A stretch of DNA of 64,000 nucleotides from Bryum argenteum. Taxonomy: Eukaryota > Streptophyta > Bryopsida > Bryales > Bryaceae. The translations under genes were made by a program, and so were the position numbers. How positions within the stretch are numbered: the first letter of the stretch is position 1; each line of letters starts with the position of its first letter. Under the pieces are notes generated by a model. That model saw only the letters and a program-made list of their open reading frames with translations. It was not told where the DNA came from and did no database searches. The stretch is from NCBI GenBank assembly GCA_037043015.1, contig CM073322.1, positions 21,232,364 to 21,296,363 on the forward strand. The letters run 5' to 3'. This document shows positions 1 through 64,000 of this stretch, piece after piece.

Positions 1-125
1 CTTGATTTGGGACCCAACCCAAGTGATTTCGTCCAAAACGGAGTCCGGATGAAGAAGTTATGGCTCTCCAAAGTTGGTGTCATCCAAAATGTCGTTTTTC
101 GACATTCGGCCCGCTTAAGGGTTAA
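1..125. mobile_element. Right end of a TTAA-flanked (piggyBac-like) nonautonomous element, cut by the window edge
   Basis: The segment ends in GCTTAAGGGTTAA with TTAA at 122-125. It closely matches the right end of the complete element at 37782-38763: the CTTGATTTGG start, the AACCCAAGTGATTTC stretch and the ATGTCGTTTTTCGACAT hairpin just inside the terminus. It is noncoding. The left end lies outside the window. Confidence 0.6.
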
Positions 126-1397
126 AACCTCAAGACTACGATTGTCTACCTCCATACACTCATAGGTAGGGAATTGATTTTTCCTTTTTTCCTTTTTTCC
201 TTTTTTATTACTTTCAATTGTAAGATCTTGTGCCTAAGACTATTTTTTATTCTTGTTCCAAAATTTGACCATTGGATGTTTACCATTTGCAAAACCACAA
301 CATCCAAAGTTTGTCTCCCAAGTTTTTTTTGAGCATTAATAAGATTGTTTTTGAAAATTTGGGGGTTGCCTCTACAAAATTAGTAGGATCTTCAACTTGG
401 ATTTCACGAACAATTGGGTAGTAATATTATATAAACACAATTCCCAAAAGAAAAAACAAAATTAAAAATAAAAAAATCACAAAAACACTAAAAATATAAA
501 TGCAACTACATCTTAAGCTCTAAAAATCCAAGCGTTTTTTGGTCTTCCAAAACCAAAAACTGCGATTTTCTACCACCGTGTTCGAATTGAGATATGGTCA
601 AAAAAATTATTGTTTTGCTGTGCTTCAACCGTAAGATCTTCACCATTTGTGCAATCGTAACATTCAAAGTTGGTGCAAAAGTTTTTTTGGGCATTGCTTG
701 TGAGACATTGTTTCCATGGAGCAAAGGGAAAATTGAAGATTGTTACACCAAACATAATTCCCATATTTTTTTCAGTGTAGATAATCAAGTTGGGTAGGCT
801 CATGCAAAATTTTGGAAACTCATTCCATTTGTGTGACCTTCATGCAAATTATTTCCTAGAAGAAGGTCTAAAAACAATGATATTGTAAAACATGCATTTC
901 ATTCAATATATTTGGTTTGATTAAAAATCCAAACGGCGAGTAGGTGCCTTTATGAGTTTGTGAAATATGAGAAAAAAAATTTTGGGAAAATTCCAAAACC
1001 TCCAATTTTGACAAATTTTGTAAGAGTTAATTCAGAAATTACTAGAAATTGTGAAGATTGTTTTTGTAATTTTTGAGGGTTGCCCTTGTGAAATTCACAA
1101 ACTTTTTGAGTTAGCTCACTTTGAAACTTAAGTAGTGATTTGGTCATGAACACATTTCCAAAAAAAAATCTCAAAAAAATACTAATTTTAAACTGCCCTA
1201 GTTCGGCTCTCAAACCAAGAATTGTCGTAGAAGACTCAAAAATTGGAATTTGGCTTTGCAAACTTTACCACATACACTTTGCATTATAGGGAGCACCCAT
1301 TAAAAAAATTGGGCAAAACATCAATTTCAACCTATTCATCTAGGCTGCCCAAAATAGTAAAAGCCCGATTTGGTCCTCTTGGATTTTTAGGGGTTAA
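126..1397. repeat. Degenerate fused copies of the TTAA-element interior
   Basis: This AT-rich stretch contains at least two diverged copies of the interior seen at 9976-10558. Shared phrases include CCTCAAGACTACGATT, AACCGTAAGATCTT-like sequence and the AGTAGTGATTTGGT block. It ends in TTTTTAGGGGTTAA, with TTAA at 1394-1397, a typical right terminus of the family. No clear left terminus remains. The short reading frames here are accidental. Confidence 0.5.
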
Positions 1398-1650
1398 TAT
1401 TAGCCATGTTAGCAACCACTTCTTTGTTTACGCTAGAAATCTAAAAAATGACGACCTTGTGAATATTTAGAGACGTACTACATGAGGAGTCAAGGCGTAT
1501 CAAGCCAAAGGAGGACCAAATTCCTCTTATAAGATTGGTCCATTTTTATTCTTTCTTGTAGTTTAAATAATGAAACAATGATGTTCAGAGGATATTTTTC
1601 CTCTTTTGGCTCTATAAACGACTTGACTCCGCATGGAAAGCATTACTTAA

Positions 1651-1939
1651 GGCCGACTTTATAAACAGGTTGGGGCCGGCCGGAGAGCAGGCCGGACTCA
1701 ACGGCGAGAGTTCGGGCCCAAGTTGGGGACTTCAGACCAGGGTAAACCTTGTCCCAATTGCATTACTAAGGCCTGAATATTTTGGCGCCAAAATAGTGCC
1801 ACATAGGATAAATTGAAGTTCCACTCAGGCTCTAGTATAAAGCGCTTGGGCCCAATTTGAAAGAATTGAGCCATCCTATTGGTTGAAATTTGAAGAATTC
1901 GGGCCGGCCCTTAATCCGGCCCCAAGTATAAACTAGCCC
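1651..1939. mobile_element. PIF/Harbinger (Tourist-like) MITE, 289 bp
   Basis: The left end starts GGCCGACTTTATAAAC and the reverse-complemented right end starts GGGCTAGTTTATACTTGG. The arms are imperfect inverted repeats that both continue into GGGGCCGG. TAA flanks both sides (1648-1650 and 1940-1942), the 3-bp target duplication of PIF/Harbinger. It is GC-rich, noncoding and lacks a transposase. Confidence 0.65.
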
Positions 1940-2133
1940 TAAATACATCTAGAAAAGGCATCAACATAAAATAAGCAAGGCCTTTGTGATGCTAACAACT
2001 TTCCATTCTATTCCTAATTCAATCGAGGGCCTTGCAAGGGCACATTTAGCATCGACCATGGATAAGCTTCCTAACCGAGGATAACTCCCAAAAACTCTGC
2101 AATGCTCACAAATGAGTAAAGACTCTTGAATCC

Positions 2134-2349
2134 GGGCAATGGTTCGTGGCAGCTACCAAGGAGGCACCCTAGAATCTGCGGGGACCTCCCAAGACCGTTT
2201 TTGATAATTTTGAATTCAAATTTGAGGTCTGCGACCCCAAGTTACCCTTCGAAGCCTACTCCTTGGCATTTAATGCCTATACATCAAAAAATTAGGGGGC
2301 TCATTACCCCTCCTCCATCCTCCTTGGTAGCTGCTACGAACGCTTACCC
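2134..2349. mobile_element. Mutator-type MITE, copy 1 (216 bp)
   Basis: The ends form terminal inverted repeats of about 31 bp with four mismatches (left GGGCAATGGTTCGTGGCAGC, right reverse complement GGGTAAGCGTTCGTAGCAGC). A perfect 9-bp duplication, CTTGAATCC, flanks it at 2125-2133 and 2350-2358. A 9-bp duplication with long inverted repeats is the Mutator signature. A second copy of identical length is at 21153-21368. The open frame through it is not a gene. Confidence 0.85.
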
Positions 2350-2358
2350 CTTGAATCC

Positions 2359-3215
2359 TAAGAAAGATTTAGAATAATGCAGGTGCAAATGATGAATTAT
2401 GTGAGGAACCGCCATGCAAGAAGAAATCCGCGGCAATGGAAAAAGTGCAAAGATATTTGTATCTCCTTTCCATCATACATTCCATGGATAAGATGAAGGG
2501 GACGAGAGACGAGCCCATCGCAGCACTGTCGTGACGATTTAGTCGATGATGCCACTCTCGGGTAGATCATAGCTCCGCACTGCACCCATTCTCGCACCAC
2601 AGAGGTGACGGCATTTCCTTCCTTTTCCAATTCTGAGGACACTCGCGCCTTCTCCCTGTCGTGCGCATTTGCCCAGGTACGCTCAATCAATTGCCTCCGT
2701 CGCTCCAGCCCTCCCGACAATGCTGTTGTGTTTTCTCGGTACTGATAGCTTTCTGAGGTAGTTTTCAGAATCACAATGACTGATTGCGCTTCGAGGCTTT
2801 AGTTTCTGCACCAAGTACGCTGAATTTGTTGCTTTTTTTTTGTCGTCGAGTAACAACTTCGTTGATGAGTGAGAATGTGAGGGTTTTAGGATTGTAGAGA
2901 GGTTTAGTCTTTTCGAGCATACAATAGAGGTAGTCGGGTGTTAACGAGAATCAAGGTTTAGGTTACAGTGGTTTCAATGAATGCTCGTGCCTTTCAAATT
3001 CGTTGTGATTTTTGGAATGCGCATTGGGGGACGGGTACTGCGAAGGGATAAACTGTTGCTTTCTTGAGGATAACTGTATGTACCAATGAGAGACATACCT
3101 GGGTAGTGTGCTCTTCGGTGGTGTCATTCGCGGTTTTGACACTGACGAAGAGGTGGTTTTTGTTGCATTGCAGTGACGGGGAATTTTTGAGAGTTCACTC
3201 GGAATTCAGCTGGTC
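2359..3215. other. Upstream region and probable 5' leader of RAF1
   Basis: There is no gene I can support between the MITE and the RAF1 start. GC rises from about 2450 onward, as expected for a promoter and leader. A 125-residue minus-strand frame at 2397-2774 shows no family I recognise. Confidence 0.35.
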
Positions 3216-4583
3216 ATGAAAATGAATACATGCTGTGTGATGAAGGCGGAAGCGCTGGCTTCCGTGCCGACCGAGCTTCGGCGAAGCTCGTTTATGGGTC
3301 CGACCCTCGGCGAGAAGCCCATAAAGGTGCGAGTGGAGCTCGGGAAACAGAGGGCAGAGAATTTGAGGACGATTGTTTCCAGGGCAAGCGAGGGAGGAAG
3401 CAAGAGTGTGTTCCAAGGACAGAGTGCGTTTGATAGCCCTAGTAGTGCCAAGGGTCTGTATCAACCGTTTCGACCGCCGATCACGATTCAGGTCCCCGAA
3501 GGCGCCAGAACCACGGAGGATCAGTTGGAGATTTTGCGGGAGCGGCGCGGGCTATGGCACGAGTACGCAACCTTGATTCCCATTCTCGCGCGCTCGGGAT
3601 ACACCCCGTCCATGATCGACGAGGAGACGGGTATGACTGGCGTGGAGCAGAACATCATCGTGGTAGCTTCCCAAGTGCGAAACTCACTGAAAGCGTCCGG
3701 GTTCGACGAAAGTAAGCTCGAATTCTTCGACCTTGGCGGTGGGGAGCTTCTGTATGAGCTTCGGATTCTGTCAGCCGCGCAGCGCAAAGCCTCCGCAGAG
3801 TTCATCATCGAGCGCAAGATGAGCCCCAAGGAAGCATGCGAGCTCGCGCGCTCCGTGAAGGACTTTTCTTCACGGAAAAATATGCCGGGCTTTAAAGACT
3901 TCACGTCGGCCCCTGGCGATTGCTTGGCCTTCGCTTTCTACAGACAGAGCACCGAATTTCAAAACAAAGATGATGTCGTCGCCGCCCTTGAGAAAGCGCT
4001 AGAAGTTTGCGTCTCCGACAAGGCGAAAGCGAAGATTGAGCAGACGTTGAAGACGCAGTCGACCCCCGTGGAGGAGCCCGAGGCTGCCGAATTGGTGTTC
4101 CTGCAAGTCATCCGTTTGTTGGAAAGTGACCCCGTGGGCACCAAACTTCCCACTATGCTACCTGTTGCAGACGCAACTGCGGATTCTCTAGAGCAAGTAC
4201 CTGCTGTTTCTGGCCAGGGCCAAGGTGTATTCAATGTCTTCTCCACAACAGTGTGGCCGACATGGGTTCCTGTTCCCGGTTGGGATAATGTTGTCGGTGC
4301 TGGAGCACCCGTGGCGTTGAACTTCCCTGATGCTTCCAAGCTTCCTCTGAAATCCAACAAGAATGGTGTCGCCAAGCTGGTTGAGCCCACGTTAGTGATA
4401 GTCGACAAGTCAGTGACACAAGTAGATGATAGTCAAAGTCTCTATGTAATAGCGCAAGGTGATGGCCAAGAGTTAACTCTTGTAGCTCCTTCTAAGATTT
4501 CGGAAGAGAGGGTTTTAGGGAGAGTACTTCTCGCCTTGCGGCCCCCCGTCCCGCCCAGTGAGGCGCCTATTGAGTGGGATTAA
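3216..4583 (+). CDS. RAF1: Rubisco accumulation factor 1, chloroplastic
   Basis: A single uninterrupted exon of 455 codons starts at ATG 3216 and stops with TAA at 4581-4583. The first 65 or so residues are Ser/Arg-rich and lack order, fitting a plastid transit peptide. The helical domain follows (EDQLEILRERRGLWHEYA, then LARSGYTPSMIDEETG; about residues 95-260). Next is an acidic linker, then a beta-rich C-terminal domain ending in PPSEAPIEWD, a characteristic RAF1 tail. Known RAF1 proteins are about 430-450 residues, so this is full length. RAF1 is a stromal dimer that holds newly folded RbcL dimers and brings them to the L8 core after chaperonin release. It is convergent with the coiled-coil gene downstream. 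Confidence 0.95.
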   Translation: MKMNTCCVMKAEALASVPTELRRSSFMGPTLGEKPIKVRVELGKQRAENLRTIVSRASEGGSKSVFQGQSAFDSPSSAKGLYQPFRPPITIQVPEGARTTEDQLEILRERRGLWHEYATLIPILARSGYTPSMIDEETGMTGVEQNIIVVASQVRNSLKASGFDESKLEFFDLGGGELLYELRILSAAQRKASAEFIIERKMSPKEACELARSVKDFSSRKNMPGFKDFTSAPGDCLAFAFYRQSTEFQNKDDVVAALEKALEVCVSDKAKAKIEQTLKTQSTPVEEPEAAELVFLQVIRLLESDPVGTKLPTMLPVADATADSLEQVPAVSGQGQGVFNVFSTTVWPTWVPVPGWDNVVGAGAPVALNFPDASKLPLKSNKNGVAKLVEPTLVIVDKSVTQVDDSQSLYVIAQGDGQELTLVAPSKISEERVLGRVLLALRPPVPPSEAPIEWD

Positions 4584-5228
4584 GAATTGTGCACAATTTT
4601 GTTGCGAACTTGATATTGATAATTAGTATTTAATCTTTCATTCCCCACCCAGCGTTACGCGTGCATCGAATAAGTGGCGTTCGTTTTCCATTAGTTGCAG
4701 ACGCAGCTGGCATATTACTGCCCATCTCTTTATAAACCCGCAATGGCAGTGCCACTAGCCACCAATAGTCCTCGTTGTTGGAAAAACTCTGCTCCACTAT
4801 TTTATGAAAGGGAGATTGTCGGATGCTGTGCAAGATTGGGCAACGGTCATCCATCGTCGGTCCATCTATACGCAAGAGGGTACTGACATTTACAATTGAA
4901 AGAGATGAACGCATTCAACAAGGCAGGTGCCTTGCTCTAGTTCGCGGCTTGATACAAATTCATATTACTTCGATGAACCGGTGTGCGACATTACCTCTCT
5001 GGAAGAGGAGAGCAAAAACCAGACGAGTCAGAGAATTTGATAAGTGAATCCTTCTATTTACCTCGTAAAACCTTCAACATATCTAAATTATAGATCATGC
5101 TGAGGGGAATCTAGACTCAGATTATACAGGTCTCTTCTCCGATGCTTGCCAGACTAGAACTCAAGTCGATGGTTGAGACTACCACCTCAGACGATACTAT
5201 GTACGAGAAACTACGGCTGTGCTGATCT
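4584..5228. other. Convergent 3' intergenic region
   Basis: This lies between the stop codons of RAF1 (+) and the coiled-coil gene (-) and presumably holds both 3' untranslated regions. I see no gene or repeat in it. Confidence 0.5.
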
Positions 5229-7539
5229 CTAATTAGTGACTTCGGTCGGTGCTGGAAGTGGTGCTTTAGCATTCACTGCCGTCTCTAGAGGTTCATCCTG
5301 TGAGCAACGCAGATTTTCTATCAGCATTACGGACAACATAAGCGCACACTTTCCACTAGAGATCAATGCTTCACATACACTTTACGGTTGATAGTGGATA
5401 GCTTCAAAGCAACTTAATCCTACGCAGTTCTGGCACGCTACATAAAATACTCAAGAGTCGATAATAAACATAAACGCCATTGTACGCCTGAAGGAATCAA
5501 GGAAATACCAGCTTTTTGAATTTGGCTGATGTAAGCTCTCGCTGCTGTTTTAAGGTGTTTCTTAAATCCTGAAATTCCTGCAAGAAGATCCAACGCGACG
5601 TCAGCGAAAACGATTCAGAGCGATCCGGGTCAGAAAACGAGCAATCAAGCTTCGTCAATGTGACTGCACCCAAGCTTCGCCAATAAGATTAAAAGTACGA
5701 CAGTCTGTTCGAAGGACTTGTACTAAATAGTGACGCCGAGATAAGAACTCACAACTCGTAGTTGCTCAACCTCAGTGTTGAGAGAGCTCCGGAGATCTCC
5801 AAGTTCCTGCGCAAGTACAATGACTACTGAACTGAGCCAGCTGCAGTAGGCTAATTTCTCAACAACCTCGGCCTAAGGAACACAAAATTGCAAAAGATGT
5901 GACCCGTTCCAAGAGTGCTTTCATGCTCCTACAGATCCTAATCTACGAATGCTACGATATAACGTGAAGTAGACAAATATTGTATGAACTGAACGGCATG
6001 TGAACCAACCGATTGCTGTTGAACAAAACTACATGTGTCTCATAAGCTGGATACTGCTTCTTTCCTTACCTCTATTCCTAGGTAAAAGGGTCAAAAACCA
6101 CGATATTAGATATATTAACAAGCAAGCAAGAAAGACTAACCTCCCTGTAGGATTTGACTTGAGTATCCAATTTCCCCCTCCAGTTCTCCAAGTCCTGCAG
6201 AAGAGCCAGTACAGCATTGTTGTGATGGATATTCAATGTCCTCTGCAATGCTTCAGCTCTATTTTCCGCTTACTCTAGCACTAATGTGACATCCCCTGAG
6301 CACTTCTTCACCGGTAGAGAAAGCGGGATGTAATTGTTTCCTTTCGTACCTTCTTCAAAGCTTGCACCCGCTGCAGCAGCTCCGTCCTGGTCTCATTCAG
6401 CCCTTTCGATGGCGGGATCTCCTGCATACCGTCTAATTGGTTAGGAAGGTTGCAAAATAAGTCCGGACCACTTCTTAAAACTGCTAGCTCAGGAGCCGGA
6501 ATCTCACACGCACGAAGTAAAATTCATCCACTTCCACCGAGAAATGAATCTCAATGAACGTTAGAGAAACAAACTATAGGCGAGTCGCACGTAAAACTAA
6601 GTTAGATTCCTCTCCCTATCCTGCACATATCTTCCAAACGGACTCCAGAGCAATGTACCTATCGGAATCTCTATCACTACGTAAGCCCTACCGAGCACAA
6701 ATTAGCTTTAAGAGAAAGCAAAAAACGAATAGTAGGAAAATCAGAATATTACGGTCGACGCCGGTATCTGCATTGACGTGCGAAGACTTTCGTCATCGCT
6801 CGTCCCTTTTCCTCCCATTTTAGCAGCTTCCCGTAAGCTTGTGACCAACGGCATCTCAGTGCTCAAACTCTTGGAGTCGGTAACCATATCTTGATTGTTC
6901 AAATCCATATCCACAGCTCCAGAGGGACTCCATTCCGGAACCGCGTCCTTCGAAAATAGAAAAAACAAAACTACCTCGTCAGTTTCCTCTACGTTTCCAA
7001 CCACAAAGAAACAGACCTTCAAGGCAGTCAAAACCTTACTCCTCAGAACAAAGTCAGTAATCACTACACTCTGACCCCGATACCGCAATACATGAGGCAT
7101 CAAGCTCAATTGCTTCCAAACAACTACATAAATAACCTTTAACTAACCATTTGCACACAAACCGCACCGGTTTAAACGTCACAGAGCTGAAGGTTAACAC
7201 ACTACCACGCCAATTTGGAACAGGAAGCAACAGAGAATAAGCTGACAAGATACACAATCAAAGCTGGATAACGACAACAATGAAAGACAACCAGCATCCT
7301 CGTAACTCAGGATTTGACCACAGCCTAATGCCACGAGCACCAATGTAGCATTCAACTCAACAAGAACACGTAGATCACCGCACCGGTTCCAGCACAATAC
7401 TATCTCCGTACGAACTACCAAGAAGAAGACAATCCGTAACGGAACTTACATTCTTTTCCATTGAGCTTGAAGGAGACGGCGAAGCGGCAGGCTCTGTCAT
7501 GGCAATCCGATCGGACTCAAAGACACTGCCAAACTCCAT
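5229..7539 (-). CDS. Conserved-looking small coiled-coil protein, 199 residues, seven exons
   Basis: Exons on the minus strand: 7450-7539, 6753-6947, 6350-6421, 6141-6194, 5756-5806, 5509-5577, 5229-5297. All boundaries are GT-AG and every exon is a multiple of three, so all six introns are phase 0. The total is 600 bp. Residues 1-95 are acidic, Ser-rich and disordered. Residues 96-175 form a long coiled coil (NETRTELLQRVQALKK, then DLENWRGKLDTQVKSYRE, ELGDLRSSLNTEVEQLR, EFQDLRNTLKQQRELTSA). A short Pro/Ala-rich tail ends in EVTN. I do not recognise a named family, though heptads joining smoothly across four splice sites support the model. The acceptor of exon 4 could lie 36 or 39 bp upstream. 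It probably acts as a structural or complex-forming protein; function is unknown. Confidence 0.7.
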
Positions 7540-8174
7540 CACACACAGTCAGGAATCTCCTCACGACCTAGAGAATTACTACAAACCAGCACGCCTTCCC
7601 GAACCCTAAACACTCTCCAGCTTCGCAACTGAAACAGTTACAGCGAGTACAGAGAACCGAATATGGAGAGTCCTCACCGTAAGGCTTGCAGAGTGGATAC
7701 AAATCGAGATAACTGAAGATTGCTACTGCGAAAGCTGAGCTGATTGAGCTTGTTTGAGATGTGCGCTTGTGGTAAACGGAAGATTCGTGCGCCGAAAGGG
7801 GGAGAGCGAGTACAGTAGCGGGGAAGTGTCGATTAGTGGGGAATTGAGTAATGAGAGCGAGACTTTTGAGTTAATATTCCGTTTGAAATGCGGACGCCGT
7901 TGGATCGTTTCCCTCCACACCCGTTTCAAACAGTTTTTGTCGACGACGGAAGTGCTCGCCACGCCTGTCAGTGTCAATTAATACATCTCAACTGCTCACC
8001 AACAGTAGTCTCTCTACATCGACGGACGGACGGCAACTGTTTTTATGCCCTCCTCTCCTCTCGCCGTTTTGAATATGCCTGCCTGCCAGGACCAATCCGC
8101 CTGAAAGGAATTTAAAATTTCCCCTCCTATTTATGACCTAATACGTTCTTATATTTATTACTCCCAATGTCTTA
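7540..8174. promoter_or_regulatory. Promoter-side intergenic region of the coiled-coil gene
   Basis: This is the region upstream of ATG 7539 (-). It has moderate GC up to about 8110 and then becomes AT-rich. No specific promoter element can be assigned. Short plus-strand frames at 7754-8115 have no recognisable product. Confidence 0.3.
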
Positions 8175-8262
8175 CTCCCTCTGTCCCATTATTATTGTCC
8201 AGTAGGTTCTCTCAAATCTACATCAAGAGGTAGATTTGACAATATAAATGGGAGAGAGGGAG
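8175..8262. mobile_element. Stowaway MITE, 88 bp (Tc1/mariner superfamily)
   Basis: The left end is CTCCCTCTGTCCCATTATTA and the right end is its imperfect inverted complement (AATGGGAGAGAGGGAG). Both sides are flanked by TA (8173-8174 and 8263-8264). CTCCCTCYGTCCCA with a TA duplication is the standard Stowaway terminus of plants. The whole element can fold into one hairpin. Confidence 0.88.
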
Positions 8263-8805
8263 TATAACATAGGGTTGATATGAATCAAATCTGTTGGTTT
8301 TGTAAGGTTGCTTGCTCAATAATGATGTGATACTAAAAATGGCTTATAAAACTAAAATTTGTAGTAGGTACATAGTGGTTGGAGAACTCAATTTTTTTTT
8401 TTTTACTCACTATGTGTTTTTATGGTGCGCTTACGAATTCAGACGAGATTTCCAAAGGGTCCAAAAATGTCAATTTAGTAGGAACAATCCTCTATTTAAT
8501 TAACCCTTGAGATAAAGTTCTAACACTGAGAAATTCAACTTCCCTAATGATAAACTTTGTGCTTGATTAAGCTAAAAAAGAGTCCAAATTACCAAATCCT
8601 TACTCCTTGTACTAATTTGCATGTCATTTTTTCTACAACCTCTTGGGACCTATTACAAAGAAGATGACAAAATTTTACGAAGTGAATTAATTACAATGTC
8701 ATCTACAATTCAAGTATTGAAGTTATTTCACAGTTGATATGAGGTTGATTCATACTTGGTATCAAGTTGGTTTTAAGTAGTAAAACTATGCTATAGCAAT
8801 GCAAT
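8263..8805. other. AT-rich intergenic DNA
   Basis: I see no gene, repeat family or RNA signal here beyond homopolymer runs. Confidence 0.4.
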
Positions 8806-9244
8806 TTAACCCTTAAGCGCCCACAGTGTCGTTTTTCGACATTCTGGATGTGAGGCTCCGTCTTTGGTACACAACCCCGCTTTCATCCCATCGATTTTTC
8901 ATCCGCCGTTTTTTTTGCTCAACTCCTCGGCGGGTTTACTCTACTCCTTCCTTGGATAAATAGTAAAAACCTTGATCCTCAATTTGTGAGAGTGGGCGAA
9001 AGAGATTTTTCATGAAAGTTTTGGTGGTGTGATCTTCACCCCTTTTTTGCATGGATCCTGAAATCCATACCTCCAAATGGCATGCAACTTGGCGGTCATA
9101 CTATTTGCCATGCTCCAAAGAAGATCCTACGGTTGGATTTTCCATTTTCATCTTTTAATTGTTTTTACTCAGTTTTGAAAAAATCAGCATTATTACCAAT
9201 TGTTAGGAGCTTTACCCCCCCCCCCTTGTGCGTTTAGGGGTTAA
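8806..9244. mobile_element. TTAA-flanked piggyBac-like MITE, 439 bp
   Basis: The element runs from TTAA|CCCTTAAGCGCCCAC to GTGCGTTTAGGGG|TTAA (TTAA at 8806-8809 and 9241-9244). The inverted termini match at most positions. Just inside the left end is the TGTCGTTTTTCGACA hairpin also seen near the termini at 88-106 and 38726-38743. It is noncoding and contains an 11-C run near 9215-9225. Confidence 0.65.
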
Positions 9245-9975
9245 GAGTCATATAAAAACTACAAATTTGGAAATCGAAAATGCAACAAGGGTGATAGACA
9301 AACAATTCACTTACATCACTTTTCACGTATCCAACATGTATTGGGCATTAAAACTAGATTTGAGTGAGGATTAAAAACAATGTTGACTATGCTGGAATTT
9401 GAAGGTGGAAGAAGGAGATAAAAGTCCTTGAGGACCATATATGTTGTATGTTTTGTATTGATTATCTACATCGTTGCAAATCCAATATCAAAATTTTCCA
9501 ATTATAGTACTCCGAGTGGTCCAGCTATTATTCAATATAATTGTCTTAGAATAAGTTAGGGTTTCAATGGCATTTAATCCAATTCAACAAGTTAGGATTC
9601 CTGTTTTGACAAAAAAGAAATCGAAGTAAGTGACTCTTCAATATTTCAACCCTTCATTCAACGTGGCAATGAAAAAGAAAGAAAATAACTCGAAACCAAT
9701 TTGAGGTTGGTGTGAATACATTGTTTATTTGATCTAGCCTTGGATTTATGCTTGAATAAATTCTCAACACAAAGAAAATTAAAGATTGAGCTCGTGCATA
9801 TAAAGTTTTTGTGAATTATGTAATGCGTAATTAGAAAATTTGCCTTCATAATTTATTTATTTTGATACACCATTTTGTAGATCTCACAATGTTGTTTTGG
9901 ATTTTAAGTGGTTGGAGTTACCATAAATTTTGAGATTGATAAGTCCACACAATAAATAGTATGAATGGAGAATTT
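9245..9975. other. AT-rich intergenic DNA
   Basis: No gene or recognisable element. Short frames are AT-rich and not protein-like. Confidence 0.4.
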
Positions 9976-10558
9976 TTAACCCCTAACCGTCCGTGTGTGT
10001 TTTTGGAGCTCAAAACCTCAAAACTACGATTTTCTACCTCTATGCACTCCCGGAGATGTGAACCAATTTTTTTCCGTCTTTTAAAATTTCCAACCGTAAG
10101 ATCTTGTACCTAAGGCGTTTTTTAGTTAATGTTCCAAAAATTGACCGTTGGATGTTTACCAGTTGAGAGATCATAACATTCAAAGTTTGTCTCCCAAGTT
10201 TTTTGGGCATTTCGAAGATTGTTTTTGGAAGTTTTGGAGGTTGCCCTTGTAAAATTGGTAAACGTTTTGACTTGTGTCACTTTGGAACTCAAGCAGTGAT
10301 TTGTTTATGAACATATTTCCGATTTTTTTTTTTCAAAAAAAGACTAAATTTAAGCTGCGCTTTTTGGACTTCAAACCTAAAATTTCTAGATGAAGGTTTA
10401 AAATTGGAATTTGGCTTTGCAAATTTTACCACATACTTTTTGGAGTATAAGGAACACCTAGTAAAATTTAGGCAAAAAATATTACTTTTAACACCTTCAT
10501 CTAGGCTGCCTGAAATTGCAAAAACCCGTTTCGGGTTTTAAGAACGGTTAGGGGTTAA
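9976..10558. mobile_element. TTAA-flanked piggyBac-like MITE, 583 bp (best preserved termini)
   Basis: The left terminus TTAACCCCTAACCGT and the right terminus ACGGTTAGGGGTTAA are perfect 15-bp inverted repeats that include the TTAA on each side. The interior is noncoding and is shared with copies at 126-1397, 11387-12012, 27680-28155 (inverted) and 28457-28850. TTAA flanks plus CCC-initial termini are diagnostic of the piggyBac superfamily. Confidence 0.7.
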
Positions 10559-10685
10559 TTGATGTGGTTCTGATTGACCTCCAGAATGTCAAAAGGACGA
10601 AAAATCTTGTACCTTCGCCAATCTTTACTCTACAAACAATTGTGAAGGCTAACTCAAATGTAGAAGCGCCTAATTTGGTGATGTA

Positions 10686-10897
10686 CTTGATTTACTTTTT
10701 ATCTTAGTTATGAATAAGATATGCATCACAAGTTTTGGCTTGATTTACTTTTTATCTTAGTTATGAATAAGATATGCATCACAAGTTTTGGCTTGATTTA
10801 CTTTTTATCTTAGTTATGAATAAGATATGCATCACAAGTTTTGGCTTGATTTACTTTTTATCTTAGTTATGAATAAGATATGCATCACAAGTTTTGG
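10686..10897. repeat. Tandem array, 4 x 53 bp
   Basis: Four almost identical head-to-tail copies start CTTGATTTACTTTTTATCTT at 10686, 10739, 10792 and 10845. The near identity implies recent expansion. No coding potential. Confidence 0.95.
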
Positions 10898-11386
10898 CTT
10901 GGTGGTTAAGGCTCATGGGCCCAGATGAGAAGGTTGTGCTCTTTACCCATGTTGACGTAGTGATCACTACCATGTTACTCAATCGTTGTAAGCGGTCTTG
11001 GATCTTGTTGAATAGGTACCTTAATCCTTAAAGGTCCTTGGGGTCTGTAACGGACAACCCAAAATTGGATCACAACATCTTTTGGACTTGGGCATCATGA
11101 ATAGTGCACTTTTAAAACTTGGGCATCATAAATGGACCAATCAATGATGAGCTTGCAACCTCCTACAAGGTTATGTACAACCCCAACCTACCTACCACAA
11201 TGCTTTCAAAGCACAAAATCACTCATACAAAGTGTGATTTGAACTATAAAATTTCACGTGTTGAATGAATAAAAAGAAGGTGACCAATTTGACATCAAAA
11301 TATAAGTGAAAAGTTGAGTACAATGAGAGCTACAAGGCATATTCTGATGGAGAAGAGCTCCTCGGGCTCACAAGGAGCTTTAAGGG
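10898..11386. other. Intergenic DNA with a weak SINE-like segment at its start
   Basis: At 10892-10960 the string TTGGCTTGGTGGTTAAGGC followed by AAGGTTGTGCTC vaguely recalls tRNA-derived A and B boxes of a SINE head. The match is weak and there is no poly-A tail I can point to. The rest is featureless. Confidence 0.2.
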
Positions 11387-12012
11387 TTAACCTCTAAAGC
11401 TCCTCCGTCTTTTTTGGGAGCTTAAAACCACAAAATTGCAATTTCCTACCTCCGTGCACCCATGGGAGTGTTAATCAAATTGTTTTCTTTTTTTAAAACT
11501 TCCAACCGTAAGATCTTGTACAAAGACTAATTTTAGATATTGTATTCAAAATTGAGTGTTGGATGTTTACCATTTGAGATATCATAACATCCAAAGTTCG
11601 TCTCCCCAAATTTTTTTTGACATTGTGAAGATTGGTTTTGAATTTTTTGAAGGTTGCCCATGTAGATTTGCTAGAAATTTACCAATTCTACAGGTTCCCT
11701 ACTACAAGTTCTAATAAAGTAGTGGTTCATTATTTAATCACTTCTTTAGAACTTAATTAGTCATTTAGTAATGAACATATTTCCAAGAAAAAAAATTCAA
11801 AATATTACCTACTTGAGCTTCCCATTTTGGCTTGCAACTCATGAAATGTCCTAGACAACTCAATAATTGGATTTTGACTTTACCACATACACTTTGATGT
11901 ATAGGGAGTACACAGTAAATAGTCTATGCAAAAACATTAATTTTAACTCCTTCATCTAAGTTGCTGAAATTGCAAAAACCCATTTTGGATCTCAAAGAGC
12001 TTTAGGGGTTGA
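11387..12012. mobile_element. TTAA-flanked piggyBac-like MITE, about 626 bp
   Basis: The left end is TTAA|CCTCTAAAGCTCC and the right end is AGAGCTTTAGGGG|TTGA, where the right target site has one substitution from TTAA. The interior matches the family (GTAAGATCTTGTAC, TTGGATGTTTACCA). The 17 bp before the left TTAA (GGAGCTTTAAGGG) look like the right terminus of a second element, so two copies may have inserted at one site. Confidence 0.55.
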
Positions 12013-12508
12013 AGCCCTTCCGAGGATACCATGTGTAAGGCACTAGTGATAAGGTAGAGGCGTCTCACCACAAATGTGATAACCTATGGTTATACATCCA
12101 AGGATACTTCAAACATATATCCTAATCGCACCGACCTCAATAAGTTTGGATTTTTAATTATTATTTTTTGTTTTTTTGGGTGAAATATGCCGTAAATGAG
12201 CATTCAAATTGTACCTAACTAAGACCCAACTCTTAATAACACTAGTAAAGTGTTCGTAGACACTACATGACTACACCATTAGAGGACTATGATAAACGAG
12301 TGGCAAACCCTCGTCATGTGGAATTGCTGCTACAAAATAGTAAACTGTAATTATACTTTTTGTTAGATAGTAGGCACATAGTAGGCACATGATCTGAGGG
12401 TCAAGTTGCACCCAAATGCATTGCTTAGCGTAGTAACAACGTGTAAAAACTTAAGTCATTTATGTACCGTACAGATAAATTATTACGGTACATAGATGAG
12501 TTGCCCCA
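12013..12508. other. AT-rich intergenic DNA
   Basis: No supported gene or element. Confidence 0.35.
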
Positions 12509-12725
12509 GATAGATAGAAACTCTGGTCCCTTTCTAAGGGGCTCGCGCGAATGAAGTGTCCGTACGTAATGCTAATATCCCGATGACTACGGGACAAGTG
12601 GAAATTGGAACGATACTACTTCCCCCTCTCGAAGGTGGACACTATAATTACGCTAGTTTCTAGCTAGTTACAAGTGCCTCGAGGATACTTGATATAGTAT
12701 CCCCTAAAAGGCTTTGAGGTACCCA
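12509..12725. repeat. Dispersed repeat, copy 1
   Basis: A roughly 120-bp block (AGATAGAAACTC, then GAATGAAGTGTCCG, AATGCTAATATCCCGATG and ACTACTTCCCCCTCT) recurs at 28873-28996 and 29316-29412. The following GGTGGACACTATAA part recurs inverted near 29490-29515. One frame reads NEVSVRNANIPMATGQ in the copies, loosely like a Copia protease region, but this is unproven. Confidence 0.6.
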
Positions 12726-12829
12726 TCAACAAGGTCCAAGGACCCCCTACAATAGTTGGGTGGACTATAGTGGTGAGCACCACCCCGGCATGGAAAATAG
12801 ATTCCACAACCTCCTCATTGGGGACCTAA

Positions 12830-13187
12830 GGGCATCCTTAATGGATGCTCTGAACAAAGGACCGCCAACCCTATTTCGCAGGGCTCCGCTCTGCTGGCGG
12901 GGCAAAAATTGCGGAGGCGCCCTCAATGGTGTGTGTGGCAGCTGCGAGGGCGATCAAGATTTGGAACAATAGACAAATGATTAGATGCTCCATGATGGGC
13001 CTTTGACTCTTCTTGGCGTGAGTACTGCATCTCCCTGCAAAGCTGGAAAATATGCCGAGAGCGGGAGCTCCAATAGCGGACTCGTCAGGGTGAAGGTAGC
13101 TGTAGCGTGACCATTGGGTCGACTTTTTGGTGAACTCACGGTTAGAGCCGTTGGTGGGACCTGTTACCGCGTTCATTGAGGATGCTC
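12830..13187. mobile_element. PIF/Harbinger (Tourist-like) MITE, 358 bp
   Basis: The left end is GGGCATCCTTAATGGATG and the reverse-complemented right end is GAGCATCCTCAATGAACG. TAA occurs on both sides (12827-12829 and 13188-13190). Both the termini and the TAA duplication are typical of Tourist-like elements. The interior is GC-rich. The frames at 12760-12972 (+) and 12871-13236 (-) overlap it and are not host genes. Confidence 0.75.
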
Positions 13188-14114
13188 TAAGCCCCAAGCA
13201 CCAAGCCGAGGCTTGTGGTACCTTGAGTTGCCCCACTTGTATTGATGAGTGTAATCAAGGTTCGTCATTGAGCACTTTTTCCACTACACTAAATACACTA
13301 ATTTACATGAACATGTTATAAGTTTTTGCTGTTGTTCAATAATTTTACCCACTATGTTGGCCAAGATGGGGGTCCTTACATAGTATCAGAATCAATGCTC
13401 TTGGTAAATTTTTTTTGAACAAAAATAAAAACTTATAACATTTTCAAATCTTAAAATAATCTAACACTAATTATCAAATTTAGTGCAGTTGTTTCATTCA
13501 AAGCATATATATTTTTTTGGTACTTTGAAATCCTCTTGCACTTATGACAAGAATGTGTGAAAATTGAACAATATTAATCCTAAGAAATAGGCGCATAAGC
13601 AAGCGTCATCACCTTAGGTTGCCTCCACCTAAGATCCGTGTTGAGACTTGAGACCCGAGCCCGGTCTTGAAAACAGGCGACTCCGATCTCAAGTCCCCCG
13701 CCTTTCTGGTTGTAGCACCGTCCGAGAACGTGGTCCCCACTAACATGGACGGTCGAGATATAGTACGAAGATCGAACGGTCCTCGGCCCGTCTCCAAGGT
13801 CAATGGATTCAAGGGCACCGATGGCTACTATGGAAGGTGCGATTTGGGCAAGGAAGGTGCGGGCCCGGCCACGCGGCCACGGAAGCGATGTGCTGACGAT
13901 GGACGCGCAAGCTTGATCCTCATGGAGGCTCTCCGCATTACCGTGCTCACTCCTTTTCTGGGTTCCATGTAAGTTCCGAATCGTCCAATCATACATATGG
14001 CATACTAGGGCATCACAATTTTCAATGTCGAATTATCATTGCATTTGATAGCGGGGGAGGAGTAGTGTAGCGGATCGAGTAGACTTGTGCAGAATAGAGG
14101 GTGTCCGGGCAAGA
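13188..14114. other. Intergenic: possible LTR remnant and an unexplained GC-rich block
   Basis: Near 13378, CATAGTATCAGAATCAATGC resembles the initiator-Met primer-binding site of Copia elements placed just after a CA-ending sequence, which could mark an LTR remnant; this is weak. From about 13600 to 13990 GC rises sharply with frames on both strands. I find no family resemblance or inverted termini there. Confidence 0.25.
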
Positions 14115-17100
14115 ATGGGGATCGGGAGTGGAGGCTCATTTGGAGGATCGTCAGGAGGGGGGAGTAGTGGATTTAGTAGCGGAGGCAGGTTTGATGACAA
14201 TCCGCCTCGTGATCATTATCGTCATCCCTATGATGATCCCTTCTATACCACTGCTTACAATTACAACAACGACCAGCCACGTCCATCCAGGGGCTCCTCA
14301 TCGGGCGGCGGCAGGGCTAGCTGCAGAAGTGCCAGCGCCGTCTTCTTCTCCTTCTTTACCGTCTTTGGTATTCCCTACACTCTTCTTCTCTTGTTGTAGC
14401 AGATTTTTAGGGCTTTAACACCAGCTGAGCTCATCGCAGTCTGAAGTTGCTGTAAATTGTACAGTAGGAAGTTCTTGTGATTCCAAGGATCGGTCAATTT
14501 CTTGGTCATGTACGTATCAATTATATATTGAAATGCGTGGACGAAGCCTAATTTTATTTCACTGAAGGACTCAAGTGTGTTCGTCAAAATAAAATCGGTT
14601 ACATCTGAAATGCTGAAAATAATGAGGTTGAAGTTGTAAGTCGGTCTTTTTTAGAACGTTGATTTTGATTTCAAGTGTTGATTGGTTGAGGTTCAGTGCA
14701 TTGCAATACGTGTGGACTAGTGCATTTTGTAATTTTGTCCATTTTTAACAGTTCGGTGCACTCCTTGGAGAGGTTCTATTCTGTAATGGGTTAGGCCTCC
14801 AGTACAGAGGTGTAGAGTGACAACGCTTACATTTATTTTATGAATGTCTTGGTTAGGACTTTGTTTGATGATTTCTTTAACTGATGATCATCTATTATCT
14901 TGCCAGGATCGATATGGGTCCTTATTGGAATCTTCAAGACGGATCAACCACTTATGTCTTTGAACTATTCGCGTCTCATATCGGCTAATTCATTTTTTGT
15001 CAAGCAAATACAGGTCACTGTTCTTCCTTACTCTCATATAGTTTTAGAAGAGGTTCATATGGAGGCGGAAGTCTGGCACTGAATGACCAAATTCTTGATT
15101 TCACAGTATTTCATCTTGTTTGGACTGGTAGATATCTGAACTTCTGAACTGGATGTTAGCGACCGTTGCATGTATGCTGACTGCTCCTTGTGATTTCCAG
15201 ATACAAAATTTGAGAGATCCGGGGCCTATTGTTTACTCGTTTTCTGAGAAGCCTGCTCTACGTGGTTTCGTGAACTACAATGAGACTCATGATGACCTAG
15301 TGGAATCATGGAGCCACAAGGTGATCTTACCCATTCCTTCAGGGAAGGTTCAGAATGATAGCTCGAAGACTATAGCATTGATCGAGAAAATTGTTTTCTT
15401 CAACCAATATAGACAGTAGTTTTGAATGTTCGGACCTCTTTTCTCTTAACCGATTATGCACTTTATGTGTACAGGAATGGCGTTATTGGCTGAATGCAGG
15501 CTCTACCATTCAGCTTTCGTATGATGTGAAGGGCTTCTCTCAGGATTATCTCGTGCTTGCTTTCATTCGGGGTATGTAAATGAAGGAGCTTTGTATCGCC
15601 ATCTGTATTTTAGAACTGTCACTTTTGGTGCTTTCATTAGTGTCTGGCCAAGCAATCTTGTAGTATCTTCCATGTCTATATCTGTCACGATGTATATGAT
15701 TCAAGGTTGTTTATGGAAGTGTCGCCGACATGCGGTCTTTTTGTTGATTTTCGACATGCAATTTGATTATTTTGGTTTTTTTTTTCTTAAGTACTGAACA
15801 AGTCCAAAGTGTCTCTATGGAGGTAGACTGGTCGTTTGATTCCTGGAGTGGTTTTTACAGGGACACAGTACTTTGAGGATTGGAAAAGAGCTCCGAACTC
15901 CCGTGCCAAAACCAGAAACTGGTATCGGATACATGGTAAACTTTCTACATTCATGTGGTATTGAAGCACTTCTTAGTCGTTTTTAATATGTTTGTTTGCA
16001 TGATGCCTCAGGTCTTATTTTGATGACTTTAAACGCTTGAGCACAACACAATATATAAGTCGCAATCCTTGTGAATGTCATGTTTGTTTCAACGAGGGCG
16101 AGAGCCATGAACTCTTTGAGAACTATACAAGAAGCATATGCTTCCCTCGCAACTTCTAGGTTCATGACATCTTGATAAGACAGGCTTCAGTATCCCCATG
16201 CTCTAGGTTTATTCAGTTAGAAGTGTGGCTACATTGCAGGTAGCGGTGTCAAGTATTTAACGGTGGACCGGGACGATGATTATTTTGTTGCCTTCGGCAA
16301 TCTCAATAGTCAAGATATGGAGGTTTGTGCTCAACTCTGCCTTTCGGCGATTCTCATGCTTTTTGCTTTTGTAGTTTCTGATGCAACGTACACTTTTGTA
16401 ACTGGGATCGGGTGGGAGTCAATGCTGATAAATTTTTCAACTGAGTGGATTGGCCACGGGAAACTACAAGTACAGAATATTTCATATCATTACTTGATAA
16501 CGTATGACGCTCATGTTGTATAAGATGCACATCTCCAACTGTTTCTTTCAGAACAAGGTGATTGTTTTATGCAACCACTGATCTTATCGATGGGACTTTG
16601 GAACAGGTGGTCTCAACATTGAACATACACAGCACAGTTTACAGCACCGAAGGCGCAGACAGAACGACAGTGCTCACATCCGACATTGAAGCAGTCAACA
16701 TGCCCTTAACTCTCTTTCATGGCAACTCTTTACTGCTGACGACACCTAGTGAACCGCTGGTGCGCTTACTACTTCCTAGTGAGATTTAGTGAGATTTGCA
16801 GAATGGGCAATTCAGTTCTGCGATTGGTCTAAAATGCAGTGAAGCCATCGTCTTTTTCTCACGTGCCTGGGCTAATCACAAACTCCTCTGCTGGCTGCAG
16901 GATGGCGTTGATGTCTGGGAGGTAGCGGTCGTCTACTCTACTCGTTGGATGTCGTATGGTGTACTTTGGGGTATTGAACTACACTACATTTACGTCAATC
17001 TCCTTTATCTGAACAAAGCCACTTCTAGTCCTTGGAGCTTGTACTCTACATTGTTGTTACTTTAAACATCGCTTCCTCTTGAAAAGCTAATGTTACGCTT

Positions 17101-17666
17101 ATGAATTTGAACAGATTTCTGTGGAGTGATGGTATTCTTTCTCATGTCTTTATCTAATTCCTGGTGCAGGTGCAATAGCCGCGATATTAGTTGTGTTTTG
17201 TGGTTTAGAAGCTGGAGGACATATATTCCGTAGAACTCGGGAGGAACTTCCTTTACTGGCTCCGCAGGATGAACCGACAGCGCCTGGTTATGCTACAAGC
17301 AACTCTTCTACTGTTTCTATGCCTCATCCGGATGAACATGGAGGAAGTCCTCGTGACGAACACCGACTCTGCACCATCTGCTTGGACGCAACCAAAGACT
17401 GCTTTTTCGATCCTTGTGGACATAGCTGCACTTGCTACACATGTGGTCAAAGGTCAGCATCACTATCTGAGGACTGAAGCAGTCTTTGCACACTGGTCGT
17501 TCAACCACAGGGTTATTGTTTCTTTGAGATTTTTTTTACTTGATTTTAGCAAGTGCCATAGTGACATCTAAGCTTCATGCTGTGCAGGATACAAGAAGGA
17601 AACAGTGGATTGTGTCCGCTATGCCGACAACCTATTCGAGCCGTTCGCAAAATCTTCGACTCTTAG
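14115..17666 (+). CDS. APD-type membrane-anchored RING E3 ubiquitin ligase, 439 residues
   Basis: Ten exons: 14115-14367, 14907-15013, 15201-15320, 15475-15571, 15861-15935, 16240-16322, 16607-16759, 16901-16970, 17170-17452, 17588-17666. All are GT-AG with consistent phases, 1320 bp in total. The N-terminus is Gly/Ser-rich and then Tyr/Asp-rich. A first membrane segment spans the exon 1/2 junction (AVFFSFFTVFG joined to SIWVLIGIF). A luminal beta-rich region carries family motifs (DPGPIVYSF, SHK joined to EWRYWLNAGS, YFVAFGNLNSQDMEV). A second membrane segment is GAIAAILVVFC. The C-terminus is a RING finger (CTICLDATKDCFFDPCGHSC ... CPLCRQP). In Arabidopsis APD1-4 are endomembrane ligases acting in pollen mitosis and other processes. 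I verified that the start at 14115 is a true ATG. Confidence 0.85.
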
Positions 17667-18894
17667 GATTCGAAAGCTCAGTTTGGTCTTTGTTTGAACA
17701 GCAGCCTTGAAGTGTAACTTCTAACAGTACAGTGTAGACAATCAAGACAGCAAGGTAGTTGCTGAAGGTGTCAAGGTTTGGGGTACCAGGCATCCATCAC
17801 AACTGTGTGTAAGGTGCAAGGTGCACCAGTTGTTTGATTTATAGTTGGAAATTCAGGTGTTGCCTGCGTATGTACAGGTATTTCACTAAGTGATTATGTG
17901 ATGTTTGAACAGGAGAACTTTCTATTTGCAATTTGAGTTCGTGGGATTGATTAATTAGGTAATATTATCCAAGCCGTATACTGTACCTTATGTAGGCCTC
18001 AAAAACAAGTTCGAGCTGAACTGGTGATGATGGTACTAAGAGACAGGTCAGGGCATTTTAATTTTGTTTGTAGTTATCGTAAGGAGAAGTCTCTCTCAAG
18101 GCGTAAAGTGATAAATATTTCCATGCGACCCTTGATGTTGGGCCAACAGAATATAACGCCAGACTTGTAGCTTTTCTCAGGAAGAACACTAGAATAGGAA
18201 GCCAGGTAGCTGATAACCAGCCCTCATGTCTCATGTGGTAGTAATTCTAGTCCTCACGTCTCATGTGATTCAGGTAGTAGTTGTAACATACCCTCATGTG
18301 ATAGTAATTGTAACATTTTGATCTACACATGCATCTGCATTCGCTACTGTAGCAAATAAATCTGATTCTTGATAATTTGGCTTGCTTGCTCTCAGTTTTG
18401 ATAATTCCTCTGAGGTTCGTTTTAGGTTAGCTTGGACACAAGAATGAAGGACTAAAATGGACCCCTCTCGGTTCCAATATATCCGAATTTCAGGTGGTAC
18501 AGCAATTGGTCATTCATCGTAGTTACATCTCACATTAGAATGGCACCCATCGGAGTACGCGGCTGTTGTATGTACAGCTACAAGAAGCTGGTATACCAAT
18601 AGTCTGAGTGAACTGCACTGGCTTAAATAACTAAAATAAGTTCTGCACAGGGAGGAAAGCAAGTACGACCAATTCTCACTCGCAAAAAGTTATGGCTCCG
18701 TAGAGAACGACTATATTTCCCAGATAATCACAACCTCTGCAGCATAACTTCATGCTCCACCTTTCATTCTGAGATGAAAAAACAAAGAAATTCGATTAAT
18801 GAGCAAGCCTGGAACAGCCTCTCCCAATGCTCGAAGCTAAGATCATGTGTAATAGCTCTAACTGCCTTCCTTTCTGTTCAAGAATGAACCCGCC
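17667..18894. other. Convergent 3' intergenic region with a short CTCATGTGATAGTAATT repeat
   Basis: This lies between the APD-like gene (+) and COX5b (-). At about 18222-18310 the phrase CTCA(T/C)GT-CATGTG-TAGTAATT recurs three times in diverged form. No gene seen. Confidence 0.4.
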
Positions 18895-20503
18895 TCAATG
18901 CTCATCATGCCCAGGTTGACCGCCTACTCCTGTAACCTTCAACTGCATCCATACCACATGTTAGTCCAAGCAACCACCAATATTGTATTTCATACTGGCA
19001 TACTTGATAAACCTAGTTGGGAAAACGTCAGGACAATGGGACCAGTAGACTTCAAATTTTGCATTACGATTCATCTGTATGCTTGTGTGCTATAGATCTT
19101 AAGTTAGAAAAGTTTGTGTTTGATCCAATCAAGGAAAACCCCCATCATGTTGAAAGTGGTGTTTTGAGGAGAATTGGTTACCTCAAAGAATTGTTGGCAT
19201 ACGGGGCACTCAAATGTCTTGCCCTTCTCCAGGCGAAACCATGTAACGTCATGTTCATCCTCTGCACTCAACCAAAGCTGCATTAAATCCTGCACTATCT
19301 GGTGCTACAGTTGCCAATCAATCGTCCCCTCCAAGTGCAAGAACAATAAGACGATAGAACAAATCTTATTGTTGTAAATGAGAGTGATTGAGAATGAGGA
19401 AAGATGTATTACCACCAACGCCGCCGCAGCACCCAACAATTCGCACGTCGTAATGTGACTCGATGATCGAAGGATGCTCCTGGATGCCAGAAATTCAGGA
19501 CATGCATTACTATAAGCAGATGATTTCGAGATATTTACATATGCCATTTGCGGCAAAAAATATAAATTCAGGTTAGTCCACAGCATTGAGCGACCTAACC
19601 TTGTCGCTGATCGGCCCACTAGGAGGAGTGAGGGGGAACCGCGTTTTTCCCTGCAGCCATTTCAAGATGATTAAGATGGATACCTCAGAGCAGACAAAGG
19701 AAGTTAAAAGCCGATCGAGTAAGGGCTCCGACTACCTGTTTCTTCCATTCCAACTCCTCCCGCTCGGCTCCAGTTGCAATTCCAAATTCATCTGAAACCA
19801 AACATGAAGGCTACGCAGGTTTAACATTCTCAACACACTGTACGTACGTCCATTCCCAGTATGCAAGACATTGTAGTTCACTGTAGCTGAAGTCTGACCC
19901 ACATTGATTCCAACCTAAACATTTCATTAAAGGTTGCGATCACTCTGTGTCCACTCGCTTTTGACGCAGAAGTATAAAATGTTCTCCTCGCGACGTGCAT
20001 CCAGCTGTGGCAGCACTGAACCAAGGAAGCAGTTTCTCTGAAACTATGTTGTTTACTCTATGGGTTGTGTCCACGTACATACCCAAATTGTGAAACTCAT
20101 GAGATAAACCTCGTCGCCAACAAAAAGAAATCACCAATAAGAAGAAGACTACCCCCTCTCACGCGAGGCACACAAGTGCCATTCCCGTTGGGTGGCCACT
20201 TTTGTGTTTCAAAGAATGATCTGGTTGGAAAAGAGTACAAGGAGCAATGCCGCGGATTCATTCGTTCCAGTGCAACGCAAAGATACCCATCATGGAAAGC
20301 AGTGCAAAGAAAGAATGGGGTTGTTAATGCTTTATAGTTTACATGTCAATGTGGGGTGTACCGAGGCGAGGAGCACAGGCGTGGAAGCATCGAGAAGAGG
20401 AGGTCGCGACGGCAGCAAAGGAGGAGCAAAGGTGGTGCGGAGGGACGACAGAGGTGGCGATCGCGCGCGAGAAGCCTCGGCGTCCCGCTATAGCCCTCAA
20501 CAT
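18895..20503 (-). CDS. COX5B: Cytochrome c oxidase subunit 5b, mitochondrial, 146 residues
   Basis: Minus-strand exons: 20362-20503, 19736-19791, 19600-19650, 19416-19479, 19182-19261, 18895-18942 (441 bp, phases agree). Exon 1 encodes an Arg/Ser/Ala-rich mitochondrial presequence beginning MLRAIAGRRGFSRAIATSVV. The mature part reads through the family hallmarks: ATGAEREELE, PPSGPISDK, SHYDVRIVGCCGG, EDEHDVTWFRLEKGK, ECPVCQQFFE, and a His-rich end QPGHDEH. The cysteines of GCC and CPVC correspond to the zinc site of COX5b. It is a nuclear-encoded structural subunit on the matrix side of complex IV. Many plant COX5b proteins are somewhat longer, mainly at the N-terminus. Exon 1 is the least certain part; it is chosen because it gives both a presequence and a matching phase. 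Confidence 0.88.
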
Positions 20504-21021
20504 GGTGCAGCTGCAAATGCGTGATCGAGCCAGCTCTCGATCGATTGCTGTAGATCAGTGGACGTAGCTCGACATACAAGCAAGGCAGCAGAGCCCTAAT
20601 CATCCGCAACCAACAAACGGCCACGGCCTGCGAGAAGCGGGACGAGAGAGACAAGTGGGGTCATGTCCCGGCACCCGGACACCACATGACATAACAGAAT
20701 GGAATGCCCCCTCCTCCAATGCCCTTCCACCACGCCCACCCCGCGTGCACTGGGGCGAGGCCTCAGTTGCAATGAATATTACATTTTTGCACAAATAGAA
20801 TAAAAATAAGGTTGTTTCAAGAGTGAAAGTTGATGATTTGACGCTTGGAGTCTTCATCCACACTAATGTTATTGGAAATTTTTACTCTTTCATAACTTTA
20901 ACTAATTTAAAATTTCATCTGACTAACCTCATTCAAACTTTTAGGCAATACAACTACTTTGAACTCACTTGTCTCAGTTTTGATTGCTAATCACCTTATT
21001 ATGTTCTTTAGCGTGTTGATC
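20504..21021. promoter_or_regulatory. COX5b upstream region
   Basis: This is GC-rich to about 20750, as expected around the start of the COX5b gene, and then AT-rich. No specific motif can be assigned and no other gene is supported. Confidence 0.35.
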
Positions 21022-21117
21022 AACAAGGGCATGCAAATTCTGTATATGCTCGGGAATAGGCTACTCACTAACAAGGGCATGCAAATTCCATATATGCTCG
21101 GGAATAGGCTACTCACT
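21022..21117. repeat. Tandem duplication, 2 x 48 bp
   Basis: Two copies of a 48-bp unit (AACAAGGGCATGCAAATTCY ... AGGCTACTCACT) at 21022-21069 and 21070-21117 differ at about three positions. It lies just upstream of the second Mutator-type MITE. Confidence 0.92.
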
Positions 21118-21152
21118 GTACGAATTACAAAAGCCTTGTGCATAGTGATAGG

Positions 21153-21368
21153 GGGCAATGGTTCGTGGCAACTACCAAGGAGGCACCCTAGAATCCGTGG
21201 GGACCTCCCAAGGCCGTTTTTGATCATTTTGAATTCAAATTTGAGGTCTGCGATCCCAACTTACCCTTGAAAGCCTACACCTTGGCATTTAATGTCTACA
21301 CATCAAAAAATTAGGGGGCTCATTACCCCTCCTCCATCCTCCTTGGTAGCTGCTACGAACGCTTACCC
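21153..21368. mobile_element. Mutator-type MITE, copy 2 (216 bp)
   Basis: It has exactly the length of copy 1 (2134-2349) and differs at about a dozen positions without indels (about 94% identity by eye). A perfect 9-bp duplication AGTGATAGG flanks it at 21144-21152 and 21369-21377. The two copies have different target duplications, so they are independent insertions. It lies about 200 bp upstream of the FAD monooxygenase start. Confidence 0.87.
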
Positions 21369-21568
21369 AGTGATAGGCATCCTTAAAAGAGCCCGAGTGC
21401 GGCGGTGGTAGGTGCTCATGGTGGAGGCAGGCATGGCATTCTATCCAAGACCCAAGTGGCGGAGCCTGACCGTCCTCACCCCGTGTCCATGCACACTTAA
21501 TCGCTGCTGCAACTCAAATCAGCTCACTCAATCAGCTTCCTGTGAAGAATTCATAAAAAAATTGAATC

Positions 21569-23657
21569 ATGGCGGAGGGAGCAGGGACCGTAATCGTGGG
21601 AGCAGGCCCCGCGGGCTTGATGCTAGCGCACTTGCTCTTGCAACAAGCGCAGCCCAAGCCCCATCTCCTCCCTGTGCGCATTTTCGAAGCCCGAAACGAC
21701 CCCCGCATCCCATTGCCCCAGTAAGCCAGCTCCAATTCTCGCATTCATTCACACTCTCTTGCATTTCAAGCAGCAGCAGAAAGATTGATAAAATTCTAAT
21801 CAGATGTCGGGGATGGATGATGGGTTTGCAATGTAGGTACAAGGAGAGGCAATATTGTGTAGGCTTGAGTGCACGCGGCCAAGACAGCATCAAGCGAGTG
21901 GAGGGGCTGTGGGAGAAAGTGGAGAAACGGGGCATGCCGAGCTCGCAATTCGTGTTGCATTCCGGCAAGCGTGCCATTGCATTGAAGCGCAATCCCGGCA
22001 AGCCGTCGTTGCTCATCAACCAGCGCGCCTTGGCTGCCACCCTCGTTGCTGATTTGGAGAGCCGGTATTCTAAAGACCATCTGGAGGTCTCGTGCCCATA
22101 CACATTCTCTTAAGTGGAGTCTTCTTCTGACTTTCTCTGTGCATGGGTGAGAACTCTAAATCTATTCTCTCTTTTTATATAACATCGATTTGGAGAGCTC
22201 ACTTGAAATGCACAGAGAATAGAAATTGCTACTGAGACTTTGCGGATTGCATGTGCAGGTTCATTTCGATACTCGTTGTAACCAAGTGGATTTTAGCTCC
22301 AAGACCGTCACCTTCGACGATAACGACCCAGTGTCATACACCCTGTTGGTAGGTGCGGATGGTGCAAGGTCTGCTGTACGCAATGAGTTCATAAGGCAAC
22401 GAGGGTTTGATTACCAGCAAAAGAATATGCCGTATACCTTCAAGGTTCTGTATGTTCCGCGCCCGCCTGATCTCTCTGCAGAAGCCGTCCATGCATTCAG
22501 GTATGTCCCTGCCCACTTTGATGAGATTGATTGTCTCAGGCCTGTTTCTGATTAGGTAACGGGGTTGCAGGGTGACGAAGGAGGATGCTGACGAAGGTGC
22601 AAAAAGCTCGTCGTTCTTCAAGCTCCCGTTTTCCGGCACAGCCGAGAAAACAAGCTTGCGATTCTCTTGTTTTCCTACACCTGGAGATGGAATGTCCGTG
22701 CTTATTGAATGGTCGCCAGGCACTACCCCAGTCGAGCTTCTTAGCATTCAGTCTCCAGGAGAGGTATGTATACTCTTGCTCGGATATGGCAATTGTGTTG
22801 AGCTCTAAGATAGTTATATTGATAGCGAGTGGCTAGTGCTTGCAGTTGAAGGCGTACATGGAGAAGTACATGCCACCGTTGAAAGTGCCCATCGAAGCTG
22901 CCGAGGCCTTCATCAATCAACGTCCCACATCCTCGATGAAGGTTCGCTTCTCAGCTCTTTCCAAACATGATATTGCACCACTTGACCCCGTTGAATATAA
23001 CAAAAAACCAAATCATACCTTTTACTTCGAGCTACTCACTTGCTTCAAATATCATTGGATTTGAAATTAATATTTCTGGTGGTGCAGGTCTTTTGCAACA
23101 GGTTCCATGATGCTGGAGGACAAGCCGTTTTGGTAGGTGACGCTGCCCATGCGATGTCGAATGCTCTTGGTCAAGGTTGCAATTCCTCGCTCCAGGTTAG
23201 CATACGCTCTTCACATATTTCGTAGGGCTCTGCCATATAAGTATAAATCTTCATGGCACTGTTATTTGTGGGGAAATGTTCGCTCTCAACAATTGTAGCT
23301 CTTGTACCTAGAGCTTTGTAATGCAGCAGGGATGGATGGATTGAGAGTGTTGGATGAGTGCAGGACGTGGTGACACTATCGCAATCTTTACATGAGGAAA
23401 GTGAGCTTTCCAAGGCATTAGAGAGGTACACGCAGAAGCAAACGCAGGAAGATCATGCCGCTGCCTATTTATCTGAATTTGCCTTCCCACAAGCCAAGTG
23501 GGTGCTTCCATTCTTTTACTTGGGCAATATTGCCCAACCCGCACTCGGCAAACTCCTGCCCTCTTCCATTTTGGCACCTCCCATCCAGAGCCTCTGCTCC
23601 GAAACCCTCACGCCCTATTCCGAGGTACGTTGCCTCAAAGATTCCGACTCCATGTGA
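21569..23657 (+). CDS. FAD-dependent monooxygenase (PF01494 type, kynurenine 3-monooxygenase-like), about 444 residues
   Basis: Exons: 21569-21720, 21837-22086, 22259-22500, 22571-22763, 22846-22941, 23088-23195, then from 23364. All junctions are GT-AG with matching phases. The N-terminal Rossmann motif is VIVGAGPAGLMLAHLL (residues about 8-23). The DG motif is LLVGADGARSAVR. The FAD-ribityl GD motif is AVLVGDAAHAMSNALGQGCN. This layout fits class A flavoprotein aromatic hydroxylases, which use NAD(P)H and O2. The substrate cannot be told from sequence. The end is ambiguous: exon 7 may read through to TGA at 23655-23657 as annotated, or splice at GAG|GTACGT (23624) into an exon starting near 23780 that ends at a TAG near 23875. 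There is no obvious signal peptide. Confidence 0.85.
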
Positions 23658-25500
23658 TGCTTTTAGTTGTACTCTACATGCCTATATAAAGTAAGGTCAC
23701 ATCGAACTAAACTTCAAATTCTGCACAACCCCTAGTCAGCATAGTATCCATTTTGTTGAAAATCTATTTTGCGATCAGGTGAAGTATGTCTTTGTGTTTG
23801 ATTGGATTGATTTGATTTTGAGATCAAGTGATGTATGCCTTCGGGTATGCAGTAGACCTTACTGTATTTTGTAGGTGTCAAGTGCATGATTTCTATTTCA
23901 AAGATGAGAATTAGTTGAATGTGACATTACGGAAGTAGCAAATAGGAGCCATGTTTATTTAGATGCAACACTGCCTAAATTTAATTTATGGTTCCATGCT
24001 GATAGATCAAGCGTATTCATCAGCGATGGTTATCATTCGTGGAACTCACGAACATGATGGCGGCTTCAAAAGGTCCAAGTAGCTGAAATGTTTCACGGGC
24101 GAGTGATTCAGTGATCACCAATACGCACTGCAGTGCTTTCAGGGTGGGTCTTTCGCTATTGTACAATTGCATATTGTAAAATTGAGAAGTCCTTGTTTTT
24201 TTATGGTATTATTGCAGATTGGTTTTCAACGAATGTATTCTCTTTTCTTGGTTAGTGTGTAATATATCATTCTATATGTGAATGTGTGTTGTTGTAATAA
24301 CTTGAAAGGGAGTCAGCTCGGGAATCTTGAAGAATGAGTGAAATGCCTTGGTTTTGGTTCCGTTTTATTTGTATACTTGTGTTAAGTGTTGGTTCTTGTT
24401 TTATTGTTTTCTTGTTCTTGTGTGGTCAAGAGTTTGTTTTATCAATGTATAACTCACTTGTCGATGTTCTTTTTCTTGAAATTTGAAGATGGTCACATCA
24501 AAGGAACATATCGAAGCAATGTATTGATGTGAGTAATGATAGAATATGTTATTTTGTTATAATTCTACAAAACAACCTTTAGGTGGTATTTTTTGTGAAC
24601 TCACCAAAATATACTAAGTTTCAAGTGGAGTGTATAGTTTTGAGAAATCCTTGTGTAAATGGTATAGTCATTTGTTAACTCTTACGTCATATTTCTGCAC
24701 ACTAGAAAAGTCATATTTCTGCACACTAGAAAATTCTTGAAATTTAGAATAGGGGTGGATGAGTTGCAAGGCAATTAAGAGGATGTTTAGGAATAGAAAG
24801 TTTGGTCTTTGTCATTAAGTGTACCTATTGATCTAACATGGCTACAAGAATCAAAGGTCTTTATATTGGTGCCTTCCTATTGTAAGTTGTTGAATGAGTA
24901 ATAAATTAATTAGTTATGAATAAATGTAGTTATCTGCTAAGTAACATCTAATATTACCCTTGAGTCAACCATGAATGGTGACATTTCTAAAGTTTATGTC
25001 AATGTGAAATGTTTGATGGTAGTTGCTCAAATTTTTGAACTTTCTTATTTTAAATCTCTTTAAAAAGACTCTGAATGCTCAACTTTTTGAAAACTCAATT
25101 ATAGTGTATCTAGTGACAAGAGCCAAAATATTGAATTGTTTTGTATCACATCTAAATGCTTTCAACTGTATTTTGATAAATGAGCTACGTCACATTCAAT
25201 AAGAAAATGGTCAAATATTGAAAATTCCATCTTGGCCAGTTAGAAAATTTATTGTCCAAATCTTGGAAAATGCAATTTGTCCTTTTTAATGGTTGGTACT
25301 TGGTACTTAAATCTTGAAAATTTGACTACATCACATCGACTAGCATATGGCTATATATTGGAAATCTTATTGTGTTGTTAAAGAATTCAATGTCAAGTGC
25401 AATAATCTCATCGTGCTTCGTGAATAATTAAGTGTTCAAATACATAAAATTGCTTTGTCCCCTATTCAAATGTTGTTACCTAAATCTTGGAAGTTACACT
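23658..25500. other. AT-rich intergenic DNA
   Basis: The first few hundred bases may be 3' UTR of the monooxygenase. Beyond that I see no gene. Diverged repetition of GGTAC/TTGAAAATT phrases suggests decayed satellite grading into the array that follows. Confidence 0.35.
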
Positions 25501-27480
25501 ATGTTGTATTATATGGAACGGGTGGGGGCTAATTCCATTGTGCCATACAAAATAGGAACGTATGTAATAGTACGGGAAGTCGTTATCTAACCAATATTTG
25601 AGATTATTCTTAAGACAACAAGGAATAGTGACATTTATAAAGTTGATGTCACTGTGTTAATATATTTGATGGCCAGTACTCAAACCCTCAAAATTCAAAT
25701 GCTATGTGAAGGTGGATGTGCACAACTCTTAAAAAGTGTATTATCATATCTAATAGCTTATACATGAACCTTGAAAATTGTACTATGCAAGGTCTAATGG
25801 ATAATGACGATCGGATATCTCATCGTTTTCTGTCCAAAATCTAGTGCTCAATCTTGGAAATTGCATTATGTCCTATTCATGGTCATGTCCAAATCTTGAA
25901 GATTGTTGTACATCATATTTGATGGGTAGAAGTAGCTAATTAGTGAATATTTTGTTATATCGTATGGAACAACAAGTGCTAAAGTAGTGACTAATTAAAG
26001 CAAATTCTATTGTGTCATATGGAATGACATGTACCTAGGTATTCTAGACCTAGAACCCTTTTCGGCCTTTGGTTTTTTTAGGAATTTACTTTTTAATCGC
26101 CCGGAAAGGGAATGAATGAATGGAATGACATGTACCTAGGTAGTGGCTGATCAATAGAAATTATATTGTGAAACATGGAATGACTATTGTCAAACAACTG
26201 ACTAATCAATATAAATTCCATGGTGCCACATCAAATGACTCGTGCCAAGAAAGTAAATATGATCGTTGGGAATTTTATCGTACTATATGCATGACTGGTG
26301 CTAGGGTAGTGGCTATTGATGAAATTAAATCATACCACATGCGTAATTGGTACCCAAGTAGTGCTATTGATGGTATTGAATTGTACCACATAGGTGATTG
26401 ATACGGAGGTAGTCACTATTAATGAAATTGAATCATACCACACGCGTAACTGGTACGCAAGTAGTCACTACCACACGCGTAGTTGGTACGCAAGTAGTCA
26501 TTATTGATGATATTTGATGATATTGATTTGTACCATGCGTGACTAATACAGAGGTAGTCGCTATTAATGTAACTAAATCATACAATCCGCGTAATTGTGC
26601 ACAAGTTGTCACTACCACATACGCGACTTGTCACTACCACACACGCGTAACTGGTGCGCAAGTAGTCACTACAACACACGTAGCTGGTGCGCAAGTAGTC
26701 ACTACCACAAGCGTAACTGGTGCGCAAGTAATCACTATCACACACGTAACTGGTACCCAAGTAATCACTATTGATGATATTCAATTGTACCACGCGTGAC
26801 TGATACGGAGGTAGTCGCTATTAATGGAATTGAATCATACCACACCCGTAACTGTGCGCAAGTAGTCACTACCACACACACACGTAACTGGTGCGCAAGT
26901 AGTCACTACAACACACGTAAGTGGTGCGCAAGTAGTCACTACAACACGCGTAACTGGTGCGCAAGTAGTCACTACCACACGGGTAACTTGTGCGCAAGTA
27001 GTCACTACCACACGGGTAACTTGTGCGCAAGTAGTCACTACTACACACGACACTGGTGCGCAAGCAGTCACTATTGATGATATTTGATGAATATTGAATT
27101 GTACCACATACGTGATTGATACGGAGGTAGTAGCTATTGGTACAATTCTATTGTGGTACATGCGTGAGTGGTGCTTTGATAATGGTTACTACGAGATAAT
27201 TCTATCGTAGTACATTTAATGAAAATTATGTCATGCCACATGGAATAGCTAGTGCCTTGGTAATGATCTATTACTAAAAATTCTATAGCACAACTAGTCA
27301 ACTAGTGGCCATGTAGTAGCTAATCTATGAATAGTGCCCATGTAGTAGCTAATCTATGAAATTTTATTGTGCCACTTGGAATAATTGGTCCTCATGTAGT
27401 CAAGGGAAATTCCATTTTCCCACGTGGGATAACTTGGGCCCAATTAGCGTTTATAAATGGAAATTCTACTATTTCATACG
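25501..27480. repeat. Degenerate satellite of about 60-bp units
   Basis: Phrases such as ATTGTGCCATATGGAATGAC, TAGTGGCT/AGTCACTATT and AAATTCTATTGTG recur roughly every 60 bp with heavy divergence across this stretch. The central part has been re-amplified as a younger array (26433-27080). Frames crossing it are repeat artefacts. Confidence 0.65.
26433..27080. repeat. Minisatellite, about 33-bp units
   Basis: Head-to-tail copies of GTAACTGGTGCGCAAGTAGTCACTACCACACGC-like units (quoted as GTAACTGGTGCGCAAGTAGT followed by CACTACCACACGC) occur in two blocks. They are separated by spacer segments containing TTGATGATATTCAATTGTAC and GATACGGAGGTAGTCGCTAT. CACGYGTAACTGG gives the array locally high CpG in an AT-rich setting. 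Confidence 0.85.
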
Positions 27481-27679
27481 GAACGACAAGAGCTAGGTAG
27501 TGACTACTTGACCCCTAAGTATCCTTGTAGATTGATATGGTCTTTTGCCATCTCGGGTAGCCTAGGTTTGTGGGTTAGATTGATACTTTTGATTGAGATT
27601 TGTATAGAGTGTTTTCTATACTACAAGGTGTGTGTGCAACAAATTGCAAAATCAAATTCCAATTTTAGATTTTTTTTAT

Positions 27680-28155
27680 TGCAAGTTTTAATTTTCACAC
27701 CCTAGGCGGGCAGAAAAAAACTTTTGATTTTTGAGATTTTTTTAGTTCTTTCTTAAAAATATGTTCATAACCAAATCACTACTTGAGTTCCACAGGGCCC
27801 TGAGTCAAAAAATCTACCAGTTCTACAAGGGGAGCCTCCAAACTATATAAGAGCAACAAAAAAAAAAAAAAATTAATTCGAGCAAAATCTTTTGCACAGA
27901 ATTTGGATGTTACGATCTTGCTAATGATAAACATTTAACCATCAATTTTTGAACAAGTGACTAAAAATAGGCTTATTTGAAAGATCTGTTGGAATTCTAA
28001 AAATAGTTGGAATTCTAAAAATAGTTGGAATTCTAAAAATAGTTGGAATTCTAAAAATAGTTGGAATTCTTCTTCACACTCCCAAGAGTGCATAGAGGTA
28101 GAAAATGCAGCTTTGAGGTTTCTAGCTCCAAAAACACACAAGGAAATTTAGGGTT
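27680..28155. mobile_element. Inverted, degraded copy of the TTAA element
   Basis: Read on the minus strand it shows the family order: GTGTTTTTGGAGCTAGAAACC, then CTACCTCTATGCACTC, then the TTAGTCACTTG and AACTCAAGTAGTGATTTGG blocks. The terminus near 28148 has decayed to TTAGGGTTGA. It carries the internal 18-bp tandem repeat listed separately. Confidence 0.5.
27989..28069. repeat. Tandem array, about 4.5 x 18 bp
   Basis: The unit TTGGAATTCTAAAAATAG is repeated perfectly at 27989, 28007, 28025 and 28043 with a partial fifth copy. Each unit contains an EcoRI-type GAATTC. It lies inside the inverted TTAA-element copy, so it arose after insertion. Confidence 0.95.
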
Positions 28156-28456
28156 GATGGAAATTATATCTTTTGACATGGAATGATTGGTGCCCAAAAA
28201 GTGACTATTCAATAGAGATTCTATCATGCCATATGGAACTACTCCATATGGCGCTATAGAATTTCCATCAATTCGCCACTACCCAAGCTTGAGTCGTTTC
28301 ATATTACAAGATAGACTTTATATTTATTGGCGACTACCTAGGTACCATCACTTTACATGATACGATAAAATCTTTATTAATTAGTCACTTTGTCAAATAT
28401 TAGATGTTCACCATCTTTAAAATAAGAAGTAAGGGATTTAACTTTTAAGGGTCCAA

Positions 28457-28850
28457 TTAACCCCTAAAGGACCAAGCGTGTTTTTGAGCCTTCAAAACCA
28501 AAATTGTGATTTTTTTACTACTTTTTGCAAGTTGAGTTATGATTCAATATATTTTACTTTTTTGCTATTTCCACTCGTAAGATCCTTAAAGGAACTACTT
28601 GTACCAATCACCATATGAAATTTCAACTATTGGATCTTTAACATTTGTAAAATCATAACGTTTAAAGTTGATGCAAAAGTGTTTTTGCAACATTTTGAAG
28701 CTTGCTCATGTAAATTCTTGGTGGCTGCCCTTGTAAAATTGATAAACTATTTGACGTGGGGAACTTTGGAACTCAAGTAGTGATCTGGTTATGAACTCAT
28801 TTCCAAAATAGAAATTTAAAAATAAGACCAAATTTAAACATGCCCCAACA
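28457..28850. mobile_element. Partial copy of the TTAA element (left terminus present)
   Basis: It begins TTAACCCCTAAAGGACCAAG at 28457 and continues through the family interior (CGTAAGATCCTTAAAG, TTGGATCTTTAACA, GGAACTCAAGTAGTGATC). No right terminus with TTAA can be placed; it runs into the dispersed repeat at 28873. Confidence 0.5.
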
Positions 28851-28872
28851 AATTAGATGGAGTTGACTTGGT

Positions 28873-29640
28873 AGATAGAAACTCCGGTTCCTTTCTAAGG
28901 GGCCGGCGTGAATGAAGTGTCCGTTCGTAATGCTAATATCCCGATGGCCACTGGACAAGGTGAAATTGGAACAATACTACTTCCCCCTCTAACTACATTG
29001 ATTGACTCTAACTGACTTGGTACTCTAACTACACACCAAGTTTGACTTAAGCTTAAGTTAAAGTTCACTTTTTCACAGATAACCTTGTGTTTTAAACCCT
29101 AAATATGGAACAACCCTATATAAAACCATGAGGTGCTTCAAAATTTATACAGTTGAAATTAACCAATAAAACTACATCCAAAAATATGAAAAAAAAGGAG
29201 AGATAACAAAGAGATCGGCATAAGTATATTGTTGGTGGTTGAAACTATAAAATGAGTATGAAGAGGAAGGAAGATAATCTCCGGGAGTTCACTCTATGTG
29301 TGGTTTTCTAAGATAGATAGATAGAAACTCCGGTCCTTTCTAAAGGGCCGACATGAATGAAGTGTCCGTTCGTTATGTTAATATCCCGATGGCCACCGGA
29401 CAAGGGGAAAATGGTTTTCTAACCATCAGTGAGAGTGAGTGTGACAAGTATCTTATGTGGAGGTATTAGTGCTAGTGGTTACTACTTATGGTTATAGTGT
29501 CCACCATGAGAGGGGTTAGAAGTCCTACTTCACAGTTATTAGGTCCCTTGGGTATATCATCAAGGATAGGTCGGACAAATATTTTATTCACGCCAAGCCC
29601 ACAAGTGTCTCGTGTTCTTACTTATTTATGTTCGAGGTAT
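28873..29640. repeat. Dispersed repeat, copies 2 and 3, with an inverted segment
   Basis: Copies of the block described at 12509 lie at 28873-28996 and 29316-29412. Its downstream part (GGTGGACACTATAA) appears reverse-complemented near 29490-29515, so the third copy has opposed arms. The rest of the segment is AT-rich and noncoding. Confidence 0.55.
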
Positions 29641-30821
29641 TAGCTTTCCACCAACATTTTAGAAGTTCCATATTATCGATTATTGTCATTTGTTCTTGTA
29701 ATCTATTGCGTTCAATGACATATGGAGTCTTAACTAATATACTAGATTTGTTTGTGTTTGATTTTTATTTTTATTTTTTATTTTTTATTTTTTTTATTTG
29801 AGCTCGGTAGTGGGTGACTAAAATATTTGGCCACGAAACAAAGTTGCATCGAAGTTAAACTCCTTTTTTAGCTTTTTGTTCGATATCAATTTTATAGTTT
29901 ATCGTTTCACCTGTTAGAAAAACAAGTTTGTGCTAGTTTAAGGAAGTTTAATGGATATATGAAGAAAATAGCAAGTTTTATGCTCACCCATAAAACCTAT
30001 ACCTAAAAACAAGAAAAATAGGACATCAGTTTGATTTTTTTAAAATATTACCTTCGTAGACTATAAGAGTTGAGCAGAGTTTGGTGAAAAGATAACAACC
30101 TTACTGCGTATTCAACTAACTATGATAAAAGAAGAACAATTATTATACTTCTCATAGATACATAGATAACAGTAGAGCCTCAAAATACAAACTAAATGTA
30201 AGAGGATGCACCTGAATAACAACAACCTAATAGCTCATTCCTAAGAACCAATCCAATGAAAAGAGTGGTTAGTTAAAACTTGAAGATGATAGTAGAGTGT
30301 GAAGAGGTAACCTTAGTAAGAAACAAGCTCATATAGTAATAATGAAATCAAGGTAACTTCAAGGAACATAATGTTCACACAAACCCCAACCAACAAGGGT
30401 TTGGTGTTCTTATATAAAAATTTATTCGTTAATGTGAGGATGAAAACAAGTGAAAGGATGGATGAAAAAAGGGGGGCGAGGGAAAGGAAATGGGAGATGA
30501 GTGATGACATGGCAATGGTAGGGGGAGGCAATAAAAGGGAGGCAGAGCACCCAGCGAGCTTCATTTTCTCCAAGCTCGCTTCTCTCAGGGCCCCCTTTCC
30601 TTTCCCTTGCCTTTCCTTTCCTTTGGCCCTCTTCTCTTGGTTTTCCTTTTCCCCCTTTGTGGGTTTCCTTTTCAGTCTGGTTGTTGTTTACACTCAAACA
30701 CTCACTCTCACTTCTAGGTTATGCTTTCCAATTAGCTCGAAGACATGGTCCCGGAAGCAATTCTCCCATGGGATGGGGCAGAGAAGGATTATTAGGGTAG
30801 AGCACAGCACGATCATGAATC
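29641..30821. other. Upstream region of the ARID gene
   Basis: AT-rich until about 30430. A purine-rich segment (30430-30550) and a strongly CT-rich segment (30570-30670) follow, the latter plausibly part of the 5' leader of the ARID gene. No other gene seen. Confidence 0.35.
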
Positions 30822-33369
30822 ATGGTCGGGCTCTGCTGGAGTAGTGATGCGAGCAGGGTGCCGATGGCGCGCCCCAACAAGCGCAAGGACAAGGACAAGG
30901 AGGACGAGAACCAGGAGGAGGTTTTGTACGTGGACTTGGTGGACAACAGCAAGCGCCCGAAGCTCACTGATGAGGATGCTGCTGCTGCTGCTGTTGTAGA
31001 ACATCAACAAGCAGGTAGCCTGCTGGCCATTGTGGGTTCAATTTTGGAAGCTCGCAGACGCAAGAGTACGCGGCCATTGCCTGTCAAAATCGGCAACAAG
31101 TCCGTGGATCTCGTGGCTCTCCACTCGCGGGTGCACACTCTCGGTGGCTACAGCAAAGTCACGGACGCGAAGCTCTGGAGCTCCGTCTCGGAAGCATTAG
31201 GATTCGGGCCCAAGTGTGGACCTGCTGTCAAGCTCGTCTTCGTCAAGTACCTACAGAATAGTGATCATCATCATCGAAGCTTAGATGATGTTGTTGATGA
31301 TGCTAGACTACAAAACGGCGAAGAAGTATCGTCTGTGAGTGAGGATTGGTTTGAAGGCGTTCGTGAAGAGAAGGTGATTCTGCAGCGTGAGGCGCTTCGT
31401 GGGATGTTGGAGTGGATCAGGTGCGCTGCGGTTCGCCCCATGGATGAATCGGTAGGGATTTCGGGACGAGCTGATGGGCATGATGATGATGGTTGGGCAG
31501 GCCAATGCCACATGTTGGCTGCCAAAGTGCGCTCTGTCTTGTGGAAGGACCTCGGGCGCACTAGTGAGGGCTACAATCAGGTTTGCCTCATTCTCCCCTA
31601 TTGAATAGCTTACTATCGATTGCTCGTACCATTTTTGATTTTGTAGTTGTCGAGAGATTTTGCATCAAATGGAGGTTGTAGTTATCAATTGGCATTAGCC
31701 AAGCCAGTCTATTCTAGACTAATGTATGCTACTGGATAAGTGACGAGTTACCGTTGGTGCTAGGGAATGTTTAATAGTAGGCAGGATGAGGTACTTGAAA
31801 GACACATTATGCGAAATTTGAACATTTCACATTTTCAGCAGCTTCATTTGATAGCACTGCTCATGCATGCTACTGGAATAGCGACGAGTTACCGTTGGAA
31901 GTAGGGGTTATTGGATATATGGTGGGTACTTGGAAGAAATGGAATGTTTCTTGCGTTTTCAATTCTCTCTTCAGTAACTGCATTGATAGCAGTGCCGTTG
32001 TTCTCCTCGAATTGAAATCATTCGTTCTCGTCGTGAGAGCTCGTTTTCTAGTGTTATAGTGTGCGTTCTGGCCAGGATTGATGAGGTTTGGATTTCGCCC
32101 TTGCAGGGGAGACAGATGTCTTCTTTATATTACGAGGATCAAGTTCGACCAGACGCTCAGACGCTGGAGAAATTACGCGCAACTCGAGAACGACTGGAAT
32201 CGATCGGGTTTCAGCCACCGCCAGGACCGAAGTCCCATCACGGAGATTGGGGAGCGGCAGGAGGTTCGTATGCCGGACAGCGCTCAGGTCGAAACACCTA
32301 CAGTGAGTCCGCCTTCGGTCACGGTCACAATCGCAAACGGATCCCAGTAGGCCCGCAGTATCAGGCTGAGATACCCGAGTGCGTTCCTCGGAGCTCAGCT
32401 GATGAACAGCCTAGTAGCAGCGACGATGGCGATAGATGGACAAAAGTCTGGCCTCCAGCAGGAGCACCAGCGGATACCCTACTCAAACCAGTGGGCAGAG
32501 GAAGGCCGGATTCGTGTGATTGCCCCGAGCCAGGCTCTATGAACTGCGTGAGGCCGCATATCGAGGTCGCCAGGGCCCGCCTCAAGGGTGAGCTAGGACC
32601 TGCTTTTGAAAGCATGGGATTCGATCAAATGGGCGAGTACGTTGCCGAGAAGTCGTGGACCAGGGAAGAGGAGCGGATTTTCCGTTTAGTAGCGCGCTCG
32701 CACCCAGCTTCCAAGGGCCTCAACTTCTGGGACTATCTTCCCGACGCCTTACCTCACAAAACGAGGATGGAGCTCAACAGCTACTACTTCAATGTGTTCA
32801 TGTTGCGGAGACGAGCGCTGCAAAACAGGATAGAGAATGCGAAGATCGACAGTGACGACGACGAGGGCGAGTTGCCAGGTGAGAGTGAGGACAGTGAGTA
32901 CGATTCCTCGGACGAGGACGATGATGATGAATCGGACTCCTCCGAGGACGAGGCTATGCCTGTTACCATGCCAACGCCATTGAGAGTGCCTACCGACGCC
33001 GAAATGCTCAAATTCAGACCCCTCTCGGAGTTCAACTACATGCCCGCTGTGGAGGTAGCTCATAGCAGAGCGCCTATGCTGGGGCTCGAAGAAGCAGGGC
33101 CTGATAACTCCCATGTTGTGTTAGTGTGGGATGACAAGCACCTCGAGTCCGGCAGTTTAGTGCCACGGCCGCAGTGGGGTGAGCACCCTCAGTGGGAAGG
33201 CAGGGATGAGGCTGTGCCTAGTAGACACTTTTCACCGCCCAAGGAAGATGCTCGACCTCTTGGGGATCTATGGAGCCAGAATATGGAGATGGCCCCGAAG
33301 CGGGAGAAGGATAAGCTTCTCTCCACGAACGGGATGATCTTAGAACTATTTGGTGATGATGTAAGATGA
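30822..33369 (+). CDS. ARID/ELM2 domain nuclear protein with SANT-like region, 673 residues
   Basis: Two exons, 30822-31580 and 32107-33369, join in phase 0 across a 526-bp intron. An in-frame ATG at 30864 (MARPNKRKDKDKEDE) is an alternative start; 30822 has the better start context (A at -3, G at +4). Residues about 20-35 are a basic/acidic nuclear-localisation-like stretch. Residues about 65-150 form an ARID DNA-binding fold (LLAIVGSILEARRRKS ... LGGYSKVTDAKLWSSVSEALG). The second exon carries an ELM2-like motif (RIPVGPQYQAEIPEC), a conserved CDCPEPGSMNCVRPH, and a SANT-like region (SWTREEERIFRLVARSHPAS ... FWDYLPDALPHKT). An acidic Asp/Glu/Ser run follows. Plant ARID-ELM2 proteins associate with histone-deacetylase-type chromatin complexes. 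The intron contains two diverged copies of a TGCTACTGGA-ACGAGTTACCGTTGG phrase. Confidence 0.88.
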
Positions 33370-36300
33370 ACTAAAGCAATCAGGGTTTTTCATGTTCCAT
33401 CTCTTACTATCGTCTCTTTTCTTCTTGTTTTCTGATTCGAGTGTTTCGGTCATCGCAACATTCTACCAACTCCATTCCTCGTGGTGTAGTGTGAGTGTGC
33501 AGATGATGCAGAATGAAATCACATTCATGCTTGCCAAGTCGATGACGTTGGTTGGAAATTGACAACTGTTTGCCGCTTTCTCTGGGTTGCCATCTCCTGA
33601 TTGTTCCTCGTCCCATAGTCTAGCTCCTCAAGAGAATCTCGATTCGATTACCCCAAGAAGACATTGTCATCGAGGGCTTTTGGAGGTTGTAGGCAGTCCA
33701 GTCCAGCCCATTCGACTAAATTTATTTTGCTGTGATAGCAATACACCTATCCAAGCATGATGCTTCTTGCAGAGGATGGAAACATTCTTTTCTCCTACTA
33801 AAAGCGTTTGACTGATATCTGCCGAGAGGGCAGAGGTGTGATTTTCGATCTGACTCTTTGGCTTGGATTTCTGTTTTACTGTAACTTATTCTGCACTTTT
33901 GCTGGAATCAGAAGTTGTCATTATTATACAGTCCTTCCGCCGCCTTGTCTTCTGTAATGGCGATTTTTGTATCGATCAACGTAAACAGATTAGGAGCAAG
34001 TTTAATTACAGCGCCGTTCAGCAGTACCTCGTCTCTTTATTGGGACAGAGTAGTGATTCTCATATCTATTGCAGCTCGTAATTATATAAGAAACAATATT
34101 TTTGGGGGTATCGTCCGCAATATTGGTGGCTCGACTTGAAGATGCAGAATATGTGAATATCATAGGTTCCTCAATCCTCATGTCACAGGCAACGGTAGAA
34201 TTACTTTGTAGGGCTGGCACCCCCTCACAGCCGATCAGCCTAGAATCTAATCGTGCATGTTGAAGTCTCTGTTCAGGATTTGGGAAATAAATTCATCCTT
34301 ACTGGCTAATATCCTCCAGTTCCCATGTCCGGTGGGTTTTTCGTGAAACCATTCTGGCAACTGCCTCATTCTATAGTAGAGCAGCCAAAAATGGCGCAGT
34401 GCCGAAAATGGAGCCCTAGTAATCTTCACTGTCATGTACACAATAGCCTCTCCATAAACCATGTACACACTGCAAAGATTATAGGGCGTCACTTTAGGGC
34501 ACCACTTTAAGAACACTTATATTTCCATCTTTAATAATCCATTACTTACTGTAGAAGAGTCGAAAAATGATAATTCCACTTGCTTTAGTTTTCTACTAAT
34601 TTTCCCCATGCACAAAAATTGCTTGCACTAGCAACATTCCTGTAGATTATATGTGCGGAAAATTGCGTTATTATAGGACACCTTACCATATATTGAGAAT
34701 TAATAATTTCCATCGAGATTTTAGGCGGTAATTTCAGGAATCTAATACTTCCATCGGCTGATAATTTCCATCGGCAGATAATGGAAATTCCCGATCATTG
34801 CCGGTTCCCTCTCAAAGCAAGCTCAAAGAAGAATACGGATGGAAAAGATAGGGATAACGGAGCTCCTGGGAGGGGCTCTTAACAACATATATCCAATGGA
34901 CACACCAAGAAACCCTAGAAAACATTCTAACCACCTATTCTCTCTCTTAAAGTCATTAAAGAAATAGTATAATCGAGGATTCCAAAACACAAAGATCAAG
35001 CAAAACCGGCTATCACGTCATGAAACCCTAATGAGATGTTGAAGTCTAAAGACGCTTTGTGTGCGCAACTTTGCTTTTTCTTGATTGTGACAATGAATTT
35101 TGAGCAACCTCGTAGACTAACCCCAAGTAAAAGAGATTTACAAACCCTATAAGTGAAGAGGATAGTGACCAAATGAGGCCATGAAAAAATGTGTTGCAGA
35201 TAGCTTGCTTCTTATCCTTACAGTCATGCATGGCATTCGAGGGCCTCAAACACATAAATGCTTTGCAGAATGTATCGATTGAAGGAAGAAATGCTGAAGC
35301 GGCGCCCCTGTGGGAGCACTGCTCCTCCTCTGCTGTTGTGATCTTCTTCTCCCATATCCGCCATTGGCCACGATAGTTGCTTATTAATGTAGGCAAGGGG
35401 TTCTACAACTTAGAGAAAAGAGAGTTGCAATTGCTATAAGCGTCTTTTTAGAGGGTTTCCATTTTCTATGCTTTTATTGTGTTTAAAGTCTATTCTTCGA
35501 AGTCATCACAAGAATTTTAGTAGATTTGTCTTGATTTAGGCCTCTCTTGTGAGGGGGTCTGTAATAGGGCTTGGTTTAACCCTTAGGTTAGAGTCTTTAA
35601 CATGCTTCACTTATAGATTTAGGGTTGTAGTTGAGATTGTAGAAAATGAAGTGTACACATCATTATCCTATTGAATGGATGTTGACACATCTCCACATTG
35701 TAGTGACTAATTATATCTACAGGTTACATTGTAAACTAACATTGAAGAGATCCATCTTTGTAAGATACGTCATTTACTTTGCGTCATTTTTTATTTTTTT
35801 GGGCTCACAAACGTAGAGGAACAATAAGTTTCTTTTGTTGATTTCTGAACTACCTTGATTGTGGTTTGCAAGCTTGATTTGGAGCCTCTTGACGGCATAT
35901 GATGGTTGTTGCAATCTAGGCACACTTTGCTATTTCTTCTTCACATTAAGACTGAGCAATTCAATCAAAGTGGTACACAATAACTCTTTTTGATTTGAGC
36001 ATACTTTTATGTTTCCTTCAAATTATGCTTGAGATGTTTTTAATTTTAATAAAGCAACACCAACAACCACTTTTGTGTATAACAACGTGAGTTCTCCATA
36101 TTTACTTGTTTCAATGAAGCTCTAGTTTTTAGACTAGATGTCACCTCTCCGGTTTCGATAAATGTATTATTCAATGTATTATTCAATTTATAGTTTTATT
36201 TTTCAGCATAAGTCTTTTTAATGGTATCTTCTAAGACTTGAAAGGTCAAGCTCCACGAGTATCAAGCTCTTCGTTGCATTATAGCCTTCATTCTTTTGCA

Positions 36301-37781
36301 TTGCTTGCAGCACACCTTGTAGTTCTCACTTTATCTTAAGCATTTTCCAAGAAGCCCACTTACAATAGCCTCCTTTCTAGAAAAATGACTAAGAAATGAA
36401 ACCAATATTGATTCGAGCTCAAGCCTTTAAACCTCACAAAATTGCTGAGTTGGATTCCAAATGAAATCAACTTTATTGTAGTGAAAGCCTTAAATTATCC
36501 CAATCTAAGATGTCATAAATATATGGCATTGAAACGGTTTTTGCTATTTATGGCATTAGTTATTCCATTTGATACATGTAGCATGTTTTCATTGTTCCAA
36601 GTTCTTATTTTAGATCAAGAATTTATTTTTTCATGAATCTTATTAGACAATTGTGCTTTTTAGATGATTCTTAGAAGCTTTCTAGTTGGAAATTTTTCTA
36701 GAATCATTTTGGTTCATTTTATATACTTGATGATTTTTTAATACTGAAAAAAAGTGAAAAAATGCATGGTATGCAAAGAATTGCATACGCGTATCTTCTT
36801 CATCCAACGTTAGATTTCAACTCTAGTTGTTGAGTAAGGTTCCAATTCAAGCCTAGTTTTAGTAATAGAAAAATTCGATCCAATATGTTGTAAAGACATG
36901 AGGTCTGATTTTGGACTATCTTTCCTCTAGATCTTTTTGATAACTTACACCATTACAAGGCTATTATTTAATCCAAGATTTGTTTTGTTGACTTATTTTG
37001 GTAGGTTTGTTGTTGTGATGAATGTGGTGAACTCTCCAGTTGGGATTTTTCATAGCAATTGGTTTGTTAGTAGTGTTTTCAGTGTATACTAAAACCGATG
37101 GAATTTTGTAGTTTGTTTGAGTATTAATACATTATGACTTGCAATCTATGAGGCCTCACGACTCAATTTTTGGTCCACATGACAATAAGTTAATTACAAG
37201 TTTGTACAATTGAGATCTATATAGCTTACCTACAATTTCATCTATGACACTTTTTCTAGGATTGTGTTTTTAACTAAATATAGCCAAGGGTGTTTAAAGG
37301 TTAAAGTGAGATCATGTGTTTTGTTTTCTAGAGATATATGTTTTATTATCTCATTTGTAGATATGGAATTGCGATAGCTCAATGAGTTAAGAATTGATAT
37401 AAAAATTGCAATAGGTATAACATAAATATTCACCTTTAAACTAAAACGAAAGTGATTAAGTATTTAAAATATATTAGTACAATCTAAAGAACCAATCATT
37501 GCCTAATTTGACCTTTAAAGGTCCTTGAAACCCAAAAGAGTTTTTGAGATCTTGGACAACCCAGATAACAGATTCAAAAGTAAAATAACTTGCCTAAGAT
37601 TTTTATTGGATACTCCCTATCATGCAAGGTGTATGTGGTAAAATTTGCAAAGTCAAATTTCAATTTTTACATCTTCATTTAGAAATTTTAGTTTTCAAGT
37701 CCAAAAAGAACACTGTAACCTCTAAAGATTTTTGAAAGCTAAAATGGCTATTTCTTGTTCGGGGCAACCAGATGAAGGGGT
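33370..37781. other. Long intergenic region, no supported gene
   Basis: The first few hundred bases are probably the ARID 3' UTR. Around 35190-35360 GC is higher on the minus strand, with a frame beginning MADMGEEDHNSRGGAV that stops after about 45 codons. It may be a relic first exon but I cannot tie it to anything. Around 34690-34790 the phrase TTTCCATCG recurs. The rest, to 37780, is AT-rich and featureless. Confidence 0.35.
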
Positions 37782-38763
37782 TTAACCCCTAAACGCCCGA
37801 GCCTATTTTTAGCAGAAAAGCACATTTCCATAGAAATCGTCATAAATGAAAATCAAGAGAAGCTATTAAGATCTCAACCGTACAAACTTGTAATAGACTT
37901 ATCGAAGATCATGTGGACCAAAATTTGAGTCATGAGGCCTTATAGATCGGGAGATCATAACATAATAATATCAAAAACAAGCTGCAAAATTTCATCATTT
38001 TCACTTTGAGGTGGAAATGCTACCAATATACCTATTGCAATGAAAAAATCACCTACTAGAAAGATGTTCACCTTCATCTTAATAATTCCTTTACCCAACA
38101 AAAATTCATCAAAAAAATTTCTTGGCTCAAATAAAAGCCATGCAATGGTAAAAACTACCGAACATTTTACAAAGGAAAAATAGTCCAAAACTAGACCCTT
38201 TGCATTCAATTTCATGCCTTATCTTCAAAACATCTTCGATCTTGTTAAGGTTTCTACCACTTAGACTAGACTCTAATTGGAGGCCATCCCAAAAAATTAA
38301 GTTGAAATCCAACGGTGGATGAGGAAGATATAGCTCCTCAAATATCATCCATTTTCTCACTTTTTCTGTTGACAAAACATCATTGCAAATCCAATAGCAA
38401 AATCATTTGGATCAAAAAACTTCTCACTACAAAGTTGTTAAGAATCACCTTAAGATCATGACCATGGAAAAAATAATCATGAAAAACTATTTTTAATTTC
38501 ACATAATTGGCTAGCAATGGTAATACATGCCCCATGCTTGGAAACCCAAAAACAAGAGCTGTCTTCACTAAAGTGCATTCCATTTATTCATACTGTATTG
38601 TATGGGCTTGCAAATTTTACAATACAAACTAGACTTGATTTGGAACCTAACCCAAGTGATTTCATCCAAAACGGACCTTGGATGAAGAAGATATGGCTCT
38701 TCAAAGTTTCTGGATGTACATCCAAAATGTCGTTTTTCGACATCGTGGGCGTTTAAGGGTTAA
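37782..38763. mobile_element. TTAA-flanked piggyBac-like element, 982 bp
   Basis: It starts TTAA|CCCCTAAACGCCC and ends GGGCGTTTAAGGG|TTAA, with TTAA at 37782-37785 and 38760-38763. Thirteen-bp termini match at all but one position. The right end carries the ATGTCGTTTTTCGACAT hairpin and matches the fragment at 1-125. It is the longest copy here, yet no transposase-like frame is present (the longest minus frames, about 80-90 codons, show no motif). Confidence 0.7.
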
Positions 38764-40840
38764 ATTGATAATTTTGCCAAAGAACTTTTATAAATCTTTC
38801 GTATACCAGAAGGTGTGTGTGAGAGAATTTTCAAAGTAAAATTGTAACGCAAATTTTAGGTTTTAAGCTCAAATAGGACAACAAAACAATAGAAGATAAA
38901 AAAGTAGAATGAGTCTCTAGAATTCTGCCTAAGTGTACCCAACTTCATTACCAACATGTATGGGCATGTGACCAATTTTTTTAGAATAACAATTTTCAAA
39001 TCTCCATTTGCACCATGGAGACGATATCTCCCAAGCAATGCCCAAAAATACTTTGCACAAACTTTAGATATTATAATCAAAGAATAAATCCAACTATCAT
39101 TTTTTGGATCATTAACTAAAAATAGACTTAGATACAAGAGCTTATAGTTGAAAGACCTTTAATAATATTTTTTTTAAAAATAATAAAAAAAAAAAATAAA
39201 AAAATCAAAAAAAAAAAAACACCCGTGGAAGTACATAGAGATAGAAAACCCCAATTTTGAGGCCTCAAGCTCCCAAAAACACAAGATCTTTTAAGGTTAA
39301 GGTGATAAGAATGAGGTAAAAAGATATGGATAAGGTTAAGAATTAAAAGAAGAATAAGTGATGTGTTACTTTTACCTAGTCTAAGACTTATGGTTCTACA
39401 AAAACAATTTGGATAAATACGAGAGATGAAAGTGGTAGTTTATGGATGCAAGGCATTTCTTTAGGAAATCGAAAAAAAAGGGGGTTCCTTCCTTTCTCTA
39501 AGGCCATAGAGTAGAGGTATTGAGAAGAGTTATGTTTTTGTTTACTGTGAAAACATATGATTTTTGTGAGGAAGTGTGGGAGTATTGACCATGGGGTTTT
39601 TATTATATGATTGATTAGAGGTATGTAAGGTCGAGACACCTATATCCGACCGGGCTCCCATAACTAGTTCATAGAGTATGCCAAAGTTGCTCATGGAAAA
39701 CTTCCCTGCCAAGTAGCCATGCGACTTAGGTTCATGATTGTATTTTTTTCAATTCATTATTACAATGATTGGTTTAGATGTAATTCCCTTATTATCAGTT
39801 TTAGGTGAACCTATACATTGGTTACATATGCACATTGGTTACATATATTAGTAACAATTTGGCTTTCAAAATTCATTGTAAACATACTAAAGTAAACATA
39901 AAAACTGAGGTTCCATTCCTCATAACATTTAGTTCTGTTTGAAGGAGAAATTACCATTCAATGAAACACCTCTCTTTTTGTGGGAATTCTCTTAGATGTC
40001 GTTTCTAGGTGCCTTGACCTTACTTTTAGAAAGTGTTTTTCATGAGGAAGGTCTTTCGGTGTGTTTGAGGATTCTAAACTATAATACGCAATTTCTTGTA
40101 TGAATATAATTTACAAGTTGTGTATTCATTGTGAGAGAGTGATGAACTGGAGTGTAAAGGTGTCGTTTGCACCTTCCTTGTTCAGAAGTTGCAACCTCGC
40201 ACCTTCACTAATTACCTTTTAAGGTAGAGGGACCCATTCCCGACCGGGGACCAACAACCGATTTGTAGGTTATACAAATTCTGCGAGTCAGGAGACTGAT
40301 TGCCGCCATTTCTTCTCTGAACGGCCAAAATCAGAATTCTTAGGGCGGCTGATGGTGCATTGACACATGTGACTAGAATGATGATTAGAAACCACTCTTG
40401 CAGTGATCGGTTACTAGAGACTCTACATATTAGTTATGGGTGGTTTTCAACTTTTCACTTGAAAAATTTGTAACTATTTCAATATTGGGAATAAAATTCC
40501 ATTTTTTTTTGCATTCAACAATAACCTTATGTTTGTACAGGGGAAAAATCCTCTTCAAATTATTAGCCTCAAAAACATATGCTAAAAACCTTAAGTGGTC
40601 CGTTATAGGTCCTTCTACCTTAGACAGTCTCCTGGTTTCAACGACCAGGACTTGGATCCAAGAACAAACTCATGCATTATGCAATGCATCCGCCATGAAA
40701 GAAAGCATCTTCGAGTAGGAATGAAGATCTCCGAATTTGAGATGTTTCTAGGCTCAACGATGTCATCATATTCAATTCAGATAGAAATCACAAAGAAAAA
40801 AAAAAAGAAAACCACATGAGTCACATTCTGGAATGAATCT
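38764..40840. other. AT-rich intergenic DNA with a decayed inverted TTAA-element copy at its start
   Basis: At about 38800-39300 the reverse strand reads TTAACCTTAAAAGATCTTGTG, then TTTTGGGAGCTTGAGG, an eroded family copy. From 39300 to 40840 I see no gene. A short phrase near 40170-40220 (CCTTCCTTGTTCAGAAGTTG) recurs near 44315-44365. Confidence 0.35.
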
Positions 40841-42257
40841 CACTCTCAATTAAAATCCTAAGGGAGTACCGTTGCAAGGGCAGAACCATCCACTTACTGG
40901 AGAATCTAGTTTGTTAGTGGGCAGGCTTGGTGCTGCCAACGATATGATCACCAGGTCTACAGCGTTCGTAACCCGAGCGGTCTGCAGTATTTGTGTTGCA
41001 GCCGAAGGTCTCGATGAACTCGAGGAATTCATCCACCAGGCTCTAGGAACCTTCCAAGGTGGCTCTTTAGAGCCGTCTCAGTCTGATCGTGCGATCCGTC
41101 GTGGCTTGCTCTTCCACAATTACATCTAATCAATCGAGTCAGAAATTCCTTGAGGACAGGATTCTGAAATCGTCTATGGTGGACTATCATTGCCGACCAC
41201 GGGAAAATCCGCAGCACACCTCGTTCCAGATTACACAATCTGACGAACACCCTCCAAAAATGCAGTTAGATTGCGAGTATTCCGCTCTGCCTCCTACTGT
41301 CCGCGACATTTTCAGCACCACAATACTGCGGAACAATGCACGCAAGCAGAGGAAAAACAACGCGCAGTGGAAATCGGAAGGAACAAATAGAACACAACTT
41401 ATCGAGGGTTCACGACTTATCCAGAGTCCTTGTCTGAAACCTTACTCACCAGGTTGTGCTCACGATTTTCCACGTCGAGATGCATCAGCCTGCCGCCCCG
41501 TCTAAGAATCGAAAGATTGCACCGATCACTCAGAGCGACCGAGACACGCAGAGCACCAATGCTGGAGAATGACGAACGCCAGACCTCTTGCAATGCAGAC
41601 GCCCGCCAAGGACTCTTAGAATTCGTAGGATGAACAGCTCTTTGCAATTGCGCTTCTTCACACAACGTTGAACTTCGACTATGTTAGAAATGAATTGCAG
41701 AGTTTGAAAATTTAAAATTTGCAGAGTTTGCAGAGTTTAAAATTTGCAAGCCCCAGGTCAAAAAACACAGACGAAAATATCTGGAGGTGACCAATATCTT
41801 GCAATATTCAAGTTTGAACTACAGACAGACTGCTGTAAACAACAATCGTAGACGAGTCTGAACAAAACTTTATCACTGTAGGGTACTGCTCCCTTATGAA
41901 TGAAGATTGAATTTGACGAAACTCTAGTCTGTCGAGCTTGGCTGCTACCGACTCCACGTAAAGCAGCCACAGTCAGTCTGCAAACAACTACGGTGCCAAT
42001 TGAGCACACGAACGGCTACCGCTTCAGAAAAGGCCGGCTAAGTGGTAGTGGACCTCGCGCAACTGGGATGTTTTCGTATCCATCAGGGGAACGGGGTGTA
42101 GCTGTCAATTGTCGATTGCGACACTCTGTCGATTGATCTATTGTGAGCATGCAAACCAACTCTCGTATGAAATTTACGAAGTCATTCTGTTAGATGGTAA
42201 TTGTTGGGGGAGGAAAGTCGACAGACTGCTGCCGGCATGACATCCGTAACCTTCTCC
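40841..42257. other. GC-richer region with possible gene relics
   Basis: Base composition is gene-like and there are open frames of 70-140 codons on both strands. A minus-strand frame ends at a consensus donor CTG|GTGAGT near 41446. None resembles a family I know. The phrase at 41078-41145 (GTCTCAGTCTGATCGTGCGAT ... TCAGAAATTCC, quoted in parts) recurs diverged at 43420-43490, so this may be an old duplication of the neighbouring small-gene locus. Confidence 0.3.
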
Positions 42258-42381
42258 AAGGAAATTGAAATATACTTTGAGAGCATCTTTGATTCTACGG
42301 AAGCAGAGCGTGGATTGACAAGGAAATTGAAATATACTTTGAGAGCATCTTTGATTCTACGGAAGCAGAGCGTGGATTGAC
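42258..42381. repeat. Tandem duplication, 2 x 62 bp
   Basis: Two identical-looking copies of AAGGAAATTGAAATATACTT ... GAGCGTGGATTGAC occupy 42258-42319 and 42320-42381. They lie upstream of the putative promoter at 42524. Confidence 0.95.
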
Positions 42382-42438
42382 AAGGGTTGTGTAACGGGGG
42401 CATCAGTAGGTAGAACTGTCTGTCAAGGTTTGTAGAAT

Positions 42439-42514
42439 CAATTATTAACCGTCACCGTCGAAGTGAAAAAGCCTCTCAATTATTAACCGTCGCCATCGAG
42501 GTGAAAAAACCTCA
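42439..42514. repeat. Tandem duplication, 2 x 38 bp, promoter-proximal
   Basis: The unit CAATTATTAACCGTCACCGT...GTGAAAAAGCCTCT is present twice (42439-42476, 42477-42514) with a few substitutions, ending about 10 bp before a TATA box. The repeated AACCGTC is a candidate factor-binding site. Confidence 0.88.
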
Positions 42515-42523
42515 CCGCGGAAG

Positions 42524-42531
42524 TATAAATA
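42524..42531 (+). promoter_or_regulatory. TATA box (TATAAATA) of the small Ala-rich protein gene
   Basis: TATAAATA lies in otherwise mixed-composition sequence, about 30 bp before a plausible start region. It is followed by a donor consensus CACG|GTGAGT at 42641 and an acceptor TTCAG at 42999, giving a gene-like 5' leader with one intron. Confidence 0.5.
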
Positions 42532-43011
42532 TTTGGATTCTACTTGCTCCGTAACGCTCAGTGCGACTTGTGCACCTGGTGAACATAGCCTTTCCACCAC
42601 CTTGAGCAAGGAGTGTAGCCGCTCGAACTCTGTTTGCACGGTGAGTTAAGTCTCCATCTACTTGCAAATCTAAGCTTTCTTGCATCGTTTCAATGCAATC
42701 TCTTCTCTAGCAATTGCTCGACTCCCTCATGCAGTCCATTTCACTTTCAGTCATGCTTGCATGATCGAGACTTAGTTACGTACATCCCATCGTCCGTTCT
42801 CCCACCTGCTTAGTTCAGATTCTCCGATTCGACTCGTGACGGTCTAGATAGTATGCTGAGCGTGTCCAGTAGGTTGTCGCTGGTTTCAAAAGTTTCTCTC
42901 ATGCAGTGAAATTAAGCAACTAGTTTCAGTGTATCCTCATGCATTCTGTGCACTTGATCGTGTTTACCGGTCTTTGTGTGTTCTTTTCCGAAAGTTCAGC
43001 AGCCGGTGACG

Positions 43012-43227
43012 ATGGATCAAGCAAACTCGGCACAGGGTGCAGCCCACGCAGGCGCGCATGTAATTGGACAGGCGCAGGCGAATGCGGCAGGCGCTACTGT
43101 CTTGGCAGTCGCCCATGCTCCCATCAACGGGAATATGGGTGCCGGTGCCGCACCTGCCCACTTCGACATTGGAGCTGGCTTGTTGGCTCCTCTGGTTGCT
43201 ATGTCCATTCCTGCATCCCTTAAGTAG
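43012..43227 (+). CDS. Hypothetical small Ala/Gly-rich protein, 71 residues
   Basis: The ATG at 43012 has a good context (GACGATGG) and directly follows a likely 5' UTR intron (42641-42999). A TATA box and two tandem duplications lie upstream. The product begins MDQANSAQGAAHAGAH, is about one third alanine, and has a hydrophobic C-terminal stretch (IGAGLLAPLVAMSI) that could be a tail anchor. There is no N-terminal signal peptide. I recognise no family. The gene-like promoter and leader, more than the protein, argue that it is transcribed; it could also be a noncoding RNA. Confidence 0.4.
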   Translation: MDQANSAQGAAHAGAHVIGQAQANAAGATVLAVAHAPINGNMGAGAAPAHFDIGAGLLAPLVAMSIPASLK

Positions 43228-43783
43228 CGTAGTATCAGTGTGCAATCGCTACATTCGTTAGATCGACATACTGTATTTCTCAACCATACTGTATTTCAGT
43301 TGAGATGTTGATTCTCCATGTTGACAGAATTTAGTGCGTCCCTAAATTGAGCTCTATCTTTGGATACATGATTTTTTCATCCCGTTTTGAGGTTGGCGAC
43401 AGACTAGCGACAGACTAGTCTCAGCCTGGTCGTGCGATTCTTCTAGGCTTCCTCTTTCACGATTTACATCTATTCCTTAGAGTCAGAAACTTCACAAGGG
43501 CAACATGTTTCTATAAGTTTCCAAACTTAGGGCCGCTTTATACTATGGACCATGAAAATTGACCATGGCCTTCTAAAATTTCTGATTCGAGAGTAAAGTG
43601 CTCTTAAGTAGTCCCATTTGGCTTCACACCACCCTCATAATCATATGCAAAATAAGCTCGCTCATACCAGGCCATCTGTCTTTCAAACTCAACACTTCCA
43701 CATTCGTTTCCATACAATACCATAATCTTGGACCAACGTTCAGAACCTCCAACTGTGCCCAATCGTATAATTTTGTACTAGAG

Positions 43784-43891
43784 AGTGGTCCGGGAGAGGC
43801 ACATTCCGGCTCCCAACGCGGCTACAGGGGAGCCCGGTAGGGCGACCCTTTGGTCGAGCTGGGAGCTAGAATGTGCCTCCCCTGGCCCACT
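43784..43891. repeat. 108-bp imperfect palindrome (foldback element)
   Basis: The left arm AGTGGTCCGGGAGAGGCACA continues to GCTCCCA. The right arm is its near-perfect inverted complement (TGGGAGCTAGAATGTGCCTC to GGCCCACT). Arms are about 32 bp around a GC-rich 40-bp loop. It is noncoding and directly abuts the TTAA-bounded element that follows. Confidence 0.8.
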
Positions 43892-43899
43892 ATCTGGCG

Positions 43900-44275
43900 T
43901 TAAGGGAGGGGGGGGCGCGTATTCTGACCGTATTCATACGTATACAAACATGGTATATGTTCTGGTTGCTTCGTTCTAGTTGCCTTATTGCAAGCGGTTC
44001 AGATGTTGACGATCATCTCTCTCCGAGAGAACACATTTTAGTCGAATGATTACAAACAATGTATTACAAAATAAAATTCCTGCTGATCTTCACATGAATT
44101 CTAGCAAGCGGACATCCAGATATCACAAGAATTTGAATACGAATACGAAATATGAATACAAAATACAAATACGTATTCAAATACAATATCAGTTGCAGAA
44201 TCTGCCCCTACGGCAGATTCAGCATCCAAATTGTGCCAATTTCCGGCAGAATGTGCCCCCCCCCCCGTCCCTTAA
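43900..44275. mobile_element. TTAA-bounded inverted-repeat element, 376 bp
   Basis: It begins TTAAGGGAGGGGGGGGCGCG and ends with the inverse CCCCCCGTCCCTTAA, with TTAA at 43900-43903 and 44272-44275. The arms extend into ATTCTG/CAGAAT. The termini differ from the CCCCTAAACGCCC family, so it is a separate type. The interior includes an A-rich run of ATACGAAATATGAATAC-like repeats. Confidence 0.5.
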
Positions 44276-45241
44276 CGTGAAGTTTGGTAGCACCAATGGA
44301 ACGTCCTCCACAATAACAACTTCCTTGTTGAGAAGTTGCAACCTTGCACCTTTACTAATACCCTTTACTATCTAAACTCCTTATTTTTGAGATCTAAGCT
44401 TCAGGTGACCGCCAAACTAAGTACAAGCACATCTTATTGAAATTCGACAAACAATGTAAGAAAATTGGATGCATCAAAAATGAAACCATAAATTGCTTAC
44501 GATTACCATTGCAATTAGTCATACTTCCATAAAATAAAGGCATATTACATACAAGTATGCACGTACAGTCAGAATTAAGGTAATATTCAATCTAAAACTT
44601 ATTTTTGCTCACACAAGCTGGAATGACGCTAAAAAAAAAAATCACCTACCCTTAGCAGTTATAACAGCTCCAATACGCTTAGGCATGCTCCTATACAAGT
44701 TCTGACACTCATTAGAGTAAGTGAAGCCCAACAATCTTCTACACGCTCCCACAATTCTAACATTCCTTTGAGAGGTCTCTCATATTGGTTTTGTCGGCGT
44801 TTTAAAGTTGCTCACAAGTGTTTGATTGGATTCAAGTTTAGATATTGCACCGGCCACTTCGAAACAACATTTTTTTTTTCAAATTCAGTCAACGACGCAC
44901 ACTCTTGGATGTATGTTTTGGGTCATTATCATGTTGAAAAATCAAATTGACATGATCCAAATTGTTTGCATAGAGCGTATGAACAGCTCTCGCTCTTAAA
45001 CTTCTCTCTACATGTAATGATCCATTCTTCCTCAATCCTACACATCATACCAAGACCACTTGAAGTCTTGCAACCCCATGTGATCACTCTGTCACCTCCA
45101 AACTTAACGGTTCCTCTACCACTCATGTACTTCTACTCTATTCACGACAAAACCAACACCAACTACCATCATCAGAGCAAAATCGGTTGATTTTTGTTTC
45201 ATTAAAGAATACTATACGATTCCAATATTCATCACTCCAAT

Positions 45242-47837
45242 CACTAGAGGAAAACAGGGTCCTCGGACACTGTTTTTAACGCTGTTTTTAACGCGGTTTA
45301 ACGTGGTTTAACGCGGACATAAAAAGTGACGCAAATAAATCGAAAATGTCACGGACGTCTTTTGAGTTTAACGTGTAGTGTTAAAGAATGTTAACGGGGA
45401 CAAATGATTTATGACGCACTGTTAAAATGACATTTTTCCAGTTGGGTAAGTTACCGAGGGTCAGTAACTTGGTAAGTAAATTACTTTCCACGTCAGCTTT
45501 TCCCGCGTTTGTACATGCCACGTGGGACAAGTTTTCATCCTTGTGATGGATGAAATTTGATCTGATGTGGCATCGGAAATCTGACGTGGCATTTAAATTT
45601 CGGTGGCTGAGATCGTGACACGTGGCCACATCCTAAAATGTGAAAGAAGTTCGGAGTTTGTGTCAAAAGAAACAGGAGATAGTGTCCACATTGACGTTGA
45701 GGAACACTTGTGTCCTCTGTTTTAACGCGATTTCCAAAACATCCTTAGAGGTTGTTTAATATTGTTAAACACAAATGTCGTTTGTTTTAACGCGTTTTGA
45801 ATGTGTCTTTAGACGTAGGGTGACATTTACGTTATCAAGTTATGTGTGAAAAGAAACAGGGCCTCGTGTCAAAGTTGACGCACTTAAACACGAATGTCAC
45901 GTGTTTTAGCGTGTTTCAAGTGAAGAGACAAGATGTAGGATGACGTTCGCCACGTCATCCATTTGACGCAACTCGATGGCAGATGTGTGCAAAAAGAAAC
46001 ATGACACAATATGACGGAAATGAAAACGTTAAAAGTGACGTTACATGACACATTCGATAACGTAAATGCAACGTCAAACATAACACACTCTGACAGAAAC
46101 ATACACGAAATGGAGTGCAACATAAATTTGGTTAGTGCTTTCGTTGTATTAGATGGAAAATTAGCCACTGGTACAAAGTTGCAAGTATTGAGTAGCATAA
46201 AGCATAAAGGCTACATATATGTGCTATGTGCTAAGGTACTCCTTGCGTTACACTACGTCAAAAGTGACGCGCTAGCGTTAAACCTGCGTCAATAGTGACG
46301 CATTCAAGTACTCTATATGATGACGTCTCTAAAAACAGTGTTTAACACAACCTATGTCACTTTTGACGGGCGCGTCACTTTTGATGCAGCAACCCTAGCC
46401 GCCGTAGAGTGACTTTCTGGGTTTCCTCATGCTTGATTTTTCTTGATCTGCACAACACACATTACCACGGACATGCTGAGTTTAATAAGGCACATCATGC
46501 AATCAAACTGTGATGGAGATCATCACGATGCAACTCTTGAACAACCTAAGAATTGCAAAAAAAGAAGACAAACTTGTAAAACTCCAACATCTCTACAACT
46601 CATACTTTAACAATCTAACATGTTACTTTCTAAAACTGTAGAACTCTAACACAAAATGTGAAGAAGAGAAATTGCAAAGAAAGAAGAAAAAACTTGTAAA
46701 ACTCCAACACCTCTACAACTCATACTTTAACAATCTAACACGTTAATCTCTAAAACTGTAGAACTCTAACACAAAATGTGTAGAAATGAAAGCAAGAGTG
46801 AGATTCTAGCTTATATTTTCCCTAAAAGTACCATGACCTAACTATGGCAGCTAACCCTAGCCGCCTCTGTTCATCCACCCCAATGAAAGTCATCCCTCTG
46901 AATGGACTAAAGTACGTTATTCTTCACATGCTTGTGTTGATGTAATCATGTCACTAGTGACACGTTCACATTATACAAGTAACATGACGTTAGTAATGAC
47001 TCGCTGGCGTTAACCATGCGTCAATAGAAACGCATACATGATGACATCTTTAGGATCAGTGTTTAACACATCCTATATCTTTTTAGACACGTGCGTCAAT
47101 TTTGACGCAGGTCAAATCCTAGCCGCCACAGGTCAAACCCTAACCCTAAAGCACAGTTTAAAATGATATATGTTACTTTTGACATTTACGTCACCATTGA
47201 CACTCTCTAGGATCATTGACCAAGTCAAACCCGAACTGCCACGTCACCCTATCATAAATGCACTTGACACGTCAACTATGTCATTACGTTTCCTTAAACA
47301 TACGGTGACACAATTGTGCGTCAAAATAAACGCCAACGTCACTATTGACATCCACGTGGGACAAAAACCAACTTGTCCTAGTCACCCCTATCCTCCAGAT
47401 AAGCCTTCCACATCACCAGAGCATTCCATGTAGGATTTATGAATATGTCAAAAGTAACACACTGAACGTCGCCCATGTCACTTTAAACGTCATCAATGTT
47501 AAAAGAAACGTGCTTACGTGGATCATGAATATATTTAATCATTTAAATATTACTAAAGGGTAAAAAATGAAGTGCTAAAGTTACCCCCCCTAGGGGCGTA
47601 CATGTCAACGTTGACGTGGTTGTGTTCGTTTTAACGCGGTTCTGTTCTTCCAAAATCCATGAGTGTTACTATGACACTCGCTGTTAAACCATAGTCAATA
47701 GTGACGGAAGTATGTTAAACCGATTAACATGCAAAAAGTCATTGTGGTCAAGTTACCCACACTAATTTTGACTAGTCTGGGTAAACGTCACTTTTGACGC
47801 GAAATAATGCGGGACAAATCACTGTTTTCCTCTAGTG
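45242..47837. mobile_element. Nonautonomous CACTA (EnSpm) element, 2596 bp
   Basis: Terminal inverted repeats CACTAGAGGAAAACAG are identical over 16 bp at both ends, and AAT is duplicated on each side (45239-45241 and 47838-47840). CACTA termini with a 3-bp duplication define the superfamily. No transposase is present (longest frame about 104 codons). The element is packed with GTGACG, TTGACGC, AACGCG and CACGTCA motifs in both orientations, as expected for subterminal transposase-binding arrays but extending over nearly the whole length. It contains a direct duplication of about 120 bp (46551-46670 and 46671-46792). Confidence 0.88.
46551..46792. repeat. Direct duplication of about 120 bp inside the CACTA element
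   Basis: Both copies contain ATTGCAAA-AAGAAG, CTTGTAAAACTCCAACA, CTCTACAACTCATACTTTAA and GTAGAACTCTAACACAAAAT. They differ by a few substitutions and small indels. Confidence 0.85.
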
Positions 47838-48350
47838 AATGGCTATGACGTCTAGCAAATTCTAATAGTCGCTTAATTTGAACTGTAAGCTTTGGTTTCT
47901 TTTGCTTTACTTGACATTTCAAACATGCTATTTGTGACACTCTCTTCACAGAATTATCGCTTAGACCAACATGAAGCTCTTCCTTCAAGTAATTTCCAAC
48001 TTAGTGTGCAGTTTCTAAGCCACCTACAGTTATTGCTCTGACACAAGCTCTATCATCAACTGTACTGTACATTTCTGATCTACCACCAAAGATTTTATTG
48101 ACATTACTCAATTCACTCAAATATTGCTTACGAAATTTTACAACCCAACTGTGGAATACTTGTTGCTCTCTAAGAACATTTCTAGTACTCTCACCCTCCT
48201 CAACTTCTCTGAAGTAGCTTCTTCTACTTGCTTTCTGTTAGCAATTGAGAGATATCTCAATGAAATCACTTTGCTCAATTTGCATACATGATGTGCACTG
48301 AATGGGGAGACATTGTACATGCGAAAGTCAAGAACATGCCCACCCAAAAG

Positions 48351-48650
48351 AGGAGACTCACAAAAGAATCCAAATGTGAGCAGAAGTGAGTTTTGGAGCT
48401 AATATATTTTTGTCTAAGAGAGTTTTGAAGCTAAATAATTTACTTCTATCTAGATCTTTCTCAAATTATATTACATTTCCGGACTTGTAAATTAGTAGCT
48501 ACATCGTATACATGCATGTATACTTGGGCCGGTAAATGATTGCATATTAAACACATCACATTATAATATATTAATGATTAAAGGTAAACTAAATCTTTCC
48601 TTACTCAATTTTGGAAGTCACTGTGTGTGCAAATATTTTCAAATTTCATC
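48351..48650. other. AT-rich spacer
   Basis: No gene or element assigned. Confidence 0.4.
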
Positions 48651-48726
48651 TTAACCCTTAAACGCACAGACCCTCTGAAAATACACTAAAAAACATGCTT
48701 GGGCATTTAAGGGCGTTTAGGGTTAA
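48651..48726. mobile_element. Minimal TTAA-flanked element, 76 bp
   Basis: It has termini TTAA|CCCTTAAACGC and GCGTTTAGGG|TTAA with only about 46 bp between them. It is the shortest member of the family seen here and ends about 170 bp downstream of the TNL stop codon. Confidence 0.6.
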
Positions 48727-48897
48727 AGCGAGCCCGACCGAAGTGAAAGCGACCCCATCTTGGGCTCCACTCACCTCCAGGACTTACTATGTAAAATTCA
48801 TCACTAATTGTACTAATTGTATCAATGCATGGGGTTCATACAGGTTCGAAGAATTCCTAGGGCCCCAATACATTGAACAGAACAAAGAAGGTGCAGA

Positions 48898-51800
48898 TTA
48901 CAATCGCAACGTCTTAGAATTGTTGCCTTCTCCCGATTGCAACGCTAAGATGTTAGCATAGGTGGCAATGACATCCATGGGATGATCTTGACTGTGATCT
49001 TCGGGGTACTCATGTAAATCTCCTGCTTCATCCATGGGATGGTCTTGACTGTGATCTTCGGGGTACTCATGTGAATCTCCAGCTTCATGACATGCCTCGC
49101 ACAAATCCACACCTTGACATACTTGGCATCGCCAGCGTCGTGATAGGATGTCGCCTTGACAGCAATCACATACATAGCTGGAGAACGGGCTCATCAGCGA
49201 CATAAACATCTGGAAACCACAAACCACAGTAAGTTTCGTACAGACCAAAACACAACATCCCCACAAATGCATTTAGAACAGAATGAAATTAGCAACCTGA
49301 TCAGGTTGATGGTCATCACGAAATTTGAAAAGTGAAAAATACTTACAGGAAGGTTCTGGAATTGCTTGCATTTCGATAATTCTACTTCGGTTTGAAGTAG
49401 GGTAAAACCTTTCGGAAGCTCTTCCAGTGCTGTATCAGATATAAGCAAAGCTCTGAGCTTCTTTAGCCTGTTCATAGAAGAAGGTAGCTTCTTAAGCAGT
49501 ACACAGCCGGACAGGTTCAACAACTCCAAGTTAGACAACTCTGAAAATAAATATGGCAACTTGGTGAGCGCATCACAACCTTCTAATGAAAGAACTTCGA
49601 GACTTCCAAGATGGCCAAAGCTCTCAGGGAGGTGCTGCAGCTGCTTGCATCTTGAAAGGTCTACTTGGGTCAGACTTTGAAGGAGGCCAAAATCCTCCGG
49701 CAGTTCTTTCACGGCAAGATCAGACATGGCCAGCACTCTGAGCTTCTTGAGCTGGCTGAAAGCGGGCAACTCTTTGAGCAACTTGCACTTAGAGAGATGC
49801 AAGTCCTCCAAGTTGGACAGCTCGGAAAATGAATCTGGCAATCTGCTCAAGCTCTCACAGCCTTCCAATGAAAGGAACTTCAGATTTTTCAAACAGCCTA
49901 AACCCTCAGGAAGATTTTTCAGCTTCTTGCATCTTCTGCAATTGATAGAGGTCAAAGTTTGAAGCAACCCAAGTTCCTGAGGAAGCTCTTTGAATGCTGT
50001 ATCAGACAGGTGCAACGTTCTCAGCTTCTTCAGCCCATTGAGAGGAGGCAACTCTTGGAGTAACATACAGTTACTAAGATCCAAGCTTTCTAACTTCGAC
50101 AACTCTGAAATTGAACATGGCAACTGAGTCAACCTTTCACAACCCTCCAACTGGAGAACTTGGAGGCTAGAAAGGCGACCAATAACCTCAGGAAGATTCT
50201 GCAATAACTTGCATTCAGAAAGTTTGACTACTGTCAGGCTTTGAAGTAGGCCGACATCCTCTGGGAGTTCTTTGACTGCCGTATCATGCAGGTCCAGAGT
50301 TTCAAGCTTCTCGAGTCCGCGGATTGAAGGAGGTAACCTCTCAAGCGATGTACACATCTCGAGAGATAAAACCTCCAAGTTAGACAGTTCCGACAGTGAG
50401 TCTGGTATAGTAGTTAGCTTGCCACAGCCGTTCAGCTTAAGAACTTGCAGGCTACTTAGGCCACCAACAGTCTGCGGAAGATTTTGCAGCAGCTTACAGT
50501 CCGATAAATGTGCCGTTGTCAACTTTCGAAGTGAGCCGAAGTCCTCTGGGAGCTCGTCTATTGCCGTATCATCCATGAGTAATACTTTCAGCTTCTTCAT
50601 CTGGCTGAGGGTAGGAGGCAACTTGTGAATCAGCGTGCACTGGGAGAGATACAGCTCCTCCAAGTTGGACAACTTCGAAAATGAATCAGGCAACCTGATC
50701 AGGCTAGCGCAACCTTTCAAGGAAAGAAACTGAAGAGTGCTAAGAGAACCAATGTTTTCCGGAAGCTTTTGCAGCAACTTGCACTCCTCAAAATCTACTT
50801 TTCTCACGTTCTGAAGTAGCCCAAAATCCTCTGGGAGCTCTTCTAAAGCCGTTTCAGCCATGAGTAAAACCTTAAGCTTCTTCAACCAGCTGATGGAAGG
50901 AGGTAACTTGTGTAGCAGTGTACATTTGAAGAGATGAAGCTCCTCTAAGTTGGACAACTCTCGAAACGAATCCGGTAACTCTTCGAGAGTAGTTTCTGAA
51001 GCTGAAAATGTGATCAAGCTTTCTAACCTCCCGAACTCTTTAGGAAGTGTTTTTAACCCAGTGCATGCTTCCACTAGCATTTCCTTTAGATTCCGCAGCT
51101 TCACGATACTTTCAGGCAGGCTCACCAGACCAACGCATCCTGACAAGTTGATGTGCTCGAGCCCCACGAGGTCACCTATTGAGTCAGGAAGAGAAGTCAA
51201 GGCTACACAACCTTCCACATTCAAATACTTCAACCTCCACAGCTTATTCATGTGTGGAGGCAACTCCTTCAGCATTATACATCCGCTAAGCATGAGCAAG
51301 CGCAACTCCTCGCAAGGAAACTGCAGCAGAACCATTAAGACGTCACAGATATATTTATGCAAGAATTGTATGGTAAAAGCTAATCGAATCGATACGTAAG
51401 GGCTGTTCCAAAATTCATCAAAAGAGCTAGATGTACTCCAACATTGAGTGATGAGCACATTGATCTCCAAGGTCAGTAACACAAAATATCCTAAGCACCA
51501 CTCAAATTGAGGCTTTACTGAATTTTCTACAACAAAAGATCCATCCTACATATTGAACTCTAAGCCGCCAGAAATTCTTTACATCAACCCTTTCTTACCT
51601 CCAGTTCAAAGTCCCGAGGCCAAACACGAGTAAGGAAGTTGCTCTGAGCAAGATCCAATACTACCAAGCTTGGTAATTCAAGAGTCAAAGGCAGTGTTTC
51701 ATGAGGAAAAAATCGCCACTGCAACCACCTTAACTCCTTTGACCACTTCGAGAAGTTCCCACTCACGGGGCAGCCATCCAACAAGAGGTACCTTAGCTCC

Positions 51801-53647
51801 TGCATGCTTGCATATCGTTCCGCTTTGCATGCCACACCAGCACATATTTGAGCTGCTGAAAATCCTAGAACTAAATCTGAGCCCTGCGCAAAGACTCAAC
51901 AGTCAAACTATGTAGCAGAATGGTTCCATCTTTTCTAATCTGGAATTTATGCTTAGAGTTGAAAAAGTACCTGTTTTTTCTGCAAGACTTTGGTCGCGAT
52001 TGCGGGGTCCCATAAGTGGCTCTTCCTCCCAAGTTTGTCGGCTCTGCCCATTTCTCGCAGGACATCGTGCATGATCAACAGTCCGTCGCTGTCCACTTTC
52101 ACCAGGGATTTATCTATCAGTCTGTACAAGGACACGCTGGGGGTTTTGCTTTGGCCGTCGAGGTCTTTGTTAGATTCCCAAATTTCGATGGCGACCCTCT
52201 TCGGGTACCTGGGAAAAAAGCAGGCGATGTCCAGAAACATGCGCTTGTCCTCCTCATTGAGCCTGTCGTAACTGATGTGGAGACTGGTCATTATGTCGCT
52301 ATTGCTTCGGAGCGAGAAAGCTGCCTCTTCCCAGCACTTCGCATCCTCCGGGAGATTCTTCTTGTCTGACAAGAATCCACCCATAACTTCCAACGCAAGC
52401 GGCAATCCACCGCAAGCGCTTGCAATGTCTTCAATGAAAGCGTGAAACGCAACATCTACAGCGTTTAAATAGTCCTTCCGAAATGCACACCGAGTGAAAA
52501 GACAGATAGAGTTCATGAGGCTGAGCTCGGGCACTTCGAAAAATGCGCTGTTTGGAACATCCTGCAAAATGCTTCTCAGGACGTTGCTATCACGGGATGT
52601 GATGAGAACGCGACTGCCTGGTGCAAGCGCGTCCAATCGCGGGATGAGCTCATCGAACTGTTTCCGAGTGGTTATGTCGTCCACTACGAGGATCACTTTC
52701 TTCCTCTGTATTCGATTGAACATGATGGTAAAGTCCCAGTGCATCTTCGTGGCGTCCACATGGAGCAGGTCGTTCACCATCTTCACTTGCAGATCCCGAA
52801 TAGCGGTGCCCTCGAATTCCTTCACGTCCTTCAGAAAGCAACGAGAGCGAAATTTGGATTGCTCTTGGTTAAAGACTTCCATAACAAGGGTCGTCTTCCC
52901 GATTCCGCCCACGCCGCAAACGCCCATGACTCCTACATTGTCTCCCATTTCTGTCAATGTATCAATAATATGAGACGATGAGTCTTTCAAACCAACCGGG
53001 TGGCGTGCTACTGGCAGAGACAATGGCGCCGGCAGCAGCTCCAACACCTTCGCTACAACCTTCTTCTCCAGCTCCGAAGAGTCACTGTCAATGGTCAAGG
53101 TTTATAATCTGATCAGTCTATTGAACACAATCGATATTGAATCAACTTTGGGGCGATACAAATGAAGAGAATGAATAAGAGGGGCATCATCTCACTTGTG
53201 AAACTCCGATAGCTTGAACCCCATGATTTCAGAAGCCTGCTGAAGAGCAACTTTCCATCTGCAGACGTCGGCATCCCGCCCTTTCTCCAAGTGCCTACTG
53301 AATGCTTCGGAAAATGGTCCGACATCAGTGCGTCGCAGATTCTCCGGTTCCACATTGTAGAACACCGGAATCAGAGGTCTCCTGCTTTCCAGCATGTCAC
53401 AGAGCTCGTTCAAGCAGTACTTAGACTCGGCATAACCTGGAGAGAAAACTGCAATGTGCACACGCACCCCAGCAAGGGCCTCGTTTATGGAGTTGAATGC
53501 GTGCTCCCCCTGTACGAGGGACTTGGCGTCCAAGAAAGGCTCTCGGCCTTCTCTTCGAAGGGCTCGATTCAGGTTCTTAACGAAGGTTTTCTTCGTGTCA
53601 GGCCCCCGGTGGTTCAAGAACACGTCATATTGTGCCAAAGTAGCCAT
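48898..53647 (-). CDS. TIR-NBS-LRR immune receptor with C-terminal ZZ-type zinc finger, 1378 residues
   Basis: Minus-strand exons: 53196-53647, 51971-53084, 51599-51883, 49347-51320, 48898-49209. All are GT-AG and phases agree (4137 bp). I place the start at ATG 53647 (MATLAQYDVFLNHRGPDTKK). TIR: residues 5-150. NB-ARC: P-loop GVGGIGKTT (about 208-216), kinase-2 KKVILVVDDI, RNBS-B GSRVLITSRD, GLPL CGGLPLALEVMGG, FLDIACFF, and MHD as IMHDVLREMG. LRRs: residues about 555-1275, arranged as roughly six larger blocks of about 94 residues. The last exon adds a zinc-binding module with Cys at about 1289, 1292, 1303, 1306, 1312 and 1315 and His at 1322-1332, matching the ZZ pattern. TNLs are intracellular pathogen sensors whose TIR is an NADase; the extra domain may be an integrated decoy. 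The ATG is only 275 bp from the MED9 stop. Confidence 0.9.
48972..49085 (-). repeat. In-frame 2 x 57-bp duplication in the ZZ exon
   Basis: Two copies, 48972-49028 and 49029-49085, encode HEYPEDHSQDHPMDEAGD-like repeats. Only about four bases differ, so the duplication is recent. It doubles the His-rich end of the ZZ module. Confidence 0.93.
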
Positions 53648-53922
53648 AGCCACTTCAATTCAGTGCCACCAACACTATATGCTATTCAAGAGCAGGTTGA
53701 CCCATGGCTAGAGAAGTAATCCTCGACAAGAGTATAAAAGATGATAGCAACACAATGGCCGGACAAATGATGGCCCAATATCACATTGATGATACCAAAG
53801 TGTAAGGTCACAAGGAGAATAAGCAAGTTTCCTATGTTTAATGTCCATGAGAAAGACAAGTAGCCCTTATATATGACAGAAACTAGTGTCAAGGTAAAAC
53901 AGGAACTGCTGTTTCAGAAAAA

Positions 53923-55154
53923 CTAAGTCTCTGCTGGATATACGCTCTCAACCATACTTTTGTATTTAGCGAGCAAAGCCCTGCAACAGTAGTTCAACAT
54001 AAGAACAAGGTAGACAGAATATATAAGGCATGAAGAGCAATGCGAAAAATTGCAACATACTAGGAGTCAACAACGTCCAGTCCAGTATAAAATGTTTAAA
54101 ATTCTGAAAAAGAAAAGAGAACCTGCGTTCCTCCAGGTTGTTTCTGTGATCTTCCAAAGTCTTCCTCTGTGTTGCGACATCCTACAAAACATGGATCACA
54201 CCTCCGTAAGTCTATCACAATCATGACATTGCTGGTTCAAAAGAACACTAAAAAGTTGAAACCGTGGCTGATAATATTAGTATCCAATTCACCATTTACT
54301 CGCACAGCAAACTGCTAGCCCAAAACAGAGCGATTAGCTAGCATGACCTCGTAGTGAACAACAGACGGCTAAATCGATTGACACTACCGTCACATTTTGA
54401 CGACTGAACGCCATGATACAAAAAACTACAGCATTGTAATCACAGGCCAAGTGAAGAACCATGTTCTAGACCTGATGTCTAGAGGATAGTTCATAAGTGC
54501 ATCATTCACTTAAAAGAAAGAGACTGAAAACTAGAACATTTTGATCGAAAAAAGCAGGCATAACGCACCTTCTCGGTTGCGTTACTCCCTAAAGAGTTCA
54601 AAATTTGCTCAGCCTTCCGGAACCGGCCAGCAATTTCACCGACCTGGAAAGCGGCAGAGCCAAGCATCAGCAATCCCTAGAAGAGTAATAATCAGCTAAA
54701 AAAGATGAACCACAGTCTTGAGGTACATTACAGCAACTACTTGAAATCGGAACAATCGCAATAAAAGGGCGGGATATTCACCAGCTCATCAACTTGCTGA
54801 CCTTGTGCTCCCGCCTCAACTGCTTCTGTTAATTTCTCGATAAGCTTCATGTCGCCAAAGAGAGAGAGTGCTAGATCTTATTAGAATTTTGAAAAACCAA
54901 CTCTTTCAACCCTAGTTCCTGCACATTGTTCTTGAACTTCCACAATTCTACCGACAGACTACAACCGATCGCAAGAAAAAAAGAGTATTCCTAGTAAGCA
55001 TTTGCGAAAATTGCAACACACAAAACCCTAAAGGCTCGGAAGCGACCAGAGAAGTCAGTACCCCGGTGAGATGAAAATGAAAGGCCGGCGTCTGAAAGAG
55101 CTGTTGCTGCTGCCAATCCGGCTGAGCTTGACTTTGCGCTTGCGACCACGACAT
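53923..55154 (-). CDS. MED9: Mediator of RNA polymerase II transcription subunit 9, 115 residues
   Basis: Minus-strand exons: 55062-55154, 54782-54844, 54569-54643, 54123-54181, 53923-53980 (348 bp, phases consistent). Start ATG at 55154. A Gln-rich N-terminus (SQAQPDWQQQQLFQ) leads into HFHL, then LIEKLTEAVEAG, VGEIAGRFRKAEQILNSLG, DVATQRKTLEDHRNNLEERR and ALLAKYKSMVESV. This is the order and spacing of plant MED9, including the long helical hairpin with NSL and the KYK-type ending. MED9 belongs to the Mediator middle module and acts in the nucleus. Plant versions are commonly longer at the N-terminus. It is transcribed in the same direction as the TNL that follows. Confidence 0.82.
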
Positions 55155-55595
55155 GTTGATCGCCGAGATTGATCACTGATTTGAAGTCAGCCTCGCAAAC
55201 TACGTTTCTGCAAGCATTTAGAATTACAAACCCCTGTGCAAGCTTAATTTGCGCTTATCAATCTTGAAGGGAAGCACTCATCAAGCAAAGTCCATCGCCG
55301 TCGAATGCAGACAAGTATGGAACGAACCACACTTCTGGAAGCAACGTCAACGATGATCTCTGTCCGGCGTCCGAGAAAATTCTACTATGGCTGATTCAAA
55401 TGCAACATATGAATGAAAAGTGACTAAATAGACTAGAAAAGTGTAAAATGTAGAATTTCAGAAAATTTTAAAAATATTGTATCTTAGCCTGTACAGAAAA
55501 TAATAGTGTAAGAAATTTGCTTATAAATATTATGGAAGAGAGGATTTTGGCCAATCATCTTTGTGCAAATTAGAAAATATAAAATTAGAATATAA
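55155..55595. promoter_or_regulatory. MED9 upstream region
   Basis: This spans MED9 ATG to the Harbinger insertion. GC is moderate to about 55380 and then drops. The Harbinger element therefore lies within 450 bp upstream of MED9. No motif assigned. Confidence 0.35.
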
Positions 55596-56608
55596 AGCTT
55601 CGTTCGCACCTGGCATTATGTAATGTGCCTGGGTGGTACGTAAGGCTGTGACTGTATAAAAGTCTGAACGCGTTCACATTGCAAGTGGTAGTGGATGAGG
55701 TTCGTGTAAAGTTGAGGCTGATATACGTAATGGGTGTCCAGTGTATACCCTGCGATATGTACGTCGTATGCCACAATGGCCGTATGGCCGCTTTTTCGTA
55801 GTGGGCGGTCACACCAGGTGACTGCTGTTACGTATTTTCACCTTTCCTTTTCCAGATCAAGCTCTCGCTTCAGCGCCCACTCTACTTTGTGATGGTGGAT
55901 TCATTCGCGTGTTGCGTCGCTGCGTTGCGTTCAGCGCTCTCGTTGTTGTGCATGAGCTTGTTCCGGCAATCGCTACGGAGGCTGTGAATTTCGTTGAGGG
56001 GTGACAGATTTCTCGGTTTTGCGTTCTCAATTTCGTTTCTTGAATTCGGAACTGGACGGGTTTGTTGATGCTGTCCGAGGTAGAGTGGATCACCGGCTCC
56101 TTGCGCATCAGGTTCGCATTCGTTCATCTTTCTTTTCCCATTGCACTCTCAAACAGCGAGGCTTTGAGAGATGTTGTGTAAATTTTTTTTTCGTCTGTTT
56201 TTCGACTCCTTCCTGTGCTGCCGCCTACGGCGTACCTGTTGTGCAATGCGTAGGTTTTGGTTCGTTTATTCATCAGTGCGTTTTTTTTTTAGTCACAATT
56301 CTCTTCTGGTATTTCATGTATCGGGTCTGTGAGATCGAAGGACTAGCAGCAATTGCCGGAATGTCTTCATAGTATGCTAGGGTTTCCATCATCAACTATG
56401 TTATTTGATCTCAATGTCTCCATTTACTGACGGCCCGGCTATTGTATTTTCATGTCTACGGTGGTGACTGCAGCGTACTCACTTGCACTGACTGTTCGTT
56501 TCTCGTGCGTTATCGCAGCTTCTTTGATCGAAGCTCCTCCCCTCAGTTGCTTCATGAGTCTGATGAGACGACGTTCATGGTTTTGCAGGGTCAGAGTAAA
56601 AAACCCTG

Positions 56609-57959
56609 ATGGACTTTTTCGTGGACACTCGTAACTTGTATGCCTTCACTGCTTGGTTACTACTGCAACTCCTGCACAACCAAAAACAACCTTCGGGGGC
56701 TCTTACCTTCGGTGAAGCAGATGACAATGGTTTCGAGGAGCTGAGTGTGATTACAAATAGTCTCATGGAACCTGCATATGATGCCAGCGCACTGTTCAGT
56801 GCAAGCCTCTCCAATTTCAGGTTATGTACTATGGCCACGGTCTTTGATGAGGATGTCATTTTATGGGTTCGTCCTAGGTCAACCACCTGGTTTTCCAGAT
56901 TCTTACTTGAACAATATGACGATGAGCGTTGGGTGCAAATGTTTAGGATGTCTAGAAGAGCAGTTGTGGCTCTTGCTGACTTGCTTCGGCCCCATGTTGA
57001 ACGTCAGAATACGAAGTACCGTATAGCCATCCCTGTGCTAATCCGTGTGGCCTGTAGTTTATTCAAACTTACACACGGTGCGAGTCTCATAGTCTGCAGC
57101 GAGATGTTTGCGGTTGGGAAAAGTACTTGTGTCCATCATGCTCCGTGATGTTGTAAACGCAATAAACGATGGTATGCGAGAAGAGATAAGCTGGCCTACT
57201 GGTGAGAAACTTCGGCAGGTTCAGGTGGACTTCAAACGATTGTGTGGACTACCTGCTGTGGTAGGGGCTATCGATGGCACTCACATCTCCATATCAAAAC
57301 CACAGATAGGTCCTGCAGACTATTACTACTTTAAGTCGGGCGGTTACACGATGAATTGTCAGGCAGTTGTCGACAGCGACAAACGATTTCTCGACCTGTT
57401 TTTGGGAATGTCTGGTTCCACAAATGATTCCAGAATGTTACGACGCTCTTCGTTGCATCATCTGGCGATGCACAACAACTTGTTTGACAGACACAACTCT
57501 GTTGATGGATTTCCCCCTTTTCTGATTGGGGACTCTGGGTATCCGTTACTCCCCTGGCTCATGGTTCCAGAAAGAGGTCCAGGGCGGCTCACAGTAGCTG
57601 AGGAGCTGTTTAACCGCAGGTTGAGAAGGGGCAGATGCGTGGTCGAAAATGCCTTTGGCATTTTGAAGCAAACATTTCGCGAGTTGCTCGTTAAATCTCA
57701 GTTACATGTGACATTTCTACCTGACGTTATCACTGCTTGTGCGATTCTGCACAATGTCCTCCTCGGCCAGTCTGTTGACGAGGTTGAGCAACTGCTAAAC
57801 GTACTGCGCACAGAAGGATTTGAGGGGGAGGTTATTGACGATGAAGGAGAGCAGGCTGATGATGGACAGGCGGAGGGGGACGATGTGGTAATTGCTCGTG
57901 GTTCAGAGGTTCGTCGTGAGTTAGGTTTATACCTGACCATGCAGCGCAATTTGGCATAA
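56609..57959 (+). pseudogene. Harbinger DDE transposase with a one-base frameshift
   Basis: The first part (56609 to about 57127) encodes the N-terminal region with a helix-turn-helix (RMSRRAVVALADLLRPH ... EMFAVGKST). The second part (57129-57959) continues in the next frame with VSIMLRDVVNAIND. One surplus T at 57127-57128 accounts for the break. The catalytic triad is intact: Asp in GAIDGTHI, Asp in LIGDSGYPLLPWL, and Glu in VVENAFGILKQTF. The C-terminus is acidic (DDEGEQADDGQAEGDD). An acceptor-like TTTTGCAG just before the first ATG suggests a 5' UTR intron. Without the frameshift the protein would be about 449 residues, normal for the family. A sequencing error could also explain it. 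Confidence 0.88.
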
Positions 57960-58371
57960 TGGCCGGACAAAGTAAGTACGAAACTGCAACTTCAATACAA
58001 TATAGATTTCGAATGGGAATTGGGTGTTCTTTTTTTTTCTATTTCTTGTCAGTTACATAAACATCGTCATGTATACTATGGAATCCCATTCTAACAAACA
58101 GTCTATCAGTGTACTGCAGGTGTGAGGCACTAGTTTGCTACGGTCAGATGTAAGCAAACGAAGCTGCCGACATCGCCTGCTAATCAGAGGGTGTTGGCAT
58201 TCGGGTCAACAGTCTCTTCCGCCTTAGAGCATAGGCAGGGTCCATCGCTCTCACAGCAGCGGTGAGTAGCTGTAGTATGCATTGTTTCTCCGTTGGGCAC
58301 AGGAGTCGTCCCGTCGTCCTCAGGTCGGTGCCGCATTTCTGTTTCGCTAGTGTAATTTCCTTCGTCTGCCC

Positions 58372-59682
58372 TCACGCTAGAGTGAAGTCCATAGTCTCCA
58401 AGTCCACGGACTCTGTACTCAGGGTGTTGGTGTGCCCATGTAAGGGCGCGACATAGAATGTCGAGGTCTGTTCTCCTTTATCTGCATGTACCGCTTGATG
58501 CATGGTAGGCAATGGAAAGTCTTTGTTCATGTTCAATGACTGACTCAAAACCGTCGAGAGTTGAGACAAGCAAGAGACCATTTCACCTTGCTTAAGTATG
58601 CTTAGACGAGCGTTCTCGTTGGCCACCGTTGCGTTTTCATACAACCGTCTGTCCTTCTCGCGCTGGTACGCCATCTGCTCACTAAACAGCTTGAGTTGTA
58701 CTTCAATTTTTGACCTCTCCAGTTCCCTCGACGCGTCTGCTATCTCTTGCATTTGCTGTGCCATCACAACTCCAGTTGCCTTTGTTGCATCTGCTATGAT
58801 TGCATGTCCTCTCAAGTTTTTTCGTTTCTGGCCTGTGTTTCCTGTACGCCGCTGCATTGTTGCTTGCGAAGTCTCAGACGAGCTAATCACATGGGGGGTG
58901 ATTCCAGGTGGCAGTCCCACGTACGGTCTAGAGCTCGGGGTCCCGCCAGCATTGCTCGGACCAGCTGCATGTGAGGGCGTAGAAGATCGCCGGTGAGGTG
59001 ACCGTGGAGGTGATGTATCCCCTGTGCCTTGCGTGTAATCTGCAGGTGGTAAATCAGATGGATCATCAGTATCAGGTTCGCTTTGACCTTCGTCCTCGTT
59101 ATGTGTATCAGTCTGCGGCGGTCTGTAGTTTCCGTCGTTGGGAGATAGCATATCGCGAACATGGGGAGGGTTTATCATCGGCCGACTTCCGTACCAGTCG
59201 TGGATGCTTTCGTATACATCCTGCGAAAAAACCCTTGGCAGGCCCTCTGATTGTCTTTGTGTGGTATTCATGTCCCAGTAGTCTGGTACGTTGCGGCCTG
59301 TCCTGCTGAAGTAATCCGCAATCCTCTTGTACTCGGGCACTATCTGGTTCCACTTGCCTTTGCATGCGGGGCCATCACGGTATATGGGTGAGAACCCTGC
59401 ATTGTTCACAACAAAAGCCACGCGTAGCCATTTACTCGTATCAGGCACCATTAGGTCCCGTCCGTCCACAGCGTCGAGTTCTTGGAAGAACTGCTCCCGC
59501 TTCGCTGCTATCAGGGCGGCAATTTCTTGAGGCCCCCAATTGGGACCGCGGTCTTTCCTTGGCCGCTTCGCTGGACTCGGGCTAGCTGGTGCAGGACTCG
59601 GTGGTGGCCCTCCTCGTGCAAGTACAGATGGAACCGTTCTCTGGAAAGATGCTGGTCGAGGTTGCAGTGTAGCAGCAGTCAT
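58372..59682 (-). CDS. Harbinger-associated Myb/SANT (trihelix-like) protein, 436 residues
   Basis: Intact single exon from ATG 59682 to the stop at 58372. A Pro/Ser-rich N-terminus precedes a basic KRPRKDRGPNWGPQEIAA stretch opening a trihelix/Myb-like domain (residues about 40-135; three spaced Trp: NWGPQE, KWLRVAF, KWNQIVPEY). A Ser/Pro-rich linker follows, then a C-terminal coiled coil (VMAQQMQEIADASRELERSK ... LKLFSEQMAYQREKDRR). In PIF/Harbinger systems this second protein helps import the transposase into the nucleus and binds the termini. It is open throughout, unlike the transposase. Confidence 0.85.
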   Translation of the reverse strand: MTAATLQPRPASFQRTVPSVLARGGPPPSPAPASPSPAKRPRKDRGPNWGPQEIAALIAAKREQFFQELDAVDGRDLMVPDTSKWLRVAFVVNNAGFSPIYRDGPACKGKWNQIVPEYKRIADYFSRTGRNVPDYWDMNTTQRQSEGLPRVFSQDVYESIHDWYGSRPMINPPHVRDMLSPNDGNYRPPQTDTHNEDEGQSEPDTDDPSDLPPADYTQGTGDTSPPRSPHRRSSTPSHAAGPSNAGGTPSSRPYVGLPPGITPHVISSSETSQATMQRRTGNTGQKRKNLRGHAIIADATKATGVVMAQQMQEIADASRELERSKIEVQLKLFSEQMAYQREKDRRLYENATVANENARLSILKQGEMVSCLSQLSTVLSQSLNMNKDFPLPTMHQAVHADKGEQTSTFYVAPLHGHTNTLSTESVDLETMDFTLA

Positions 59683-59699
59683 GGAACCTGATACAATAT

Positions 59700-60670
59700 G
59701 ACAGTTGTTAGCGTTTGAATGTTTGTCGAATGTGCACTAACTTAAGCATCGGAGTGTTAACTTCTGCTGTGCAGGTTCAGTGGCGGAATGAATGATATCT
59801 GAATTGAGCAGGTGCTTTTCTAGCATGTTCTTATAGAAGCATCGGAGTGTTTGTGTTTGTTTTGCAGGTCATGTTTTAAACATTCAACTTTCAAATGTCT
59901 ACGTATGTGAGGTTTTAGAAATCGTATGAACTCAAGTGAACTCACTATCTGGAGGGAGAGCCGTGGGACGTATAGGTGCTCCAAGGTTTACCCGATTCTC
60001 CATTGCAACGGTAAGCTTTCCTGAAATCCAAACCAATGGTTTAATTGCATTGCAGACACTGCTTCACGTTGACTAACAGGATTTCTTTGCTTCAAAACAC
60101 AGGTACAATTCCAAACAAGAACAATGCATGAAGGCATGAAGAAGAAACTGCATGAGTAGCGAACGTGATAGACAAGAACAATGCAGGAAGAAGAAAGTGA
60201 ATGAGTAGCGAACCTGATAGATACAGTCGATAGAGGAGTGAGGAGGGACTTCTGTGCCTTCTGTTTATGAAGCCGTCGATGATGAGAAGAAGGCGGCGCT
60301 TCGATTTACAGGGCACCACTTTCTACATGGGCTAGATTTGGAACTGCTCAGAAATAGCCAGATTTGTAGGGAGATATGTGACAGCGCTCTTTTATAATGT
60401 GCCACATTGCGGTGTACTATATAAAACTCATGCTACATTCCTGAAATCTTCAAATTCCATGAATTCGCAGTTAAGTAAAAGCACGTAGTAGTGGCGTCAA
60501 AATAGCAAAGTGAGGATCCACTTTTCAGATAACTGCGGTCTTATCCTGGTGCCAACTCCTCCGCCACGTAGGTTCGGTGAATGCAAATGTGCGTTGGTGT
60601 GAACACCCTCCCTTTTAAGCACGTAAGAACAGTGCAATAACCTCGGGCTACAGCCAGGTGCGAACGCACC
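59700..60670. other. Right subterminal region of the Harbinger element
   Basis: Noncoding apart from short frames. AACAATGCATGAAG and AACAATGCAGGAAG phrases with GTGATAGACAAG/CTGATAGATAC form a diverged duplication at about 60118-60235. This part probably serves as promoter of the Myb-like gene. Confidence 0.4.
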
Positions 60671-60918
60671 TTTAGAGATTAGAAAATCAATTGGCTCAAA
60701 TTTGGATCACTAGGCCCATATGTAGGGCTCAGTGCTCAAAGTTGAAGCCCTCATGTGAATTTCATTTTGAAGGGCTCTAAAATTTCAGCATTTCAATTGA
60801 AGGGCTCCTCCGAATCTAGGACGTCAATAGAAAATTTTCAAAGAAATAAAAAAACTTATATTAAAAATATGCATGGTTTGTGTGGGACATGCTACTACTA
60901 CAATGAAATAATGAAGAA

Positions 60919-63120
60919 TCAACCATCTAACTCCACCTCTTCAAGTGACAATGTTTTACACTTGTTGGTTGTTGTAGTGGTTTTCCAAGTGTCAAAAATG
61001 CCAGTCCAATCCATGAATTCAACTCCCAAACCGTTGAGGCTAATCTTCATCAATGCATCAATTGTATCAAGGTTTAGGCTAGTTCTCCTTTCACTCTTAA
61101 CCCAATTCTGCTTTGAAAAACCACACTCACAAACAGCAGTGCTAGTAGGGATCACAAGTATGGCTTTCCATAGCGACATAAAGGTTGGCCAATTAATTTG
61201 AATTTCTTGGTCCCGGCCACAAAAGACCCAAGGTTCATGCATACTTTGGTGTGAACAAACTGAAGATAACATCTTTACAAATTTGAGCAACTTTGTATTG
61301 GCTTGATCAACAAGAATGGTGCTCCACTTGAGATGTGTCACCAACGGGTTCAACCATTGCTTTGTTGAAGTGTCTTGATCCAATTCATCAATAGGATAGT
61401 ATTTTGGACTAAAAAGCCTGGCCGCGTTAAAAATGAGCAAGTCCGGAAATCGATCACGTAGTGAATCAAATCGATCATTTAGTGAATCAATAACCTTTTG
61501 GACATACTACCTATCAAGGGTGACGCAATCTTCCAATAAGCCTCCTACATCACACCCGCGCATAGAGGCACAGTGCATGGTATGCACTTTTTCACAACCA
61601 AACCTATCAAGATACAAGATCTCTCCACTTGGCACCACCTTGCGCAAAAAAGTTCCCAAGTGTTTGGTTGTTGTGCCAAAACTCACACCTAAATAATGTC
61701 TCCGCAACAAATTGATTGTCACATGAATAGTAGAGGCAATCGATGTGATATCAACAAGATCATACTGTAATTTCCGATTGAGCTTGTTCAACTCAAGAAG
61801 AACATCAACCAACATATGCATGAAAGACTGGAACTGTGGAAAGGTGATGTTTGTGTACCATGCATAATTCTTCAACTTGTCAATCCTCCAATATTGCAAG
61901 CATATAAAAAATCAACCTCTCCATGACCATGCCGCGTGATAGCCATCGTATTAAATGAATCTGCAAAACTACTTGGGTCTCTTCACGAAATGCAAGTAAT
62001 AATTTGGCCAACATGCCTCGCCGAATCACCGATCGTCCCAACCACTTATATAGTTTGTTGGTAGTTTGGTCAATAAATTTAAGGCATGGAAATTTGTCAT
62101 TGGCGTCCTTTGCAGCTGGAGCCTCTTGGTGAGCTATGCAATGTGTCCCAAGCAAATGGGGTACTAAACCTCGAAGTCACAACTCCGTGATGCACACCTG
62201 TCATGCATGTCGCTCCATCCGCAACTATAGCAATTAGCTTTTGCAAGTCACCTCCAAGTTTGTCCAGTGAATACTTAATTGAATGGAACACGACTTCTCT
62301 AGTTCCTCGTGATAATCGCAGCAATTCTACAAATTGCACACATGTTGAACCACATCCACGACCGTCAGGTAGCAAACATATACAATTAAATGTGGTTTAC
62401 ATGTGGGGTCGGTTGACTCGTCGATTAATATCAAATAGATAGGGCTGTTATTGACTTCATTTATAAGACTCAAAGATAATTTTTAAGATATTGCATCCAA
62501 AAACTCCATTGTTGAAGTCACATTTGTAAATGATGGATACTCATTAGAAGTTGACATGTTAGAAGTAGCCAAGTGCATATGAATTTTGCACTGCTCAACA
62601 TAAGCAAGTAATGGTTAATCATTTTCTACAACAAAATACAAGAACTTCATGATTGTGAGAATTCTTCCCTTTTCATGATCCAACATTGTTTGGAGGCGAG
62701 GCTCAATAGGCGCCACGGGTCTCTTGGTTGATGGATAATGTTTTGCAAGCTACCGTTGGCAATTCCACTTCTGATCTTCACACTTTTCATGTTGTTTGAC
62801 TGCTGAAAGTTGAATGGTTGAACGCTCACTCCCGCCCCATGCTTGTGAGTCTATTCTTCCAAGTTTGAATTCCTCGCACGCTTGCAATGCATCACTCCAA
62901 CAATCGGTCCACCATGAGGCTTTGACCAATACAGTCACCGACGTCCCATCTTCCACTTGTTGTTGAATTTGCGCAAGAAAACTCTAGGTGGATTTTGCAA
63001 CATAGTGACTTCATTGGAATCTCGTGTTTTATGCTGACGATCAACCGCGTCATCCATACTTGAGTCTTCGTCCTTGCTACTCGTTAGTCTAGATTCACTG
63101 AAACAATAATTAAAGCCCAA
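60919..63120 (-). pseudogene. Decayed hAT transposase (ZNF862/DUF4371-like)
   Basis: Successive minus-strand blocks in shifting frames follow the order of hAT-type zinc-finger-862-like transposases. At the right is an N-terminal region (NPPRVFLRKFNNKWKMGRR, then KASWWTDCWSDALQACEEFK). Next come IAIVADGATCMTGVHHGVV (62375-62097) and CIAHQEAPAAKDANDKFPCL with RWLSRGMVMERL (62155-61880). The hAT dimerisation block is IPTSTAVCECGFSKQNWVKS ... LNLDTIDALMKIS (61440-60919). Frameshifts and stops separate every block, so it is dead. I could not place terminal repeats or an 8-bp duplication. Confidence 0.8.
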
Positions 63121-64000
63121 TTAACAAGCATCCCGAGGTGGACGCCTTGGACCTCTACGTGAACTGGATGCCATCAATCCTCTTTGCCGCTGCCACCTTA
63201 TAGATACAAAATAAAGATTCAGAATTCTTGTAGTAATTGTTGTAGGAGTAAATACCAACCAAAACCTTTGCCACCACTTCAACAAAATAATCTAAACATT
63301 CTACACATAGAATGAGTAGTTATTTGATTGAGTTTTGGAGTGAAACTTTCTAGGAGCATTCTTGAATAATAGAATAAGAGAATCCAAAATGACAAGGGAG
63401 ATCAAAATACAAAGGTAACACAAAGAATCCGAAAGGACAAGGGAGAAAACTTAATAGCTACACAAAGGAATTTCAAGCCAATACCTTCGTGCAAGAAAGA
63501 ACTTACACTGCTTACCAAGCCCTTGAGCTCGACGTCCTTTCCCTTGTCGAAACTATCAAGAATCGCCTGCAATGCAATAATATTCAATTGAATCACCATG
63601 TTGGAAAGTGTAATTAAGTCACTGCAATTTAGCACCACAAGATACATAAACCTTGATAGAATCCAATGGGTTTTCTGAAGCTTTTTAGGGTTTTGAAAGC
63701 TTATATATCTGGCCTACTTTCCTAGCAGCGTGCACGAGACCTAGCGCATGAAATCTAACAGACTCTCGTCGGCAATCGGCTTATCTCTTGTCTCGCACAA
63801 CAACCTACGACAAAGCTCCAAAGGCCCCAGAATGTGGCAGGCAATCACTCAAACAAACTCAAGAACTTTGTCTCTTACAAGAGCTAAATAATAATCCAAA
63901 TCATCCTCTGCATTCAATTCAGTAATTATTCAGAGAATCACAAATCCTTTCCTGGAAAAAACAATAAAAACCTAATATTTGCTTACAATAGTTCTAAAGC
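63121..64000. other. Right edge: AT-rich DNA with one exon-like segment
   Basis: On the minus strand, 63516-63566 is bounded by GCATTGCAG and GTAAGC and encodes AILDSFDKGKDVELKGL in 51 bp, phase 0. It looks like a real internal exon but I recognise no protein and see no partner exon with certainty; the neighbour would lie past 64000. A short frame MASSSRRGPRRPPRDAC near 63170-63120 may belong to the hAT relic. Confidence 0.25.

Follow-up and report, generated by a model that had tools for sequence, protein, structure and literature searches.

The window analyzed here, the whole 64,000-nucleotide stretch of the Bryum argenteum genome (contig CM073322.1, positions 21,232,364 to 21,296,363), carries a TIR-NBS-LRR (TNL) receptor gene whose predicted last exon encodes a ZZ-type zinc finger of the kind found in BIG, the UBR4 homologue of plants. 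Judging from its anatomy and relationships, the gene probably encodes a receptor with an integrated bait, to which a ZZ, most likely from the plant's own BIG, was added as the last exon. Integrated domains point to host proteins under pathogen attack, and in this plant lineage a TNL with a BIG-type ZZ would single out the Arg/N-degron machinery as a target of effectors.

Table 1. Predicted structure of the ZZ-bearing TNL gene (positions in the window; a slash marks an exon boundary)
Feature	Position	Strand	Evidence
Exon 1, TIR domain	53196..53647	-	ATG at 53647; PF01582 89.7 bits; splice junctions
Exon 2, NB-ARC and winged helix	51971..53084	-	PF00931 98.1 bits, PF23282 46.9 bits; junctions
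Exon 3, NB-LRR linker	51599..51883	-	Open frame and splice sites
Exon 4, leucine-rich repeats	49347..51320	-	PF23598 235.2 bits across the LRR frame; phase-0 end at CCT/GTAAGT
Intron 4, 137 bp	49210..49346	-	GC 0.37
Exon 5, BIG-type ZZ zinc finger	48898..49209	-	103 aa and TAA; PF00569 23.2 bits
Two tandem copies of 57 bp	48975..49088	-	19 codons each, frame kept, H-x3-H stretch repeated; three differences (by eye)

The five exons join into a frame of 1378 codons with no internal stop. The first three introns measure 111, 87 and 278 bp in order from exon 1, and the last three of the four introns are in phase 0 according to the exon lengths. Pfam domains identified in the gene are TIR, NB-ARC, a Roq1-type winged helix, LRR and ZZ, and the presence of TIR, NB-ARC and LRR together in a single gene model places it among the TIR-NBS-LRR genes. 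The ZZ exon is open throughout, beginning with ATG and ending with TAA, and is preceded by the acceptor GGTTTCCAG/ATG. A preliminary description of this DNA had proposed a ZZ last exon behind this donor and a phase-0 intron of this length, and all of these elements are present. Splicing of the LRR exon to the ZZ exon is predicted by the gene model, and several observations support the position of the ZZ as the last exon of the TNL: the Pfam score, the kept zinc ligands, the splice sites and their phase, the constraint on codons, and a second set of similarly built TNLs in this genome.

The last exon scores above the curated PF00569 cut-off of 21.4 bits, by a modest margin, in agreement with its earlier assignment as a ZZ finger. 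All eight zinc ligands (C14, C17, C28, C31, C37, C40, H53 and H57 of the exon) are kept in the alignment to BIG. When the exon was searched against the 259-Mb genome, which contains TNLs, a BIG homologue and further ZZ genes, four matches were obtained at E values up to 10: the exon itself, a gene on C3 (2.6e-10), a RING plus ZZ gene (0.0056) and a p300/CBP-like gene (0.095). No second copy of this kind of ZZ was among them, the first non-self match being the C3 gene. The latter is BIG, as its frame of 627 aa gives an E value of 3.1e-211 to BIG chain 9qt9 in the PDB and its ZZ is nearly identical to that of the PDB BIG chains. We take these chains to be those of Arabidopsis. The AtUBR4/BIG wording of PMC7618180 fits this assumption. 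In the PDB the exon likewise matched the BIG ZZ best (1.5e-12), followed by KCMF1 (1.9e-6) and p62 (5.7e-6), so that the best non-self genome match and the best PDB match both identify a BIG/UBR4-type finger. The window ZZ and that of this genome's BIG are 53% identical (52% in the genome search) over 49 aligned residues, and their alignment has an equal 12-residue spacer up to H-x3-H-P-M. The finger had previously been likened to the p300/dystrophin type; the ZZ pattern itself holds, and its nearest kin is BIG/UBR4. As candidates for that kinship, p300, CBP and dystrobrevin gave weaker PDB matches (0.00095, 0.0026 and 0.015, respectively), and the ADA2-type ZZ was rejected with a ZZ_ADA2 score of 16 bits, under the cut-off of 27.5.

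Codon differences between the window ZZ and BIG number 19, 16 and 34 at the first, second and third positions, respectively, over 46 aligned codons. Third positions are saturated and first and second positions are not, which indicates constraint at the protein level on one or both of the two branches. In maximum likelihood trees the window ZZ was not joined with BIG alone and supports were low, and a topology forcing the two together was not rejected (AU 0.42). BIG is most likely the source of the window ZZ, an origin that the trees permit rather than prove. Past the finger, where the window exon carries an in-frame tandem duplication (Table 1), the tail shows weak similarity to that of BIG, 79 of 2000 shuffles being equally good. 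The window ZZ was listed neither when the genome was scanned with PF00569 (E no higher than 0.001) nor when it was scanned with a ZZ from the second set of TNLs; the finger is thus diverged, and such scans overlook diverged fingers. Within window positions 43500-49400, DNA similarity to BIG or to the 3' flanks of the C2 paralogues was limited to matches of 15-29 bases, and the boundary of an insertion was therefore not found.

The neighborhood of the gene contains transposon-like sequence. A 2596-bp element at window positions 45242-47837 has identical 16-bp inverted ends starting with CACTA and the 3-bp sequence AAT on either side. It looks like a non-autonomous CACTA transposon, and 33 of the 107 TGACG/CGTCA motifs of the window lie within it. 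The element may be nested in the remains of a minus-strand Tc1/mariner transposase (about 44600-48400), whose motifs were read by eye and are presumed to be of this family; no Pfam match was obtained for the piece at 48138-48398.

Other ZZ genes of this genome comprise the RING plus ZZ gene and p300/CBP-like and ADA2-like genes, the first being PRT1-like. In addition, a Peptidase_C78 protein (PF07910; L010, G000:C5:14118296-14121412) has a ZZ finger past its best-matching peptidase stretch. With the ZZ of one C4 locus as query, the genome yielded 33 matches at E values of 10 or below. The second set of ZZ-bearing TNLs lies at C4:14.67-14.88 Mb and C6:5.56-7.22 Mb, where a different type of ZZ forms the last exon. 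Of the 19 ZZ places compared there, 17 have a same-strand NB-ARC match 3.3-6.0 kb upstream of them, sharing 11 different NB-ARC matches, and for the other two there was no NB-ARC within 74 kb in the compared list. Five pairs with a near-full NB-ARC (four on C4 and one at C6:7.20 Mb) are unbroken across the NB-ARC and ZZ matches, the parts to which this status refers. Most of the remaining C6 ZZ places have a stop within the match, and the stop in one C4 copy falls at the exon end. By eye, a TIR-like frame was seen ahead of the NB-ARC in one C6 gene, a putative short intron with related splice sites directly before the ZZ in six copies (one donor being GC, not GT), and a phase-0 junction in the four copies whose frame was followed. 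At one C4 locus a further exon separates the LRR from the ZZ, and it has no match to any Pfam family. Pairwise dN/dS between the ZZ exons of four C4 copies, calculated for six pairs over the first 98 codons, ranges from 0.45 to 0.80, and these exons are under constraint that is only mild. The C4/C6 genes resemble the window gene in being TNLs with a short putative intron and a phase-0 ZZ last exon, whereas their ZZ is of another type with its own tail and a shorter spacing. A ZZ on TNLs therefore recurs in this genome.

When 30 of the 109 loci were placed in a tree by their NB-ARC, the window gene grouped with three TNLs on C2 and six on C8 (support 0.999), and the two C6 ZZ-TNLs included fell outside this group, as neighbors at a support of only 0.559. 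No ZZ was detected at E 0.01 behind any of the three nearest paralogues, those on C2, in the 4.9-7 kb fetched; for one of them (L055) the 3' DNA ended about 1.2 kb beyond its final LRR-like frame, which was taken as the gene end, and a ZZ might lie farther off. None was listed beside the C8 paralogues in genome searches that were non-exhaustive and scored best candidates only. The absence from close paralogues that characterizes an integrated domain was thus found for all three C2 genes, and for the C8 genes through those searches only. Two separate gains of a ZZ by TNLs of this genome are favored, with tree tests that are marginal: a tree constrained to unite the window ZZ with the C4/C6 ZZs was rejected by AU (0.0405) with 15 rows, and was rejected neither by KH and SH (both 0.064) with the same rows nor by AU (0.0965) with 12 rows. 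The results that fall short of rejection, together with the phase-0 last exon in both kinds of gene, would also suit a single ancestral ZZ exon that was lost in most of these TNLs. We consider such a history possible but rather unlikely, given the 15-row AU result, the differences in spacing and sequence type between the window and C4/C6 fingers, and the lack of a ZZ at the C2 and C8 paralogues within the scope given above.

A role of the TNL ZZ as an effector bait is plausible from these relationships. BIG belongs to the Arg/N-degron pathway. A pathogen effector would bind or modify its ZZ, and the same effector would touch the ZZ tail of the receptor too. This contact would disturb the LRR and NB-ARC parts, upon which the TIR domains would assemble and signal. 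We know of no effector acting on the ZZ of BIG. The AtUBR4/BIG ZZ has been reported to bind NRA and NRR peptides (PMC7618180). According to PMC11371152, BIG enhances the Arg/N-degron pathway and is listed as linked with the response to pathogens, stomatal immunity appearing there only in a reference title.

The peptide pocket bears on what the finger may do. According to PMC7618180, the peptides bound by the BIG ZZ have N-terminal Arg-Ala and Arg-Arg, and a serine makes a contact where KCMF1 has leucine; an earlier review still called peptide binding by the BIG ZZ open and described Asp312 and Asp336 of PRT1 as holding the alpha-amino group (PMC11668491). The equivalents of these two residues are kept in the window exon as D15 and D35, a mapping that relies on the alignment and on an equal distance of 24 residues in the PRT1-like protein of this genome. 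In the alignment, the window ZZ has Gln directly behind the second Cys, where BIG has Ser and KCMF1 has Leu, and Gly in place of the first Asp in the DFD of BIG. With the amino-group clamp kept and two pocket positions changed, an altered reader of N-termini becomes a bold alternative: the receptor itself would bind the N-terminus of a protein, such as one that a pathogen protease has exposed, and then fire. This is improbable in our estimation, as the two differences may just mean that peptide binding was lost and the residue roles come from alignment. Equally doubtful is its wider form, in which TNLs of this plant would have captured ZZ readers at least twice and the BIG ZZ, retuned in its side-chain pocket, would let the window TNL sense N-termini directly, detecting neo-N-termini made by pathogen proteases or effectors that hijack the N-degron pathway. 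The pocket pattern would fit either a bait with a kept fold and a changed pocket or a retuned reader, and on balance we lean towards the bait.

It is also quite unlikely that the ZZ ties the receptor to turnover by ubiquitin or autophagy, setting its level instead of serving recognition. The ZZs of PRT1, BIG and p62 do act in N-degron recognition for degradation, as stated in PMC11668491 and PMC7618180; however, no ubiquitin-ligase domain was found by Pfam in the five scanned pieces of the gene, and the pocket is unlike that of BIG. An arrangement in which the ZZ exon lies outside the receptor, as a separate small gene or remnant, would draw on its initial ATG and on the stop that an unspliced reading meets after the last donor (the frame ends at 49194, 50 codons on and not about 40 as first described), but is very unlikely in view of the consensus donor, usable acceptor and phase 0, an intron with lower GC than the TIR, NB, LRR and ZZ stretches (0.46-0.52), the coding constraint on the exon and the ZZ last exons on other TNLs of this genome.

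Among known systems, the integrated bait proposed here has its closest parallels in NLRs with integrated domains, such as RRS1-WRKY and those with HMA. The likeness consists of a canonical receptor to which a domain akin to a host protein is joined, and the window gene differs by having a BIG-type ZZ as that domain. A survey of integrated domains includes a BED example, BED being the only kind of zinc finger in the passages covered (PMC5067614). According to PMC11218826, zinc fingers are among the domains integrated into NLRs of non-flowering plants; its main text contains neither 'ZZ-type' nor PF00569. A BIG-type ZZ on an NLR was not found in the article text covered from the literature on ZZ or integrated NLR domains and on BIG (including PMC12787737). 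The preliminary description knew of no standard TNL architecture with ZZ, which needs qualification. In one sentence of PMC7145615, the ZZ finger PF00569 is named among the domains of Physcomitrella NLR-like genes, and PMC3419713 mentions a stretch of ZZ type in wheat Lr10; the statement holds insofar as the former names neither a TNL nor a donor. The Physcomitrella genes share with the window TNL an NB-encoding gene and PF00569; the section with that sentence gives no TNL architecture, ZZ position or donor. The closest likeness of the finger itself is to the ZZ of BIG/AtUBR4 (PDB 9lgr, 9lgs and 9qt9), with which it shares zinc ligands, spacing and H-x3-H-P-M, and from which it differs in sitting on a receptor and not on a giant ligase, in two changed pocket positions and in a 19-residue repeat past the finger.
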